Assembly: GCF_026870155.1 (NCBI RefSeq)
Contig: NZ_CP113975.1
Location: 1,860,001 to 1,924,000 of the forward strand
DNA: 64,000 nt
Direction of reading: 5' to 3'
Source: Flavobacterium marginilacus
Lineage (GTDB): Bacteria; Bacteroidota; Bacteroidia; Flavobacteriales; Flavobacteriaceae
Shown: positions 1 to 64,000 of the stretch, one piece after another
How the letters are laid out: the number at the start of each line of letters is the position of its first letter
Position numbering within the stretch: position 1 is the stretch's first letter
The notes under the pieces: generated by a model
The model's input: only the letters and a program-made list of their open reading frames with translations
Database searches by the model: none
Told to the model about the DNA's origin: nothing
Made by a program: the position numbers and the translations under genes

Positions 1-74
1 TTTTTAATCAGTTTAAATTTTAAAAAAATCAGGACTTGAATTTTAAGTTTAGACTTTCAAGCCCCGAAAAATAT

Positions 75-3000
75 TTATTCTTTCTCCCACTTTTTGCGTT
101 CGGTGATGTAATAAATTATTGGCACCACAATAAGCGTTAGTATAGTTGAAATAATTGCTCCAAACACTAGTGAAATTGCCAATCCTTGAAAAATAGGATC
201 AAAAAGGATAATCGATGCACCAATCACAACCGCACCTGTGGTCAGCAGAATAGGAGTGGTACGAACCGCACCCGCCTCGATAATGGCTTGTTTGAGATTG
301 ATACCTTCGTTAAGCCTTATCTCAATAAAGTCGATCAGCAAAACCGAGTTTCGAACCATAACCCCGGCCAAAGCAATCATCCCAATGAAGGAAGTTGCCG
401 TAAAGTAAGCCCCCAATAACCAATGCCCCAAGACGATTCCGATAAGTGACAGCGGAATGGCAAGCATCATCACTATTGGCGTTTTAAAGTTTTGAAACCA
501 CCCTACAATCAGCATATATATGATGACGATAACCACCATGAATGCCACTCCCAAATCGCGGAATACTTCGAGTGTAATTTGCCATTCACCATCCCATTTT
601 ACCGTAAAATCACTTTCATCGGTGGGTTGTTCCATATATAATTCATTCACTTTATAGCCTTTTGGCAAAGCTATTTTGGCAAGTTTTTCGTTCATTCCCA
701 AAATCGCATACACGGGGCTTTCCAATGTTCCTGCCATATCGGCCGTTACGTAAACTACACGTTTTTGGTCTTTACGATAGATAGTTTTCTGTAAAGTGTC
801 ATTCTTTACCTTAACCAAATCGCTTACCGGAATCATATTTCCTTGATTCCCTTTGATTTTCAGGTTTTCAATATCCTGAAGGTTGGTTTTGTCTTTATCG
901 TCAAGCGAAAGGACGATTGCTACATTATCATTTGATTTTTCGTCATACAGATTTGAAACCGGATATTCTTTTAACAGATAAGTAAGATTACCGACGATTT
1001 GCTGAGGTGCTATACCGTTTAGCATCGCTTTTTCCTTGTCAACTTCCAATTTGTATTCGGTTTGGTTGTCTTCGGTCATCCAGTCAACATCCACGATATC
1101 GGGAGTGTTTTTCAAAATAGTTTTCACCTGATCCGCCACTTTTATCTGCTCTTTGTAATCAGGCCCATAAATCTCGGCTACCAAAGTTGACAATACCGGT
1201 GGTCCCGGAGGCACTTCAATCAGTTTTACATTTGCGCCATATTTTTTGGCAATCTTCTGAATTTCAGGACGCATTTCTTTGGCAATTTCGTGGCTCTGTG
1301 CTTCTCTTTCTTCTTTGTGCAATAAATTCACCTGAATATCGGCCATATTGCTCCCGCCACGCATATCATAATGGCGAACCAATCCGTTGAAGGTAATTGG
1401 AGCAGAAGTTCCGATGTAGTTTTGGTAATTTACCACTTCGGGACGTGTTGACAAATAGTGTGCAATTTCCCTTGTTACCGCCGAAGTACGTTCCAACGTA
1501 GTTCCCTCCGGCATATCGATAACCACCTGAAATTCATTTTTGTTGTCAAACGGAAGCATTTTTACCAATACTGATTTGGTAAAGAACATTAGTATGGAAC
1601 CCAATAATAAAATCACCGTTACAACCATCAATATCTTTCTTTTTCCTGAGTTTTCAAGAAACGGACGCTCGAATTTGTTGTAAAAACGGTATATCCAGTT
1701 CGTTTCAAGACCGTGAGTTTCTTTGTGCTCCTGTTCTTCTTTTTCTTCCGAAATGTTATTTAAATTTTGGTCGTTAGGAACCCACTTTTTAATTTTATTT
1801 GAAGAAAAATTGTGATTGTTGTGGGTTTCTTGAAGAAAATGATATCCTAAATATGGCGTCACAGTCAATGCAACGAACAAAGAAAGTATCATCGCTATAG
1901 AAGCCCCGATTGGCATTGGACTCATGTAAGGTCCCATCATACCTGAAACGAAGGCCATTGGCAAAATCGCGGCAATTACGGTAAATGTTGCCAAAATTGT
2001 TGGGTTACCTACCTCATTAATGGCATAAATGGCAGCTTGCTTAAACGGCAGACGCTTCATTTTGAAATGGCGGTGCATATTCTCGGCAATAATAATGCTG
2101 TCGTCAACTACGATTCCCACCACGAATACCAGGGCAAAAAGGGTGATTCGGTTTAGGGTATATCCAAGCAGATAGTAGGCAAATAAGGTTAATGCAAAAG
2201 TCAAAGGCACTGAAATAAAAACAACCAAACCGCCTCGCCATCCCATGGCCAGCATAACCAAAACGGTCACGGCAATAATCGCAATTCCAAGGTGCATCAG
2301 CAGTTCACCAACTTTATCAGATGCGGTTTCTCCGTAATTTCGGGTTACTTCTACATGAACATCATTTGGAACCAACGATTTTTTAAGCTGTTCTACTTTG
2401 TCCAAAATTTTGGCTGAAATTTTCATTGCATCGGCACCTTTTACTTTGCCAATAGAAATCGTGACAGCTGGATATTCGGATTTTGCAGTTTTAAATTTTT
2501 CATTGGTTTTTCCATATCCAAAAGATACATAACTTTTAGGTGTTGAAGGCCCATCCTGAACGGTAGCAACTTGTTTCAAATAAACCGGCATGTTTTTGTT
2601 TACCCCCACCACAAGATTTTCGACATCTTCTGTATTTGACAAAAATTGGCCTGTCGTTAACAAATACTCCTGATCGTTTTGCACAAAACTTCCGGATTGT
2701 GAACTCCCGTTATTGGCTTGGATCATTTGCATAATGCTCAAAGGATCTACACCGTTTTCAGTCATTTTATCTTTATCCAAAATCACTTTTACCTCGCGGT
2801 TTTGTCCTCCGATTTCTTTGGTGATTGCCACGTCCTTAACTTTCTCTATTTCCGAGGTCAATTCTTCGGCAATTTGGCGTAACTGAAATTCATCCTGTTT
2901 TTCGCTCCATAAGGTCAGTGCCAACATGGGTACATCGTCAATAGAACGGGTTTTTACCATTGGTTTATAAACGCCGGTTGGGAACATATTTTCATGTTTT

Positions 3001-3353
3001 GCCAATTCGTCGTATAATTTCACATACGAACGCTCAACATCCTGTCCCACATAAAATTGGACAATCATCATAGCCTGACCGTTCATGGCCATACTGTGTA
3101 CGTGTTCAACTCCTTTGATGTTCGAGATTATTTTTTCCAATGGTTTCACTACTCGGCTTTCCACTTCTGCCGGGCTTGCTCCCGGATAACCAACCATGAT
3201 GTCGGCCATAGGAACGTTAATTTGCGGTTCTTCCTCCCTTGGGATCAGAAACGAACTGTAAACCCCAATAATCATCAACGCTGCCATCAATAAGACAGTC
3301 AATTTTGAGTTGATAAAAAAATGGGCTATTCTGCCTGAAATTCCTTCTTGCAT
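75..3353 (-). CDS. RND-family efflux pump inner-membrane permease
   Basis: A 1092-residue AcrB/CusA-type proton-driven pump, normal length for the family. An N-terminal membrane helix (about residues 15-37) is followed by a porter domain, then the central helix bundle with the motif GIVVDDSIIIAEN near residues 412-424, whose paired Asp residues are the proton-relay position of RND pumps. A second porter domain and a second helix bundle (about 940-1085) complete the duplicated architecture. It is the last gene of a minus-strand operon, 67 bp after the adaptor gene, which follows the TolC gene. The substrate cannot be read from sequence. The permease without its own outer-membrane partner would be inactive, and that partner is encoded in the same operon. 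Confidence 0.93.
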   Translation of the reverse strand: MQEGISGRIAHFFINSKLTVLLMAALMIIGVYSSFLIPREEEPQINVPMADIMVGYPGASPAEVESRVVKPLEKIISNIKGVEHVHSMAMNGQAMMIVQFYVGQDVERSYVKLYDELAKHENMFPTGVYKPMVKTRSIDDVPMLALTLWSEKQDEFQLRQIAEELTSEIEKVKDVAITKEIGGQNREVKVILDKDKMTENGVDPLSIMQMIQANNGSSQSGSFVQNDQEYLLTTGQFLSNTEDVENLVVGVNKNMPVYLKQVATVQDGPSTPKSYVSFGYGKTNEKFKTAKSEYPAVTISIGKVKGADAMKISAKILDKVEQLKKSLVPNDVHVEVTRNYGETASDKVGELLMHLGIAIIAVTVLVMLAMGWRGGLVVFISVPLTFALTLFAYYLLGYTLNRITLFALVFVVGIVVDDSIIIAENMHRHFKMKRLPFKQAAIYAINEVGNPTILATFTVIAAILPMAFVSGMMGPYMSPMPIGASIAMILSLFVALTVTPYLGYHFLQETHNNHNFSSNKIKKWVPNDQNLNNISEEKEEQEHKETHGLETNWIYRFYNKFERPFLENSGKRKILMVVTVILLLGSILMFFTKSVLVKMLPFDNKNEFQVVIDMPEGTTLERTSAVTREIAHYLSTRPEVVNYQNYIGTSAPITFNGLVRHYDMRGGSNMADIQVNLLHKEEREAQSHEIAKEMRPEIQKIAKKYGANVKLIEVPPGPPVLSTLVAEIYGPDYKEQIKVADQVKTILKNTPDIVDVDWMTEDNQTEYKLEVDKEKAMLNGIAPQQIVGNLTYLLKEYPVSNLYDEKSNDNVAIVLSLDDKDKTNLQDIENLKIKGNQGNMIPVSDLVKVKNDTLQKTIYRKDQKRVVYVTADMAGTLESPVYAILGMNEKLAKIALPKGYKVNELYMEQPTDESDFTVKWDGEWQITLEVFRDLGVAFMVVIVIIYMLIVGWFQNFKTPIVMMLAIPLSLIGIVLGHWLLGAYFTATSFIGMIALAGVMVRNSVLLIDFIEIRLNEGINLKQAIIEAGAVRTTPILLTTGAVVIGASIILFDPIFQGLAISLVFGAIISTILTLIVVPIIYYITERKKWEKE

Positions 3354-3420
3354 ATTTTTTTTGTTTAAAGTTTTAGGTTTAAAGTTTCACGTTCTGTAGA
3401 AACTGAAAACTGTGGACTGT

Positions 3421-4512
3421 TTACTGAATACTGATTTTAGCTCCGTTATACAACTTTCCATCGGCCGAAATGATGTATTGCTCTCCTGCCGAAAGCCCTG
3501 ACAATACTTCTGCTTCATTACCAAAAGTCTTTCCGATACGAAGCCATCTCAAAATAGCAACATTTCCTGCACCTACAGTATAAACCCCTGTCAATTGTCC
3601 TTGATGAATTAATGCTGGTTGAGGTATCAAGACTTTATCTGATGTTTGTGTCGTACTATTTTTATTGACTCCCGGAAATTGGATGTTTGCGAACATTCCA
3701 GATAAAACTGTTTTATCAGCTTCTTCCAAATTAATTTTTACCAAATATTGACCTCCGGTATTTTTGGCTGACAAACTCACTTCACTCACTTTTCCGTTCA
3801 GTGTTTTGTTTGTAGATTTAATCAAAACTTTCACCAGCATTCCGCTTGTTATCGATGCAATGTCGCTTTCGGCTACCATCGCGGTTACTTGTAGTTTTGA
3901 ATTTCCTTCAACACTTACTAAAGGCATTCCTGGATTGGCCATATCTCCTTCTTTTACAAAAGTATTCGTCACAACTCCCGAAAAAGGTGCCGTGATATTG
4001 GAGTAGGCAAACTGTGCCATTACTTCGTTACGCATTTGTTTGGCACCTTCTAATCCGGCTTTTGCCATTTCATAACGGGCAGTCATATCATCCAATTCTT
4101 TTTGCGAAGCGCTTTGTTGTTTAAATAGAATCGTAAAGCGGTCGTAGTCTTTCTTGGCATTGTTGTACCCGGCAGTTGCCTGAAGGATGTTGGCATCTAC
4201 TTGGGCTTTTTTGGCTTGTAAATCGGTATTGTTGATGCTCACCAAAAGCTGTCCAACAGTGACTTTTTGACCAACTTTCACGTGAAGCTTGGTCACATAT
4301 CCCATCATACGGGTGCTTAGGTTAGCGCTGTTTTGGGCTTCAATTTTTCCGCTTGCCGTTATAAATGGGCTGTTGTTTTTTATGTCCGTGCCGCTTACTT
4401 TTACTGCAATTGCAGGTTCGTTAGCAATAACGTCTTTTTTCTCTCCGTTGCAGGAAGACAGCAAAACCAAAAGCGAAATCGTTAGTGTTGATTTTAAAAA
4501 GAAGTTCTTCAT
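3421..4512 (-). CDS. RND efflux periplasmic adaptor (membrane fusion) lipoprotein
   Basis: Periplasmic adaptor bridging the RND permease and the TolC channel. I place the start at 4512 (363 aa) because it begins directly with MKNFFLKSTL and a lipoprotein signal ending LLSSC; the reading frame is open further upstream but adds 14 residues before the signal. The order is lipoyl-like half (about 50-90, with VKVGQKVTVGQLL), an alpha-helical hairpin rich in Ala/Lys/Gln (about 95-165), the second lipoyl half (ITAPFSGVV) and beta-barrel domains. It sits 54 bp downstream of the TolC gene and 67 bp upstream of the permease, so the three are very likely cotranscribed. Confidence 0.9.
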   Translation of the reverse strand: MKNFFLKSTLTISLLVLLSSCNGEKKDVIANEPAIAVKVSGTDIKNNSPFITASGKIEAQNSANLSTRMMGYVTKLHVKVGQKVTVGQLLVSINNTDLQAKKAQVDANILQATAGYNNAKKDYDRFTILFKQQSASQKELDDMTARYEMAKAGLEGAKQMRNEVMAQFAYSNITAPFSGVVTNTFVKEGDMANPGMPLVSVEGNSKLQVTAMVAESDIASITSGMLVKVLIKSTNKTLNGKVSEVSLSAKNTGGQYLVKINLEEADKTVLSGMFANIQFPGVNKNSTTQTSDKVLIPQPALIHQGQLTGVYTVGAGNVAILRWLRIGKTFGNEAEVLSGLSAGEQYIISADGKLYNGAKISIQ

Positions 4513-4566
4513 TATACTATTTTTAAAATTGATATTGATTCTTGTAATTGTCATTGATATTGGTTT

Positions 4567-5880
4567 TTATTTGGTTAAAAATTGAATATATTCTTGTGTG
4601 AATCGATATTCAAAAATGGCTTGCAGGTTTTCTAATTCCTTTTGGGACTGCAAGGTTTCGGATTGTAGTAAATCGGTTGTTTTTTCTAATCCCTGAGCAA
4701 AACGATTGCTTCTGATTTTGTAGGCTTCCTGTGCTTGTTCAAAAGCTAGTTGAGTTAGCTTTACGTTGTTTTCTGCATCCGAAAGCTGACGGACTGCTTG
4801 GTTTAGCTCCATCTGACTTTTGGCTTTATACTGCTCGGTTTCTGTTTGGGCTTTGTTGTAGTCTGCTTTTGCTTTTTCTAATTTTCCTATGGATTTGTAA
4901 CCGTCAAAAACATTCCATGATAATTGCGCTCCAACCAAATATCCTTTGGCACTAGTCCCAAATAAATTGTCATCGTACATTTCATAACTTCCAAAAGCAT
5001 TCAGTCTAGGAAGCAAATTCATTTTACCGGATGTTACCATTTTTTGGTAAGCTTCAGAGGATTTATCCATAGCCTGAATATCTTTTCTGTTTGTTGGTAA
5101 AACTGTATTTACACTGATAACCGAAAATTCACTTTCAAATTCTTCTGTCGGTTTGTACACTTTTTTGGATTGTTCATCATTTAAAAGAAAACCCAAATAA
5201 TCCGAAGCATTTTGAACATTTGATTTGGCATACTGCAGCTGATTACTGATTTCGTTTACACGAACCTGCACATTCAATAAATCAGTTTTCTGTAACATTC
5301 CCTGCTTAAAATAGTTTTCAACCAATTTAAGATTGGCTTTGCCTGTGCTTTCGGCCTTTTGCAAAACCCTAACCGCTTTGTAAGCCAGTTGCAACTGCAT
5401 AAACGCTTTGTTTACTTCGAGTTCCAGATATTCTTTGGTACGTTCGGTTTGCAAAGCAAAAGCATCCATTTTTGATTTTGCTGCCTGACGCCCGTATAAA
5501 CCGTCAAGATTGATTAATGGCTGCTGCACTTCGATTTTGGTGGCAAAATTTTTAGTCCGTGAAGGATGATTTAAGACTGCCGGATTAAAATCTTCAGGAC
5601 TGACAATAGCCTGATTTAATTTTGAACCAAAAGCCATCAGCGGATTTGTGGTCAGCATAGCGGTATGTGACACATTTACATTGGGAAGAAATAAGGAGTT
5701 TGACTGATGATAATCGGCCATAGCCGACTCATAATTTTTTTCAGCAATTTTGATTTGCAGATTTTTTTCGGACATTCTCTGTATCAGGTCTTTTTTTGAA
5801 ATACGCAAAGTATCTTGACCGAAAGCGGTCCATGATAAGGCTAAGAGCCCGAAGAGAGTAAATATATTTTTATTTTTCAT
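4567..5880 (-). CDS. TolC-family outer membrane efflux protein
   Basis: Outer-membrane channel of the tripartite pump. The start at 5880 gives 437 residues beginning MKNKNIFTLFG with a signal peptide ending AFGQ; the longer open frame up to 5964 adds 28 residues before the signal and looks spurious. The protein has two repeated long coiled-coil halves typical of outer-membrane efflux proteins (about 35-220 and 240-437), with many Gln/Lys/Glu heptads. First gene of the operon with the adaptor and RND permease downstream. The Crp/Fnr regulator gene lies immediately upstream in the same orientation but is separated by a hairpin. Confidence 0.9.
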   Translation of the reverse strand: MKNKNIFTLFGLLALSWTAFGQDTLRISKKDLIQRMSEKNLQIKIAEKNYESAMADYHQSNSLFLPNVNVSHTAMLTTNPLMAFGSKLNQAIVSPEDFNPAVLNHPSRTKNFATKIEVQQPLINLDGLYGRQAAKSKMDAFALQTERTKEYLELEVNKAFMQLQLAYKAVRVLQKAESTGKANLKLVENYFKQGMLQKTDLLNVQVRVNEISNQLQYAKSNVQNASDYLGFLLNDEQSKKVYKPTEEFESEFSVISVNTVLPTNRKDIQAMDKSSEAYQKMVTSGKMNLLPRLNAFGSYEMYDDNLFGTSAKGYLVGAQLSWNVFDGYKSIGKLEKAKADYNKAQTETEQYKAKSQMELNQAVRQLSDAENNVKLTQLAFEQAQEAYKIRSNRFAQGLEKTTDLLQSETLQSQKELENLQAIFEYRFTQEYIQFLTK

Positions 5881-5971
5881 CTTTACAGTTGTTTCATTTA
5901 TTTGAAGCAAAAGTAAGAGAGCGGGGAAAGGTAGTTTGTAACAATAGTTACATAGGGAACACATAAAATTT

Positions 5972-5996
5972 AAAAAGTCCCAAAAAGGGACTTTTA
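5972..5996 (-). terminator. Hairpin between the Crp/Fnr gene and tolC-like gene
   Basis: A 9-bp perfect stem (5973-5981 with 5987-5995, core AAAAGTCCC) with a five-base loop and a T run on the minus strand. It lies just past the stop codon of the Crp/Fnr gene and about 90 bp before the TolC-family start, so it could end the regulator transcript or attenuate read-through into the efflux operon. Confidence 0.55.
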
Positions 5997-6031
5997 CTAT
6001 AAAATAGATAACTTGTTTGTGAATTAAAATT

Positions 6032-6673
6032 TTACAATAATTCTATAATATTTCGGTTGAGTTTTATTTTTCCTTCGTCTTCAAGCACCTTAAGCAATCT
6101 TGAAATGACCACACGTGAAGTATTGAGTTCATCAGCAATTTCTTGATGGGTAATCTGCATGATGTTTGTTTGGTTTACTTTTGCTTTTTCATTCAGATGT
6201 TTGATTAAACGCTCGTTCATATTCATAAAAGCAAGAGTATCAATCGCATTAAGCATCTCTTTCATACGGTTGGTATAGCTGTCAAAAACAAAGCTTCGCC
6301 AGCTTTTATATTTACCCAGCCATTCTTCCATTTTTTCGACAGGTAACATCAGTACAACTCCATCAGTTTCGGCCACAGCCCTGATTTCGCTTTTGGTTTT
6401 TCCCATGCAGCAGGCCATAGACATGGCACAAGTGTCTCCTTTTTCTAAAAAATATAGAAATAAGTCTCCCTGATCGGGAGCTTCCCTCAAAATTTTAATA
6501 ACGCCTTCCAGTAACAAAGGCATTTTAAAAATAGTATTTCCTATTTCTATTAAAATATCCCCTTCTTTAAAGTTTTTAATTACTGCCACTGAAGTAATTT
6601 CGTCAATAAGGGTTTCTTCGAAAATATAACTGTAATGTTTTTGTATTACTGATTTTAATTCTTGCTGTGTCAA
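6032..6673 (-). CDS. Crp/Fnr-family transcriptional regulator with a cysteine cluster
   Basis: A 213-residue regulator: an N-terminal cyclic-nucleotide-binding fold (about 20-130), a dimer helix, and a C-terminal winged helix (about 160-205, with THQEIADELNTSRVVISRLL). The sensor domain carries CAMSMACC at residues 82-89, three cysteines close together where cAMP-binding members have the phosphate cassette. This suggests a redox or metal signal rather than cAMP (inference). It is directly upstream of the TolC/adaptor/RND operon on the same strand, so control of that efflux operon is plausible. Confidence 0.85.
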   Translation of the reverse strand: MTQQELKSVIQKHYSYIFEETLIDEITSVAVIKNFKEGDILIEIGNTIFKMPLLLEGVIKILREAPDQGDLFLYFLEKGDTCAMSMACCMGKTKSEIRAVAETDGVVLMLPVEKMEEWLGKYKSWRSFVFDSYTNRMKEMLNAIDTLAFMNMNERLIKHLNEKAKVNQTNIMQITHQEIADELNTSRVVISRLLKVLEDEGKIKLNRNIIELL

Positions 6674-7112
6674 TGTTTGTTAGATTTAGGGAATTATATA
6701 AAGATCGATTTTGTAACACCAAATCAAATTTTTAGCACTTTTTAAATTCAGATTTACTAAGAAAATATTGTAACGATTTATTTATCAGAAGTGTTTTTAA
6801 AACAATAAAATTATTTCTTTTATGCCTTTTTACCAAATGATTTATCAACGACTTTAATATTAATTATGGGGTTTTATAAAATTCATATTATCTTCATATA
6901 AAATATATACTAATTAGATAGAAATGGAAAAATAAACAAAAGCAATCTTATAAAAGGGGATTGGATTTGCTGAGAAAGAAGATTTTTTTTAGTTATATAC
7001 AGTGCAAATTTGCTTACGGAATAGAAAGTAAAACGGTAAATAATGAGGAGTTTGAGCTTCAGTTTGTATCGTATAAAGAGTTGACCTTAACTTTGAAAAA
7101 ACAGATTCAGAT
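6674..7112. other. Intergenic region upstream of the Crp/Fnr gene, no convincing gene
   Basis: AT-rich stretch between the regulator start and the MITE-like element. It must contain the minus-strand promoter of the Crp/Fnr gene. A 63-codon frame starting with TTG at 6961 runs into the MITE-like element; it has no recognisable family features and I do not call it a gene, though it could be the remnant of one disrupted by the element. Confidence 0.4.
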
Positions 7113-7278
7113 TAAGAGCCTGTTTAAGTTTTATTTATTGGCTCTCTTATGATGATTTTTGGTTACAACTTCGTTAAATTTTCATACAATAGCTCTGCTA
7201 TTTTATAAAAATTTGCCTTGTTTCACTCAAAAATCCTCTAATAATAAATCTCAAAAATAAAATTTAAACAGGCTCTTA
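7113..7278. mobile_element. 166-bp MITE-like element with terminal inverted repeats
   Basis: The ends are near-perfect inverted repeats of about 23 bp: TAAGAGCCTGTTTAA starts at 7113 and its reverse complement ends at 7278; the arms differ at one position (C/T) over the next eight bases. The three bases GAT flank both sides (7110-7112 and 7279-7281), consistent with a short target duplication. The interior has no open frame. This is the form of a non-autonomous element mobilised by a transposase encoded elsewhere; the end sequence resembles termini of IS5-like elements of flavobacteria, an assignment made from memory only. Confidence 0.7.
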
Positions 7279-7357
7279 GATGTTAATAAATCTAAGATTT
7301 TGTTAAATTAAAGATGATTAATTTTCTTTTACTCAACATTTTCGGTACATTAAGGTG

Positions 7358-7365
7358 GTTTTAAT
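7358..7365. repeat. Target-site duplication, left copy
   Basis: GTTTTAAT directly abuts the left inverted repeat of the insertion sequence; the identical right copy is at 8783-8790. Confidence 0.85.
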
Positions 7366-7435
7366 GGATCAAGAACAAAGTCTGGGGAGGAAATGTCGAA
7401 AAAAAATTAGAAATTTGTCGCTCTAACAATTTGTA

Positions 7436-7783
7436 ATGACTTCTATAGACCTTTTGAAATTTATGCTGCCTGATTTTTTAGTTGACCACTTTGAGGTAGT
7501 TTCTGCTAATGAAACTCAGGAGATATTACACCTATACTTTGAGGAAAAAGCCAAAGCCCCTAAAGAGTTTGATACACTTGAATTAGTATCAAAGGGATTT
7601 GTGGATGAAATTACCATTCAGGATTTCCCTCTACGAGGTAAGTTTGTGTATTTACATATCAAAAGACGTCGTTGGACTAATAAAACCAATGGAGAAATCC
7701 TTAAAAGAGATTGGACTTTAGTTGCTAAAGGAACCCGCATGACTCAAGAGTTTGCGGCTTTTTTAAAAGAAATCAATAGATAA
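7436..7783 (+). CDS. ISAon1-type transposase, N-terminal region protein
   Basis: A 115-residue frame matching the N-terminal region protein of ISAon1-type elements as I remember it: a hydrophobic start (SIDLLKFMLPDFL), a middle with DFPLRGKFVYLHIKRRRW, and a basic tail. In such elements this small protein precedes the DDE transposase frame, probably contributing DNA binding. The frame ends at TAA 7781-7783, while the downstream DDE frame, shifted by +1, is open from just before that stop, so the two overlap by a few codons. Confidence 0.75.
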   Translation: MTSIDLLKFMLPDFLVDHFEVVSANETQEILHLYFEEKAKAPKEFDTLELVSKGFVDEITIQDFPLRGKFVYLHIKRRRWTNKTNGEILKRDWTLVAKGTRMTQEFAAFLKEINR

Positions 7784-8759
7784 CAGCGCTACCGACTGTC
7801 ACACCATCGGGAGATTTTTCGGGGTCAACGGAAAAAAACTTCAAAGACAGTATAAAAAACACCTGAGCTCCTTTAATACTTGGGCTCCACGAGAACATGC
7901 CCATCAGTGGATTCTTTACCCTGAAAACATAGGTACACACTTATCGATTGATGAAGTAGCTTTGTCTCAAGGAGAGCTTTACACCATTGTAACCAACAAG
8001 AAGTTCAAAGGCAAACAAGGTTGCTTAGTGGCTATTATTGCTGGAACAAAGGCAGATAAAGTCATAGAACACATCAGTAAGATTGATTATAAAAAAAGAA
8101 GTGGTGTTCAAGAGATAACACTGGACATGGCTAATTCTATGAAACTGATCTCCAAAAAATGCTTCCCAAAAGCAATACAGGTCACTGACAGATTCCATGT
8201 TCAAAAATTAGCATTGGAAGCCATGCAAGAAATCAGAATCAAACATCGCTGGGAAGCTATGGATCTTGAGAATCAATTGATAATGCAAGCCAAAAAAGAG
8301 AATAAAACATATATACAGGAGCTCTTGCCTAATGGAGATTCCTTAAAACAACTTATAGCCAGAAGCAGATATGTACTTTATAAATCTCGCGAAAAATGGA
8401 CTGAGCACCAAAATGAGAGAGCGCAATTGTTATTTGAGTTATATCCAGATATAAAGAAAGCTTACGGTTTGAGTCAACAACTTCGAGGTATTTACAATAA
8501 TAACAACGACAAGCACGTTGCCATGACCAAACTAGCACATTGGTACAGGAATGTAGAAGAATCAGGGTTTAAAAACTTTAATATATTACTCAATACAGTA
8601 ACTATTAACTATCAGACAATTTTAAACTACTTTGATAACAGGAGTACCAATGCTTCTGCAGAATCTTTTAATGCTAAAATAAAAGCATTTAGAAGTCAGT
8701 TTAGAGGTGTAAGAAAGATAGATTTCTTTCTATTCAGATTATCTAATATTTTTGCCTAA
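7773..8759 (+). CDS. ISAon1-type ISL3 transposase, DDE catalytic part
   Basis: The frame is open from about 7773 to 8759. The first usable start in it is TTG at 7962 (265 aa), but translating upstream gives clearly homologous protein, including THLSIDEVALSQGELY with the first catalytic Asp near 7950, so that short start would cut the active site. The second acidic region is around TLDMANSMKL with VTDRFHVQKLA, and the C-terminus has NASAESFNAKIKAFR, the final Glu region of ISL3 enzymes. Expression is therefore likely to need a +1 (or -2) frameshift near 7768-7783 from the upstream frame, or the element carries an indel. Confidence 0.75.
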   Translation, partial: SIDNSATDCHTIGRFFGVNGKKLQRQYKKHLSSFNTWAPREHAHQWILYPENIGTHLSIDEVALSQGELYTIVTNKKFKGKQGCLVAIIAGTKADKVIEHISKIDYKKRSGVQEITLDMANSMKLISKKCFPKAIQVTDRFHVQKLALEAMQEIRIKHRWEAMDLENQLIMQAKKENKTYIQELLPNGDSLKQLIARSRYVLYKSREKWTEHQNERAQLLFELYPDIKKAYGLSQQLRGIYNNNNDKHVAMTKLAHWYRNVEESGFKNFNILLNTVTINYQTILNYFDNRSTNASAESFNAKIKAFRSQFRGVRKIDFFLFRLSNIFA

Positions 8760-8782
8760 TCCCCAACTTTTGCTCCTGATCC

Positions 8783-8790
8783 GTTTTAAT
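8783..8790. repeat. Target-site duplication, right copy
   Basis: GTTTTAAT directly follows the right end of the insertion sequence and is identical to the left copy at 7358-7365. Confidence 0.85.
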
Positions 8791-8868
8791 CAAGTAATGT
8801 TAACTCTACAGATTTACACCGCTTGCTTTTTCGATGTAAATGATGGTTAAAACGTTCCGGAAAGGCCA

Positions 8869-8902
8869 AAAAAAAGCTAAAACGAAAGTTTTAGCTTTTT
8901 TT
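8869..8902 (-). terminator. Intrinsic terminator downstream of tRNA-Arg
   Basis: A perfect 13-bp stem (8871-8883 with 8888-8900) closed by a GAAA loop, with T runs on both strands. It lies 6 bp beyond the 3' end of the minus-strand tRNA-Arg and fits its termination signal. Confidence 0.85.
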
Positions 8903-8907
8903 AAGAG

Positions 8908-8981
8908 TGACCTCGACTGGATTCAAACCAGTAACCTTCTGAGCCGTAATCAGATGCGCTATTCAGTTGCGCCACGAGGCC
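8908..8981 (-). tRNA. tRNA-Arg (anticodon ACG)
   Basis: The minus strand folds into a 74-nt cloverleaf: acceptor arms GGCCTCG and CGAGGTC (one G-T pair) with discriminator A, a D arm beginning GCGCAACTGAATAGCGC, an anticodon stem TCTGA/TCAGA around the loop TTACGGC with anticodon ACG, and a T arm ACTGG-TTTGAAT-CCAGT. CCA is not encoded. ACG (wobble-modified to ICG in bacteria) reads CGU/CGC/CGA. Confidence 0.96.
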
Positions 8982-9017
8982 ATTTGCTTACTTGTTTATT
9001 CAACTTGTTTGCGGGTG

Positions 9018-9047
9018 CAAATATAGGAATAAATATGTATCTTGCAA
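9018..9047 (-). promoter_or_regulatory. Promoter of tRNA-Arg (Bacteroidota type)
   Basis: On the minus strand TTG (9047-9045) is followed after 19 bp by TATATTTG (9025-9018), matching the Bacteroidota -33/-7 pattern TTG-N19-TAnnTTTG, about 37 bp upstream of the tRNA 5' end. Confidence 0.6.
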
Positions 9048-9075
9048 GTATGAATCTGCATAAAAAATAAAAAAA

Positions 9076-9588
9076 ATGAGCTTAAAAAAATATATACGTG
9101 ATATTCAAGACTTTCCAAAAGAAGGAATTGTGTTTAAAGATATAACTCCGCTGTTAATTGATCCAAAAGCGCGGAAAGAATGCCTAGAATTAATGGTTTC
9201 ATCAGTAAAAGATAAAAAAATTGATAAGGTAATTGGTGTTGAAAGCCGTGGTTTTTTCTTCGGGATGCTTTTAGCAGAGGAACTAAATGCAGGTTTTGTT
9301 CCGGTAAGGAAGCCTAATAAATTGCCTTTTGATACTATTTCTGCTTCTTATGATTTAGAGTATGGCACCGACACACTTGAAATTCATACTGATGCTATTC
9401 AAAAAGGAGATCGAATTCTTATTCACGACGACGTTTTGGCCACTGGCGGAACTGCAAAAGCGGTCTGCGAACTGGTAGAACAGCTTGGAGGCATTATTGT
9501 GCAGTGTAATTTCCTGATGGAACTCACTTTCTTGAACGGAAGGGAAAAGATAGCCGGAAACGAGATTTTTGCTGCTATGAAGTATTGA
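9076..9588 (+). CDS. apt: Adenine phosphoribosyltransferase
   Basis: A 170-residue cytoplasmic purine-salvage enzyme converting adenine and PRPP to AMP and pyrophosphate. The N-terminus IRDIQDFPKEGIVFKDITPLL is the typical Apt opening; the PRPP-binding loop is ILIHDDVLATGGTAKA (about residues 115-130), and GVESRGFFFG is the conserved flap region. Length matches the family exactly. It stands alone, divergent from the tRNA-Arg gene, with its promoter in the 94 bp between them. Confidence 0.97.
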   Translation: MSLKKYIRDIQDFPKEGIVFKDITPLLIDPKARKECLELMVSSVKDKKIDKVIGVESRGFFFGMLLAEELNAGFVPVRKPNKLPFDTISASYDLEYGTDTLEIHTDAIQKGDRILIHDDVLATGGTAKAVCELVEQLGGIIVQCNFLMELTFLNGREKIAGNEIFAAMKY

Positions 9589-9689
9589 TTGTTTAAAGTT
9601 GTTCAATTTGTGTTTAAGGTTATTTTAGCAGTATTTTTTAATAACTCTAAACCTTAAACTTTTAAACCATTTTAAACTAACCAAAATCT

Positions 9690-9830
9690 TCAGTGAAGAG
9701 CTCTCGTGGTTACATAATATCGATACCCAATAATAGCCATTTGCCATTTTTTGGCTTTGGATATATCGAGTCTCTGCTTGGTGAAGCTTGGTAAAATAAG
9801 TTTGTTGATTTTGGCTAGAATTTTAAACAT
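9690..9830 (-). CDS. Conserved small basic protein (46 aa)
   Basis: A 46-codon frame that starts with ATG at 9830 and stops at 9690. The product MFKILAKINKLILPSFTKQ continues with RLDISKAKKWQMAIIGYRYY and is rich in Lys/Arg with an amphipathic start. I remember near-identical short proteins of unknown role in Flavobacterium genomes (sometimes labelled SsrA-binding protein without real SmpB similarity), so I consider it a real gene. It lies between apt and a terminator on the opposite strand to apt. Confidence 0.65.
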   Translation of the reverse strand: MFKILAKINKLILPSFTKQRLDISKAKKWQMAIIGYRYYVTTRALH

Positions 9831-9851
9831 AGTTTTTTTTCAAAGGTATAA

Positions 9852-9884
9852 AAAAAGACGGTCTTGATGAATGACCGTCTTTCT
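9852..9884. terminator. Terminator after the M56 peptidase gene
   Basis: A 10-bp stem AAAGACGGTC (9854-9863) with GACCGTCTTT (9873-9882), nine-base loop, and a T run on the minus strand. It lies 28 bp beyond the stop of the minus-strand M56 gene. Confidence 0.8.
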
Positions 9885-9909
9885 GCTGTTTTCTATTTTA
9901 GAAAAACTA

Positions 9910-11793
9910 TTATTTTTTTTCTTTCTCTATTTTTGATGTGTATTCTTCCATTTGTTTGTCAAAAACTTTCATTTTCTCATTGAAAACTTCCATTTCTTTA
10001 TTGAAAGGTTCCATTTGTTTGTCAAATTCTGCCATTTGTTTATCGAAGGCTTCCATTTGTGGTTCGATTTTTTTCATTTTGGCGTCAAATTCATCCATTT
10101 GTTTTTCAAATTCTTTCCATGCTTTTTTGTCACCATGAATAGGATCACCTTTTGGAGCTCTTGGTGCTTTTGGCATTACCGGAGGAACAGGATGTTTAAA
10201 TTTCATGACTGGAGGAGTAGGAGGGGCAGGGGGAACTGGCATATTTTTTTCTTGATAATACGTTCCGTTTTTTGTGGTAATCCTCATTCCTTTTTTTCCA
10301 AAATTATTAGTGACATCTATTCTGTCAATAGAACCTTGATCTAATTGATCTAATTCATTTTGAGAGACTTTTTTTCCATTGATGTAAATCTCATCCATGT
10401 CACCAATTTTGTGATAGTCTTTTGTAATTATTCGGATCTCTTTTTTTTCATCGTTTTTGATGACATTTACAGTAGCTATTTCATTTGGATCTAACGCATC
10501 CATTGCAGCTTTTTCTGATTTTTTCTCATTAATATAAATTTGAGTGTCGGCTGGAATTGGTGCATTAGGAGCCACAATTTTACTTGTTGAAACTACTTTG
10601 TCTATTGATTTATCGTCTTCTTCAATAAAATTGATATTTAATTTTCCGTTTGAATCTTTGGTTATAACTATTCCAAATGGTTTGATAGCTTCGGAACTGT
10701 TTACATTTCTGTTATTAGAAATTTCATTGCCTTTTTTTAATTCAACAGTTATTGCTGTCAGTTCATTGTCTGCATTTCTTTTTGTATTCGAAAAAAGAAC
10801 GCTTACACCGTAATTTTTGGAGATTGTTGCGGCTTTTTCTTTTAATTCGGTTTCAGTTGTGTTTTTGGTGATTTTATAAATATCAACATCCTCGGAGGCT
10901 GCTTGCGCTGCTTTTGGAGTCACATTTTTCTCCTTTGCAATAACTTCCATTTGGAATAAAAACACAAAGGCAATTAAAGCCGGAAGTATAAGTACGTACT
11001 TCCAGGAATTCGATTTTTTTGATTGATTTTTGTTTAACATAACGATTCGTTTTTTGATTAATGATTGATAAAAATGATTGGTAAGCACAACACCATTTTC
11101 ATGGGCTGTTATTTTTAAAAGCGTCAATTGATACGCTTTTTTGTCGGAAATATTTTTAGACGCTTCGCAGTCAGCGATGAATTCCAAGTTTTGCAGAATG
11201 GCTTTTTTGTACAGCCACATAAAAGGATTGAACCAAAACAGAATGCAGAAGAAACGCGTGATTAAAACGTCTATCGTGTGGTACTGCTCACTATGTACTT
11301 TTTCGTGTTCCAGAATACTTTCCATTTCGGCTTTGCTGTACAGTGATGAGTTGTAAACAATGGTGTTGAAATAGGAAAACGGAGCAATATTTTCTTTTAG
11401 GTCAATGAATTTATGGTCTGCCTGCTGATGCGGAGTTTTACTTTTTAAAACACGATTTAGGTTATAAAAGTCCAATGCAAACTGAACTAGAAACAATGCT
11501 ATTCCAATTGTATAAGCAATTGCGAGAACGAGATACCAGTTGATTTCAAAACTTTCTTTCTGAGCCGGTCTCATTGGAAGTCTGGACCAATCAAAATTGG
11601 CTGGCGTTGGCTCAACCCAGACAATAGTGGTGAAAACTATCCACGGCAAAATTAACGACGTGAACAATCCTGCCAAAAGATACCAGCGGTTTGCTGTAAA
11701 AAAAGTCTCTTTTCGCAGCAGGAAATGGTAAGCGATATAGAATAGTGCTATCAGCCCGCTTGATTTTACAATATATAGGAATAGTGTTTCCAT
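9910..11793 (-). CDS. BlaR1/MecR1-like M56 family metallopeptidase with a heptad-repeat tail
   Basis: A 627-residue membrane protein. Residues 1-115 hold three or four membrane segments; the zinc motif HEKVH is at 163-167 with the downstream FIADCEASK, as in M56 sensor proteases, and another membrane helix follows at about 267-285. The C-terminal half is extracytoplasmic, has repeats of INxKK(V/S)S type, a Pro-rich segment (about 515-550), and ends in some seven copies of an FDKQMEEF-like unit (about 560-627) likely to form a coiled coil. BlaR-type proteins cleave or trigger cleavage of the paired BlaI repressor; the BlaI-like gene is 4 bp upstream. The signal is unknown: no penicillin-binding domain is present. 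Confidence 0.88.
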   Translation of the reverse strand: METLFLYIVKSSGLIALFYIAYHFLLRKETFFTANRWYLLAGLFTSLILPWIVFTTIVWVEPTPANFDWSRLPMRPAQKESFEINWYLVLAIAYTIGIALFLVQFALDFYNLNRVLKSKTPHQQADHKFIDLKENIAPFSYFNTIVYNSSLYSKAEMESILEHEKVHSEQYHTIDVLITRFFCILFWFNPFMWLYKKAILQNLEFIADCEASKNISDKKAYQLTLLKITAHENGVVLTNHFYQSLIKKRIVMLNKNQSKKSNSWKYVLILPALIAFVFLFQMEVIAKEKNVTPKAAQAASEDVDIYKITKNTTETELKEKAATISKNYGVSVLFSNTKRNADNELTAITVELKKGNEISNNRNVNSSEAIKPFGIVITKDSNGKLNINFIEEDDKSIDKVVSTSKIVAPNAPIPADTQIYINEKKSEKAAMDALDPNEIATVNVIKNDEKKEIRIITKDYHKIGDMDEIYINGKKVSQNELDQLDQGSIDRIDVTNNFGKKGMRITTKNGTYYQEKNMPVPPAPPTPPVMKFKHPVPPVMPKAPRAPKGDPIHGDKKAWKEFEKQMDEFDAKMKKIEPQMEAFDKQMAEFDKQMEPFNKEMEVFNEKMKVFDKQMEEYTSKIEKEKK

Positions 11794-11797
11794 AGGG

Positions 11798-12157
11798 TTA
11801 TTGTTTTTGCTCGATCATAGATAGGATTTCTCGTAATTCGGCTGCCGAGATTTTCTCTTCTTTAGCAAAAAAGGAGACCATGTTTTTGTAAGAGCTGTTA
11901 AAATAATTATCGATTGCCGTACTCATAAAGCCTTTGCGGTAATCCTCAAGGCTTACAATTGGGAAATATTGATGGGTATTTCCAAAGGCATTGTGATTGA
12001 CATATCCTTTTTCTTCCAGATTGCGGATTATCGTAGACAGCGTATTGTAATGAGGCTGATCTTCGGTGATTTCGGCCATTACTTCTTTTACAAAAGCTTT
12101 TTTGAGCTTCCATAAAATATGCATGATTTCTTCTTCTTTGTTCGTTAATTTTTGCAT
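11798..12157 (-). CDS. BlaI/MecI/CopY-family repressor
   Basis: A 119-residue winged-helix repressor. The N-terminal half has LTNKEEEIMHILWKLKKAFV and HYNTLSTIIRNLEEKGYV, the characteristic BlaI recognition helix region, and the C-terminal helices form the dimer domain. It is the first gene of a two-gene operon with the M56 membrane protease 4 bp downstream. Three evenly spaced dyads immediately upstream are its likely operators, implying autoregulation. Target genes beyond this operon are not visible. Confidence 0.92.
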   Translation of the reverse strand: MQKLTNKEEEIMHILWKLKKAFVKEVMAEITEDQPHYNTLSTIIRNLEEKGYVNHNAFGNTHQYFPIVSLEDYRKGFMSTAIDNYFNSSYKNMVSFFAKEEKISAAELREILSMIEQKQ

Positions 12158-12182
12158 GATGATTTAATTTGAAGCAAACATA

Positions 12183-12239
12183 CAACTATATTTATAGTTG
12201 TCAAACTATAAATATAGTTATTTAACTAAAATTTTAGTT
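12183..12239. promoter_or_regulatory. Three operator-like dyads, 20-bp spaced, upstream of the BlaI-like gene
   Basis: Three palindromes of the form AACTA-N6-TAGTT start at 12184, 12204 and 12224, each 16 bp long and exactly 20 bp apart: AACTATATTTATAGTT, AACTATAAATATAGTT and AACTAAAATTTTAGTT. The first lies 26 bp from the repressor start codon. The regular spacing of about two helical turns fits cooperative binding of dimers of the adjacent repressor. Confidence 0.8.
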
Positions 12240-12240
12240 T

Positions 12241-12535
12241 TTTATTGTTTTTACTGGAATCACGTTGATTATCGACAGAAAATTAGAATAATTTAAATTA
12301 CCGAACTGTGTTTCAAAAAATATCTTTAGAAGTAGAACTGCTGTTTTTTTGCGTGAGGGGATAGAAGTCAATGCCAGTATATTAAAAGGTTTTTGATTTC
12401 AGATTTTTATGCTGATGAAATAGAAAGGCTGCTATTTTTCAAGAACTCATACATCTAAAATCAAAAATCGTTAATCAGAATTCTTCAATCAAATCATCGT
12501 TTAATCCTTAACTTAATGAGTTCATGCTCTGATGA
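12241..12535. other. Intergenic region, no gene seen
   Basis: AT-rich spacer between the BlaI operators and the MFS gene. The only structure seen is a loose inverted repeat around 12391-12407 and 12447-12467 (TTTTTGATTT-type arms), which could act as a weak terminator. No frame with family features. Confidence 0.5.
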
Positions 12536-13753
12536 TTATTTTTTTTCGCTGCGTATCATTTTATTGAGCCAAAAACAGCAAAGTAGCGATAGCGCTCCCA
12601 AGGTTCCCATTACAAACCAATTGACCTGATAGTTATAATGTGCAATGATTTCCAGACCCGTTTTGGAACTGACAATATGTGCCAGACTGAAGCTCATGGT
12701 ATAATAACCCATATATTTTCCTTCCTGGCCTTTTGGCGCGCGGTTGAGAGCAACTGCATTGACAAATGGAAACGAAAATATTTCTCCAAATGTGAGCAGG
12801 ATGATACTGATTATCAAAATGCTAACCCAAGAATCGAGCAGCAAAATGTAATAGCCAAGAGTAATGAATAAAGAACCTATTGCAATGCTTTTGATTTTAT
12901 TAGTTTTTCTTCTTTCCAGGGTACTTACGATGGGCATTTCTAATAGAAAAACTAATAATCCGTTGATGGAAAGCAGTATTCCGGTCTGAAATTCGGTCAG
13001 TCCGAATTTTTCATTGTGATATAATGGCAAAGTCGAGAATATTTGAAGGAAAACCATAAAGGTTACAAAGCTGATAAAGAGCAGTAACCAAAAAGGCTTG
13101 TCTTTAAAAATTGATTTTGATGCGCTTGTTACTACATTATCTTCAGCAATTGCTGGGATTTTCTTTTTCTCTTTGATACAGAAAGCAAATATCAATATAG
13201 CAATTATACACGTACTTCCGTCAACCCAAAACAGCCCTTGATAACCCATTCCTATGATAATCAATCCTCCTAAAGCAGGACCGGCAGTAAATCCGAGATT
13301 CACCGCCAAACGTACTAAAGAAAGTGCACGAACCCGGTTTTCGGGTTTTGCATATACGCTTAGCGATACAAACATTGCAGGGCGAAACATGTCAGAAATT
13401 GCCATAATAATAAACATCCCAAAGCATAATCCCCAGAACGTTGTGATGTACTGCAGCAGAATAAATAAAATTCCACTAGTAAAAAGGCTGAAAATCATTA
13501 TTTTATAAAAACCAATTTTATCACTCAATTTACCCCCGATCCAAGAACCCAGCATAGAACCCAAACCAAATGCGACCATTATCCAGCCCACTTCACCATA
13601 AGTGAAATTCAAATCTTCTTTCAAATATTTGGATAAAAAAGGCAGCACCATAGTACCGGCTCTATTGATAAAAGTGATTAACGTCAGTATCCAGACTTCG
13701 CGCGAGAAGCCTTTGAAATTATTGACATATCGGCCTAAAGCAGTTTTTAGCAT
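12536..13753 (-). CDS. MFS transporter, probable multidrug/metabolite exporter
   Basis: A 405-residue major facilitator with 12 predicted membrane segments. The loop between helices 2 and 3 has the MFS signature GSWIGGKLSDKIGFYK (about residues 72-87), and helix 5 carries the glycine-rich ARLAVNLGFTAGPALGG type pattern of drug:H+ antiporters. Monocistronic, flanked by intergenic spacers on both sides. Substrate not predictable. Confidence 0.85.
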   Translation of the reverse strand: MLKTALGRYVNNFKGFSREVWILTLITFINRAGTMVLPFLSKYLKEDLNFTYGEVGWIMVAFGLGSMLGSWIGGKLSDKIGFYKIMIFSLFTSGILFILLQYITTFWGLCFGMFIIMAISDMFRPAMFVSLSVYAKPENRVRALSLVRLAVNLGFTAGPALGGLIIIGMGYQGLFWVDGSTCIIAILIFAFCIKEKKKIPAIAEDNVVTSASKSIFKDKPFWLLLFISFVTFMVFLQIFSTLPLYHNEKFGLTEFQTGILLSINGLLVFLLEMPIVSTLERRKTNKIKSIAIGSLFITLGYYILLLDSWVSILIISIILLTFGEIFSFPFVNAVALNRAPKGQEGKYMGYYTMSFSLAHIVSSKTGLEIIAHYNYQVNWFVMGTLGALSLLCCFWLNKMIRSEKK

Positions 13754-14080
13754 CTTAAAATTTGAGTTTTTTCAAAGATAAACCTTATATAATTAACCGC
13801 AAAGAGCACAATGTAGATCATCTGACTTTGTATTTATTCCGGTTTGTTTGCACGGCATTCGCTTTTAAAAGTCTCTGACACGAATTACACTAATTTGCAC
13901 GAATTAAGATTACTATTTAAATACACAAAATATTCGAAACTGTAAAAAATTTGTAAAATTTGGTTTCAATTTTGATAAGAATTAGGGTTTATTTTTTTTA
14001 AATGCGACTGCCGTGGTTCGTTTGTGCTTAATTTTTTTAGGTATATTATTTTAAACTATTTTTGTCTAAAATTTAAAATT
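13754..14080. other. Intergenic region with a degenerate Flavobacterium repeat
   Basis: Divergent promoter region between the MFS and DUF1684 genes. Around 13874-13910 it holds CACGAATTACACTAATTTGC followed by ACGAATTAAG, short ACGAATT repeats that I recognise as a recurring intergenic element in Flavobacterium. No gene seen. Confidence 0.45.
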
Positions 14081-14683
14081 ATGAGAGCAGTATTGACTTT
14101 GGTGTTATTGGCACTGTGTACTTTTGGTTTTGGCCAAGAAAAATTTGACGTGACGGCTGTCCAGAAATTTCAGAAAGAACTAAATACCGAATATGCTGAT
14201 GCAAAGACAAGTCCATTGAATACTGAGGATTTGGCAAAATTCAAGTCCTTGGATTTTTATCCAATAAATGAAAAAGCTTTTGTAGTCGCTAAATTTATCC
14301 GTACCAAAGACGAAAAACCTTTTAAAATGCCTGCTTCCGGTTCAATAAAACAGATTTATGTGAAATACGGCGAAGCTCATTTTGTAATGGACGGAAAAGA
14401 ACTGAAACTGAATATTTACCGCAATATTGAACTTTCTAAAAGAGAAGAATATAAAGACCACCTGTTTTTACCTTTTTCCGATTTGACTTCGGGTAAAGAG
14501 AGTTACATAGGCGGGAAATACATTGATTTGAAAATTCCGGCAGGAAATACAATTGTGATCGATTTTAATCTTTCGTACAACCCGTATTGTGCTTACAGTC
14601 ACAATTATTCCTGTCCAAAAGTCCCGCTTGAAAACGATTTGGCTATCGAAATAAAAGCTGGTGTAAAAAAGTTTCACAATTAA
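14081..14683 (+). CDS. DUF1684 domain-containing secreted protein
   Basis: I take ATG 14081 as the start (200 aa) because it opens directly with the signal peptide MRAVLTLVLLALCTFGFGQ; the frame upstream adds 19 unlikely residues. The mature protein matches DUF1684: LDFYPINEKAFVVAKF near the N-terminus, a beta-rich middle, and the C-terminal NPYCAYSHNYSCPKVPLEN block with conserved NPYCAY and CP. The function of the family is not known. Its stop overlaps the start of the TatD gene by one base (TAATG), so the two are translationally coupled. Confidence 0.85.
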   Translation: MRAVLTLVLLALCTFGFGQEKFDVTAVQKFQKELNTEYADAKTSPLNTEDLAKFKSLDFYPINEKAFVVAKFIRTKDEKPFKMPASGSIKQIYVKYGEAHFVMDGKELKLNIYRNIELSKREEYKDHLFLPFSDLTSGKESYIGGKYIDLKIPAGNTIVIDFNLSYNPYCAYSHNYSCPKVPLENDLAIEIKAGVKKFHN

Positions 14684-15324
14684 TGGAGTTTTTTAATCTC
14701 CATACACACAAATTCACAAACCAAAATTCGGTTCTGGAACTCGTGAACCAATATCCGCAGGAATTTGATGCTTCGATTCCATGTTATTCCATTGGAATTC
14801 ATCCTTGGTATATCAGTCAGGAAAGATTAAAGACTGACTTGGAGCTGATTGAAAGTAAATTGGGAGATTTAAATTGTCTCGCAGTTGGCGAATGCGGATT
14901 AGACAAACGAATCGATAAACCTTTGGATTTACAGCAAATGGTTTTTGAAAAGCAGCTGCTCTTGGCACAAAAATTTAATAAGCCGGTTGTGATTCATTGT
15001 GTGGCCGCTTTTCAGGAAATAATTGCCATAAAGAAAAAAATGAGAATTACCGTTCCAATGATAATTCACGGTTTCTCAAAAAATGAACAAGTTGCCAAGG
15101 AACTTATCGATAACGGATTTTATCTTTCGTTTGGAAAGTTTTTATTGCAAAATCCAAAACTCGAAACTGTTTTTCAAAGTATTCCCAATGACCGTTTTTT
15201 TCTGGAAACTGATACAGTGGAGCAAGGAATCGAAGAAGTATATTCTTTGGCCTCCCGATATAAAAATTGGACTTTGGATGAGCTTAAACAACAAATAAAC
15301 AGTACTTTTGCAGCGGTTTTTTAG
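14683..15324 (+). CDS. TatD-family metal-dependent hydrolase
   Basis: A 213-residue TIM-barrel hydrolase, short for the TatD family (about 255) but with the metal ligands in place: LHTHKF near the N-terminus, GIHPWY, GECGLDKR with the bridging Glu, VVIHCV, IIHGFSKN and LETDT. TatD proteins are Mg-dependent DNases/phosphoesterases; the exact substrate is uncertain. It overlaps the upstream DUF1684 stop by one base and is followed 114 bp later by tcdA. Confidence 0.85.
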   Translation: MEFFNLHTHKFTNQNSVLELVNQYPQEFDASIPCYSIGIHPWYISQERLKTDLELIESKLGDLNCLAVGECGLDKRIDKPLDLQQMVFEKQLLLAQKFNKPVVIHCVAAFQEIIAIKKKMRITVPMIIHGFSKNEQVAKELIDNGFYLSFGKFLLQNPKLETVFQSIPNDRFFLETDTVEQGIEEVYSLASRYKNWTLDELKQQINSTFAAVF

Positions 15325-15438
15325 ATATTATAGTTTTTGGTTTATAGTTGTTGAATATTATTTTAAACAATTAAATAAACAAATTGCCAAAATCAATAAA
15401 CCACAAAGAATAAACTAAGAATAATTAAACAAAAAAAT

Positions 15439-16158
15439 ATGGCAGAGTGGACAGAAAGAGCCGAACTATTATTTAAAAAAGAAGGATTACACAATTTAAA
15501 AAACGCACACGTTTTAGTCGTAGGACTTGGCGGAGTGGGATCTTTTGCTGCTGAATTTTTGGCAAGGGCAGGAGTAGGGACGATGACTATTGTAGACGGA
15601 GATGTGGTGGATATTACCAATATAAACAGACAATTACCAGCTTTGCATTCTACTGTGGGACAGCCAAAAGTAGATGTTGTAGGCGACCGATTAATGGATA
15701 TAAATCCAGAGTTGAATTTAATTCGAGTGAAAGAATTTCTTTCTCCTGAGCGTGCTTACGAGATTGTGACCAAAGAGTATGATTATGCTTTGGACTGTAT
15801 TGACAGTATCACTCCAAAACTGAATCTGATTGTGGGGGCAAAGAAAAAAGGCGTGAAAATTGTTTCAAACATGGGTGCCGGAGGGAAAATGATCGCAAGT
15901 AAAGTAGTTGTGAAAGACATTGGCAAAACGGATGTATGTCCGCTGGCAAAAGTGGTTCGTAAGCGTCTCAAAAAAATGGGTGTGAGCAAAGGAGTAAAAG
16001 CCGTTTTTTCTCTTGAAAAGCCAGATGAAAGCAGTGTAAAAAGAACAGATGGAACCAATTTTAAAAAATCTTTTTACGGAACCAACAGCTATATGCCGGG
16101 ATTATTTGGCCTGCACGCAGCCGAAACCGTGATCCGATATTTGCTTAAAAAAGAATAA
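15439..16158 (+). CDS. tcdA: tRNA threonylcarbamoyladenosine dehydratase
   Basis: A 239-residue ThiF/E1-like protein. The ATP-binding motif GLGGVGSFAAEFLARAGVG is at about residues 30-48, followed by DGDVVDITNINRQ, the adenylation loop. TcdA uses ATP to cyclise t6A at tRNA position 37 to ct6A. The C-terminal DVCPLAKVVRKRLKK block is typical for this clade and separates it from MoeB and ThiF. It is preceded by a short spacer and followed 10 bp later by a HAD gene. Confidence 0.9.
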   Translation: MAEWTERAELLFKKEGLHNLKNAHVLVVGLGGVGSFAAEFLARAGVGTMTIVDGDVVDITNINRQLPALHSTVGQPKVDVVGDRLMDINPELNLIRVKEFLSPERAYEIVTKEYDYALDCIDSITPKLNLIVGAKKKGVKIVSNMGAGGKMIASKVVVKDIGKTDVCPLAKVVRKRLKKMGVSKGVKAVFSLEKPDESSVKRTDGTNFKKSFYGTNSYMPGLFGLHAAETVIRYLLKKE

Positions 16159-16168
16159 ATGGTTTTTT

Positions 16169-16822
16169 ATGATACAAACAGTAATTTTTGATATGGATGG
16201 CGTAATTGTAGATACCGAACTGGTGCACCGTTATGCTTATTACAAACAATTTGGAGAACTTGGGATTGAAGTTCCAGAGGAGATGTACACTTCATTTACA
16301 GGGCTGTCAACCCGCAATACTTTTCAGAAATTAAAAGATCATTATCAGTTAGAACAGGAAGTTGAAGATTTGATTTTGAGAAAGAGATCTATTTTTAATG
16401 ATGCTTTCGACAGTAAAGAAGATTTAGCTTTGCTGGATGGTGTAGAAGATTTAATTAAAGACTTTTATCAAAACGGAATGCAGCTTATTGTGGCTTCATC
16501 GGCATCAAAGGTAACTATAGACAGGGTTTTTAAACGTTTTAATCTGCACCAGTATTTTACGCATATTGTAAGCGGAGAAGATTTTCCAAATTCCAAACCG
16601 CATCCTGCAATTTTCCTGCACGCAGCTTCTTTGTCAACTGCTCCAAAAGAAAACTGCATAGTTATTGAAGACAGTACTAATGGAGTAAAAGCGGCAAAAG
16701 CAGCCGATATTTTTTGCGTTGGTTACAATAGCTTTCATTCTAAAGACCAGGATTTAACTTTGGCAGACGTAGTAGTAAACCATTTTGATGAGCTGAACTT
16801 TGAGATAGTTTCAAACTATTGA
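16169..16822 (+). CDS. HAD-family phosphatase / beta-phosphoglucomutase-like
   Basis: A 217-residue subfamily I HAD hydrolase. Motif I is FDMDGVIVDTE (residues 7-17), motif II is VASSASK, motif III is the Lys in SKPHPAIF, and motif IV is VIEDSTNGVKAAKAA. A helical cap (about 18-80) follows motif I. The motifs fit the beta-phosphoglucomutase/phosphatase group but do not fix the substrate. Starts 10 bp after tcdA. A pseudogene on the opposite strand runs into its 3' end. Confidence 0.86.
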   Translation: MIQTVIFDMDGVIVDTELVHRYAYYKQFGELGIEVPEEMYTSFTGLSTRNTFQKLKDHYQLEQEVEDLILRKRSIFNDAFDSKEDLALLDGVEDLIKDFYQNGMQLIVASSASKVTIDRVFKRFNLHQYFTHIVSGEDFPNSKPHPAIFLHAASLSTAPKENCIVIEDSTNGVKAAKAADIFCVGYNSFHSKDQDLTLADVVVNHFDELNFEIVSNY

Positions 16823-17065
16823 TTCCATTCCGTTTAATCTGAAGAGCAAGCGAGTTTTTATTCTGTGCTTTTTGGATTAAAAAAGTAACAATAGTTGTTC
16901 CTGTATTGATGATGAGCTGCCAAGTTTCACTATAATCAAAAACAGGACCGGTAAGCCCCAAATCAATACAGCCAAAAATACTGCTGTGCTTCCCATTGCT
17001 TTTGATGCTGCAGTGGCAAATGAATCAAATTTACTGATAACCGGATTTGTTTTATGTTTTTTCAA
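16800..17065 (-). pseudogene. Broken low-affinity iron permease family gene
   Basis: Two overlapping minus-strand frames together resemble the small low-affinity iron permease family. The first (from 17065, TTG start) gives KFDSFATAASKAMGSTAVF and a membrane helix; the second resumes one frame over with LTGPVFDYSETWQLIINTGT and TIVTFLIQKAQNKNSLALQI. The switch is near 16965. The family normally has a MVF-type stretch after TIVTFL, missing here, and the end is replaced by unrelated codons that overlap the HAD gene. Frameshift, lost ATG and deletion all point to a decayed gene. Confidence 0.75.
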
Positions 17066-17201
17066 AAGCTTATAAAATTCTTATATTTTGAAATTTTACC
17101 TGCATTATTTTTGGCTTGGATTAAGTTTAATTTTTGATAAAACTGCAATGAAATGGTTTTTGAATTAAGGAAATATTAACATCATTGATTTCTCGAATTT
17201 G

Positions 17202-17209
17202 TAAATTTG
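17202..17209 (+). promoter_or_regulatory. -7 element upstream of the DUF2911 gene
   Basis: TAAATTTG fits the Bacteroidota -7 consensus TAnnTTTG, 22 bp before the ATG at 17232. Confidence 0.4.
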
Positions 17210-17231
17210 AAAAAAAACAAAAAAAACACAT

Positions 17232-18077
17232 ATGAAAAAGATTCTTATTGCTTTCGCTTTTATAGCAGCGCCATTAATAGCTGGGGCTCAGTTAAAAACG
17301 CCTCAAGCCAGTCCAAAAGCTACGGTTTTTCAAACTGTTGGGTTGACAGATGTAGAAATTGTGTATTGCAGACCTGCAGCCAGAGGAAGAGCTGTTTTTG
17401 GTAATCTGGTTCCTTTTGGAAAAGTCTGGAGAACTGGAGCTAATGAAAATACTACAATCTCTTTTAGTGAAGATGTTGTAATTGATGGTAAAACATTACC
17501 AAAAGGGAAATATGCTTTGTATACTATTCCAAAAATTGAAAGCTGGGAAGTGATTTTCTATTCAACCACAAACAATTGGGGAAATCCTGAAGTATGGAAT
17601 GAAGCGAATGTTGTATTGAGAACAACTGTAAAGGAAGAAGCATTATCAAAACCAGTTGAATCTTTCACAATAGGAATTGGAAATATAACTGCTGATGCAG
17701 CTGATTTAGACATGGCTTGGGAAAATTCGTCAGTTTCAATGAAATTTATTGTTCCTACGCAAAAGGAAGTATTGGCAAATATCGAAAAAGTATTGGCAGG
17801 TCCAACATCTGCTGATTATTTTTCGGCGGCTCAGTATCTTTATCAATCTAATGGTGATAATGCAAAAGCATCAGCTTACATGGACAAGGCGATGGAAATG
17901 AGTACGGAGAAACCTTATTGGTACACTCGTTTAAAATCATTAATTCAAGCTAGAGCTGGTGATAAAAAGGGAGCAATTGAAACTGCAAATCTTTCACTTA
18001 CAGCTGCAGAAACGGCCAAGAATCAGGATTATGTAAAAATGAACAGAGAAAGTATTGCTGAGTGGAGTAAAAAGTAA
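17232..18077 (+). CDS. DUF2911 domain-containing secreted protein
   Basis: A 281-residue exported protein with signal peptide MKKILIAFAFIAAPLIAGAQ. Residues about 25-170 match DUF2911 (VEIVYCRPAARGR, VPFGKVWRTGANENTTISFS, LPKGKYALYTIP), a family of unknown function common in Bacteroidota. The C-terminal part (about 175-281) is helical and resembles a TPR-like tail (SADYFSAAQYLYQSNGDNAK). The start at 17232 is chosen for the signal peptide. A terminator follows, so it is monocistronic. Confidence 0.9.
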   Translation: MKKILIAFAFIAAPLIAGAQLKTPQASPKATVFQTVGLTDVEIVYCRPAARGRAVFGNLVPFGKVWRTGANENTTISFSEDVVIDGKTLPKGKYALYTIPKIESWEVIFYSTTNNWGNPEVWNEANVVLRTTVKEEALSKPVESFTIGIGNITADAADLDMAWENSSVSMKFIVPTQKEVLANIEKVLAGPTSADYFSAAQYLYQSNGDNAKASAYMDKAMEMSTEKPYWYTRLKSLIQARAGDKKGAIETANLSLTAAETAKNQDYVKMNRESIAEWSKK

Positions 18078-18112
18078 ATGCGGATTAGTAAAACCGGATT
18101 GTCTTTTTAAAC

Positions 18113-18158
18113 AAAAAAATCCTGATTCATAAATAAATGTGAATCAGGATTTTTTTTA
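18113..18158. terminator. Bidirectional terminator between DUF2911 and symporter genes
   Basis: An 11-bp stem ATCCTGATTCA (18119-18129) with TGAATCAGGAT (18140-18150), flanked by A and T runs. It separates the convergent DUF2911 and symporter genes. Confidence 0.85.
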
Positions 18159-18180
18159 ATCATTACAGTATAAATGATTT

Positions 18181-19923
18181 TTATGAATCTATATTTTGTG
18201 TTAATTCATTTTGCTCTTCATCTTTAAATATCGTCACTTGGAATAAATAAGACAATATGATAGTGAGTAAAGCTCCAATAAAATTCAGCCACAGATAGCC
18301 TAGTTTTTCGGCTCCGCTAGGGTAAATAAAGTTGGTAAAATAGTATATGATAAAAATAGCTGCCTGACTGATTACTGCACTATAAAAGATAGATTTTCCG
18401 CGTATTTTTTGAAGGTAAAAACCAACAAGGAAAATCCCCAGAACAGTTCCGTAAAAAATTGAACCAATAATATTTACCAGCTGAATTAAGTTTTCAAAAA
18501 GCGTAGCAATACAGGCAAATCCTATTGCAATAATTCCCCACATAAGAGTGAAGAGTTTTGAGATATTCAGATAATGCTTTTCACTTTTTTCTGTTTTAAC
18601 ATTGCGTTTGTAAATATCTATGGCTGTAGTAGAAGCTAATGCATTAAGTCCAGAAGCTGTAGAAGACATAGCTGCCGAAATAATCACAGCCAGCAGTAAG
18701 CCAATAAGTCCTTTTGGTAAATAGTGAAGAATAAAATAGAAAAAAACATAATCCTTATCGTTGGTTTCGGCTTTGTCATCAGCTTTGGAAATAATTTCCC
18801 GGGCTTGTGTTCTTAATTCCTTTTCTTTGAGTGCCAGATCGACTAATTCTTTTCGAAGAGCAGGATTGTCATAATCCTGATTAAGCTGGTCAATGTACAG
18901 CAGATTGACTACTTTTTCATCTTCGCACAGCTTATCCAAATCTTTTTGGAGGTTTTGATATTCTTCTTTGTATTTTGAATTTTCAACGGTAATTTTATTG
19001 TTTGGATTAAAGTTTAAAGGAGTTCCGTTAAACTGGAAAAAGATAAAAACCATAACGCCGGTAAGCAGAATCAAAAACTGCATTGGTACTTTTAAAAGCC
19101 CGTTCATTATTAATCCCATTTGGCTTTCACGTACTGACTTCCCTGATAAGTAGCGTCCTACCTGTGACTGATCTGTCCCAAAATAGGCTAATGCCAAAAA
19201 GAATCCGCCAGTGATTCCGCTCCAAAATGTATACTTTTCATCCAAGTCAAAGGAGAAGTTTACAATATTCATTTTTTGATTGGCACCGGCAATATGCAGG
19301 GCATTGTCAAAAGTCATATCATTAGGCAAATAATCCAGAATTAGAAAAAATGTAATCACCATCCCAGCCAAAATAACAAACATTTGCTGCTTTTGAGTAA
19401 CATTTACCGCTTTTGTTCCTCCTGAAAAAGTATAAATAATAACCAGAATACCAATAACGATATTCATATACGTAAGATCCCATCCTAATAAAGCTGATAA
19501 AATGATAGAAGGGGCATAAATAGTAATACCGGTTCCTAAACCTCTCTGCACCAAAAACAAAATAGCTGCCAATGAACGCGTTTTAAGGTCAAATCTTTTC
19601 TCTAAATATTCATAAGCAGTATAGACTTTATATTTGTGATAAATAGGTATAAAAGTAACGCAGATTACAATCATTGCGATTGGTAATCCAAAGTAGAACT
19701 GCACAAATCCCATACCGTCATGATAGGCTTGTCCGGGAGTTGAAAGAAATGTAATGGCACTCGCTTGGGTTGCCATCACAGAAAGACCAACGGTAAACCA
19801 AGGCGTTTCGTTGTTGCCAAGAATATATTCCTCTACATTTTTGCTTCCTCGGGTTTTCCAGGCACCATAAATTACTATAAATAAAAGTGTTACTATCAGT
19901 ACAATCCAGTCAAATAATTGCAT
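18181..19923 (-). CDS. Sodium:solute symporter with a charged internal insertion
   Basis: A 580-residue SSS-family transporter with 13 or so membrane helices; GQAYHDGMGFVQFYFGLP and FGTDQSQVGRYLSGKS are typical motifs. Between membrane helices, about residues 315-395, there is a hydrophilic stretch rich in Lys/Glu/Asp that looks like a coiled-coil insertion. It is the last gene of a minus-strand cluster with a 35-aa membrane peptide and a PIG-L deacetylase upstream; this arrangement suggests import of an N-acetylated sugar or glycoside product, though the substrate is unproven. Confidence 0.9.
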   Translation of the reverse strand: MQLFDWIVLIVTLLFIVIYGAWKTRGSKNVEEYILGNNETPWFTVGLSVMATQASAITFLSTPGQAYHDGMGFVQFYFGLPIAMIVICVTFIPIYHKYKVYTAYEYLEKRFDLKTRSLAAILFLVQRGLGTGITIYAPSIILSALLGWDLTYMNIVIGILVIIYTFSGGTKAVNVTQKQQMFVILAGMVITFFLILDYLPNDMTFDNALHIAGANQKMNIVNFSFDLDEKYTFWSGITGGFFLALAYFGTDQSQVGRYLSGKSVRESQMGLIMNGLLKVPMQFLILLTGVMVFIFFQFNGTPLNFNPNNKITVENSKYKEEYQNLQKDLDKLCEDEKVVNLLYIDQLNQDYDNPALRKELVDLALKEKELRTQAREIISKADDKAETNDKDYVFFYFILHYLPKGLIGLLLAVIISAAMSSTASGLNALASTTAIDIYKRNVKTEKSEKHYLNISKLFTLMWGIIAIGFACIATLFENLIQLVNIIGSIFYGTVLGIFLVGFYLQKIRGKSIFYSAVISQAAIFIIYYFTNFIYPSGAEKLGYLWLNFIGALLTIILSYLFQVTIFKDEEQNELTQNIDS

Positions 19924-19926
19924 AGG

Positions 19927-20034
19927 TTAAGAGTATAATTTCATAATTAGATAGAAAATAATAATAAACAAAGCGTTGGCAATCAGAACCAATGTGTAGC
20001 TTTTTGACCAGATTTTGGGATCTTTTGAGTCCAT
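19927..20034 (-). CDS. Small single-pass membrane peptide (35 aa)
   Basis: Start ATG at 20034, stop at 19927. The product is MDSKDPKIWSKSYTLVLIAN followed by ALFIIIFYLIMKLYS: a short polar head and one hydrophobic helix. It sits 1 bp after the PIG-L stop and 3 bp before the symporter start, so it is cotranscribed with both. This position suggests a small accessory subunit of the symporter (inference). Too short for usual gene callers. Confidence 0.65.
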   Translation of the reverse strand: MDSKDPKIWSKSYTLVLIANALFIIIFYLIMKLYS

Positions 20035-20035
20035 G

Positions 20036-22567
20036 TTATTGTTTTATTTTTTGGTTTGGAATATTTACTGAAGGTTTTGTCGAAATTAAATTAGACAGTA
20101 ATTTATAAGCTCCGGGAACACCTTCGGGTAATTCTCTAAAAAAGCTTAGGCCTGTGTAAATATAATTTCCTTTTCCGTAAGGCGCAATTAACAATGCCCC
20201 ATTCAATGCACTTTCTCCCTTATCATTTGACGAAAGTATCGGTGTGAAATTTTTATCAAATTCTTTCGGATAATACAAACCTTGTTCCTGCGTCCAGCCT
20301 TTGAAGTCATTTTGAGTAATCGTATTGGGATAATTCAAAGCAGGATGATTCGGTTTCAAAAATCGAACTTCAGCATTCTCTTCAGTAACTCTGTCATTTG
20401 AAACTTTTAATGGATAAGGCGCAATGTTTGGAGTAACCAAAGCTCCAGTGGTATTATATTGAACGACCATTGTTTTACCGCTTTTTACAAAATCGAACAA
20501 AATATCTTGTTTATTTGCTAATGCTTTAACGGTATTGTACGCACGTACCCCAGTCATGACAACATCAAATGATTCCAGTTTTTCGGGAGTTATTTCTTCG
20601 GGTTTTACTATTGTTACTTTGTATCCCATTTGTGACAAACTCTGAGGAACTTCATCTCCAGCCCCCATGATGTAGGCAATTCTCTCCTGATTGGTTTTCA
20701 AATCCATTCGGATGCATTTTACCTCAGATGTTTTTAAAACCTGCTGCTTGGTAATATGGTCATAATTAATTATAATCTGCTCTTTGTCGTAAGGTTTTCC
20801 GTCAATAACTGCAATACTTTTGGCTGTAACTTCGCCCACTTGTACAGGAGGAGTGACTTCAAAATATACCGTTTGTTCTGTTCCTTTTTTGTCTAATTGA
20901 AACGGAATAGACTCAGGAGAAATTATCCATTCTTTTGGTAAATCCAATTTTAAAGTTCCCTTTACTGCATCTTTACCTGATTTTAAAGTTATGCCTATAT
21001 ACTTTGGTTTTGTATTAGGAAAAAGCAGCACTTTATCCTGAATAGTAGTTGTTATTTCTGGAACAATATCTAAGAAGTTATAGATTTCACCCTTAACATT
21101 ATCATTGTATTTATAAACAGCTGTTCTCTCAAAAGGGATTTCTACACCATTAATTTTTACATTAAAAACAACTTTGACTTCTCGTATGATATCAGGAATT
21201 CCAATGTTCTTTTGATCTTCTACAGTGTAAAGACCAACTGTTCCTTTTTCTTTCAGCCAATAAGGCTGTGTGTAATTTATTGATTGAGGTAATTGTAAAT
21301 CCACCGAGGTGTTTTGAAGTATATTGTTTTTCAATGGAGTATTCAAAACAGTAGTTTTTTGTTCAGGCAGCGTGGTAACACTTATCAGCTGTATGTCGGA
21401 AGGGCTTCGGTTAATGGCTTCCAGCTTAAGTGTTACGATACTTCCGGGAGTTGCTTCCTGAGTGTTTGAAACAGCTTCCAGAAACAAGCCGGAGCAGTCT
21501 GCAATTATTTTTTTTATTTCTTCAGATTTAACTGTTTTCCAGTGGTTTTCGTCTAATGACTGAATCATGGCATAGGCTTTTAATAAATTCGGAATACTGG
21601 CAGACGGGTTTTTAAAATCATACTGATTGGCAATAATGTTAATTAGTTCGCCAATAGTTTTTCCGTCTTTTACACGATTCCAGCTTGTATCTATGCCTTC
21701 GAAAATGGAGGTTTTGTTCTGTAAAGGTTCTCCTTTTAGATATTCCAGATATTCGGTGCTTTCACCTCGGGATCCAGTAGATCCAAATCCTTGGGATTTA
21801 TGACTGCTGCGGCTCAAAGCGGCTATTTCTTGATTCGATTTTCCTAAGGTTGGGTAATACGAACCTGTTTGTATCGCCATCAAATTGGTTTTATCTGCCG
21901 AATCAAATTTTTCTTTGCTGCCATAAAACCACCAGTTGGTATTAAAAAAAACTCTTTTAGGCTGCCAAGGTTTTTCGAGCTGCAGCTGTTCTGGAAAAGC
22001 TGCAGGATTATTGGCAAGATCAAATCCTTCAACGCTCAGCATCGCTGATGAAGTGTGATGCCCGTGTGTAGTACCTGGCGATCTGTGATCAAATCGATTG
22101 ATGATTACATCGGGCTGAAATTTTCTGATAACCCAGACCAAATCGGCTAATACTTTTTCTTTATCCCAAATCTGAAGTGTCTCATCTGGATTTTTAGAAT
22201 AGCCAAAATCATTGGCTCTTGAAAAAAACTGTTCTCCGTTATCAATTTTTCTAGCCTCAAGAAGTTCCTGTGTTCTAATGACACCTAATAATTCACGCAG
22301 TTGAGGACCAATTAAATTTTGGCCTCCATCTCCTCTGGTCAAGGATAAGTAACCAGTTCTGGCATGGATATTATTAGCCATATAGGATATTAAATGTGTG
22401 TTTTCATCATCGGGATGAGCTGCAATATAAAGTACAGTTCCCAGAAAATTAAGTTTCTGAATTTCATTGTATATCTCTGCAGAACTTGGTTTTTGAGGTT
22501 TTTGTGCGTTTGTTAATTGTATTGAAAGGAAAAAAAGCAAAAATGATTTAAAAAAAAGCTTTCGCAT
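20036..22567 (-). CDS. PIG-L family deacetylase, secreted, multidomain
   Basis: An 843-residue exported protein with signal peptide ending TNAQ. The PIG-L/LmbE zinc motif AHPDDE is at residues 50-55, with GHHTSSAM further on as the second metal-binding segment. The first ~270 residues are the deacetylase; the rest is beta-rich with a probable C-terminal glutamine-amidotransferase-like fold (MGYKVTIVKPEEI, VMTGVRAYN). Family members de-N-acetylate GlcNAc-containing substrates. It is followed by the 35-aa peptide and the SSS symporter. Confidence 0.88.
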   Translation of the reverse strand: MRKLFFKSFLLFFLSIQLTNAQKPQKPSSAEIYNEIQKLNFLGTVLYIAAHPDDENTHLISYMANNIHARTGYLSLTRGDGGQNLIGPQLRELLGVIRTQELLEARKIDNGEQFFSRANDFGYSKNPDETLQIWDKEKVLADLVWVIRKFQPDVIINRFDHRSPGTTHGHHTSSAMLSVEGFDLANNPAAFPEQLQLEKPWQPKRVFFNTNWWFYGSKEKFDSADKTNLMAIQTGSYYPTLGKSNQEIAALSRSSHKSQGFGSTGSRGESTEYLEYLKGEPLQNKTSIFEGIDTSWNRVKDGKTIGELINIIANQYDFKNPSASIPNLLKAYAMIQSLDENHWKTVKSEEIKKIIADCSGLFLEAVSNTQEATPGSIVTLKLEAINRSPSDIQLISVTTLPEQKTTVLNTPLKNNILQNTSVDLQLPQSINYTQPYWLKEKGTVGLYTVEDQKNIGIPDIIREVKVVFNVKINGVEIPFERTAVYKYNDNVKGEIYNFLDIVPEITTTIQDKVLLFPNTKPKYIGITLKSGKDAVKGTLKLDLPKEWIISPESIPFQLDKKGTEQTVYFEVTPPVQVGEVTAKSIAVIDGKPYDKEQIIINYDHITKQQVLKTSEVKCIRMDLKTNQERIAYIMGAGDEVPQSLSQMGYKVTIVKPEEITPEKLESFDVVMTGVRAYNTVKALANKQDILFDFVKSGKTMVVQYNTTGALVTPNIAPYPLKVSNDRVTEENAEVRFLKPNHPALNYPNTITQNDFKGWTQEQGLYYPKEFDKNFTPILSSNDKGESALNGALLIAPYGKGNYIYTGLSFFRELPEGVPGAYKLLSNLISTKPSVNIPNQKIKQ

Positions 22568-22854
22568 ATAACAGGTTTATTGTTTTAAAATAAAATGGAT
22601 TAGTTCAACTTCAAAAATACTAATTTAAAAATGGGAATATTTGTATATTACTCCAAAAGTTATGTTAATGTTTAATATTTTGTAAATTGTTTTTCAGGAA
22701 TAATTACTATATATTTCATTAAATACTTAAAAAATAATATTGATTTATGTTAATTAATTAAAATTAGAATGCTAAATTTGAGAATATTGTGAAATGATTT
22801 TTTAGAATTAATTTCAGACAGTTTCTTTAATTTATAATTAATCTGCAGTTCCAA
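22568..22854. other. Divergent promoter region, no gene seen
   Basis: 287 bp of very AT-rich DNA between the PIG-L and hydrolase genes; no frame, repeat or dyad stands out. Confidence 0.5.
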
Positions 22855-23856
22855 ATGAATATACAATACACGGAGGATATTTTGAAGAACAGTTTCGAAA
22901 AAGCTGTCATTAAACAGCATGATGATTATGAGGGAGAGGTTGTTGCCACATTAATCCGAAAGCTGTGCTTAACGGGTTCAGTTAAAGCTGTTTTATGTAT
23001 TCATGGTTTCAATGATTACTTTTTTCAGGAAGTTATTGCCGATGAATTTTTAAAGAAAGGCTATAATTTTTACGCTTTGGATTTAAGAAAATACGGCCGG
23101 TCTATACTGCGGCATCAAAAATCTAATAATGTTAGACAGTTGTCAGAGTATTATGAAGATATTGACCAGGCTTTAAGTATAATAAGGGAGGAAGGTAATA
23201 ATGAAACAGTGCTTTATGGACATTCTGCCGGAGGTCTCATTATTACTTTATATGCAGCAGACCGAAAGAATGACGCTCTTTTTGATGTACTGATCTGCAA
23301 CAGCCCTTTTTATGATTTTAATGTCCCTTGGATTCAGAAGATACTTGTTGTTCCATTACTTTCATTATTAGGAAGATTAAGTCCCAATTTGGCTTTGCCA
23401 ATTAGTTTTTCAAAGTTTTATGGCAAAAGCCTGCATAAAAACGATTATGGTGAATGGGATTATAGTCTGCAGTGGAAACCTCATGCCGCTCCGTCTATTA
23501 ATGCAGGATGGGTAAATGCGATACATCAGGGGCATCTGAAGATTGCAAAAGGAATTTCGGTATCAAAACCAATTTTGATATTGCATTCATCACATTCGGT
23601 TTATCTTTCAAAATGGAATGAAGCTATATTTGAGGGTGATGCAATTTTGAACGTAAATGATATTATTAAAAAAGCCAAATTAATTGACTCTCCGCATAAA
23701 GAAGTTATTGGTTTTTCAGGTGGCATGCACGATTTGATACTGTCCAGAAAGCCTGTAAGAGATATTGTCTTTAATGCTGTTTTCGTGTGGCTGAGTGATG
23801 AAGAATCCAGCAGTCAAAATGTAAACCCAAAGTCTAAATCTACAAGCTTTAGCTAA
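22855..23856 (+). CDS. Alpha/beta hydrolase (serine aminopeptidase S33 / lysophospholipase type)
   Basis: A 333-residue cytoplasmic alpha/beta hydrolase. HGFNDYF at about residue 50 is the oxyanion region, DLRKYGRS the following loop, and YGHSAGG (residues 121-127) the nucleophile elbow with Ser124. The late GGMHD motif supplies the catalytic His. The motifs fit the monoacylglycerol lipase/S33 group; substrate unknown. Monocistronic, with its own terminator. Confidence 0.85.
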   Translation: MNIQYTEDILKNSFEKAVIKQHDDYEGEVVATLIRKLCLTGSVKAVLCIHGFNDYFFQEVIADEFLKKGYNFYALDLRKYGRSILRHQKSNNVRQLSEYYEDIDQALSIIREEGNNETVLYGHSAGGLIITLYAADRKNDALFDVLICNSPFYDFNVPWIQKILVVPLLSLLGRLSPNLALPISFSKFYGKSLHKNDYGEWDYSLQWKPHAAPSINAGWVNAIHQGHLKIAKGISVSKPILILHSSHSVYLSKWNEAIFEGDAILNVNDIIKKAKLIDSPHKEVIGFSGGMHDLILSRKPVRDIVFNAVFVWLSDEESSSQNVNPKSKSTSFS

Positions 23857-23882
23857 AGACTGTTAGATAGAATTTTGAATAA

Positions 23883-23918
23883 AAAAAGCCGCAACTGGTA
23901 AATTGTTGCGGCTTTAGA
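23883..23918. terminator. Bidirectional terminator
   Basis: Perfect 11-bp stem AAAGCCGCAAC (23885-23895) with GTTGCGGCTTT (23905-23915) between the convergent hydrolase and His-rich protein genes. Confidence 0.85.
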
Positions 23919-23934
23919 AAGTGTAGAAACAGGT

Positions 23935-24444
23935 TTAATGTTTGTGTCCTTTTCCTTTACCATTTCCTCCGTGGTTGCCATTATGATTACCATTATCATG
24001 ATGTTCATGGCGGTCATGATCTTCATAATGCACTTGATAAGGACCTCTCATTTTTTGAGGCTTTCCTTTGTACCCTTTGTAATATCTCACTTTGTGAGTG
24101 TCATAATAGGCATAGGGAGTACGGCCATGATAATCGGTCAAAACTACTTTGTAACCATGGTATAAATCATATCCTCTGCAATAGGAAGGTAAATACCTGG
24201 AGCGGATCCATTTTCCGTTTCCATAATAAATATACTGAGTCGCACGAATGTCATAATAAACCTGAATATCGGGCAGGTAGTAATATTCAGCTTCATCGTA
24301 ACCTACAGGTCCCCAAACAGGAGGTGTTCCTATATGTACATTTACGTTTGGAGTTCCTATGTTTACATCGACTGAAACCTGAGCCTGCGTTTTGTGCACG
24401 CCAAAAAACAGGAGACCTATAATAACTAATTTAATTGTTTTCAT
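23935..24444 (-). CDS. Secreted His/Gly-rich protein of unknown function
   Basis: The start at 24444 (169 aa) begins MKTIKLVIIGLLFFG with a signal peptide ending TQAQ; the open frame further upstream overlaps the MscS gene and is unlikely. The mature protein has VDVNIGTPNVNVHIGTPP, then a Tyr-rich middle (YYYLPDIQVYYDIRATQYIY) and a tail of His, Asn, Gly and Lys that ends HNGNHGGNGKGKGHKH. The tail may bind metal. I know similar exported proteins in flavobacteria but no function. Confidence 0.75.
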   Translation of the reverse strand: MKTIKLVIIGLLFFGVHKTQAQVSVDVNIGTPNVNVHIGTPPVWGPVGYDEAEYYYLPDIQVYYDIRATQYIYYGNGKWIRSRYLPSYCRGYDLYHGYKVVLTDYHGRTPYAYYDTHKVRYYKGYKGKPQKMRGPYQVHYEDHDRHEHHDNGNHNGNHGGNGKGKGHKH

Positions 24445-24481
24445 TGTGTTTAAATTTAGATTAGTAAATAAATTTAGCTGA

Positions 24482-25015
24482 TTAATCGATGTATTCATCA
24501 TTAGAATGCAGCGGTTTTTTAATTATCGAAATTCCTTTTTGAAAGAACAGGTTATTTGGATAAATAACAATTTCTCCTTCTTTAGAACGTATTGTTACAT
24601 GAAAAGCTCCAATATCTTCAATCTCTCCTTCCACCAGATAATCTTTGTCATGGATTAATATAACATCTCCAATTTTGAAGGGAAATGAAAAAAACAAAAT
24701 TATTCCCGATGTAATATTGCTCAAAATTGACCATTGTGCAAACATTGCGACCCCAATCACCGTGGCAATAGACGAAAGCGTGATAAAAATATCTTTGGCC
24801 TGAACTCCCCAAATTAATATCAGGGTAATTAATGCCATGATAGTAATAAGGATGTTGATATATTTGATGACTAAATTTGTTCTTCTTTCAATAATCTGGC
24901 TTGTCTTGGCATATCTTCTCACTAATTTTGATACTAGTGTTCGAGATAAAATAACTATTATCAGCAATACTCCTGTGCTGATCTGCTCTTTCAGATATTG
25001 ATCAAAAAAAATCAT
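24482..25015 (-). CDS. Small MscS-type mechanosensitive channel domain protein
   Basis: 177 residues: an N-terminal membrane segment, two more helices (about 48-110, including the pore-lining-like VIGVAMFAQWSILSNITSGI) and the beta domain (PFKIGDVILIHDKDYLVEGE). Shorter than E. coli MscS (286) because the C-terminal vestibule is minimal. Likely responds to membrane tension or serves an ion-conducting role. It is between Maf and the His-rich protein genes, transcribed in the same direction. Confidence 0.82.
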   Translation of the reverse strand: MIFFDQYLKEQISTGVLLIIVILSRTLVSKLVRRYAKTSQIIERRTNLVIKYINILITIMALITLILIWGVQAKDIFITLSSIATVIGVAMFAQWSILSNITSGIILFFSFPFKIGDVILIHDKDYLVEGEIEDIGAFHVTIRSKEGEIVIYPNNLFFQKGISIIKKPLHSNDEYID

Positions 25016-25032
25016 TTATTTTTTTCAGTTAT

Positions 25033-25614
25033 TTATAAATTATTTAAATATTCATATACTTTATCTGTCGGCATTCCCATAACATTTGCATAGGAACCTT
25101 CTATTTTTGAAACTCCAATAAAACCAATCCATTCCTGAATTCCATAAGCTCCAGCTTTATCATAAGGTTTGTAATTTTCCAAATAATAAAGTATCGCTTG
25201 GTCACTTAACGCATTAAAGGTCACTTTTGTTGTTTCGGTGATCAAATTAAAAGATAAATTTGTCTTAAAACATACCGAAGTGATGACTTCGTGAGTGGTA
25301 TTTGATAATGACTTCAATATTTCAAATGCATTCTGATGATCCTTCGGTTTTCCTAAAGCACAATTATTGTGCCAGACAATAGTGTCACTGGTAATCAATA
25401 TGTCATTTTGCTGTAATTCTCCTTCAAAAGCGTTGGCTTTCAGCAAAGAAAGATAATTAGTGATTTCTTCAGCTTTTAATTCTGGCGGGAAAATTTCTTC
25501 AATTTCTTTTAGCCTAATTTCAAAATCTAAATCCAGATCTTTAAAAAACTGCTGTCTCCTCGGTGAACCCGAAGCTAAAATAAGTTTATAGTTTTTTAGT
25601 TTTTCTTTAAGCAT
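25033..25614 (-). CDS. maf: Maf-family nucleoside triphosphate pyrophosphatase
   Basis: The start at 25614 gives 193 aa opening MLKEKLKNYKLILASGSPRR; the longer frame adds 17 codons inside the upstream gene. LASGSPRRQQF is the Maf signature, followed by the family's SDTIVWHNNCALGKPKD. Maf enzymes hydrolyse non-canonical or UTP/dTTP-type nucleotides and clean up the pool. Its first codons overlap the upstream prenyltransferase stop by 8 bp, indicating coupling. Confidence 0.9.
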   Translation of the reverse strand: MLKEKLKNYKLILASGSPRRQQFFKDLDLDFEIRLKEIEEIFPPELKAEEITNYLSLLKANAFEGELQQNDILITSDTIVWHNNCALGKPKDHQNAFEILKSLSNTTHEVITSVCFKTNLSFNLITETTKVTFNALSDQAILYYLENYKPYDKAGAYGIQEWIGFIGVSKIEGSYANVMGMPTDKVYEYLNNL

Positions 25615-26539
25615 GATGATGGTGAAGAATATTATAAGTGACAACGGCAATCGAAAAACAGCCAAATAAAATGATTAGTTTCAAAATAGTACTCAGCTGA
25701 TGATAATCTTTTTTCTTTTTTGCATGATCTATTTTTATAGTAAAATAAATTAAAGGAGAGACTATACATGTCAAGGAATATAATGTAGCCAAATGCAGAT
25801 CATTAGGTAAAAAGTAATTTTTGATGTAGTAAGTAATCATGATCAAAGGAATCAGACTTAATACAAAGACAATCTTTGATGTACGTTTCAAGCCGAGAAT
25901 GACAGGTAATGTATTCATTCCTTGTTTGTGATCCCCGCTGATATCTTCCATGTCTTTAACAATCTCCCTGATAAAATTAATTACAAATGCAAATACTGCA
26001 TAATCCATAAGTATCGAAAACAGCTCGGCCATTTCGATTTTATTTTCTGGATTGATAACTGGCAGAAGATCGAAAATTCCAATGATTATTACACTAAATG
26101 CCAATAAAAAAGCCACAACAAAGTTGCCGATGAGCAGCATTTGTTTTAAGCTTGTGGCATACAGATATAAGGTAGCCGAAATAATAATAAAGATAGATGC
26201 GAACCCAGGTTTTGCAATTACATTTGATAGATAAAAACCAATACCAACACCCAGTACAGTGACAAAAAAATAAATATTATAGGCACTGGCTTCGGATATG
26301 CTTTTGCCGACAACAACTTTTTTTGGCTTGTTGTAGTTGTCCGTTGCCTGATCCATGATGTTATTTATCACATAGCCTCCAGCAGCAATCATGACTGTTG
26401 CCAATACTAATAATAGATACTGCCAATCAGTTAGTGCCAAAGTGATATTTTGGAAATTTAAAAATCCGTATCTAAAAAGCAGCTGCATCAGAGCAAGCAT
26501 TAGTAAATTTTGGAAACGTATTAATTTGAGATACTTCAT
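25607..26539 (-). CDS. UbiA-family prenyltransferase, geranylgeranylglycerol-phosphate synthase type
   Basis: A 310-residue membrane prenyltransferase with about nine helices. The prenyl-diphosphate site is N59-D63-D67 in NNIMDQATDNYNKP, and the second Asp motif is DMEDISGDH. The motifs and the KPKKVVVGKSIS segment match the Bacteroidota proteins annotated as geranylgeranylglycerol-phosphate geranylgeranyltransferase, though other UbiA substrates cannot be excluded. It sits in a run with maf, the KdsC-like and DUF2520 genes. Confidence 0.82.
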   Translation of the reverse strand: MKYLKLIRFQNLLMLALMQLLFRYGFLNFQNITLALTDWQYLLLVLATVMIAAGGYVINNIMDQATDNYNKPKKVVVGKSISEASAYNIYFFVTVLGVGIGFYLSNVIAKPGFASIFIIISATLYLYATSLKQMLLIGNFVVAFLLAFSVIIIGIFDLLPVINPENKIEMAELFSILMDYAVFAFVINFIREIVKDMEDISGDHKQGMNTLPVILGLKRTSKIVFVLSLIPLIMITYYIKNYFLPNDLHLATLYSLTCIVSPLIYFTIKIDHAKKKKDYHQLSTILKLIILFGCFSIAVVTYNILHHHHA

Positions 26540-26598
26540 TGTGAATTGCGAAGGGTTATTGGTGGTTATTTGTTAATAGCTGTTTACTTATGGATGTT

Positions 26599-27126
26599 TT
26601 AGTCAAGTTTTCCATCAAAATGAGTTGTCCATTTTCCCTGTACTTTCATTACTTGTTCAATCACGTCGCGTACTGCTCCTTTACCGCCGTTTTTATGTGA
26701 TATGTAAGCCGAAATTGTTTTGATTTCGGGACTTGCATCTTGTGGGCAGGCAGGCAGTCCAACTAATTTCATAACGTGATAATCTGGAATATCATCTCCC
26801 ATATACAAAACCTGCTCAGGGTTGATGCCGTAAAGATCAGTATATTCTTTGAAAGTTTTTACTTTGTCAGGTGTGCCCAAATGAATATTGGTAATTCCTA
26901 AATTCCGCAGTCTTATTCTAACGCCCTCATTGCTTCCGCCAGAAATAATGCATACATGATAACCGCTTTCGACAGCCGCTTTCAAGGCATAGCCATCACG
27001 TATATTCATTGTTCTCAGCATTTCTCCTTCATTGGAAACAAATACGGAACCGTCAGTAAGCACGCCATCTACGTCAAAAATAAACGCAGTTATATCATTC
27101 ATTATTTCTTTATAGCTTTTTGCCAT
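26599..27126 (-). CDS. KdsC-like HAD phosphatase
   Basis: A 175-residue, cap-less HAD phosphatase with motif I AFIFDVDGVLTDGS, motif II ISGG, and MGDDIPD as motif III/IV. This matches 3-deoxy-D-manno-octulosonate 8-phosphate phosphatase of LPS synthesis (KdsC type); Bacteroidota copies are often encoded away from kdsA, as here. The start overlaps the upstream DUF2520 gene by 17 bp. Confidence 0.85.
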   Translation of the reverse strand: MAKSYKEIMNDITAFIFDVDGVLTDGSVFVSNEGEMLRTMNIRDGYALKAAVESGYHVCIISGGSNEGVRIRLRNLGITNIHLGTPDKVKTFKEYTDLYGINPEQVLYMGDDIPDYHVMKLVGLPACPQDASPEIKTISAYISHKNGGKGAVRDVIEQVMKVQGKWTTHFDGKLD

Positions 27127-27871
27127 GATTTTGTATGGATTGTGTTAGTATTTTATAAATTGTTGATTGATTTTCATTGGATAAAAAAGATTCATGAGCC
27201 GCAATTGTCGAAATGTCATTGCGTTTTGCCGGACCTGTCTGGGCATCTTTTGGGGAAAGCGTCAGTAGTTTTTCGGCAGTTTCAAGAATCAGTGGTTTTA
27301 AAATATCAAAAGACACATGATTTTCCTGGCAGATGTCATTTCCTAACTGGTACAGATAATTCGTGAAATTATTCACAAAAACGGCTGCTACATGCAATGC
27401 TTTTCGCTGATGGGAATCAATGGCCTGCACATTGTCCGAAATAGAAGCTGCAGTTTTTTCCAGTAATGTATAATCGTTTTCAAATTCCGTTTCCAAGCAG
27501 AATGGAACGGTTTTAAAATCAATTGTTTTTCCTTTGGTAAATGTCTGTAACGGATAAAATACCCCTTTCCTGTTTTTACTGTTTAACGATGTCAATGGTG
27601 CGCTCCCGGATGTATGAACAACCAAGCGGTTTTTAAAAGGTAACTGTGAAGAAACTTCTGAAATGGCATCATCCGAAACCGCTATTATATATAAATCGGC
27701 TTCTGCCAAAGCATTCCAGTCATTGATGATTTTGCTTGAATCAAGATTTGGAATAATCTGCCTTTGGTTTCTTGAAAATACCTGTATGATATCTATCGCT
27801 TTATTTTTTGCGAAAGCATCAATGAGGTGTTGTGCAACATTCCCAGAACCTATAATTGTTATTTTAATCAT
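27110..27871 (-). CDS. Rossmann-like and DUF2520 domain protein
   Basis: A 253-residue protein. The N-terminal Rossmann fold starts ITIIGSGNVAQHLIDAF, and the C-terminal all-helical DUF2520 domain has HVAAVFVNNFTNYLYQLG. Together these resemble the F420/NADP oxidoreductase-ProC fold, but the reaction is unknown. First gene of the cluster that continues with the KdsC-like phosphatase, UbiA and maf; overlaps with its neighbour by 17 bp. Confidence 0.86.
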   Translation of the reverse strand: MIKITIIGSGNVAQHLIDAFAKNKAIDIIQVFSRNQRQIIPNLDSSKIINDWNALAEADLYIIAVSDDAISEVSSQLPFKNRLVVHTSGSAPLTSLNSKNRKGVFYPLQTFTKGKTIDFKTVPFCLETEFENDYTLLEKTAASISDNVQAIDSHQRKALHVAAVFVNNFTNYLYQLGNDICQENHVSFDILKPLILETAEKLLTLSPKDAQTGPAKRNDISTIAAHESFLSNENQSTIYKILTQSIQNHGKKL

Positions 27872-28025
27872 TCGGCAAAATTAACAAAAAAAGTGAAGTT
27901 TTGATTTCAATTTTTTAATCTGGTTTAACGGTAAAACTTGTAAGTTATTATGTATATTCAGTCTTTATTTTAAAAATAATCTGATAAAAATGGCTTTAAT
28001 TTTTTTGTTTAAATGTAATATTGTA

Positions 28026-28037
28026 ATATTGCAATAT
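28026..28037. promoter_or_regulatory. Probable ArsR operator
   Basis: ATATTGCAATAT is a perfect 12-bp palindrome 12 bp upstream of the arsR start, preceded by the partial direct repeat TGTAATAT TGTAATAT (28014-28029). ArsR/SmtB repressors commonly bind such AT-rich dyads close to their own start. Confidence 0.5.
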
Positions 28038-28049
28038 AGAAATACAACT

Positions 28050-28382
28050 ATGGGGGCGACTAAAACAGATTTTTACACTGAAAATCAAAACGAACTGGCA
28101 ATTTTGATAAAAGCATTGGGACATCCTGCCCGAATTGCTATTATCGAATATCTTCTAAAAGTTAACTCTTGCATTTGCGGTGATATTGTAAATGAATTGT
28201 CTTTGGCACAGCCAACAATTTCGCAGCATTTGAAAGAACTTAAGAATGCAGGATTAATAAAAGGAAGTATTGAGGGAAATGCAATCTGCTATTGCATTGA
28301 CGAAAAAGGATTTGAAAAAATAAAAAGTTTTTTTCAAAATGTAAACGAGCATATTGAAAGAAAGAAAACAGATTGTTGTTAA
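28050..28382 (+). CDS. arsR: ArsR-family transcriptional repressor
   Basis: The start at 28050 gives 110 aa opening MGATKTDFYTENQ; the frame upstream overlaps the operator and is unlikely. The winged helix has LGHPARIAIIEYLL and LAQPTISQHLKELKNAGLI. Cys41 and Cys43 in SCICGDIV sit in the helix alpha3 position of arsenic-sensing ArsR proteins (CxC instead of the classic ELCVCDL), and the tail ends CC. It likely represses the downstream arsenic genes and itself until As(III) binds. Confidence 0.9.
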   Translation: MGATKTDFYTENQNELAILIKALGHPARIAIIEYLLKVNSCICGDIVNELSLAQPTISQHLKELKNAGLIKGSIEGNAICYCIDEKGFEKIKSFFQNVNEHIERKKTDCC

Positions 28383-28494
28383 ATTTTAAATATAATTATT
28401 ATGGAATCGCCATTAATTACAAGTTTACTGCAAGCAAACACCAATAAATAAAAGGCGATAACATATTTGACCTTAAACAAATAAATTTACATAT

Positions 28495-28962
28495 ATGAAA
28501 CTTTCACAAATTAAAAAGCTGTTAGGCACAGTTGAAACTGTAAATTTTCAATTGCCAAACGGAACATTTGTTCCTGAACATTTTCACGTTACAGAAGTGG
28601 GTTTGATAAATAAAAGGTTTATCGATTGCGGCGGAACTGTCCGTAGTGAAACAGTTGCGAATTTTCAGCTTTGGGATGCCAATGATTTTGAACACAGACT
28701 GAAACCCGAAAAACTTTTAAATATTATTCAGTTATCAGAAAAAGTGCTGGGTATAGAAGATTTTGAAATTGAAGTTGAATATCAAAACACAACAATTGGT
28801 AAATATGATTTAGGCTTCAATGGTGAAAATTTTGAATTACTGAACAAACATACTGCTTGTTTAGCACAAGATCAATGCGGAATTCCATCCGAAAAACAGA
28901 AAGTGAGATTGTCAGATATTAATGCCAAACCTTGCTGCGCTCCAGAAGCAAAATGCTGCTAA
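28495..28962 (+). CDS. DUF6428 family protein, Cys-rich tail
   Basis: A 155-residue cytoplasmic protein of a family (DUF6428) typically found in arsenic operons of Bacteroidota. It begins MKLSQIKKLLGTVETVNFQL, has VPEHFHVTEVGLINKRFIDC in the middle, and a C-terminal segment with cysteines in ACLAQDQCG and AKPCCAPEAKCC. The cysteines suggest arsenic or metal binding (inference); its function is not established. Between arsR and the arsenate reductase-like gene. Confidence 0.8.
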   Translation: MKLSQIKKLLGTVETVNFQLPNGTFVPEHFHVTEVGLINKRFIDCGGTVRSETVANFQLWDANDFEHRLKPEKLLNIIQLSEKVLGIEDFEIEVEYQNTTIGKYDLGFNGENFELLNKHTACLAQDQCGIPSEKQKVRLSDINAKPCCAPEAKCC

Positions 28963-29051
28963 ACTAGTTATGGAATTTAAGAGATCTAACAGTTTTTTTA
29001 AACCTGTTAGGTCTTGATTCGTATTAATCATAAATCTATTTAATAAAGTAA

Positions 29052-29684
29052 ATGACCACAAACCAATCAATTCTATTTCCAGAAATAGAAAAAGTAATTA
29101 AGAATTTAAACATTGAGAACATTTCGGCAGAACGCAGAGAAATTTTGCAGCCTTTGGTCGATTTTGTCCAAAACAAAGCTGCAAACCAGCAGGAAATAAG
29201 ATTAAACCTTATCTGTACGCATAATTCGAGAAGAAGCCATTTGTCACAAGTTTGGGCACAGACTGCTTCGGCTTATTTCAATATAAAAAATGTATTTTGC
29301 TATTCGGGTGGGACAGAAGCGACCGCAATGTTTCCTATGGTGGCAAAAACTTTGGAAAACCAGGGTTTCAAAATTAAAACCATTTCTGGCGGAAACAATC
29401 CAATATATAGTATAAAATATGCCAAAAATGAACACCCGATTATTGGTTTTTCAAAAACCTATGATGATGATTTTAACCCTGAAAATGATTTTGCAGCTAT
29501 TATGACTTGTTCTTCTGCCGATCAGGGCTGTCCTTTTATTGCCGGAGCAGATGTGCGTGTACCAATTACTTTTGAAGACCCAAAAGCATTTGATAACACA
29601 CCGCAGCAAGCAGAAAAATACGAAGAAAGAAGCCTGCAGATTGCAGCCGAAATGATTTATGTTTTTTCACAAATTAAACAATAA
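29052..29684 (+). CDS. Low-molecular-weight phosphatase-like arsenate reductase
   Basis: A 210-residue protein with an LMW-PTP P-loop [15 protein letters not shown], catalytic Cys55. The longer N-terminus (about 50 residues) and the second conserved region [14 protein letters not shown] place it among Bacteroidota arsenate reductase/protein-tyrosine-phosphatase homologues found with acr3. It would convert As(V) to As(III) for export. It ends two bases before the ACR3 start. Confidence 0.86.
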
Positions 29685-29686
29685 TT

Positions 29687-30757
29687 ATGGCAGCAAATAA
29701 TTGTTTACCAGTATTGAAAAGAAAGAAATTAGGATTTCTGGACAGGTTTTTAACACTTTGGATATTCCTTGCAATGGCAATAGGGGTTTCAATTGGTTAT
29801 TTTATACCTTCAAGCAGTGGTTTTATCAACTCATTTTCGAGCGGAACAACCAATATTCCCTTGGCAGCCGGATTAATACTGATGATGTATCCGCCTTTGG
29901 CAAAAGTGAAGTACGAACAAATGGGTGAAGTGTTCAAAAACACCAAAGTTCTTGGCGCTTCATTATTCCTGAATTGGATTGTTGGTCCGATACTGATGTT
30001 TTTATTAGCATTATTATTTCTAAAAGATTATCCCGAATACATGATTGGTTTAATTCTAATTGGTTTAGCACGCTGTATTGCCATGGTTGTTGTCTGGAAT
30101 GATCTGGCCGAAGGAAACCGGGAATATGGAGCAGGATTAATCGCCTTAAACAGTATTTTTCAAGTGCTGCTTTATAGTGTTTATGCCTATGTTTTTATCA
30201 CAATCTTACCGCCTTATTTTGGCTATACCGGTTTTGAAGTGAATATAAGCATTGGGCAAATTGCGGAAAGCGTGGGGATTTATTTGGGAATTCCTTTTGC
30301 GTTCGGCATCATTAGCCGATACACATTAATCAAACTGAAAGGCGAAGAATGGTTTCAGACAAAATATGTTCCTGTAATTTCGCCAATAACATTAGCTGCA
30401 TTATTATTTACAATTCTGATAATGTTTAGTCTAAAAGGCGAACTCATTGTACAGATTCCAATGGATGTCATTCGTATTGCGATTCCGTTAGTCGTTTATT
30501 TTGTGGTAATGTTTGTTCTTAGTTTTTTTGTCGGAAAACATTTTGGTGCCGATTATTCTAAATCTGCCGCAATCGCATTTACGGCAACAGGCAATAATTT
30601 TGAATTGGCAATAGCAGTCGCCATAGGTGTTTTTGGCATTAATAGCGGACAGGCATTTGCTGGCGTAATTGGTCCTTTGGTCGAAGTACCGGCATTAATT
30701 GCATTAGTAAACGCAGCTTTTTGGTTCCGAAAGAAATATTTTGGAACAGAAATATAA
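29687..30757 (+). CDS. acr3: ACR3-family arsenite efflux transporter
   Basis: A 356-residue membrane protein with ten predicted helices. The motifs [18 protein letters not shown] and the conserved Cys in the fourth helix (ARCIAMV) are typical of Acr3; [19 protein letters not shown] is the second crossover motif. It exports As(III) using the proton gradient. Last gene of the arsR-DUF6428-reductase operon; a hairpin with T run at 30771-30802 follows. Confidence 0.95.
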
Positions 30758-30770
30758 AGAAGAAATTACA

Positions 30771-30803
30771 GATGAGACTTTCCTTTTTTCAGGCAGTCTC
30801 ATT
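30771..30803 (+). terminator. Terminator of the arsenic operon
   Basis: Stem ATGAGACT (30772-30779) with AGTCTCAT (30795-30802), 15-base loop, followed by TTTGTTCTTTTT. Confidence 0.6.
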
Positions 30804-30968
30804 TGTTCTTTTTGCGTTTAGAATTATCTCTTCGACAGATAGATTTATGTTTTTCTTTTCAAAAATAGACCTCCTTAATTTTGGATTAAATTAACAATTA
30901 GGCCTTTAAAAAAGTGTGTAATTTTGAGTACTTTTGCGACACTTTATTTAAACGAAATTCACTTCCAA

Positions 30969-33900
30969 ATGGATAAAAAATTATTCTCTGTCCTATTTTC
31001 TACCCGATTAATGGCTATATTATTTCTGACTTTTGCAATTGCAATGGGAACAGGAACTTTTATAGAAAGCAAATACAATACTGATACTGCCCGAATTTTG
31101 ATTTATAATACTTGGTGGTTTGAAGCAATTATGGGGTTCTTCATGATTAATTTTATAGGAAACATCAAGCGTTATCAATTGCTGAAAAAAGAAAAATGGG
31201 CAACTTTACTGCTGCATTTGGCTTTTATATTTATTATTGCCGGGGCTTTTATAACACGCTACATTAGTTATGAAGGAATGATGCCTATTCGCGAAGGTGC
31301 TGCAGAGAATCAGTTTTACTCAGATAAAACATTTTTAACTCTTTTTGTAGATGGTGAATATAAAGGAGAAATGAAACGCAGGGTTTTTGAAAAACCAGTT
31401 TTGTTATCTCCTGCAACTGATAATGATTTTTCATTGAAAGGTGATTTTGCAGGAAATCCTTTTGAAGTGCGGTATGAAAAGTATATTATGGGAGCCAAAG
31501 AATATGTAAAACCGGATCCAAAAGGGACTTTGTATTTTAAATTGGTTGAGGCAGGTGATGGCGGCCGTGAGGAGCATTTTCTGAAATCAGGTGAGGTGCA
31601 GAATATTCATAATGTTCTTTTTGCCTTGAATAAATTTACCGAAGGAGCTATTAATATAAATACAACTGGAAGTAGTTATACGATTCAAATGCCTTTTGAA
31701 GGGAATTTTATGAGAATGGCAGATAAGTTACAGGGTAAAGTAGTTAAAGATATTGTACAGCCTTTGATGATGCGTTCTTTGTACAGTATTGGCGATATCC
31801 GCTTTGTTTTTCCAGAACCGGCTGTTAAAGGGGTAATTGATTACGAAACAAAAAATGATTACAAAGAGAAAAACCACGAAGATATTTTAGTTGTTAAGCT
31901 TATTGCTGATGGCAAAGAAGAATCAGTTTCTTTATTGGGATCAAAAGGCAAAGTAGGGGATTCCAAAACGGTCAAAATTGGAGGAAAGGAGTATAGCTTT
32001 TTCTTTGGAAGCAAAGCATATGTATTACCGTTTAAGATAAAACTAAATGATTTTATTGCACAGAAATATCCTGGTACAGAAAAAAGTTATTCTTCTTTTG
32101 AAAGCCAGGTAACAGTTCAGGATTCTGTAAAACCATTTGATGCCAGAATTTATATGAATCATGTACTAGATCATGAGGGTTATCGTTTTTTTCAATCATC
32201 ATTTGACCCTGATGAGAAGGGAACTGTGTTGTCTGTAAATCATGATTATTGGGGAACAACAATCACTTACATTGGATATTTTTTATTGTTTTTTAGTATG
32301 ATTGCAATTTTGTTTGTCAAACATTCCCGTTTTGCTGATCTGAAAAGAAAATTAGAAGTAGTTAAAAACAAAAAAGCAAAACTGCTTACGGTTTTGGTAT
32401 TGCTTTTTAGTTTGACAGGTTTTGCCCAGGAGCATAATCACGAGCACGATCATGAACATAACCACGATCATACTGCGGAAAAAGCCGATTCGCAAATGGA
32501 AAGTCCTGCTCATGTAAGGGTAAAACCAACTCAGAAGCAATTGGATTCAGTATTGACTGCTTTTACAGTAACCAAAGAACATGCAGCAAAGTTTGGTCGT
32601 CTGATTATTCAGGATGCTGGCGGAAGAATGAAACCAATCAATACTTTTTCATCAGAATTGCTGCGAAAAGTAAGTCATTCGGATACGTATAACGGAATGA
32701 ATTCGGATCAGGTATTTTTATCGATGACACAAAGTGCCCAGCTGTGGATAGAAATCCCGCTGATTTATATAAAACCGGGTAACGACAGTATTCGCCATAT
32801 AATTGGGGTTGATGTCAAAGATACATATGCACCGTTTATTGCTTTCTTTGATGCAAAAGGAAATTATAAATTATCGCCTTATCTTGATGCGGCTTACAAA
32901 GCAGGAAATCCAAATCAGTTTGAAAAAGATTTTGTGGAAACAGATAAGAAAGTAAATTTAATGGAATCCGCATTGAGCGGCAGTATTTTACGAATTTTTC
33001 CAATTCCTAATGAACCAAACAATAAATGGATTTCTTATTTAGAACTTGAGCATGCCGGTTTGAAAGGAATGGATTCTACTTATACCAAAAGTATCCTGCC
33101 TCTTTATTTTGGAACATTGGGACATGCTGTTCAAACAAAGAACTACAAAACAGCTGATGATCTTTTGGAAAGCATCAACGGTTTTCAGAAAAAATTTGGC
33201 AGTAAAGTAAGACCGAGTGAAGAAAAAATAGAATTAGAGATTGCTTATAATAAATATGACCTGCTTCAAAAATTGCCTTATTGGTATATGTTTGCATCGA
33301 TTTTGATGTTTACATTTACAATTCTTCAAATCTTTAAAGATTCAAAATTGATGCGCATCTTAGTCAATTCGATGCATGTAATTGTTGCTATTCTTTTTGT
33401 TTTGCATACAATTACATTAGGAGCACGGTGGTATATTTCGGAACATGCACCTTGGAGTAATGCTTATGAAGCAATCGTTTACGTGGCTTGGTCAACAATG
33501 TTTTTTGGCTTAGCTTTCGATATAAAATCAAAATTAACTGTAGCTTCGGCTACGTTTGTTACGTCAATGATACTTTCAGCAGCTTATATGAATTGGATTG
33601 ATCCAGAAATTGCCAATTTGCAGCCAGTTCTTAACTCATATTGGTTAATGATTCACGTGGCTGTTATTGTAGCGAGTTATGGACCAACTGCGTTAGGAAT
33701 GATTTTAGGTTTTGTGTCGCTTCTTCTAATCTTTTTTACCAATGAAAAGAATAAAACTAAGATGGAACTGAACATAAAAGAGATTACCTATATCAACGAA
33801 ATGTCATTAACAATCGGTTTAATTATGCTGACTATAGGTAACTTTCTTGGAGGGCAGTGGGCAAATGAAAGCTGGGGACGTTATTGGGGATGGGATCCAA

Positions 33901-34181
33901 AAGAAACTTGGGCATTAATCAGTATTATGGTTTATGCTTTTGTAATTCATGCTAGGTTTGTTCCGTTATTAAGAGGAAAATGGATTTTTAACCTGATGAG
34001 TATGTTTGCCTTTGTCTCTATTCTATTCACATATTATGGTGTGAATTTCCACTTAGTTGGACTGCATTCCTACGCAAGCGGAGAAGCACATTCACTAAGC
34101 TGGATTTGGTATTCATTAGGGACAATTTCTGTGATTGGAGCAGTTACTTATCCGAAATATAAAAAGTATTATAAGAAGTAG
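30969..34181 (+). CDS. Fused ResB-CcsA cytochrome c biogenesis protein with a His-rich linker
   Basis: I take ATG 30969 (1070 aa), which starts MDKKLFSVLFSTRLMAILFL; the frame upstream adds 15 residues. The N-terminal half is ResB-like with three early membrane helices and a large periplasmic part. Near residues 485-500 there is a His/Asp/Glu-rich stretch (HNHEHDHEHNHDH) just after a signal-like hydrophobic run. The C-terminal half is CcsA with about ten helices and the heme WWD-type motif WGRYWGWDPKETW near residue 967. System II heme lyases deliver heme to apocytochrome c in the periplasm. Fusion of both subunits is known in Bacteroidota. Confidence 0.9.
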   Translation: MDKKLFSVLFSTRLMAILFLTFAIAMGTGTFIESKYNTDTARILIYNTWWFEAIMGFFMINFIGNIKRYQLLKKEKWATLLLHLAFIFIIAGAFITRYISYEGMMPIREGAAENQFYSDKTFLTLFVDGEYKGEMKRRVFEKPVLLSPATDNDFSLKGDFAGNPFEVRYEKYIMGAKEYVKPDPKGTLYFKLVEAGDGGREEHFLKSGEVQNIHNVLFALNKFTEGAININTTGSSYTIQMPFEGNFMRMADKLQGKVVKDIVQPLMMRSLYSIGDIRFVFPEPAVKGVIDYETKNDYKEKNHEDILVVKLIADGKEESVSLLGSKGKVGDSKTVKIGGKEYSFFFGSKAYVLPFKIKLNDFIAQKYPGTEKSYSSFESQVTVQDSVKPFDARIYMNHVLDHEGYRFFQSSFDPDEKGTVLSVNHDYWGTTITYIGYFLLFFSMIAILFVKHSRFADLKRKLEVVKNKKAKLLTVLVLLFSLTGFAQEHNHEHDHEHNHDHTAEKADSQMESPAHVRVKPTQKQLDSVLTAFTVTKEHAAKFGRLIIQDAGGRMKPINTFSSELLRKVSHSDTYNGMNSDQVFLSMTQSAQLWIEIPLIYIKPGNDSIRHIIGVDVKDTYAPFIAFFDAKGNYKLSPYLDAAYKAGNPNQFEKDFVETDKKVNLMESALSGSILRIFPIPNEPNNKWISYLELEHAGLKGMDSTYTKSILPLYFGTLGHAVQTKNYKTADDLLESINGFQKKFGSKVRPSEEKIELEIAYNKYDLLQKLPYWYMFASILMFTFTILQIFKDSKLMRILVNSMHVIVAILFVLHTITLGARWYISEHAPWSNAYEAIVYVAWSTMFFGLAFDIKSKLTVASATFVTSMILSAAYMNWIDPEIANLQPVLNSYWLMIHVAVIVASYGPTALGMILGFVSLLLIFFTNEKNKTKMELNIKEITYINEMSLTIGLIMLTIGNFLGGQWANESWGRYWGWDPKETWALISIMVYAFVIHARFVPLLRGKWIFNLMSMFAFVSILFTYYGVNFHLVGLHSYASGEAHSLSWIWYSLGTISVIGAVTYPKYKKYYKK

Positions 34182-34198
34182 GATTCTATCATAAATAG

Positions 34199-34239
34199 AA
34201 AATAAGGGTTATTCGAAAGAGTAGCCCTTATTTTTTTTT
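34199..34239 (+). terminator. Terminator of the ResB-CcsA gene
   Basis: Stem AATAAGGG (34201-34208) with CCCTTATT (34225-34232) and a run of nine T, just past the stop codon. Confidence 0.8.
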
Positions 34240-34321
34240 GAACTGCATTAAAAAAGTTAAAACTTACAATTTTGAAAAAATAATTATGTTTTGTCGGTAA
34301 AAAAATGTTGTTTAAAGATTT

Positions 34322-34336
34322 TGGCACGGTCTTTGA
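34322..34336 (+). promoter_or_regulatory. Sigma-54-like promoter without a downstream gene
   Basis: TGGCAC-N5-TTGA (34322-34327 and 34333-34336) matches the -24/-12 pattern TGGCAC-N5-TTGC except the last base. There is no open reading frame downstream; a terminator occurs at 34471-34497, so a transcript of about 150 nt would result. This is inference from sequence alone. Confidence 0.45.
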
Positions 34337-34346
34337 AAATACATTA

Positions 34347-34497
34347 CTGATGATGTTTTGAGGTATGGATCTCTTTGTAAAGTTAGAAGGTTATTTTTCA
34401 TGGTTTGTTTACAATAGTTAGTTAAAAGACGGTTATCTCTTATATATTATTGGTTTTTATTTGGTTAAAAGATGCTCGTAGAAGAGCATCTTTTTTT
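34347..34497 (+). ncRNA. Candidate small RNA, unit C
   Basis: Predicted to run from the expected start after the sigma-54-like promoter to the T run at 34497. The terminator stem is GATGCTC/GAGCATC (34471-34477 and 34484-34490). The interior GTTAGAAGGTTA and CATGG echo the two downstream units weakly. No conserved coding frame. Confidence 0.4.
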
Positions 34498-34635
34498 ATG
34501 GGCAATCTCAATTTTTTTAAAAGCCTGAAGTTTAGCTATTCACATTAGTACTAAAAACTTAAATTATTTATTGGTCTCAAACAGAGTTTAAAACTATGTA
34601 CTTTCAGTGCATCTCGCTTTAGCTTCTAAAAAAGT

Positions 34636-34692
34636 TTTTGCCACAGATTTACAGATTTAAAATCATCTTTTATCTGTGAATCTGTGGCAAAA
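34636..34692. repeat. Palindromic CACAGATT repeat
   Basis: Two 21-bp arms (34636-34656 and 34672-34692) around a 15-bp loop, one mismatch; the core is GCCACAGATTTACAGAT. Intergenic palindromes built from CACAGATT words recur in Flavobacterium genomes; a related copy is at 36190-36273. Confidence 0.65.
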
Positions 34693-34899
34693 TTTTATCA
34701 ATTTTTGCAATCCAACCTTGCACTTTCAGTCTGCCTAACCAAATCTATGGACTTTTAGTCTGTAGCTTCTTAGTTAAGTAAAATCTTATTTAATATTTAA
34801 TTTTATGTGTTTAATCGTTAAAAATGGTATTTTGTAGATTATTTATACTTTTTTTGAATTAAATTTGTTTTTACTAAGAGAGAAAGACATTTTTTAAGA

Positions 34900-35028
34900 T
34901 TTGTAGTTTTAAGGTTTATTTTTAAATTTAGTAGGTTAGGTTTAGGATAATAAAATTACATGGGGGCATCTTATAAAACAGTCTGTTATTTCATTAAAAG
35001 ATGTTTCTTTTAGAAACATCTTTTTTTA
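34900..35028 (+). ncRNA. Candidate small RNA, unit A
   Basis: Contains a 22-bp block at 34925-34946 (core TTTAGTAGGTTAGGTTTAGG) and ATTACATGGGGG (34955-34966), both repeated in unit B, then a terminator stem GATGTTTC/GAAACATC (35000-35007 and 35013-35020) with seven T. The 17-codon frame starting at the shared ATGGGGG is not kept in unit B, so an RNA rather than a peptide is favoured. The 5' end is estimated. Confidence 0.6.
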
Positions 35029-35261
35029 TATAAATCACATTGTTTTTCGAATTCTATTTTAAAATATGAATTTGACTTTTTTATAATCACCTGTTTATGA
35101 GACTGTTGTTTTTGGTTAATAAAGTTGTTTTTTGTTTTATTTATGTAGTAAAAAACTTATGTTTTTTAAAAAAACATGTATTTTATCGATAAAATATATC
35201 TTTTTATGGTGTAAGTGTTTTGAATTTGTATATTTGAGTATCTATTCAAAATGATGATTTT

Positions 35262-35380
35262 TAAGGATTTGTAATTTTTTTTTAATTTAGTAGGTTAGGT
35301 TTAGGGAAATTAATTACATGGGGGAATCTGATTAAAATTATCAATTAAAGAGGTTTTTTTAGAACCTCTTTTTTTTTGTG
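35262..35380 (+). ncRNA. Candidate small RNA, unit B (paralogue of unit A)
   Basis: Shares with unit A the upstream words TTTTTAAG and ATTTGTA, the identical 22-bp block at 35284-35305, and ATTACATGGGGG at 35313-35324, and it ends in a terminator stem AAAGAGGTT/AACCTCTTT (35347-35355 and 35363-35371) followed by T. The terminator sequences differ between A and B while the fold is kept, as expected for duplicated small RNA genes. Confidence 0.6.
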
Positions 35381-35527
35381 CCATACTGAACCAAAATTCA
35401 ATCAGCTGAAGATGGGGAAGAGTAAAATTAATTCTGAATTTTAGCCAGAAATACTTTCTGTTTTTATTAACATTTGTAACATTAAATAACAGGGATATTT
35501 GTTTAATTTTATATCAAAAAATAAACT

Positions 35528-36073
35528 ATGAAAAATATAATAGCAGCGTTCTGCGCAATGTTTCTTTTTAATATCCAAATTCAGGCACAAGTGAAACAAA
35601 ATATTTATCAATTCAAAGTTGAAGATTTGTACGGAAAGACGTTTGATTTTGCTTCGCTAAAAGGCAAAAAAATTATGATTGTCAATACTGCTTCAAAATG
35701 CGGATTGACACCTCAGTATAAAGATCTGGAGGCATTATATAAAGAGTATGCTTCCAAAGGTTTTGTAATTGTTGGTTTTCCAGCCAATAACTTTGCTTCA
35801 CAAGAACCGGGTACTAATGAGGAAATTGCTAGTTTTTGTCAGTTAAACTACGGAGTTACCTTTCCTATGATGGATAAAGTTTCGGTAAAAGGGGATGATA
35901 TGTGTGCCGTTTATCAGTTTTTGACTAAAAAGTCTAAAAATGGATTGGAAGATTCTGAAGTAAAATGGAATTTCCAAAAATACCTTATCAATGAAAAAGG
36001 GGAATTAGTAAAAGTAATTTCTCCAAAAACCCTGCCAACAGATCCGGAAGTGGTAAATTGGATTAAGGGATAG
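35528..36073 (+). CDS. Glutathione peroxidase family protein, exported
   Basis: A 181-residue thioredoxin-fold peroxidase with signal peptide ending IQAQ, so periplasmic. Cys58 in NTASKCGLT is the peroxidatic residue, FPANNFASQEPG supplies the Gln, and VKWNFQKYLI the Trp/Asn of the catalytic tetrad. A second Cys at FCQLNYG matches the resolving Cys of thioredoxin-dependent members. Monocistronic with its own terminator. Confidence 0.92.
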   Translation: MKNIIAAFCAMFLFNIQIQAQVKQNIYQFKVEDLYGKTFDFASLKGKKIMIVNTASKCGLTPQYKDLEALYKEYASKGFVIVGFPANNFASQEPGTNEEIASFCQLNYGVTFPMMDKVSVKGDDMCAVYQFLTKKSKNGLEDSEVKWNFQKYLINEKGELVKVISPKTLPTDPEVVNWIKG

Positions 36074-36104
36074 TATTCAGTTAGCAGTATTCAGTATTCA
36101 GTTA

Positions 36105-36138
36105 TAAAAAAGAGTTTGCATCGCAAACTCTTTTTTGT
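36105..36138. terminator. Terminator after the glutathione peroxidase gene
   Basis: Stem AAAAAGAGTTTGC (36107-36119) with GCAAACTCTTTTT (36123-36135), tight loop, T run on both strands. Confidence 0.85.
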
Positions 36139-36189
36139 GAGATATAAAAATTTATTACTATTCTTAGCTAATATCAAACTGATTGAATC

Positions 36190-36273
36190 AGCCACAGAAC
36201 AGATTAAAAAGATTTACACAGATTTTTTATAAAAAGAGTAATGAAATCTGTGATAATCTGTGTAATCAGCGGC
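36190..36273. repeat. Imperfect CACAGATT palindrome
   Basis: GCCACAGAACAGATTAAAAA and TTACACAGATT on the left oppose AATCTGTGATAATCTGTGTA on the right, closely similar in words to the element at 34636-34692. It sits between convergent genes, a usual location for such repeats. Confidence 0.55.
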
Positions 36274-36334
36274 AAAAAATACATGATATTATTTGCGCAA
36301 AGTCATATAAAAATTATTAAAATAAAGGCTTAAT

Positions 36335-37123
36335 CTAAACTTTTCCTAAAGTATATAATTGCTCCATTGTTGGCGAAGTGCTTCCGCCTTCTGGTTCTAA
36401 TGTTATTCCAAAAGCTTCGGCAAAACCAGCGTCGCTGACTTCGAATATTTTTTGGTCATTAGCAGTGAAATTTGCAAGTAATCCAATACTTGTCGGTGTT
36501 AAGACGGGTGCTAATTTTAAAGCCCAAACTTGGTAAACCATTCCTTTTGGCGGTTTCGGCAGACCCGATGCATCTACATACACGGCTTTGGTTTCTTTGT
36601 TCCAATATATTTTTGCAAATGAAGCAGGCGAGACCGTCTGCCCGCCCAAGCTTACTACAGTATTTTTTGGATCACGAATCACAGCCAGACCCGTTTCGAT
36701 GGTTTTGTTTTTTATACCTAATGAATCTACTGTTTTAATCAGATTTTCTTTTTCAGAATTTATTTCAGCTACTTGATTTTTGGTCTCATTGAGCTGCAGG
36801 TATTGATAGCCAATGCCTAATAATAAAACTACAGCTGCAGCCCAGCCGATATAAGTATATTTTGATTTTGACGGAGTCATTTCAACAACTTTTCCGTGTT
36901 TCAGCTCTAATTTGGCTTTAATTTTTTCATAATTAGCAACCGAATGAAATGGAGAAAAAGTCGAAGATAAGGCTACAATAGCTTTCTCAATCGAAATAAT
37001 TTCATCGTTTATTTCACTGTACTCTTTTGCCAAAGCGGCAATCTCTATGTTTTCTGTTTCGCTAAGTAAACCATAAACATAAAGCTCTAAAATTCCGGAG
37101 TCTATATATTGTTTTGTATCCAT
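36335..37123 (-). CDS. RskA-like anti-sigma factor
   Basis: 262 residues. The cytoplasmic N-terminus (SGILELYVYGLLSETENIEI) is the anti-sigma binding region seen in Bacteroidota RskA-like proteins; a single membrane helix (about 88-107, GWAAAVVLLLGIGYQYL) is followed by a short coiled coil and a periplasmic anti-sigma-K domain (KTKAVYVDASGLPKPPKG; QVWALKL). Its start overlaps the sigma factor stop by one base, so the pair is coupled. It should hold the ECF sigma factor at the membrane until a signal releases it. Confidence 0.88.
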   Translation of the reverse strand: MDTKQYIDSGILELYVYGLLSETENIEIAALAKEYSEINDEIISIEKAIVALSSTFSPFHSVANYEKIKAKLELKHGKVVEMTPSKSKYTYIGWAAAVVLLLGIGYQYLQLNETKNQVAEINSEKENLIKTVDSLGIKNKTIETGLAVIRDPKNTVVSLGGQTVSPASFAKIYWNKETKAVYVDASGLPKPPKGMVYQVWALKLAPVLTPTSIGLLANFTANDQKIFEVSDAGFAEAFGITLEPEGGSTSPTMEQLYTLGKV

Positions 37124-37653
37124 TATAATTTTAAATAAAGTCGTAAATCGTTAATACAATTTCTGTTTTGTGTTTTAACAGTCCCCAATGGTATTGCTAA
37201 TTCTTCCGAAGCTTCCTGCTGCGTGTATCCTTTAAAAAATAACAGATCGATAATCTGGATACACTTGGGTTTTAGTTTTTTTACAAATTCCTGAATTCCG
37301 ATAGCATCAATTTTATGTGACAGTTTATTGCTGTCGTCTAATAGATTTACGAAATTATCCGAAGAAAGGTTTTTTTGACTGTTATTAAAATTTTTGGAAC
37401 GCAGTTTATCGATAGAAGTATTGCGTGCAATGTTGATTATCCATGTGTAAAAGCGCCCTTTGCTTTCATGATATGAATCGATATTTTTCCAAATTTTTAC
37501 AAATACTTCCTGTAGAATATCTTCGGCTTCTTCCCGGTTTTTGACTAAAGTATTGATGACCGCAAACAGACTTTTAGAGTACATATCGTATAAATGCGTA
37601 AAAGCTTTTTCATCCTTACTATAAATTAAAACTAATAATTCTTCTTGCGTCAT
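37123..37653 (-). CDS. ECF-type RNA polymerase sigma factor
   Basis: A 176-residue sigma-70 family factor: region 2 with FTHLYDMYSKSLFAVINTLV and EEAEDILQEVFVKIWKNI, region 4 with GYTQQEASEELAIPLGTVKT as recognition helix. Followed with one-base overlap by its anti-sigma gene. The divergent DUF4331-TPR-TonB cluster shares the 225-bp intergenic region and is the likely target. Confidence 0.92.
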   Translation of the reverse strand: MTQEELLVLIYSKDEKAFTHLYDMYSKSLFAVINTLVKNREEAEDILQEVFVKIWKNIDSYHESKGRFYTWIINIARNTSIDKLRSKNFNNSQKNLSSDNFVNLLDDSNKLSHKIDAIGIQEFVKKLKPKCIQIIDLLFFKGYTQQEASEELAIPLGTVKTQNRNCINDLRLYLKL

Positions 37654-37878
37654 GGTGTTTTGATTTGTGATTTACAAACATATACAAATCATTTTAATTC
37701 CTGACATTTTTAATAATTATCGAAAATAAATAAATCTGATTTTAAAATTTAATATTTTTTAATTGCAAAGTATTGAAAATTAGTTTATTAGAATTTATTT
37801 TAACTTTTTTTGATTTTTTTAAAACCAAAAGCAAATCAATTGCGTAAATGCTCTTATAACTATAAAAATTATAATAAA

Positions 37879-38529
37879 ATGAAAAAATCAAAATTAGTAT
37901 TAGGACTTTCATTCTTGGCAGTTTCAGGATTAGTTCTAATTGCGGCAGATCACATTGATGCGCCTTCAGTAACCGGTAATGCGGCAGACATTACAGACAT
38001 GTTCACTTTTCAGGGACAGGACACCAATAATTTAGTTTTTGCTGTTAATACCCAAGGATTGTTATCTCCTAATAAAACTGCTGAAGCAGTATTTAATGAA
38101 AATGTGATGATCGAAGTAAATATTGACAACACAGGCGATAATGTTGAAGATTTAGTAATTCAGGCTGTAAAAAGGGGTGATAAAATGTATTTCTTCGGAC
38201 CTTATAAACCTTCCATGACTGGAAAAAACAGTTCCATAGATGTAAGTAAAGCTTCTGGAGACGTTGCAATTTCTGCTTATAAAATGACTCCGGTAACAGC
38301 GTCTAAAAACGGAATGAAGTTTTTTGCAGGACCAAGGGACGATCCGTTTTTCTTTGATTTAGGTCAATTTCAAAAAATTCTCGGAGGAACTGCAGCTGGA
38401 TTTAATAACCCGGGTGTAGACACTTTTGCAGGGACAAATGTTTTGTCGGTTGTTGTTGAAGTGCCAAAAGCGATGCTGGGAGGCTCAGGAACTTTAAACG
38501 TTTGGGCTGAAACTAAGAAAAAACAATAA
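37879..38529 (+). CDS. DUF4331-family exported protein, N-terminal part
   Basis: I choose ATG 37879 (216 aa) since it begins MKKSKLVLGLSFLAVSGLVL with a signal region and the frame upstream is not plausible. The mature part starts AADHIDAPSVTGNAADITDM and FTFQGQDTNN, the DUF4331 signature (the general family has SHREAP...DNTDVYAF), and contains the FFAGPRDDPFFFDLGQF block. DUF4331 proteins are usually about 450-500 residues, so this is only the first half; the following gene resembles the second half. Role unknown. Confidence 0.85.
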   Translation: MKKSKLVLGLSFLAVSGLVLIAADHIDAPSVTGNAADITDMFTFQGQDTNNLVFAVNTQGLLSPNKTAEAVFNENVMIEVNIDNTGDNVEDLVIQAVKRGDKMYFFGPYKPSMTGKNSSIDVSKASGDVAISAYKMTPVTASKNGMKFFAGPRDDPFFFDLGQFQKILGGTAAGFNNPGVDTFAGTNVLSVVVEVPKAMLGGSGTLNVWAETKKKQ

Positions 38530-38560
38530 GAAATAGTATTTAAAACTTAAAGATAATAGT

Positions 38561-39112
38561 ATGAAAACGAATAAATTAAAAATGATGACAATCGCACTTG
38601 CTGCGGCATTGGTTTCTGCAAATTGTGATAATAACGATAATAACAATGGCGGTACCGAAATGAAGGATTTTTCAGGAACGTATGTACAGCAGGATCAAAT
38701 GGCCAGACCAGCAATAAACACCGTTTTTATAGCATCCGGACAGCCAAAAGATGATTTTAATGCTGCTATTCCATCGGATATGGGGAGCAAATATCAGCCG
38801 ATTTTTCAATCGAGACTGATGGCTTTGAATCCAGCTTATAACATGAATGCTTTGGGACAATCGGCTGCTGCATTTACAGGACTTTTGGCTACCGATGTAC
38901 TGAATGTATCCACGACTAAAAAGACCACTTTTTTTGATGGTACAAATGTTCTCACAGGAAGAGCTTTGGCTGATGATGTGATTGATGTGGAATTGTTACT
39001 GATTTTTGGCGGTTCAGCTGGAACTTCAAATCCTCAATTGACTTCAGACCATGTAAACGCAAATGACGCAGCCTTCGGAACTTCATTCCCATACTTAGCT
39101 GCAGCTTGGTAA
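38561..39112 (+). CDS. DUF4331-like exported protein, C-terminal part
   Basis: A 183-residue protein with an N-terminal hydrophobic segment ending SANCDNNDNNNGG, which resembles a lipoprotein cleavage site although Asn precedes the Cys. The mature part has MARPAINTVFIASGQPKDDF, VIDVELLLIFGG and LTSDHVNANDA, matching the second half of DUF4331 family proteins. It starts 31 bp after the first half and is followed by a terminator, so the two form a small operon. Function unknown. Confidence 0.78.
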   Translation: MKTNKLKMMTIALAAALVSANCDNNDNNNGGTEMKDFSGTYVQQDQMARPAINTVFIASGQPKDDFNAAIPSDMGSKYQPIFQSRLMALNPAYNMNALGQSAAAFTGLLATDVLNVSTTKKTTFFDGTNVLTGRALADDVIDVELLLIFGGSAGTSNPQLTSDHVNANDAAFGTSFPYLAAAW

Positions 39113-39119
39113 TTTATTT

Positions 39120-39159
39120 TAAAAACAGAGCAAGTTCCTACTGCTTGTTCTGTTTTTAT
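39120..39159 (+). terminator. Terminator/attenuator after the DUF4331 pair
   Basis: Stem AAAACAGAGCAAG (39122-39134) with CTTGTTCTGTTTT (39144-39156), 12 of 13 positions paired, followed by T. It lies between the DUF4331 genes and the TPR gene and may tune expression of the downstream pair. Confidence 0.7.
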
Positions 39160-39185
39160 TTTCAACAACAAACAAATAAGTTATT

Positions 39186-40481
39186 ATGAAAACAGTTAAA
39201 AACATTTTGGTATTGTTATGCCTTATACTGCTAGCAAGTTGTAGTAACAATCCAAGTAATCAAATTACAAATGCTGAAGATTATGAAAAATATTTGCATA
39301 TAAGCGATAATAAATCACTTGATATGGCTCATAAGGAAATTATTTTTTGGGAAGACAAACTAGACAGAGCTCCAAATCAAAGTACTTATTTGGGACAATT
39401 AGCATCCAATTATGCTGTGATTTTTGAATATACCGGTGCCATTGGAAATTTGTATAAAACAGAATCACTTCTTGAAGAGGCCAATAAAGCCAATAATTAC
39501 GGCAGAGTAGGAACATTGCGTTCTTTGGCCAGAAATTATATTTCACAGCATCGTTTTAAAGAAGCTTTAGTTTTAGCCAATAAGGCTTTTGCAATTGGTG
39601 AAGGAAAAAAAGAAACTCAAAAATTACTTTTTGATGGGCAGATGGAGCTTGGAAATTACGATGAAGCAGTCAAAAATCTTGAAGCCATTAAAGACTTTAA
39701 CGACTATGATTATTTAATTCGGATTGCAAAATGGAACGATCATAAAGGAGATTTATCAACAGCGATACAATTTATGGAGAAAGCCAGAACGATTGCCGAG
39801 AAAGAAGACAATAAAACACTGCGAATTTGGTCCTACTCTAATTTGGGTGATTTTTACGGTCACGCAGGACGTATTCAGGAATCGTACAAAAGTTATCTGC
39901 AGACATTGGAATTAGATCCAAATTATTCCTATGCTTTAAAAGGAATTGCATGGATTGTTTTTTCCCACGAAAGAAATACTGCTGAAGCGAAAAGAATAAT
40001 TGAAACGATTTCAAAAACTCATAACACTCCCGATTTTTATCTGCTGAAAGCCCAGATTGCGCAGTATGAAGGAAACTCTGCCGAAGAAAATACAAATACG
40101 GCAGCATATTTTGCAATGCTGAAAACTAATAATTACGGCGCTATGTACAATAAATACAATGTTTTATTATTTGCAGATAAAAAAGAAACAGCTCCGAAAG
40201 CATTAGAAATTGCTAAAATAGAAGTAGACCATAGACCAACACCAGATTCGTATGATTTATTGGCCTGGTCGTATTATAATGTTGGGAATGTTAAAAAAGC
40301 GCTGGAAATTGCTCAAAGGCATGTAGCAGGGAAATCATTTGAGCCTAGAGTGCAATACCACTTGGCAGCTATTTACAAATCGAATGATTTTGCCGAAAGG
40401 ATTCCGCCTATTAAAGAAGAATTATTAAAAAGTACTTATGAATTAGGTCCGAATCTCGAAAGTAAAATTTCCCAATTATAA
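39186..40481 (+). CDS. TPR-repeat lipoprotein
   Basis: A 431-residue lipoprotein: signal MKTVKNILVLLCLILLASC with lipobox LASC. The rest is built of TPR-like helical pairs, for example LRIWSYSNLGDFYGHAGRIQ and VDHRPTPDSYDLLAWSYYNV. TPR proteins scaffold protein interactions, here probably on the periplasmic side of the outer membrane or the inner membrane. It is 9 bp from the TonB receptor gene and belongs to the cluster controlled by the divergent sigma factor (inference). Confidence 0.85.
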   Translation: MKTVKNILVLLCLILLASCSNNPSNQITNAEDYEKYLHISDNKSLDMAHKEIIFWEDKLDRAPNQSTYLGQLASNYAVIFEYTGAIGNLYKTESLLEEANKANNYGRVGTLRSLARNYISQHRFKEALVLANKAFAIGEGKKETQKLLFDGQMELGNYDEAVKNLEAIKDFNDYDYLIRIAKWNDHKGDLSTAIQFMEKARTIAEKEDNKTLRIWSYSNLGDFYGHAGRIQESYKSYLQTLELDPNYSYALKGIAWIVFSHERNTAEAKRIIETISKTHNTPDFYLLKAQIAQYEGNSAEENTNTAAYFAMLKTNNYGAMYNKYNVLLFADKKETAPKALEIAKIEVDHRPTPDSYDLLAWSYYNVGNVKKALEIAQRHVAGKSFEPRVQYHLAAIYKSNDFAERIPPIKEELLKSTYELGPNLESKISQL

Positions 40482-40490
40482 AATTCTCCA

Positions 40491-42707
40491 ATGAAAAAAA
40501 ACCTGTTGATTTTAATCGCTTTTATTGGCTTGTATTCTCATGCTCAAACTGTAAATGGAAAAATTATTGATGCTTTCGGGCACCCAATAGAAAATGCGTA
40601 TGTACTAAATACCACTACTGAAAGTCATGCGCATACTAATGAGTTGGGTGTCTTTAGCATCGAAAAAACAACTGCCGAAAATATTTTGAAAATTAGTGCT
40701 TTGGGTTATAAAAAGACAACTTATACAATAACTAATGATACGGTTTTGATCACTCTTGAAGCGGATAGTTTTCAATTATCAGAAGTTATTATTCAGCCAA
40801 AATTGTCGGCTATGAATGTGATTACCAAAATTGATTTAGAAACTTCGCCTGTTAATTCTACCCAAGAAATATTACGCAAAGTACCTGGATTGTTTATAGG
40901 TCAGCATGCGGGCGGAGGAAAAGCGGAGCAGATGTTTTTGAGAGGATTTGATGTGGATCATGGTACTGATGTAGCCCTTTCTGTTGATGGAATGCCAGTA
41001 AACATGGTTTCTCATGCGCATGGGCAAGGCTATTCGGATCTTCATTTTGTAATTCCGGAAACGGTTGACAAAATAGATTTCGGAAAAGGAACGTATTATG
41101 CCAATAAGGGTGATTTTAATACGGCCGGTTATGTTGATTTCAAAACCAAGGATAAACTGGAAAACAGCAGTATTGGAGTCGAAATTGGTCAGTTCAATAC
41201 TTTTAGAACTATCGGATTATTTGATTTATTGGGTAAACAAAAAAAGCAGAGTGCTTATTTGGCAACCGAATATATTATGACTGACGGTCCGTTTGACTCA
41301 CCTCAAAATTTTAACCGAATCAATATTTTGGGTAAATATTCGGCAGTTTTGGAGGACAATAGCACTGTTTCTATTTTAGGTTCGCGCTTTTCAAGCAAAT
41401 GGGATGCTTCTGGGCAAATTCCACAGCGGTTGGTTGATGCAGGAATTATCTCAAGATTTGGTTCTGTTGATGATACCGAAGGAGGAAATACTTCCAGAAC
41501 TAATTTTAATGTAGCGATAAATAAGTCAATAGATGCAAATACTTTTTTGAAAGCGAATACTTTTTACAGTAATTATCAATTTGAATTGTATTCGAATTTT
41601 ACATTTTTCTTGGAAGATCCAATAAATGGCGACCAAATTCGTCAAAAAGAAAACAGGAATATTTATGGAATAAATGCAGAATTGAATAACAAGCATCTTT
41701 ATGGCGAAACCGAAGTTTTATACCAGATTGGTGTTGGTGCCCGCAACGATCAGACCAAAGACACCGAATTATCACACACAGTAAACCGAAATACAACTTT
41801 GGAACAAATAAAATTGGGCGATATCGATCAATCGAATATGTTTACTTATTTGAATACCGAAATTACTTTGGGCAAACTGATCATCAATCCTGCAGTTCGA
41901 TTGGATTATTTTAAGTTCAATTATTTGGACAAACTGCAAGTTAATTATGAAACACAAACTCAGGACAAGATGAAAATTTCTCCCAAGTTAAACTTCATTT
42001 ATTCTGAAAATAACGATTTACAGTTTTTTGTAAAATCGGGGATGGGATTTCACTCCAATGATACCAGAGTTGTGGTTGCGAATAGTGGAGAGGAAATTTT
42101 GCCAACTGCTATAGGTACTGATGTAGGAACGATTTGGAAGCCTTTTCCAAAGCTAATCGTCAATTCGGCTTTGTGGTATTTGTATTTACAGCAAGAGTTT
42201 GTGTATGTTGGCGATGCAGGAATTGTAGAGCCTAGCGGAAAAACCAAAAGAATGGGGCTTGATTTAGGTTTACGTTACCAATTGAATAACTTTTTGTTTT
42301 TTGATTTTGATGGAAATTATACTCACGCTAGAAGTATAGATGATCCAAAAGGTGAGGATTATATTCCGCTGGCGCCAGCATTTACAACGACGGGCGGAAT
42401 TAGTCTGCAGAATTGGAAAAATTTTTCGGGAGGAATCCGTTATCGCTATATGGATGACAGACCTGCAAATGAAGACAATTCGATAATTGCCAAAGGCTAT
42501 TTTGTCGCCGATTGCAATCTGAATTATACCTATAATAAAAGGATACTATTTGGTATTTCGATTCAAAATTTATTCAATACCAAATGGAATGAAACCCAAT
42601 TTGCCACCGAATCACGATTACAAAATGAACCTGCACCTGTCGAAGAAATTCATTTTACGCCAGGAACCCCTTTTTACCTCAAAGGAATGATTACTTATAA
42701 CTTTTAA
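40491..42707 (+). CDS. TonB-dependent receptor
   Basis: A 738-residue outer-membrane receptor with signal peptide ending SHAQ. An N-terminal carboxypeptidase-regulatory-like domain (about 20-90, TVNGKIIDAFGHPIENAYVL) precedes the plug domain (about 115-230, with ILRKVPGLFIG and RGFDVDHGTD) and the beta-barrel ending in a terminal aromatic residue (MITYNF). His-rich SHAHGQGYSDLHF is in the plug. The substrate is unknown; it is the last gene of the DUF4331/TPR cluster. Confidence 0.92.
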   Translation: MKKNLLILIAFIGLYSHAQTVNGKIIDAFGHPIENAYVLNTTTESHAHTNELGVFSIEKTTAENILKISALGYKKTTYTITNDTVLITLEADSFQLSEVIIQPKLSAMNVITKIDLETSPVNSTQEILRKVPGLFIGQHAGGGKAEQMFLRGFDVDHGTDVALSVDGMPVNMVSHAHGQGYSDLHFVIPETVDKIDFGKGTYYANKGDFNTAGYVDFKTKDKLENSSIGVEIGQFNTFRTIGLFDLLGKQKKQSAYLATEYIMTDGPFDSPQNFNRINILGKYSAVLEDNSTVSILGSRFSSKWDASGQIPQRLVDAGIISRFGSVDDTEGGNTSRTNFNVAINKSIDANTFLKANTFYSNYQFELYSNFTFFLEDPINGDQIRQKENRNIYGINAELNNKHLYGETEVLYQIGVGARNDQTKDTELSHTVNRNTTLEQIKLGDIDQSNMFTYLNTEITLGKLIINPAVRLDYFKFNYLDKLQVNYETQTQDKMKISPKLNFIYSENNDLQFFVKSGMGFHSNDTRVVVANSGEEILPTAIGTDVGTIWKPFPKLIVNSALWYLYLQQEFVYVGDAGIVEPSGKTKRMGLDLGLRYQLNNFLFFDFDGNYTHARSIDDPKGEDYIPLAPAFTTTGGISLQNWKNFSGGIRYRYMDDRPANEDNSIIAKGYFVADCNLNYTYNKRILFGISIQNLFNTKWNETQFATESRLQNEPAPVEEIHFTPGTPFYLKGMITYNF

Positions 42708-42733
42708 ATCTTAGAATTTAATTTGTTTGTTGT

Positions 42734-42769
42734 GGAGTCTGTTGTTGCTAGCGGCAGACTCCTTTTTTT
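42734..42769. terminator. Bidirectional terminator
   Basis: GGAGTCTG (42734-42741) pairs with CAGACTCC (42755-42762), extended by a few G-T pairs, then a T run; lies between the convergent receptor and Dus genes. Confidence 0.8.
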
Positions 42770-43715
42770 ATTTTTCTTTTGCAATAATTTCCTTGACAGT
42801 GGCTTCGTAATTTCGGATGCTTTTTGCTTTTTTGATGTTTTTATGGACTTTGTGAGGGTTCGAAAAAATAACTGAAAAGTACTCCCAAAGATGGTGCATT
42901 TTCAATAAAATATGGGTCTGCCCCGATAAAGATTCGCTGTAACCTTCGTATAAAGTATCATGAAACGCACTGAATAGTTCCATCTTGTTTTTAGGATATT
43001 CAGTAGTGTTGTTTTTTATCATGCTAGGCAAAAACGGATCAGCAATTAATCCTCGGCCGATCATCCAGTGGTCTATCGAAGGAAAACGCTCCTGCATTTC
43101 ATGAAATTTTGCTACCGAAGTAATATCGCCGTTGTAATACAGTTTGTGCTTTGTATTGTCGATGCATTGCTGAAACGCATCCAGATGAACACCGCCTTTG
43201 TACAATTGTTTGCCTATGCGGGCGTGAATGGCAATGTTTTTTATTGGATAAGTATCTAAAATTGGCAAAACGTCTAGAATTTCTTCAGTAGTATCGTATC
43301 CCAGACGCATTTTCATCGACACAATAATATCCGTTTCAGAATGTGCTCTGTCCAGAATGTTGTTGATTTGTTCAGTATTTTTAATCAATCCAGAACCCAT
43401 TCCTGATTTAGTCACCATTGGATACGGACAGCCCAGATTCCAGTTCAATTCTTTGTATCCCAATTCTCTAACATATTTGGCGACAAATAAAAACTCTTCG
43501 GCATCATTGGTAATAACCTGTGGAATGACTTCTAAAGTGTCATTGTTCTCTAGAAGCAGGTCACGGTGATATGAATTTTTTATTTCGAGTTTTCCATTTA
43601 AACGGATATATGGAGAATAAAAAGTATCAATTCCGCCGAATATTTTATTTTGTGCGTTACGGAATCGAAAATCAGTGAATCCCTGCAGGGGAGAAGAAAG
43701 AAGTGTAAAACTCAT
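42768..43715 (-). CDS. tRNA-dihydrouridine synthase family protein
   Basis: A 315-residue FMN TIM-barrel enzyme that reduces uridine in tRNA. SSPLQGFTDFRFR is the N-terminal signature; Cys96 in NWNLGCPYPMV is the catalytic general acid; MKMRLGY and IHARIGKQLY supply FMN contacts, and MIGRGLIADP ends the barrel. The length and the short KSGMGSGLI region fit the DusC-like group. Product position in tRNA not predictable. Confidence 0.9.
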   Translation of the reverse strand: MSFTLLSSPLQGFTDFRFRNAQNKIFGGIDTFYSPYIRLNGKLEIKNSYHRDLLLENNDTLEVIPQVITNDAEEFLFVAKYVRELGYKELNWNLGCPYPMVTKSGMGSGLIKNTEQINNILDRAHSETDIIVSMKMRLGYDTTEEILDVLPILDTYPIKNIAIHARIGKQLYKGGVHLDAFQQCIDNTKHKLYYNGDITSVAKFHEMQERFPSIDHWMIGRGLIADPFLPSMIKNNTTEYPKNKMELFSAFHDTLYEGYSESLSGQTHILLKMHHLWEYFSVIFSNPHKVHKNIKKAKSIRNYEATVKEIIAKEK

Positions 43716-43752
43716 AGTATTTATAAAAGTGCAAAGATACTATAAAGTTACA

Positions 43753-43839
43753 AGTCTTAAAGTCATAAAGTCGAAAGTCATAAAGTCAAATTCGCAATAC
43801 AGTGACTTTACAAACTTTTGACTTTATAACTTTAAGACT
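43753..43839. repeat. Inverted repeat of AAAGTC words
   Basis: 20-bp arms at 43753-43772 (AGTCTTAAAGTCATAAAGTC) and 43820-43839 (reverse complement with one difference). AAAGTC words also repeat inside the loop. It spans the end of the GNAT gene and the region upstream of the Dus gene. Confidence 0.65.
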
Positions 43840-44332
43840 CCAGTATTAACTGCATAAATACAGAATCAAGCCAGCGATCGAATTTGTAACCTGATTCTTT
43901 GATGATTCCAACAGTTTTAAAACCAAACTTCTCATGAAAATCAACACTGCTTTGGTTTTCGGCATCAATTACGGCAATCATTGTATGGAGTTTTTGATTT
44001 TTGGCCAGCTGGATTAACTCGGCCAGTAAAATTTTTCCAATTCCTTTTCCTTGATAATCATTGTCAACATACACGGAATGCTCTACCGTAAATTTATAGG
44101 CTTCCCGAAATCTAAATTCGCCATACATTCCGAAACCAGCCACTTTACCGTCTATTTCTGCTACAATTACGGGAAAATGTTTATTGATTTTATCTTCCAA
44201 TATAGACTTTTGCTGTTCGTAAGTCCGAATGCTATAATCGTACAAGGCAGTTGAATTTAGAATATTATAATTGATTATATCTAATATTGCTTCTGTGTCT
44301 TGGATTTGGTAAGGTCTTAATCTGATTTCCAT
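43832..44332 (-). CDS. GNAT-family N-acetyltransferase
   Basis: A 166-residue acetyltransferase. The acetyl-CoA motif A is VDNDYQGKGIGKILLAEL (QxxGxG), preceded by YKFTVEHSVYV and followed by VIDAENQSSVDFHEKFGFK; the pattern matches the phosphinothricin-acetyltransferase (Pat) subfamily. Substrate unknown. Monocistronic. Confidence 0.88.
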   Translation of the reverse strand: MEIRLRPYQIQDTEAILDIINYNILNSTALYDYSIRTYEQQKSILEDKINKHFPVIVAEIDGKVAGFGMYGEFRFREAYKFTVEHSVYVDNDYQGKGIGKILLAELIQLAKNQKLHTMIAVIDAENQSSVDFHEKFGFKTVGIIKESGYKFDRWLDSVFMQLILES

Positions 44333-44401
44333 TTTTAATTATCTGTAGTCCAAAATTATGAAAATATAACTAAAATCAGCAGAAATGCTTTGGCAACTTT
44401 G

Positions 44402-44409
44402 TAACTTTG
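44402..44409 (+). promoter_or_regulatory. -7 element upstream of menD
   Basis: TAACTTTG matches TAnnTTTG about 70 bp before the menD start. Confidence 0.35.
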
Positions 44410-44480
44410 CAAAACAGCTTTTAGGAGTTCGTTTGGCACAAAATTCGCCAAATCTTTTCAAAACTATTTAAACCTTTTAA

Positions 44481-46142
44481 ATGATTTATCCCAAAATACC
44501 ATTAGCACAAAGCATACTTCAAATTTTTTTATCCAAAGAAATCACCAACATTATAATATCTCCCGGTTCCAGAAACGCACCTCTCACGATAGGTTTTGCC
44601 AGTAATCCTGAGTTTCAGTGTTACAGCATCGCCGATGAGCGTGCCGCCGCCTTTTTTGCTTTGGGAATTGCCCAGCAGACGCGCAAGCCTACAGTTGTGG
44701 TTTGTACATCGGGTTCGGCATTGCTGAACTATTATCCAGCTTTTGCGGAAGCGTTCTACAGCGAAATTCCGCTTATTGTGATTTCGGCAGACAGACCGCA
44801 GAGCAAGATCGATATTGGCGACGGGCAAACCATTCGTCAGGAAAACGTATTTGCTAACCATTCGCTGTACAATGCTAATTTACTGGAAGACGCTTCAGAA
44901 GAAAACGACATAAAAATAAATGAAGCGATTAATACTGCAATTGACAAAAAAGGACCGGTTCATATTAACGCTCCATTCGAAGAACCTTTGTACGAAACTG
45001 TTTCCGAGTTAAGTGTTAATAGTAAAGTTTTCGCTTCCGCAAATGAACCGCAGACTGTTGATTTGGAGGATTTAAAACAATACGCTGACATTTGGAACAA
45101 TACTTCCCGCAAATTGGTTTTGATAGGTGTTAACGAACCTAATTCAATTTCTGAAACAACGATTGAAGCTTTGGCTCAGAAGGAATCGGTGGCGGTGATG
45201 ACCGAGAATACTTCGAATGTGCACCACGAAAGTTTTATTACTAGCATAGATACAATCATTACACCTTTTACAGCTGAAGATTTTGAGGCATTTCGTCCTG
45301 AAATTTTGATTACTTTTGGCGGAATGGTTGTCTCTAAACGAATTAAGGCTTTCCTGCGAAAATACCAGCCAAAACACCATTGGCACATTGATACATTAAG
45401 AGCATACGATACTTTTGGCTGTCTGACAAAACATTTCGAATTGGATCCTAATACTTTTTTTAATGCCTTTTTGCCATTGACATCAAAAGTGGAGAGTGAT
45501 TATTTTTCCCGATTGGATACGCTTAGAAAATTCCGTAAAGAAAAAAATGATAATTATTTGTCCAAAATCCCTTTTACAGATTTCAAGGTTTTTGAGAAAG
45601 TAATTGAGAGTCTTCCTAAAAACAGCCAGCTGCAGATAAGTAACAGCTCAGCTATACGTTATGCGCAGTTGATTCCGATAGATTCATCGATTGAAGTATT
45701 CTGCAATAGAGGAACCAGCGGTATCGACGGCAGTACTTCAACAGCGATTGGAGCTGCGGTTGGAAATGGTAAACCAACTGTTTTTATAACTGGCGATATT
45801 GGTTTTTTATATGACAGCAATGCGCTTTGGAACAATTATATTCCGAAAGACTTCAAAATTATTCTGATTAATAATGGTGGAGGAGGGATTTTTAGGATTT
45901 TGCCGGGCCATTCGGAAACTCCTGTTTTTAATACTTTTTTTGAAACATTCCATGATCTGACTGCGGAGCATTTGGCAAAGATGTATGGTCTGGATTATAT
46001 TACAGCTGCTGATGAAACTAGTTTGAAAAACGGATTGGAATCATTGTATCTGCAAAATAGTAATCCCATAATTTTGGAAGTTTTTACACCAACATTGGAA
46101 AATGATGCTGTATTGTTGCAGTATTTTAAGGAGTTAACATAA
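44481..46142 (+). CDS. menD: 2-succinyl-5-enolpyruvyl-6-hydroxy-3-cyclohexene-1-carboxylate synthase
   Basis: A 553-residue thiamine-diphosphate enzyme of menaquinone synthesis, condensing isochorismate with 2-oxoglutarate. IISPGSRNAPLTIGF at the N-terminus is the MenD signature; the ThDP motif spans ITGDIGFLYDSNALWNN to ILINNGGGGIFRIL. The length is that of the family. Menaquinone is the sole quinone in flavobacteria. No other men gene is visible nearby. Confidence 0.96.
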   Translation: MIYPKIPLAQSILQIFLSKEITNIIISPGSRNAPLTIGFASNPEFQCYSIADERAAAFFALGIAQQTRKPTVVVCTSGSALLNYYPAFAEAFYSEIPLIVISADRPQSKIDIGDGQTIRQENVFANHSLYNANLLEDASEENDIKINEAINTAIDKKGPVHINAPFEEPLYETVSELSVNSKVFASANEPQTVDLEDLKQYADIWNNTSRKLVLIGVNEPNSISETTIEALAQKESVAVMTENTSNVHHESFITSIDTIITPFTAEDFEAFRPEILITFGGMVVSKRIKAFLRKYQPKHHWHIDTLRAYDTFGCLTKHFELDPNTFFNAFLPLTSKVESDYFSRLDTLRKFRKEKNDNYLSKIPFTDFKVFEKVIESLPKNSQLQISNSSAIRYAQLIPIDSSIEVFCNRGTSGIDGSTSTAIGAAVGNGKPTVFITGDIGFLYDSNALWNNYIPKDFKIILINNGGGGIFRILPGHSETPVFNTFFETFHDLTAEHLAKMYGLDYITAADETSLKNGLESLYLQNSNPIILEVFTPTLENDAVLLQYFKELT

Positions 46143-46333
46143 AAAAAGAATGGTGTTTTTCTTTATTCTAGTTGGCGTATATTTATCAAAAGACAAATTT
46201 TATCCATTATTATTTCAAAATAATGATGTAATAGGAGTATTTTTTTTCTGTAATATTTTTTTTATCTCATAAAATTATAAGATTTTTACATGTTTTAACA
46301 CTTTAGCATTGTTTAATTTATAAAATAAATTGA

Positions 46334-48754
46334 ATGTTTAAATCTTATTGCAGAAACTGTAGTTTTCTTTGTTTTTTATGGATTGTTTTATCAATTGGTT
46401 TTTTGCAGGCACAGGAAAAAAAGAATCCTGAAATTGAAAAAATTTACCTCCACACAGACCGGTCAAGTTATTTTATAGGCGAAGATTTATGGTATAAAGC
46501 TTATGATGTACGTGCTGTTAATAATGTGCTTTTTGATAACAGTAATATTTTATATGTCGAATTAATTGCTCCCGATTCTAAAATAATCGCCCGAAAAAAA
46601 ACAAATTTAGAGATAGGTTTAGGGCACGGTGATTTTAAGTTAGCAGACTCACTTGGCGTAAAACCTGGACATTATCAATTACGGGCCTATACCAATTGGA
46701 ACAGAAATTTTGGTGAAGATTTTGTCTTTAAAAAAGATATTGATATTCTTAATGCTTTTGAAGCAAATCCGGCTCCTTCATTGGTGTTGGAGAATGCTAA
46801 GGTAATTAAAGCGCTTACAACTGGCACTCAAAACACTATTAAGGTTGATTTTTTTCCAGAAGGCGGTTCGCTTTTAGAGAATACTGCTAGTGTTGTTGGT
46901 TTTAAAGCCGTTGATAACAGCGGTAACCCAATTGATATTAAAGGAGAAGTTTACGATTCAGATAACGAATTGGTGACCTCTTTTGAAAGCTCGCATGATG
47001 GGATGGGGAAATTTCAAATTATTCCAATTGGAGGGAAAAACTATTATGCCAAAGTTACAACTGTTATTGGTACTGAATACCGTATAGAACTTCCAAAATC
47101 TTCTAAGGAGGGATATTTGTTAAGTTTTAGATTGATCAAAGGCAAAAATATTATAACCATTATTACAAATCCTGAAACCTTAGCCCATAATCCTAATGGA
47201 GCACTTGCATTGGTTTGTAAAGCAAGAGGAGTTTCCTATTTGGAAACTACACACACACTGACAGAAACTGTATTGTCTTTGGAGCTTCCAAAGGATAAAA
47301 CTCCCGAAGGAATAAGTCAGATAACGCTTTATGACAGCAGTTCAAAACCACAAAGCGAGCGATTAGTATTTATTGAAAAAGAGCACGATTTAGAAGTACA
47401 GTTAACAACAGATAAACCAGTATATAAGCCACAGGAAAAAACTGCAATAAATGTGAGTTCAAAAACGAAATCCGGAGTAGCCAAATCTGCAAGTTTTTCA
47501 TTAAGCGTTACTGACATGAACGGAATATTGGAGGATAAAGACTTTGGTTCGAACATTAGTTCATATTTTCTGATGGAATCGGATATAAGAGGAAAGGTTC
47601 ATGATCCGGGTTATTATTTTGATACCGCTAATTTAAAACGATTAGATCATTTGGATAATTTGCTTTTAACCCAAGGCTGGCGGGATTTTGTGTGGAAAAC
47701 TGCTCCAATGAATATCGAAAGCATTAACTATACAGCAGAAAAAGGAATCACAATATCGGGGAAAGTAAAACAGCTTCTTGGAGGAAAGCCATTAGTTAAT
47801 AATAATATGACATTGGCATTAATGAATAAAAAGCGTTTTAATTTTTTTAATGCTGTTACCGATTCGCTGGGCGTTTTTAAATTTGAAAATCTTATGTTTT
47901 CAGGAAAAACTACCATGTATTTAAATTCAAGGAATGAAAAAGGGAAGTTTAAAGGAGAAATAGTAGCAGACCCTATTGAACAGCCTCCAATACCAGTGTC
48001 TTTTAAAAGTGACTCAAACAGTTTATCAGCGATAGAACAAGAAGTTTTTGAAAATGTGCATAAAAAATTCGTGGCTTTTGGGGTAAAACCTGAAAATGTT
48101 TTAGGCGAAGTTACTATTAGTGCCAAAAATAAAAACAGCAGGCCTTCTATGCTTGCAATACCCGATTTTAGCTATGCAGCCAATGGAAGTACTGCAGGGT
48201 TTACGGACATCTACCAGCTTATTGAGCAAACCATTCCTGGAGTGACTGTTAATATTGATTCTGTTCGATTTACACGTTATGAAGGAAGTCCTCTTTTTAT
48301 AATAGATGGTTTCGAGGTGATTGATAATTTACAGTTAGGCTTTGTTTTGCCTGCTGATGTTGTAAAAATAGATGCAGTCAGAAGCACCCAGGCGACAGCG
48401 TATTATGGAAATGCGGCGGCAAATGGTGTTATCGCAATTACTACAAATGGGAATGCTGGTAATAAGCCTAAAAAAGAAACTTTTCATTCTATTAAGAAAG
48501 AATTGGAAGGATTTTATACAGCACGTATTTTTTATGTACCCAATCCGGAAAAACCGAATTTAGAACTGGATGATAAAGCGGCTTTAAGAAACACAATTTA
48601 TTGGAATCCGTATGTGCATCCTGATAAAACAGGCAATGCTGTTTTAAATTATTTTAACAGCGGTGTCGAAACGAAAGTAAAAGTCGCTTTAGAGGGAATT
48701 ACAGGTACTGGAATTCCAGTTGTAAAAAAGATTTATTATGCAATTAAGAAATAA
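46334..48754 (+). CDS. Large exported protein with MG2-like domains and a TonB plug-like domain
   Basis: An 806-residue exported protein with signal peptide ending FLQAQ. The first part (about 35-160) starts PEIEKIYLHTDRSSYFIGED, the MG2 style found in Bacteroidota alpha-2-macroglobulin-like and CarboxypepD families; several beta-domains follow. Around residues 600-715 a plug-domain-like part is visible (IDSVRFTRYEGSPLFIIDGF; ATAYYGNAAANGVIAITT), but no beta-barrel follows. So it is not a full TonB receptor. The role is unknown; secreted assembly or binding protein is a guess. Confidence 0.7.
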   Translation: MFKSYCRNCSFLCFLWIVLSIGFLQAQEKKNPEIEKIYLHTDRSSYFIGEDLWYKAYDVRAVNNVLFDNSNILYVELIAPDSKIIARKKTNLEIGLGHGDFKLADSLGVKPGHYQLRAYTNWNRNFGEDFVFKKDIDILNAFEANPAPSLVLENAKVIKALTTGTQNTIKVDFFPEGGSLLENTASVVGFKAVDNSGNPIDIKGEVYDSDNELVTSFESSHDGMGKFQIIPIGGKNYYAKVTTVIGTEYRIELPKSSKEGYLLSFRLIKGKNIITIITNPETLAHNPNGALALVCKARGVSYLETTHTLTETVLSLELPKDKTPEGISQITLYDSSSKPQSERLVFIEKEHDLEVQLTTDKPVYKPQEKTAINVSSKTKSGVAKSASFSLSVTDMNGILEDKDFGSNISSYFLMESDIRGKVHDPGYYFDTANLKRLDHLDNLLLTQGWRDFVWKTAPMNIESINYTAEKGITISGKVKQLLGGKPLVNNNMTLALMNKKRFNFFNAVTDSLGVFKFENLMFSGKTTMYLNSRNEKGKFKGEIVADPIEQPPIPVSFKSDSNSLSAIEQEVFENVHKKFVAFGVKPENVLGEVTISAKNKNSRPSMLAIPDFSYAANGSTAGFTDIYQLIEQTIPGVTVNIDSVRFTRYEGSPLFIIDGFEVIDNLQLGFVLPADVVKIDAVRSTQATAYYGNAAANGVIAITTNGNAGNKPKKETFHSIKKELEGFYTARIFYVPNPEKPNLELDDKAALRNTIYWNPYVHPDKTGNAVLNYFNSGVETKVKVALEGITGTGIPVVKKIYYAIKK

Positions 48755-48996
48755 TTTTTTTAAAAGTATTTTCTGTAATTTTTTATGGTTTTTTGTGAGT
48801 TTAGAAATTTTTTGTTTCAATATTTAAGAATGACATTTTTTTGATATCCTTTTTTTAGAGTTAATACAATTTGTAGTAATTGGATTTAAATATTACGCAG
48901 GAACAATCTTATGGATAAAATTGTTTTCAAATTCAATAAATAATAATTTTATGAAAAAATAATGAATAAAAATCGCACACATAAATAATAAATCAC

Positions 48997-49004
48997 TAAA
49001 TTTG
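48997..49004 (+). promoter_or_regulatory. -7 element upstream of the DUF2853 gene
   Basis: TAAATTTG fits TAnnTTTG, 41 bp before the ATG at 49046. Confidence 0.35.
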
Positions 49005-49045
49005 AGTTAGTTATAAAAAAGGTTAACCAACTTAATTTTATTGTT

Positions 49046-49387
49046 ATGAGCGCAAAAGATGTATTAATTATTAAGTACGCAGCAGACTTAAAAGAAAAAT
49101 GCGGGATTAATCCAGATATGGATTTATTAACTAAAGTTACAATAGGCTGCGGTCCGTCTATATATAATCCTGATTCTTCTGTTATTGCTGGAACACAGCA
49201 ATCAGAAATAGTCACTGTAAAGAAAAATTTTTTGATTAAAAAACTAGGCTTACCTGATACTCCAGCCCTTAAAGCAGGAATTGATGCTGTATTAAAGCAA
49301 TATGGAGAGTCTAATAAAAATAAATATCGTGCAGTTGTTTACTATTTGTTAACTCTTCATTTTGGAAGGGAAAGTGCTTACAGTTAG
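49046..49387 (+). CDS. DUF2853 family protein
   Basis: A 113-residue cytoplasmic helical protein, matching DUF2853 (LIIKYAADLKEKCGINPDMD, VTIGCGPSIYNPDSSVI, KNFLIKKLGLPDTP). The family is conserved across bacteria; its function is not known. Monocistronic: own promoter-like element and terminator. Confidence 0.9.
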   Translation: MSAKDVLIIKYAADLKEKCGINPDMDLLTKVTIGCGPSIYNPDSSVIAGTQQSEIVTVKKNFLIKKLGLPDTPALKAGIDAVLKQYGESNKNKYRAVVYYLLTLHFGRESAYS

Positions 49388-49404
49388 AGTTTTGAATATT
49401 ATTT

Positions 49405-49434
49405 GAAAAGCGTCTCATTGAGGCGCTTTTTTTT
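49405..49434 (+). terminator. Terminator of the DUF2853 gene
   Basis: AAAAGCGTCTCA (49406-49417) against TGAGGCGCTTTT (49419-49430), one G-T pair, followed by TTTT. Confidence 0.75.
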
Positions 49435-49459
49435 GCAGTAAATTAAGGAAAATTGTGGC

Positions 49460-49501
49460 TAAACTGAAATGTCAAATAGCTGATAGTGTCATTTCAGTTT
49501 A
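49460..49501. repeat. Perfect 12-bp hairpin in the GH43-like upstream region
   Basis: TAAACTGAAATG (49460-49471) and its exact reverse complement (49490-49501) around an 18-bp loop. Position upstream of the GH43-like gene allows a regulatory or terminator role. Confidence 0.55.
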
Positions 49502-49529
49502 TAAAATTTAGTCAATTGTTAAGCGGCTG

Positions 49530-49537
49530 AACCGATT
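49530..49537. promoter_or_regulatory. Possible third LacI-type site
   Basis: AACCGATT, the core of the two identical sites at 58314 and 61895, occurs here about 130 bp before the preferred GH43-like start at 49664. Flanks differ (TG before, AA after), so this is only a candidate. Confidence 0.3.
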
Positions 49538-49663
49538 AAAATTGATTAAAAAAGTTATTCGGGACAGTACAGGATGATTTTGTAAAAACATTGGATTTAT
49601 TTTAGCATTGAAAAGAAAATCAAAATAATCATTATGAATCAATCGGATACATTGAAACAGGAA

Positions 49664-51241
49664 ATGAAGAATATATTTTTAATAATATTTTTTCTGGGTT
49701 TACCCTTAATGGCAGATGCACAATTAAAAAACATAAAAAATGATGTGTTTTGGGATACTCAAAAAGGAACGCCAATCTACAGTCAAGGAGGAGGAATCTT
49801 TCGTTTTCCCGACCCAAAAACAGGCGAAAAAAAATATTATTGGTACGGAGTTCAATACCAAGAAGCCGATATTTACCGCAAAAATCCTTCGGTTACATTA
49901 AAAAATGCCACATTTGAGTCGGTTACCTGTTATAGTTCTACTGATCTTGTGAATTGGAATGTTGAGGGAGATGTTTTGACAAAGGCAGTAACAAATCCTG
50001 AAGGAAAGGGAACTTGGGTAGGACGTCTTGGAGTTACATTTATTAAGGAAATGAATAAGTACGCTATGTTTGTACAGCATGGTTCAGAAGTACTTATTGC
50101 TTTGGCCGATTCACCGACAGGTAATTTTTCTTGGCATCAAAAAATTAATATGCAGCCTCTAATTGGTACTACAAATACGGGTGATCAAACCGTATTTACT
50201 GATGATGACGGTAAATCATATCTTATTTATTCGTATGGAAAGGGACGCAATAAAATTTATGTTTCTGAAATTGGAGTTGTCGACGGAAAAGTTAATCTTT
50301 TAGACTGCAGCAAAGTTTTTGAAGGAGAGAGTCGAGAAGGAAATTGTATGTTCAAATACAAAAATAAGTATTACATGGCTGCTTCTAATATTTATGGCTG
50401 GGATTCTTCGTTTGCTTATTATTTGGTTTCAGATAACATTCGGGGGCCTTATACACCAGCAAATAATATGCAGATTATGAAAGGTTCTTCAGAGGATTAT
50501 GCGCATGTCACACAAACTGGCTTTTTTTACACGATAAAAGGGAGTAAAGAAGAAACTGTTTTATATTGTGGCGATCGCTGGGCAGATTTTGCAGGAAATG
50601 GTCTGGGTTACAACCAATGGTTCCCACTTTCGTTTGATGGTGCTGTGCCGTATTTCAATTCATTGAGCTCATGGAATCTTGACGAAAAAACGGGTGAATG
50701 GGCAGTGGCAAGCGATAATAATTTTGTAATGAATGGCAGTTTTGAAGCCGATCGGAATAAAATACCAAGTAATTTTAAACCAGTTCAAGAACAGCTTTTA
50801 GGATGGAATACAGAAATCATTAAAGGAAACAAAATAAGTACAACCGAGGCAAGTTCACCAACTTTAAATTATTTTAATACTGAACAGGACAGAAAAGAAG
50901 TAACAGGTGAAAAAAGTCTGCAGATAAGTGATAATATAGATTTTAGCAGAAAAATTAAGCAGATTATTTCTTCGTCTCCTTATGTTCCTTTAAAAGATGG
51001 TTTGTATACTTTGACTGCTAGAGTAAAAAACTCAAATGGTTTTGATGAATTGATGATGTATGCAGTAAGTAATAAAAAAACATTTAATGTCAAAATTACC
51101 AAAGAAAATAATGCTTGGGTAACCATCTCTATTTCAAATGTTGCCATAAAAAATGGAAGTATCGAAATCGGGTTTTTGGCTTCTGCCAAAGCAGATTCCT
51201 TTTGTATGATTGATGATATTACATTGGTTAAAAACAAATAA
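49664..51241 (+). CDS. Exported GH43-like glycoside hydrolase with a C-terminal beta-sandwich
   Basis: The preferred start 49664 gives 525 aa opening directly with MKNIFLIIFFLGLPLMADAQ; another ATG at 49634 adds ten residues. The five-bladed beta-propeller is indicated by GGIFRFPDPKTGEKKYYWYG, YSSTDLVNWNVEGDVL, FTDDDGKSYLIYSYG and KYKNKYYMAASNIYG, typical of GH43. The C-terminal ~150 residues look like a carbohydrate-binding jelly roll (MNGSFEADRNKIPSN; GLYTLTARVKNSNG). Substrate likely a plant glycan side chain; the exact enzyme is not fixed. Monocistronic. Confidence 0.75.
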   Translation: MKNIFLIIFFLGLPLMADAQLKNIKNDVFWDTQKGTPIYSQGGGIFRFPDPKTGEKKYYWYGVQYQEADIYRKNPSVTLKNATFESVTCYSSTDLVNWNVEGDVLTKAVTNPEGKGTWVGRLGVTFIKEMNKYAMFVQHGSEVLIALADSPTGNFSWHQKINMQPLIGTTNTGDQTVFTDDDGKSYLIYSYGKGRNKIYVSEIGVVDGKVNLLDCSKVFEGESREGNCMFKYKNKYYMAASNIYGWDSSFAYYLVSDNIRGPYTPANNMQIMKGSSEDYAHVTQTGFFYTIKGSKEETVLYCGDRWADFAGNGLGYNQWFPLSFDGAVPYFNSLSSWNLDEKTGEWAVASDNNFVMNGSFEADRNKIPSNFKPVQEQLLGWNTEIIKGNKISTTEASSPTLNYFNTEQDRKEVTGEKSLQISDNIDFSRKIKQIISSSPYVPLKDGLYTLTARVKNSNGFDELMMYAVSNKKTFNVKITKENNAWVTISISNVAIKNGSIEIGFLASAKADSFCMIDDITLVKNK

Positions 51242-52385
51242 AATTTTTCTAAAGGAGATTTTACATCAGGAAATCTCCAGGGCATTCGCTTTTAAAAATT
51301 TTAATAAGCTATAAAAGAGTCTTATGTTTGTACTGTAATTGCAGTGGGTCTGCCATAAAAAAAAAGATCTCTAGTGGCTGCACTAAATTAGAAAACTTAT
51401 TTTTCAAAGAGATCTTTACTACTTTCAAAGATCCGAGAAGAACCACCAAAGGAAATATAAAATACAGCTAAGAGTAAATCATTTTTCTCAAGCTTTCGGC
51501 TGTGATTAGCGGGTTTCAGACTTATGAACTCATCGAAGGATTTGGAGAAGAGCGGTTGATTGGCTTCGCCAATTTTATCCTTACAAATACGGCAGGCCTT
51601 CACATGACACTTTAGTTGAATTTTATAGCAGATTAAATCCCAAGGAATTTGTAAAATGCCTAATAGCTTTTACAGAATCACTTGCAGATCATTCAGTTTC
51701 ACATAATCAATATGCAATAATGAGTATGAATACTTAAAAATATTTTTAGCTATAAAATAGTCTTTAATGTAAAAATATCGGATTTGAATAATAAAACATC
51801 GTTTTTGAGTAAAAATAAAATATAAAGTTGCTGTTATATTTGTTAATTATTTGTTTTCAATAAAATTATATCGATAATTATTACTAAATTTTTGTAGGAA
51901 TTTTGGTTTTTATTATTGTTTACCACAGTTATTGCAGTAAGCCAAAGTTAGTTTAAATATTGTGGCTTTTTTTAATTGAATTGAGGGAAAGATTAATTGA
52001 AGTCGGATATGTATATTTAATCCTCATGTTTAAGCATTCTATCTGCGCAATAGGAGAAAATAAATTGAATAAAAGCTTTAAAATTTGAGGCTTGTACAAT
52101 TGAAACTTTATTTAGCTCTATTATTTGGAAAAAGTTGTAGTATTGATTGGTATAAGCAATGTTAGATTGTAACCAGTTGCTGCATAAGCCCAAAGTAAAG
52201 CAATGTCAAGAGAATGCCGTTTCAGCAGGCAATTTCAGAAACAAAAAATGGTATTCTGTATCAGCTTTAAATAGCGAGGGTTTTAATGTTACTATCAAAT
52301 AATTCAAGCCACTGTTTTATAATGTTCTGCAATAACTAAAGCTATGAAAGGTATTAAATGATTTAAATATAGATAATTATAAAAA
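51242..52385. other. Long intergenic region with mobile-element remains
   Basis: Apart from the ISAs1 fossil at 51391-51737 I see no intact gene. A short open stretch around 52165-52303 reads QENAVSAGNFRNKKWYSVSA and ends with a stop; it may be the tail of a lost gene but matches nothing I can name. A weak hairpin AAGCCA/TGGCTT with T run occurs near 51938-51978. Confidence 0.5.
51391..51737 (+). pseudogene. Decayed N-terminal fragment of an ISAs1-family transposase
   Basis: Reading plus-strand frames in series gives the N-terminus of an ISAs1-type transposase: FTTFKDPRRTTKGNIKYS, two stop codons (51469-51471 and 51475-51477), then SAVISGFQTYELIEGFGEE, a frame change near 51558, and DWLRQFYPYKYGRPSHDTLV with EFYSRLNPKEFVKCLIAFTE, ending at 51737. 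The catalytic part is missing. Stops, a frameshift and truncation show a dead remnant. Confidence 0.75.
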
Positions 52386-54119
52386 ATGAGAACAAAAATT
52401 TTACTTGTACTTTTGGCTTTGCTTCAGTTTCCGCTTTATGCTCAGTATAAAAATCCTATGCCGGCCGTACCAGCTCCCTTACCTATAAATAGTGTGTCAA
52501 TGGAAGACTTGAATGCATTTACGGAAGTAAAGTTGGAAATACCTATAGAAAAAGGACCTTTTGAGCCAACTTGGGAATCGATAGAAAAAAATTATCCTGG
52601 TGAACCCTCCTGGCTTCGTGAGGCTAAATTTGGTATATGGGTTCATTTTGGACCGCAAGCGGCTGGTGAAAGTGGAGACTGGTACGCACGAAAGCTATAT
52701 AATTCAGACGAAATAGCTTATCAAAATCATGTTAAAAGATATGGACATCCTTCTGAGTCAGGTTACAAAGAGGTCTTGCGGGACTGGAATCCTATACATC
52801 TTGATCCAGAGAAGCTTACGAAAATTTATCAGAATGCAGGCGCACGTTTTTTAATGATCCAAGGAGTACATCATGATAATTATGATTTATGGAATTCGCA
52901 ATACCAGCCATGGAATTCCGTAAATATTGGACCAAAAAGAGATTTAATAGGAGAATGGGCCAAAGCCTGCAAAGCAAACGGTATGCATTACGGAGTGACT
53001 TTTCATCACGAGTACACATGGTGGTGGTGGCAGACAGCTTTTGGAAGTGATAAGGATGGAAGCAAAAAAGGAATTCCTTATGACGGTAATCTTACTCTTG
53101 CAGATGGTAAAGGAAAATGGTGGGAGGGATACGATCCAAAAATGCTTTATGGTATTGATTTGCGCGAATATAAGGGTGTTGCTGATGCTGCTGTTTCCAA
53201 ATGGTCTCCTCCTCCAGCAGGAATATTTAGTAATCATTTAGGATATGCCAAGTGGTTTGCTACTAATTGGGCTTTAAGAATGATGGATGTGGTAAAAAAC
53301 TATGATCCTGATTTTGTTTATACGGATGGCACTGTAGAGGGGCCTTTTACAGGGAATGGAACAGGAACCGGCTTTAAAGCAGATGCCATGCAAAGTGTTA
53401 TGGCTGACTTTTATAATCGTACTTTAAAACGCCATGGTGAGGTAAATACTTTTAGTATTGTTAAATTCCGCAAGAAAACAAATGGGACAGTAAATACTGA
53501 AGAGTTTGGTATTCCTGCAGATATAAAAAAAGATCAGCCTTGGATTGCAGAAACTCCAGTAGGAGACTGGTTTTACGCACCAGATTTTACGTATGATTCA
53601 GGTATGATGATTCGTTATGTAATTGAAGCTATAGCACGTGATGGAAATGCTGCAATATGTATATCTTTATTACCTGATGGTTCGATGAATGAAGCGAGTC
53701 AAAAGATGTTGAAAGAAGTAGGGAATTGGATGCGGCTTAATGGACAAGGAGTATATGCAAGTCATGCTTGGGTAATTCCTGCTGAAGGCGAAATGGTTAA
53801 TGGAAAGCTTAAAATGCTCCCTGGAGGAGCACTGAAAAGCAAACACGCTACATTTAAGTTTGATGCTCAGGATATTCGATTCACAATTGGAAAAAACAAT
53901 AAATTATATGCATTTTGTATGAGTGTTCCAGCTCCAAATACCCAAATAAAAATTAAATCTCTTGGTACAGATGCAGAACATTATGGGAAAAAGGTGAGAA
54001 TGGTTAAGCTGTTAGGCTATGATGGTAATTTAAAATGGAAAGAAGCGGCTGATGGGTTATTAATAACTTGCCCTAAAAATATGCCATTTGCTACAGCTAT
54101 AGTATTCGAAATAGAGTAA
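52386..54119 (+). CDS. Alpha-L-fucosidase (GH29)
   Basis: A 577-residue exported enzyme with signal peptide ending LYAQ. The N-terminal GH29 barrel has SWLREAKFGIWVHFGPQAAG and GVHHDNYDLW; Asp314 in PDFVYTDGTVEG occupies the nucleophile position. A C-terminal beta-sandwich (about 490-577) follows. Cleaves terminal alpha-L-fucose residues from glycans. Its start is preceded by AT-rich DNA without a shared operon partner. Confidence 0.9.
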   Translation: MRTKILLVLLALLQFPLYAQYKNPMPAVPAPLPINSVSMEDLNAFTEVKLEIPIEKGPFEPTWESIEKNYPGEPSWLREAKFGIWVHFGPQAAGESGDWYARKLYNSDEIAYQNHVKRYGHPSESGYKEVLRDWNPIHLDPEKLTKIYQNAGARFLMIQGVHHDNYDLWNSQYQPWNSVNIGPKRDLIGEWAKACKANGMHYGVTFHHEYTWWWWQTAFGSDKDGSKKGIPYDGNLTLADGKGKWWEGYDPKMLYGIDLREYKGVADAAVSKWSPPPAGIFSNHLGYAKWFATNWALRMMDVVKNYDPDFVYTDGTVEGPFTGNGTGTGFKADAMQSVMADFYNRTLKRHGEVNTFSIVKFRKKTNGTVNTEEFGIPADIKKDQPWIAETPVGDWFYAPDFTYDSGMMIRYVIEAIARDGNAAICISLLPDGSMNEASQKMLKEVGNWMRLNGQGVYASHAWVIPAEGEMVNGKLKMLPGGALKSKHATFKFDAQDIRFTIGKNNKLYAFCMSVPAPNTQIKIKSLGTDAEHYGKKVRMVKLLGYDGNLKWKEAADGLLITCPKNMPFATAIVFEIE

Positions 54120-54316
54120 AAATTATTAAATGCCACTGCAGGCAATTTTTTAGATAAAGTATTACAGTTGGCGTATTAAATATTGATAAACTTAAAAAAA
54201 TCAGTTTTTCAAGACTTAAACCAATATCTATTTTGATTATAGCAGGTTTATATACCCCCGTTTTAAACGAAATTTTTGTTTAAATAAATTTAATTAACAA
54301 TGTACGTTTCTCTTCG

Positions 54317-54324
54317 TACCTTTG
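54317..54324 (+). promoter_or_regulatory. -7 element upstream of the CvfB-like gene
   Basis: TACCTTTG, a textbook Flavobacterium TAnnTTTG, 23 bp before the start codon; TTAACA near 54293 may mark the upstream element. Confidence 0.5.
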
Positions 54325-54346
54325 CGCCTTTAGAAAATACAAGATA

Positions 54347-55201
54347 ATGATTGAAATAGGAAAATACAATACACTTACCATATTACGTGATACCAAGGTT
54401 GGTCTGTTTTTAGGGAACCCAGAAAAAGACCCGGAAGGAAAACACGATATACTTTTGCCAAATAAATATGTACCCAATGAATTTGAAATAGGAGAAGAAC
54501 TTATTGTTTTTGCCTATCTGGATCATGAACAGCGTCCAGTCGCTACCACTTTGGAACCTTATATTTTTCTGAATGAGTTTGCTCTTTTAAGAGTGAATTA
54601 TATCAACCAGATTGGGGCTTTTATGGATTGGGGAATGGAGAAAGATATTCTCGTTCCTTTCAAAGAGCAGGCCCGTCCTATGGAAAAAGGAAAACGTTAT
54701 CTGGTGTATTTGTTTTTGGATGAAAAAACAAACCGTTTGGTAGCCTCAAGCAAGTTAAACCAGTTTTTAAAGAACGATCATCTGACTGTTGAAAAAGGTG
54801 AAGAGGTTGATCTAATTGTGTCGCATATTACAGAATTAGGAATCAATGTTATTATCAACGAAAAACACAAAGGTCTGCTGTATAAAGATGAGGTTTATGA
54901 TGATTCGATACGTACAGGTGACCGTATGCGCGGGTATATAAAAAATATCAGACCTGATAATAAGATTGATGTAGCTTTACAGATTCAAGGCTATCAAAGC
55001 ATAGAACCTAATGCAGAAAAAATTCTGGATGAATTGAGAGCCAGCAGAGGTTTTTTGCGATTAACTGATAATTCGCATCCCGAAGACATTAAAACGGTGC
55101 TAAAAATGAGTAAAAAGACCTTTAAAAAGGCAATTGGAGCTTTATACAAAGAAAAACTTATCGAGATAAAGGAAGACGGAATTTATCTGGTAAAGGAATA
55201 A
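54347..55201 (+). CDS. CvfB-like S1 RNA-binding protein
   Basis: A 284-residue cytoplasmic protein: two or three S1-type domains (GLFLGNPEKDPEGKHDILLP; INQIGAFMDWGMEKDILVPF; ITELGINVIINEKHKGLLYK) and a C-terminal winged helix (about 225-280, RLTDNSHPEDIKTVLKMSKK). This domain order matches CvfB/YitL. Probably binds RNA and affects gene expression or translation; precise role in flavobacteria unknown. Own promoter and terminator. Confidence 0.9.
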   Translation: MIEIGKYNTLTILRDTKVGLFLGNPEKDPEGKHDILLPNKYVPNEFEIGEELIVFAYLDHEQRPVATTLEPYIFLNEFALLRVNYINQIGAFMDWGMEKDILVPFKEQARPMEKGKRYLVYLFLDEKTNRLVASSKLNQFLKNDHLTVEKGEEVDLIVSHITELGINVIINEKHKGLLYKDEVYDDSIRTGDRMRGYIKNIRPDNKIDVALQIQGYQSIEPNAEKILDELRASRGFLRLTDNSHPEDIKTVLKMSKKTFKKAIGALYKEKLIEIKEDGIYLVKE

Positions 55202-55202
55202 A

Positions 55203-55246
55203 AAAAGAAAGACTAGTTATTTTAGCTAGTCTTTCTCTTTTTACTT
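55203..55246 (+). terminator. Terminator of the CvfB-like gene
   Basis: Stem AGAAAGACTAG (55206-55216) with CTAGTCTTTCT (55226-55236) and a T run, directly past the stop codon. Confidence 0.85.
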
Positions 55247-55898
55247 TTATTTATACCTTATAGGTTTAATTAAAAGTAAAACTCTTTTGTACATTTTCAA
55301 AAGTATGTTTAACCGCATTTAATACTATGGGTACATGTGTACCAGTATTTACTGTTCGTAAATCACTTTATTAAATGGATTGCCTGTAAATTAAAGGGTG
55401 CTGTTTTAATCATCAAAGACCAAATTTCACATTAAAACCATTGGTTTATTTATACATTTAAAGTTACATTCTGTTTTTCTATACCGAAAATTAGTAGAAT
55501 TGTAAATCTTTTACTGAACCCTAGGTGTTACTTTTTTATCAGTTATAATTTTTTAACAGAGGCTTTATTTACCAGCTTATATTTTAAAATGGTTTTTTGA
55601 AAAATTATATAATTTAAAACCATAAAAATAAAAGCGGCAATAATTTTAAATTCACTCAAAAAAATTATTTTTAAAGGTTAATAAATTAGTGAACAATCGA
55701 TGCTAATCTGAATTAATAACTAACGGTAGTTTTGTTTAAAGTGTTGATTAGCACTGAATAAAAGTAATAATTATTTTTTATCACCAATGTTAAAATCTGA
55801 TTTTTTTTTACTGTTTAATGCTTAAAACTTGTTTTGGATTTTAATGAAAGAAATGATTTAATAAAAATATTTTCAGTGTATTAAAAGTTCTTAATTAA
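55247..55898. other. Intergenic region, no gene seen
   Basis: About 650 bp of AT-rich DNA between convergent genes. It holds the dyad at 55321-55349 and an ATGGTTTT/AAAACCAT inverted repeat near 55587-55623. No frame of note. Confidence 0.5.
55321..55349. promoter_or_regulatory. Intergenic dyad GGTACA-TG-TGTACC
   Basis: GGTACA and TGTACC face each other around TG (55330-55343); the arms extend to AATACT and AGTATT with a three-base bulge. Isolated in a gene-free region, it could be a regulator-binding site or RNA hairpin. Confidence 0.4.
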
Positions 55899-56753
55899 TT
55901 AAAACTGCATGTTGAAATTTAGTCCCCAAATAGCTTTATTACCTCCTCTATCAAAACCTATCGGAGCTACATTCATCTGTGTTTTTACTTTTTCCTTATA
56001 TCCAAAACCGTCAAGTATGGTATTAAACGGGTCCATCAAAACCAGAGAAGTGTATCCTAAAAATTTTGATTTTAAAATTCGGTGATCGTTTCTTAGAATA
56101 CTTTTTTTTGCATAAAAGAAACCTTCACCTACTACAGATCCTAATACTGGTGTTACGATAAGGTCTTGTTTGGATGGGATTTCAGCAAAAGCTTCGATTC
56201 CATATTCCCAGAAACAGGTAGACATAAATGCTGAATACAGAAAGGATTCAAAAATAGTAAAACCGCTGCTTCTCGCTGTCATATAGTATACACCTCCGGA
56301 ATAGGGATGCGTTATGTAGTTAAGAACCCAGTCATCTTCATCCCAAACAGGTCCTGCTTTTACATTTTCTTTCCATTTCCATAAAATCCCTTTTTCTTTA
56401 ATTTCTTCTTTGTCCCAATTACTGGCGCTTTCCGGCATAGCCCATAGTATTCCAAAAGCAATGACAGCAGTTCCTGCATACATTCCAGTTGTTATCCCTA
56501 ATCGTTTATAATCTTTGTGGTCTGGCGGATAAGCACTTCCGTTTTTTAGAATTGCAGTACTGTCTCCCAGCGTAAGCATATCATAATTGTATTTTTTTCC
56601 TATTTGAGCATCTGAATAGGCGATGGAATTTGGAGTAATGAATTTAGGCAGCTGATTTTGACTTATCTGTATTTCTTTAGCTCCCTGGGCAAAAATAATG
56701 TTTTGTAAAAGTAAAAGTAAAATGGTGGATAAAGCGGTTTTGAATGGATTCAT
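55899..56753 (-). CDS. DUF3943 domain-containing outer membrane/secreted protein
   Basis: A 284-residue exported protein with signal peptide ending IFAQ. The DUF3943 region includes HPYSGGVYYMTARSSGFTIF, FWEYGIEAFAEIPSKQDLIV and PVLGSVVGEGFFY. The family is common in Bacteroidota and probably membrane-associated, with no defined role. Monocistronic, minus strand. Confidence 0.85.
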   Translation of the reverse strand: MNPFKTALSTILLLLLQNIIFAQGAKEIQISQNQLPKFITPNSIAYSDAQIGKKYNYDMLTLGDSTAILKNGSAYPPDHKDYKRLGITTGMYAGTAVIAFGILWAMPESASNWDKEEIKEKGILWKWKENVKAGPVWDEDDWVLNYITHPYSGGVYYMTARSSGFTIFESFLYSAFMSTCFWEYGIEAFAEIPSKQDLIVTPVLGSVVGEGFFYAKKSILRNDHRILKSKFLGYTSLVLMDPFNTILDGFGYKEKVKTQMNVAPIGFDRGGNKAIWGLNFNMQF

Positions 56754-56883
56754 TTTCTGAATTAAGTGCTGTTAAAAGATAGCCAATCTGCATTGGATTT
56801 AAAATAAATTTATGCTTTTTGCCCTTGATAACCGTTAAATTATATTGCTTTTCGAATAGAATTAACATAGTTTTAAGACGGCG

Positions 56884-56917
56884 CAAATATAATTAATTAA
56901 TTCAAGCTGATAGACAA
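56884..56917 (-). promoter_or_regulatory. Promoter of the DUF3943 gene
   Basis: Minus strand: TTG (56917-56915), 23 bp spacer, TATATTTG (56891-56884). The DUF3943 start lies 131 bp further on, so the 5' leader would be rather long. Confidence 0.4.
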
Positions 56918-57163
56918 TTGATTGTTTAATTCAGAGCATTTGATTTTAAATGTTTTTTCTTACAAATACATTACTTAATTTGTAACCGCAATCCGTTTTA
57001 GTTCTATTAATTTTTAAAAGAAACGCCCAGATGAGTGAATTTAATTGAAATAATTGGGGTAAAGCTATTTCTGAACAGTTTTCGGATTCAAATAAAATTT
57101 ATTTAACGATTCTGAGGAATGTTTCTAAATTACTTATATTTACATTTAAATTGTATTGAGTTA
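56918..57163. other. Upstream region of the LacI gene, nothing else seen
   Basis: Divergent regulatory region between the DUF3943 and LacI genes. No frame, repeat or clear dyad; it must contain the LacI promoter. Confidence 0.4.
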
Positions 57164-58198
57164 ATGGAAGAAAATAAACATGTAACAATCTATGATATAG
57201 CTGAAAGACTAAATTTAGCTACGTCTACTATTTCCAGAGCATTAAAAGATCATCATACTATTAGTGATAAAACCATCAAAAAGGTTAAAAAAACTGCCGA
57301 AGAAATGGGATTTGTACCCAATACTCTGGCGGCTGGTCTTCGCGGTAATAATACTAAGACAATAGGAGTGTTAATACCTACTGTTACACAGCCCTTTTTG
57401 TCCTCTTTAATCAGCGGTATAGAAATTACAGCTCAGAAATCGGATTATACGGTTATTATCATGCAGTCACATGACTCTTATCTTGAAGAAGTGAATATGG
57501 CTAAGTCCTTATATAGTAATAGGGTAAGCGGCGTAATTTGTTCATTGGCAATGGAGACTAAAGATACTTCACACTTTCAGCAGTTTACTAATAATAAAAT
57601 TCCGCTTGTTTTTGTTGACAGGGTTCCTAAGGATTACAATACTTTTAGAGTAGTCATCGATAATTATTCGGCGGGATATAAAGCCACCAAGCATCTTATT
57701 GAGCAAGGCTGTGTGCGTATTGCGCATTTAACAGCCGGATCTGAATTAGGTAACCTATACAGTGAAAGAAAAAGAGGCTATATTGAAGCCTTAAGAGATC
57801 ATAATCTTCCAGTAGATGAAGACCTGATCATTAATTTAAAATCGGTTACTTATAAAGAAGGGGTAAAGGCAAGCAATAAATTATTTGATTTAGACCCAAT
57901 TCCTGATGGTCTTTTTGCACCTGGAGATATAATTGCTGTAAGTGCTGTGCAGACAGCCAAAAAAAGAGGTTTAAAAGTTCCTGAAGACATTGCTGTTATT
58001 GGGTTTAATAATGACCCTATTTCTCAGATAATCGACCCAAATATATCTACAATTACGCATCCTGCTGAAAAGATGGGAAAAAGTGCAGCCGAAATTATAA
58101 TTACCAGTCTTAATTCTGTAAAAAAGGATGATGCTAAAGAGATTACATTCCTTAATACCGAGGTTCTTGTGCGCGAATCGTCCAATAGAAATCTGTAA
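57164..58198 (+). CDS. LacI-family transcriptional regulator of the xylan locus
   Basis: I prefer ATG 57164 (344 aa), which opens MEENKHVTIYDIAERLNLAT with the HTH starting at the usual place; the frame upstream adds 15 residues. HTH at about 6-28, hinge helix NTLAAGLRGNNT, then a periplasmic-binding-type sensor (about 65-340; IGVLIPTVTQPFLSSLISGI). It probably represses the downstream GH67-GH10-symporter-GH43 genes until a xylan-derived sugar binds; matching operators lie at 58314 and 61895. Confidence 0.9.
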   Translation: MEENKHVTIYDIAERLNLATSTISRALKDHHTISDKTIKKVKKTAEEMGFVPNTLAAGLRGNNTKTIGVLIPTVTQPFLSSLISGIEITAQKSDYTVIIMQSHDSYLEEVNMAKSLYSNRVSGVICSLAMETKDTSHFQQFTNNKIPLVFVDRVPKDYNTFRVVIDNYSAGYKATKHLIEQGCVRIAHLTAGSELGNLYSERKRGYIEALRDHNLPVDEDLIINLKSVTYKEGVKASNKLFDLDPIPDGLFAPGDIIAVSAVQTAKKRGLKVPEDIAVIGFNNDPISQIIDPNISTITHPAEKMGKSAAEIIITSLNSVKKDDAKEITFLNTEVLVRESSNRNL

Positions 58199-58313
58199 AT
58201 TATTTAATAAAAATAGTGCGAATTTAATCTGCTTGACCAAAATTGGTTTCAAGCAGATTTTTTTTTTGAAAAAAAACAGGCAAAAATTTTTTTCTTATAA
58301 CACAAACTTATAT

Positions 58314-58330
58314 TTTTACACAACCGATTG
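58314..58330. promoter_or_regulatory. LacI-type operator upstream of GH67
   Basis: TTTTACACAACCGATTG contains CAACCGATTG, a dyad CAAnCGnTTG with the central CG typical of LacI-family sites. The same 17 bp recur at 61895-61911. It lies 115 bp upstream of the GH67 start and just downstream of the LacI gene. Confidence 0.7.
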
Positions 58331-58445
58331 CATGAGGCTAGTTATTTTGTAAAATGTATTTTTTTTGATAAAAAAATATTAAAATAATAATGACTGCATC
58401 GAAAAATACTTATGCATAAATTAGAAATATAGAAAACAACAAATA

Positions 58446-60611
58446 ATGAAACATAAAAAAAGAAGCTTTTTGAGAATGATTGTTCTAATATTTGGAATAT
58501 CATGGTGCGCATCTGCTCAAAAGGATTACAAATTATGGCTTCAATATAATACAGTAACTGATCTGAATTTAAAAACGGAATATTTATCAAATGTTCAGGG
58601 AATTACTGTCTTAGGAAAATCCGAAACAATGAGTATTGCAGCAAAGGAACTGCAGTCGGCATTGAATGCTATGCTTGGAAAAAAAATCAATGCTGGTGAA
58701 AAATTAGAAGGGAATAACAATATTATAATAGGTTCAAAAGCTTCTTTAAAACCTGAAATCCTGAAAATAATAGAATCTGATTTTAATCGAATAAATGACG
58801 AGGGCTATATTATAAAATCTATTAGCATTAATAATAAAAAACAGATTATTATAAGCGGTAAAAAGGAGATTGGTGTTTTGTATGGTGTTTTTAATTTTTT
58901 GAGATTGATTCAGACTAATAAAAGCATTGAAAAACTGAATATTGCAGATTCACCTGCAACGAATATCCGCATATTAAATCACTGGGATAATTTAGACCGG
59001 ACAGTAGAACGCGGTTATGCTGGATTCTCTTTATGGAATTGGCAGAAATTACCAGATTTTATAGATCAGCGCTATATTGATTATGCCCGTGCCAATGCTT
59101 CGATAGGAATTAATGGAACAGTTCTGACGAATGTAAATGCAAATGCTTTAATTCTGACACCTCAATATTTAGAAAAGGTTGAAGCTCTTGCCAATGTTTT
59201 CAGGCCTTATGGGATAAAAGTGTATTTAACGGCCCGTTTTTCAGCACCAATAGAAATTGGAGGTTTAAAAACTGCAGATCCAAAAGATGCTGAAGTAATA
59301 AATTGGTGGAAAGCAAAAGCCAAAGAAATATATGCTGGAATTCCAGATTTTGGAGGATTTCTTGTAAAAGCAAATTCAGAAGGTCAGCCTGGACCGCAGA
59401 ATTACGGCAGAGATCACGTTGACGGAGCCAATATGCTTGCAGATGCTGTAGCTCCTTTTGGAGGAGTCGTGATGTGGAGAGCATTTGTATATTCTGAGCA
59501 TGATGTGAATGACCGCGCGAAGCAGGCTTTCGCCGAATTTCAGCCTTACGACGGAAAATTCAGAGAGAATGTTATTGTTCAGGTAAAAAATGGAGCAATC
59601 GATTTTCAGCCGAGAGAACCTTTTCATCCATTATTTGGCGCTATGCCAAAAACACCTTTAATGATGGAATTCCAGATAACACAGGAATATTTAGGATTTA
59701 GTACCCATTTAGTGTTTCTGCCTAAATTATTTCAGGAAGTTTTAGAATCGGATACGTATCAAAAAGGCAAAGGTTCTACAGTTGCAAAAATAATTGATGG
59801 TTCTTTGTGTCAAAATAAAATTACAGGTATTGCTGGCGTTGCTAATATAGGAAATGATTTGAATTGGACTGGGCACCCTTTTGCGCAGGCAAATTGGTAC
59901 GGTTTCGGAAGATTGGCTTGGAATCCCTATTTAGATTCAGAAACAATTGCTGATGAATGGCTGAGATGTACTTTTTCAAATGATGAAAAATTTATTCGTC
60001 CAGTAAAAAATATGATGATAACATCCCGCGAAGCAGTAGTTAATTATATGACACCATTGGGTCTTCATCATATTATGGATACTGGTCATCACTATGGACC
60101 AGGACCGTGGGTTGGTAATTTGTCAAGACCGGAATGGAATCCTGTTTATTATCACAAAGCAGATAAAAACGGTATAGGTTTCGACAGATCCCAAAACGGT
60201 ACCAATGCTGTTTCACAGTATGCACCAGAAGCAGCAGCCATTTTTGATAATATCAAAACTTGTCCGCAAGAGTATTTACTTTGGTTTCATCACGTTTCCT
60301 GGGATTATAAGCTAAAAGACGGTAACAGTCTATGGGATGGAATGGCTTTAAAATATCAGCAGGGTATAAACCAAGTGAAAGAAATGCAGGAGACTTGGAA
60401 TACAGCCGAAAAATATGTTGACAGCGAACGGTTTAAGGAAGTGCAGATGTTATTGAATATTCAATATAAAGAAGCAAAATGGTGGAGGGATGCCTGCCTC
60501 TTATATTTTCAGCAGTATTCAGGCAAAGAACTGCCGAAAGGAGTTGAAAAACCAGTGCAGACTTTAGAATATTTTCAATCATTGAAATTTCCTTTTGCAC
60601 CTGGAAATTAA
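58446..60611 (+). CDS. Alpha-glucuronidase (GH67)
   Basis: A 721-residue exported enzyme with signal peptide ending CASAQ. The N-terminal non-catalytic domain (about 45-160), the TIM-barrel core (LNHWDNLDRTVERGYAGFSL; DHVDGANMLADAVAPFGGVV) and the C-terminal helical domain (about 480-721; WNTAEKYVDSERFKEVQMLL) are in family order. GH67 enzymes remove 4-O-methyl-D-glucuronic acid from the non-reducing end of xylo-oligosaccharides, so it works on GH10 products. The next gene 71 bp away is the GH10 xylanase. Confidence 0.93.
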   Translation: MKHKKRSFLRMIVLIFGISWCASAQKDYKLWLQYNTVTDLNLKTEYLSNVQGITVLGKSETMSIAAKELQSALNAMLGKKINAGEKLEGNNNIIIGSKASLKPEILKIIESDFNRINDEGYIIKSISINNKKQIIISGKKEIGVLYGVFNFLRLIQTNKSIEKLNIADSPATNIRILNHWDNLDRTVERGYAGFSLWNWQKLPDFIDQRYIDYARANASIGINGTVLTNVNANALILTPQYLEKVEALANVFRPYGIKVYLTARFSAPIEIGGLKTADPKDAEVINWWKAKAKEIYAGIPDFGGFLVKANSEGQPGPQNYGRDHVDGANMLADAVAPFGGVVMWRAFVYSEHDVNDRAKQAFAEFQPYDGKFRENVIVQVKNGAIDFQPREPFHPLFGAMPKTPLMMEFQITQEYLGFSTHLVFLPKLFQEVLESDTYQKGKGSTVAKIIDGSLCQNKITGIAGVANIGNDLNWTGHPFAQANWYGFGRLAWNPYLDSETIADEWLRCTFSNDEKFIRPVKNMMITSREAVVNYMTPLGLHHIMDTGHHYGPGPWVGNLSRPEWNPVYYHKADKNGIGFDRSQNGTNAVSQYAPEAAAIFDNIKTCPQEYLLWFHHVSWDYKLKDGNSLWDGMALKYQQGINQVKEMQETWNTAEKYVDSERFKEVQMLLNIQYKEAKWWRDACLLYFQQYSGKELPKGVEKPVQTLEYFQSLKFPFAPGN

Positions 60612-60682
60612 TGAAACAGCTTAAGTGCTGAGAAGGTTTAAAAAAAATATAGTTTTAATATTATCTAATAAACATATACATA

Positions 60683-61834
60683 ATGAAATTAATAAATAAC
60701 AGTATACTGCTTGGGGTTCTTTTCATATCAGGCATCTGTAATTCACAAAACACAAAAACGGCTCAGGCTTCTTTAAAAAACAGTTTTAAAGGTGACTTTT
60801 ACATTGGAACTGCTTTGAATGTCAGCCAGATTGAAGAAAAAGATGCTAAGGCTGACGCTTTAATCCGAAAAGAATTTAATGCAATTACTGCCGAGAATAT
60901 AATGAAGTCGATGTTTGTTCATCCTTCAAAAGATAAGTATGATTTTGCAATGACCGAGAAGTTTGTAGCTTACGGAGAAAAGAATAAAATGTTTATTCAT
61001 GGACATACTTTGATCTGGCACAGCCAATTAGCCCGATGGATGTCTGAAATTAAAGACAGTACCGAAATGAAAGCATTTATGAAAGATCATATTACAACTA
61101 TTGTTTCCAAGTTTAAAGGGCGTATTAATTCTTGGGATGTTGTTAATGAAGCATTGAATGAAGACGGTACTTATAGAAAATCAGTTTTTCTTAATACTCT
61201 TGGTGAAAGTTATTTAGCAGATGCTTTTAAACTTGCGACACAAGCAGACCCTAAAGTTGACTTGTATTATAATGATTATAATATCTGTGAGCCAAAAAAG
61301 AGAGAAGGCGCAATCAGATTGATTAAATATATAAAAGCGAATGGCGGAAAAATTGATGGTGTTGGTATTCAAGGACACTGGAGATTAGATAGCCCGTCCT
61401 TAGAAGAAATTGAAAAAAGTATTTTGGCTTATTCTGAATTGGGTGTTAAAGTTGCCTTTACTGAACTGGATATTACGGTACTGCCTAATCCTTGGGATTT
61501 ACAAGGAGCAGATGTAAATCAGAGTTTTCAGGGAAGTGCAAAAATGAATCCTTATCCAAAAACACTGCCTGATTCTATCCAGACTAAATTAGCAGAACGT
61601 TATGCTTCAATTTTTAAATTATTTCTTAAACATAAAGATAAAATCAGCCGTGTGACATTCTGGGGAGTTCATGATGGACAGTCTTGGTTAAATGACTGGC
61701 CAATAAAAGGAAGAACAAATTATCCATTATTGTTTGATACTAATTTGAAACCCAAAAAAGCCTACAATAGTGTTATGCAGTTAAAAGAATTGGAAAATAA
61801 TAAAATTGGCAAGAAAAAAGTTTTTAAAAATTAA
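60683..61834 (+). CDS. Endo-1,4-beta-xylanase (GH10)
   Basis: A 383-residue exported xylanase; signal peptide about 1-21 (ISGICNSQ). The GH10 barrel has HTLIWHSQLARWM, acid/base Glu156 in WDVVNEALNE and nucleophile Glu261 in AFTELDITV, followed by RVTFWGVHDGQSWLND. It cuts the xylan backbone. GH67, symporter and GH43 genes nearby complete a glucuronoxylan pathway. Confidence 0.96.
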   Translation: MKLINNSILLGVLFISGICNSQNTKTAQASLKNSFKGDFYIGTALNVSQIEEKDAKADALIRKEFNAITAENIMKSMFVHPSKDKYDFAMTEKFVAYGEKNKMFIHGHTLIWHSQLARWMSEIKDSTEMKAFMKDHITTIVSKFKGRINSWDVVNEALNEDGTYRKSVFLNTLGESYLADAFKLATQADPKVDLYYNDYNICEPKKREGAIRLIKYIKANGGKIDGVGIQGHWRLDSPSLEEIEKSILAYSELGVKVAFTELDITVLPNPWDLQGADVNQSFQGSAKMNPYPKTLPDSIQTKLAERYASIFKLFLKHKDKISRVTFWGVHDGQSWLNDWPIKGRTNYPLLFDTNLKPKKAYNSVMQLKELENNKIGKKKVFKN

Positions 61835-61894
61835 GACTAAATCAGTTACAGAAAAAACCGTTTAAATTTTTCGCCGGTATTATTTTTTTAATAC

Positions 61895-61911
61895 TTTTAC
61901 ACAACCGATTG
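61895..61911. promoter_or_regulatory. LacI-type operator upstream of the GPH symporter
   Basis: Identical 17 bp (TTTTACACAACCGATTG) to the site at 58314-58330, 71 bp before the symporter start. It suggests that the symporter-GH43 genes form a second transcription unit under the same repressor. Confidence 0.7.
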
Positions 61912-61981
61912 TTTTTTTGATTAAAGAGAAAAAAATAAATCCATTGCTTGCCATTAACCCCACAAATACCCCTCACAAATA

Positions 61982-63415
61982 ATGAGTACTATTTCTCAAA
62001 AATTATCCGTAAAGGAAAAAATCGGATACAGTTTAGGCGACTTAGCAGCCAATTTAGTTTTTCAGACCCTGATGACGTATCTGGCTTATTTCTATACCGA
62101 TATCTACGGATTGTCTCCCACACATTCATCAATAATTATGCTGACAGTTGGCTTGATTGCCGCTTTTGGTTTTAATCCTATTATAGGTGTTCTGGCAGAC
62201 AGAACCAGTACCAAATGGGGCAAGTTCCGTCCCTGGATCCTGATCACGGCATTACCGCTGGGCTGTGTTGCTCTGGCGGCTTTTACCACCCCCGATTTTT
62301 CATACAGCGGCAAAGTAGTTTATGCCGTTGCCACTTATACCTTACTGCTTCTTTTTTATGCAGGGAACAACCTGCCGTATTCTGCCCTGAGCGGGGTGAT
62401 TACGGGCGATATGTCCGACAGGAACAGCCTGTCTTCGTACCGTTTTGTTGCAGTGATGTTTGCACAGTTTTTTGTTCAGGTTTTCATGCTTGGGATCATC
62501 AAGAGTGCCGGAGGGGGCGACAAGGCAGTAGGAATTGAAAAAGTGATGACGGTACTGGCTGTCATCGGCACCATTATGCTTTTTATCACCTTTCTGACCA
62601 CCAAGGAACGCATCATTCCAAAACCGGAGCAGAAGTCAAGCGTGAAGGAAGATCTAGCCGACCTTGTAAAAAACAGGCCGTGGGTAATCATGCTGACGCT
62701 GACAACTTTAGTATTTATCACTCTGGCCCTAAAAGGCGGTTCGTATGTGTATTATTTTGAAAATTATGTAGATAAACAGCAGCTGGCACTTTTTATCCAG
62801 CCGATATTGGATACGCTGACCAGTGCCGGATTAAACTATTTTGGTAATGACCCTGTTGCAGCAGGATTCGGACTGTTCAATGCCGGAGGAATTATTTTTA
62901 TGATAATAGGAATCACTTTATCAAAAGGCTTGGCTGATAAATACGGAAAGAGAAATATCTTCGGAATATTTCTGTTTATTTCGACAGTCTTCGTTCTGGC
63001 TTTTTATTTCTTTCCAGCCGACAGTATTTCCCTTATTTTTCTTTCGCAGATTCTGCACGGGTTTTTCTACGGAATCACCATTCCGATTCTCTGGGCAATG
63101 ATCGCTGATGTAGCCGATTACTCGGAATGGCTCAATAACCGCCGTGCGACAGCCATTATATTTTCAGCAATGATGGTCGGACTGAAAGCCGGACTAAGCA
63201 TAGGAGGATCTTTAACGACTTTATTTTTAGGATATTTTCAGTATATACCTAATTCACCGGCACAGTCTGAGGTAACGATAAACGGCATTAAATTATTAGT
63301 GAGTGTTTTTCCGGCAGTTCCGTTTTTGATAGGATGCGGTCTGCTGTTTTTCTATAAGATAGATAAAAAAATGGAGACTCAGATAGAGAGCGACCTAAAA
63401 AAAAGAAGAAATTAA
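61982..63415 (+). CDS. GPH-family (XynP-like) sugar:cation symporter
   Basis: A 477-residue transporter with 12 membrane helices of the glycoside-pentoside-hexuronide family. Helix 1 begins KEKIGYSLGDLAANLVFQTL, the loop after helix 2 has GVLADRTSTKWGKFRPWILI, and WAMIADVADYSEWLNNRRAT is another GPH marker. In a xylan locus it would import xylo-oligosaccharides. GC content looks higher than in neighbouring genes upstream. 26 bp separate it from the GH43 gene. Confidence 0.9.
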   Translation: MSTISQKLSVKEKIGYSLGDLAANLVFQTLMTYLAYFYTDIYGLSPTHSSIIMLTVGLIAAFGFNPIIGVLADRTSTKWGKFRPWILITALPLGCVALAAFTTPDFSYSGKVVYAVATYTLLLLFYAGNNLPYSALSGVITGDMSDRNSLSSYRFVAVMFAQFFVQVFMLGIIKSAGGGDKAVGIEKVMTVLAVIGTIMLFITFLTTKERIIPKPEQKSSVKEDLADLVKNRPWVIMLTLTTLVFITLALKGGSYVYYFENYVDKQQLALFIQPILDTLTSAGLNYFGNDPVAAGFGLFNAGGIIFMIIGITLSKGLADKYGKRNIFGIFLFISTVFVLAFYFFPADSISLIFLSQILHGFFYGITIPILWAMIADVADYSEWLNNRRATAIIFSAMMVGLKAGLSIGGSLTTLFLGYFQYIPNSPAQSEVTINGIKLLVSVFPAVPFLIGCGLLFFYKIDKKMETQIESDLKKRRN

Positions 63416-63441
63416 TTACAAAAAAAAACAAAAAAAAGAGT

Positions 63442-64000
63442 ATGCCAGAAGATAGTATTGAACAAATTAATTTTGAGCAGATTAACAAAACAGCCATTTC
63501 ACAGCCTTTGGTGTCACATATGTATACCGCTGATCCTTCGGCGCATGTATTTAACGGCAAAATCTATATTTATCCATCGCATGATATTGATGCGGGAATT
63601 CCGTTTAATGACAACGGGGATCATTTTGGGATGGAGGATTACCATGTTTTTTCGATGGAAAGCATAACGTCCGACACGGTAGATAACGGAGTTGCCCTGC
63701 ATGTGGATGATGTTGCCTGGGCCGAAAAGCAGATGTGGGCTCCAGATGCTGCGCACAAAAACGGAAAGTATTATCTGTATTTCCCGGCCAAGCGCGCCAA
63801 TGGTATTTTTCAGATTGGAGTTGCTGTGAGTGATTCACCCGCAGGGCCTTTTACAGCCGAAAAAGAAGCCATTAAAGGAAGCTACAGCATTGACCCGGCA
63901 GTTTTTGAAGATCAAGACGGTGCACATTATATCTATTTTGGAGGTATCTGGGGCGGTCAGCTTCAGAAATACCGAAACAATCAATATGCAGAAAACAACG
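63442..64000 (+). CDS. GH43 family beta-xylosidase/arabinofuranosidase (cut by window end)
   Basis: The first 186 residues are visible; the frame is open to the end of the window. It has no signal peptide. HMYTADPSAHVFNGKIYIYP with Asp as the general base, MWAPDAAHKNGKYYLYF and YSIDPAVFEDQDGAHYIYFG are GH43 propeller motifs. A cytoplasmic GH43 downstream of a GPH symporter fits cleavage of imported xylo-oligosaccharides to xylose or arabinose. Start chosen at ATG 63442. Confidence 0.9.
   Translation, partial: MPEDSIEQINFEQINKTAISQPLVSHMYTADPSAHVFNGKIYIYPSHDIDAGIPFNDNGDHFGMEDYHVFSMESITSDTVDNGVALHVDDVAWAEKQMWAPDAAHKNGKYYLYFPAKRANGIFQIGVAVSDSPAGPFTAEKEAIKGSYSIDPAVFEDQDGAHYIYFGGIWGGQLQKYRNNQYAENN

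Follow-up and report, generated by a model that had tools for sequence, protein, structure and literature searches.

The analysed window, a stretch of 64,000 nt from Flavobacterium marginilacus, contains ccsBA and a glutathione peroxidase gene (GPx) separated by a gap of 1.35 kb, and the domain matches of both genes (Table 1) agree with the two neighbours named in the preliminary description of this DNA. The gap, which had been called gene-free, indeed holds no ORF of more than 52 codons, and three RNA-gene-like units, U0, U1 and U2, lie inside it. Beyond GPx, at 36335-38529, genes for an anti-sigma factor (RskA_C) and an ECF sigma factor are followed by a DUF4331 gene, a block that still adjoins the array in those related carriers, described below, that show no GPx there. 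Between U0 and U1 we also observed a near-perfect hairpin with 28-bp arms (34636-34692, GCCACAGATT...AATCTGTGGC), a 10-mer of which has no second occurrence within the window.

Table 1. Features of the ccsBA–GPx region in window coordinates, and of the units in other genera in the coordinates of their loci.
Feature	Position	Strand	Remark
ccsBA	30924-34181		domains Cytochrom_C_asm and ResB
Upstream block of U0, TGTTTTGTCGGTAAAA	34288-34303	+	aligned by eye
Sigma-54 promoter of U0, TTTTGGCACGGTCTTTGAAA	34319-34338	+	
U0, predicted small RNA	34347-34499	+	about 153 nt; promoter spacing gives the predicted start
U0 candidate target-pairing stretch	34392-34410	+	89% of 19 nt complementary to GPx start
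U0 terminator hairpin AAGATGCTC/GAGCATCTT	34469-34492	+	followed by T-run
Sigma-A-type box of U1, TAAATTTG	34860-34867	+	consensus TAnnTTTG
U1, predicted small RNA	34874-35029	+	about 156 nt
22-bp block of U1, AATTTAGTAGGTTAGGTTTAGG	34925-34946	+	apical G/U-rich loop region
ATTACATGGGGG of U1	34955-34966	+	hairpin arm plus G-run
U1 terminator hairpin AAGATGTTTCT/AGAAACATCTT	34998-35022	+	followed by T-run
Palindrome upstream of U2, ATTTTATCGATAAAAT	35180-35195	+	perfect, 16 bp; present in F. aquicola too
Sigma-A-type box of U2, TATATTTG	35229-35236	+	consensus TAnnTTTG
U2, predicted small RNA	35243-35377	+	about 135 nt
22-bp block of U2, AATTTAGTAGGTTAGGTTTAGG	35284-35305	+	apical G/U-rich loop region
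ATTACATGGGGG of U2	35313-35324	+	hairpin arm plus G-run
U2 terminator hairpin AAGAGGTTTT/AGAACCTCTT	35348-35370	+	followed by T-run
GPx start region	35519-35537	+	candidate U0 target
Glutathione peroxidase gene (GPx)	35528-36073		domain GSHPx
Two sigma-54-led units in tandem, other genus	L289 3437-3788	+	
Sigma-54-led unit, other genus	L287 3620-3754	−	
Sigma-54-led unit, other genus	L288 3814-3951	−	

The 22-bp block that U1 and U2 had been said to share is identical in both, and the shorter word ATTACATGGGGG is common to them as well, while each of the three units ends, as previously described, in its own hairpin and T-run with a differing stem. U2 is the sole strong match to U1 in the 5.3-Mb genome (BLAST E 2.1e-17, 75% identity); the next-best match (E 2.2e-4) covers only the terminator part. 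The proposed unit start at 34347 equals our promoter-based prediction for U0, whereas U1 and U2 begin about 20–25 nt earlier than had been proposed. U0 had been regarded as a third, more distant unit of the same layout. As model R1, described below, returned only U1 and U2 from the own genome at E 0.01, the membership of U0 rests on other evidence, namely its layout, its locus, its fold type, a sigma-54 promoter positioned as in relatives, and its alignment with the first unit of F. aquicola, itself matched by R1 (E 0.0033), which together bear out the earlier assignment. A second model, R2, scores U0 with 100 bits, a value obtained with U0 among its own seeds.

Relatives of the array were sought throughout the genus, and we found 26 units in 11 species at the ccsBA locus, ten of these species among 398 screened genus genomes, plus F. 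aquicola. G150 carries five units; the window strain, G112, G151, G094 and G168 carry three each, F. aquicola two, and G157, G288, G030 and G260 a single one. In a tree of 47 CcsBA segments the 11 carriers are split from 36 non-carriers by one branch (support 100/99). A BLAST search with U1 gave matches at E 0.01 in 80 of 150 genus genomes, the recognised members being G000, G112 and G030, and the remaining matches were mostly terminators and AT-rich words, that of G094 being the terminator of a true unit. The exact two-block pattern was found in two of 398 genomes. R1, seeded with U1, U2, three units of G112 and one of G030, matched 24 of the 398 genomes at E 0.01, and beyond G000, G112 and G030 the matches adjoined ccsBA, GPx or the anti-sigma gene in G288, G157, G094, G150, G168 and G151. 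The other 15 showed no such neighbour in the flanking piece and, G314 and G396 apart, were treated as chance. An additional scan for CcsBA ends yielded 80 loci; R1 was run on 45 of them, where only F. aquicola (L071) fell below E 0.01, with two matches. R2, built from 17 sigma-54 units including the promoter, added the carrier G260; it matched 58 genomes in total, the non-carriers at E 2.2e-4 or worse, and ten non-carrier matches inspected as alignments were mostly terminators. The genus and model searches, both suggested in the preliminary description, uncovered relatives at the same locus whose terminator stems co-vary.

The matches in G314 and G396 (R1 E 3.5e-6 and 2.5e-4) share one locus (L157/L158, about 4080-4240, minus strand), where they adjoin the gene of a 505-aa MauE-domain protein and have a block, AATTACATGAAGNAGTCTTAAAAATATTTT, and a terminator in common; no sigma-54 site was seen at either match.

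In the carrier gaps, the motif TTTTGGCAY-N5-TTTG recurs at a fixed distance upstream of successive terminators, and a promoter of this kind, belonging to the rare sigma-54 type, precedes 18 of the 26 units, U0 included but not U1 and U2. Across the carrier gaps, 10,386 nt in all, the strict form TTGGCAY-N5-TTG occurs 16 times in sense orientation and never in antisense, compared with a mean of 0.03 and a maximum of 1 in 300 shuffles, and is absent from the 36 non-carrier regions (34,947 nt); two of the 18 units, the first of F. aquicola and the third of G094, deviate from it by one letter. A looser pattern gave eight scattered sites in seven of the 36 non-carrier regions (up to 3 kb), and none of these sites had a terminator downstream at unit distance. 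Since 17 units were chosen by the pattern, conservation of their −24/−12 columns is partly built in; columns independent of the pattern are nevertheless conserved, with T three positions before TGG in 17/17, G at +9 in 13/17 and T at +10 in 16/17. Genome-wide, the strict pattern TTGGCAYNNNNNTTGAW has eight sites in the own genome versus four for the reversed control, and surroundings were inspected for the five on one strand. The stricter TTTTGGCAYNNNGTTTG is absent from the own genome and present in 62 of 396 genus genomes; single matches look like chance because the reversed control also matches more than 60 genomes. Among the matches listed, at least two TTTTGGCAYNNNGTTTG sites on one strand within 3 kb occur at this locus only (G094, G150, G151 and G168). 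The own genome encodes five strong sigma-54 activator domains (218–233 bits) among 14 matches over the cut-off.

The remaining eight units, which include U1 and U2, carry TAnnTTTG in place of the sigma-54 site, seven exactly and the G030 unit as TATCTTTA. In the F. psychrophilum transcriptome paper (PMC9723704), TAnnTTTG is given as the −7 box of sigma-A and motif SM4 as sigma-54. When aligned by eye, the TTTG of the sigma-A-type box sits in G157 and G288 at the position of the sigma-54 −12 TTTG with the upstream block in register, from which we infer that promoters switched class in place. G151, sister to the remaining carriers in the drawn tree, has sigma-54 units only. The block TGTTTTGTCGGTAAAA of U0 corresponds to one conserved ahead of many units and is perhaps a regulator site. 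Variants of the palindrome upstream of U2 also precede many units, and this element is perhaps a regulator site too. At U0's place in G112 (L038, about 1750-1860, minus strand) we observed an apparent decayed copy with TTTTGTCAG as its −24 element, for which no terminator was found.

Predicted folds comprise a long interrupted hairpin, a linker and the terminator in 22 of 25 units, the best fold lacking the long hairpin in G112_c, G151_3 and G094_2; fold z-scores take in the terminator. G260, the 26th unit, was added late and is included in the strict-site count, with the fold, arm-swap, promoter-column and inner-helix sets comprising the earlier units. Own hairpin arms pair at −16.6 kcal/mol compared with −12.6 kcal/mol when arms are swapped between units, a difference reached in 0 of 20000 permutations, with the own arm ranked 20th or 21st in four of the 25 units. 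For the inner helix, 66 of 72 cells are paired versus 44, a count made after two of 14 rows (G112_c and G151_3) were dropped and biased upward because each unit's own fold served as the anchor. RNAalifold on MAFFT alignments recovered the long hairpin in group 1 and partly in group 2 and missed it in the U1/U2 group; for R2, its consensus structure covered the terminator alone. The terminator stems co-vary between units. An own promoter and terminator, compensatory change and no conserved frame, as expected of small RNA genes, are thus all found at the sequence level. The earlier proposal that small RNA genes were duplicated while their structure was kept gains strong sequence-level support from the locus shared by 11 species, the co-varying arms, the predicted promoter and terminator of each unit, and the lack of a conserved frame. 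The preliminary description did not mention the predicted sigma-54 promoters, their difference from the sigma-A-type boxes, the long hairpin or the variation in copy number.

We consider it likely that three sibling small RNA genes, arranged in tandem, make up the locus, and that they are differently controlled and act in trans on mRNA starts. U0 would be made by the sigma-54 polymerase once one of the enhancer-binding activators of the genome switches on, whereas transcription of U1 and U2 would rely on the housekeeping sigma factor, and the siblings would therefore be made under different conditions. Their exposed loops would pair with mRNA start regions and lower translation, and divergence of the loops would give the siblings differing targets.

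Two candidate targets emerged from the complementarity analysis. The body of U0 pairs with the start of its own GPx at a predicted −32.0 kcal/mol, equalled by two of 285 starts with the GPx start itself included, as the 285 background starts contain the GPx starts themselves. The first unit of F. aquicola reaches −28.5 against its own GPx start, with three of the 285 starts as good; paired with each other's GPx, the two units give the weaker values of −24.4 and −22.0. Against the G112 GPx start U0 yields −31.3, nearly equal to the value for its own GPx. For U1 and U2, the loop complement with at most one mismatch has four matches in the genome, two of them self matches, and with 15 for the reversed control it is not enriched. 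One of the non-self sites lies directly against the start codon of the gene for a secreted TPR protein, and the other does not lie at a start. The TPR start region ranks first of 46 for both U1 and U2 and 16th for U0, and is equalled by two of 285 background starts for U1 and by one for U2. When the TPR leader was compared in 20 of the genomes with a match to that gene (the 11 carriers including the own and nine others), it was alike in several non-carriers. The complement of AATTACATGGGGG has three non-self genome sites, none at a sense start codon, and AACC words are not enriched ahead of 284 starts. GPx may hence be listed as a doubtful candidate target of U0, and the secreted TPR protein as a comparably tentative one of U1 and U2.

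An alternative is that the units are small RNAs that bind a protein instead of mRNAs, with single-stranded, G/U-rich motifs that recur in them serving as a sponge or decoy. In favour of this, every unit contains one or more GGTT words, the U1/U2 class retains a G-run in an internal loop, and the sibling loops diverge while the layout stays constant. The siblings do not all have one loop word in common, however, and we regard this alternative as unlikely. The arrangement in the window, where GPx lies on the same strand 151 nt downstream of the U2 terminator region, might also suggest leaders or attenuators of GPx. In five of the 11 carriers (G030, G288, G094, G168 and G260), however, a convergent anti-sigma-factor gene comes next and the flanking piece has no GPx match, which contradicts a role as GPx leader; a promoter-like site in front of every unit argues in the same direction, making this reading very improbable. 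With no GPx match beside the array in the same five carriers, the redox control that had been suggested from the neighbouring genes is not supported, although U0, being complementary to the start of GPx, may link the array to that gene in the window strain and F. aquicola. A copy number varying from one to five, and the other genes that G150 and G157 have inside the gap, would fit a MITE- or REP-like mobile or palindromic repeat with no regulatory role, yet such a repeat is hardly credible given units kept on one strand, at one locus across the clade and with promoter and terminator in constant order, and strong copies in the own genome that are confined to this locus. It is just as implausible that each unit encodes a very small protein: ATGGGGG begins short frames in five of the eight sigma-A-type units and frames reach 42 codons in G094_2 (open-ended) and 36 codons in G168_2, but in most units they span 7–26 codons, start at differing places and are lost in such orthologues as G151_2, G157 and G288, in line with the earlier statement that no frame is conserved.

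Trans-acting sibling small RNAs have a precedent in Qrr1-5 of Vibrio, where several siblings with sigma-54 promoters and their own terminators vary in copy number between species and the genes are mostly scattered. The array resembles them in its sibling small RNAs, the sigma-54 promoters of 18 of 26 units, the terminators and the varying copy number, and differs from them in belonging to another phylum, in having no sequence or Rfam match, in its tandem arrangement at one locus and in the sigma-A-type box of some siblings. NgncR_162/163 of Neisseria are sibling small RNAs kept as a set in one genome, and the array is likewise a related set, in another phylum. Rfam matches at gathering score comprised one tRNA in the window and one tRNA in nine relative loci, and weak matches in the array region fell mainly on the 34636-34692 hairpin or were due to chance. 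The Bacteroides RNAs GibS (26.5 of 115 bits at 34180-34237, which is the ccsBA terminator) and BTnc005 (13.2 of 174.8 bits on the minus strand) both stayed far below gathering. Within the genus, PMC9723704 lists Rfp36 of F. psychrophilum as a single RNA with a predicted sigma-54 (SM4) promoter, which the array shares with it by description. Rfp18, an sRNA with predicted structure and mRNA targets, is in the consulted part of that source described neither as tandem nor as sigma-54 driven, unlike the array, again compared by description only. In the open-access literature searched, we found no tandem sigma-54 small RNA array in Bacteroidota. The array probably represents an unrecorded family of tandem sibling small RNAs with a Qrr-like layout that act as antisense regulators of translation.

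As far as the literature searched shows, RNA-based control in Flavobacteria is little mapped, the one paper found on sigma-54 and small RNAs in Flavobacterium being the transcriptome study PMC9723704. An array that is confined to one clade, and whose one to five siblings fall into two promoter classes, would offer a natural experiment on how sibling small RNAs multiply, change their control and gain targets. Through it, RNA regulators may also be connected with the sigma-54 regulon described in F. psychrophilum, which covers chaperones, envelope stress and gliding. If this reading is true, it would amount to a Qrr-like RNA switch in bacteria whose RNA regulation is little known. In its full form, it describes a Qrr-like multi-copy riboregulator of Bacteroidota with one to five tandem sigma-54 small RNA genes, a kept fold, diverging loops and, in single siblings, exchange of a sigma-54 for a sigma-A promoter in place, which we consider plausible but just short of probable.

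Like-layout units from three other genera would, if genuine, make the system family-wide. R2 gave matches at E 0.001 in eight of 219 family genomes, the own included, and in G559, G523 and G576 the matched units run from a sigma-54 site to a terminator. Two such units lie in tandem in G576, 205 nt apart. R2, whose columns include the promoter, finds these units, while a model R3 built on their four rows with neither promoter nor base pairs misses the array units; the likeness is therefore one of layout, and kinship is a possibility. Among themselves the four share an identical TTTTGGTTGGTTAGTT, with no further place among the 289 loci examined, and a common GAG(T)TGGTTACTT loop, with hairpin arms that differ.
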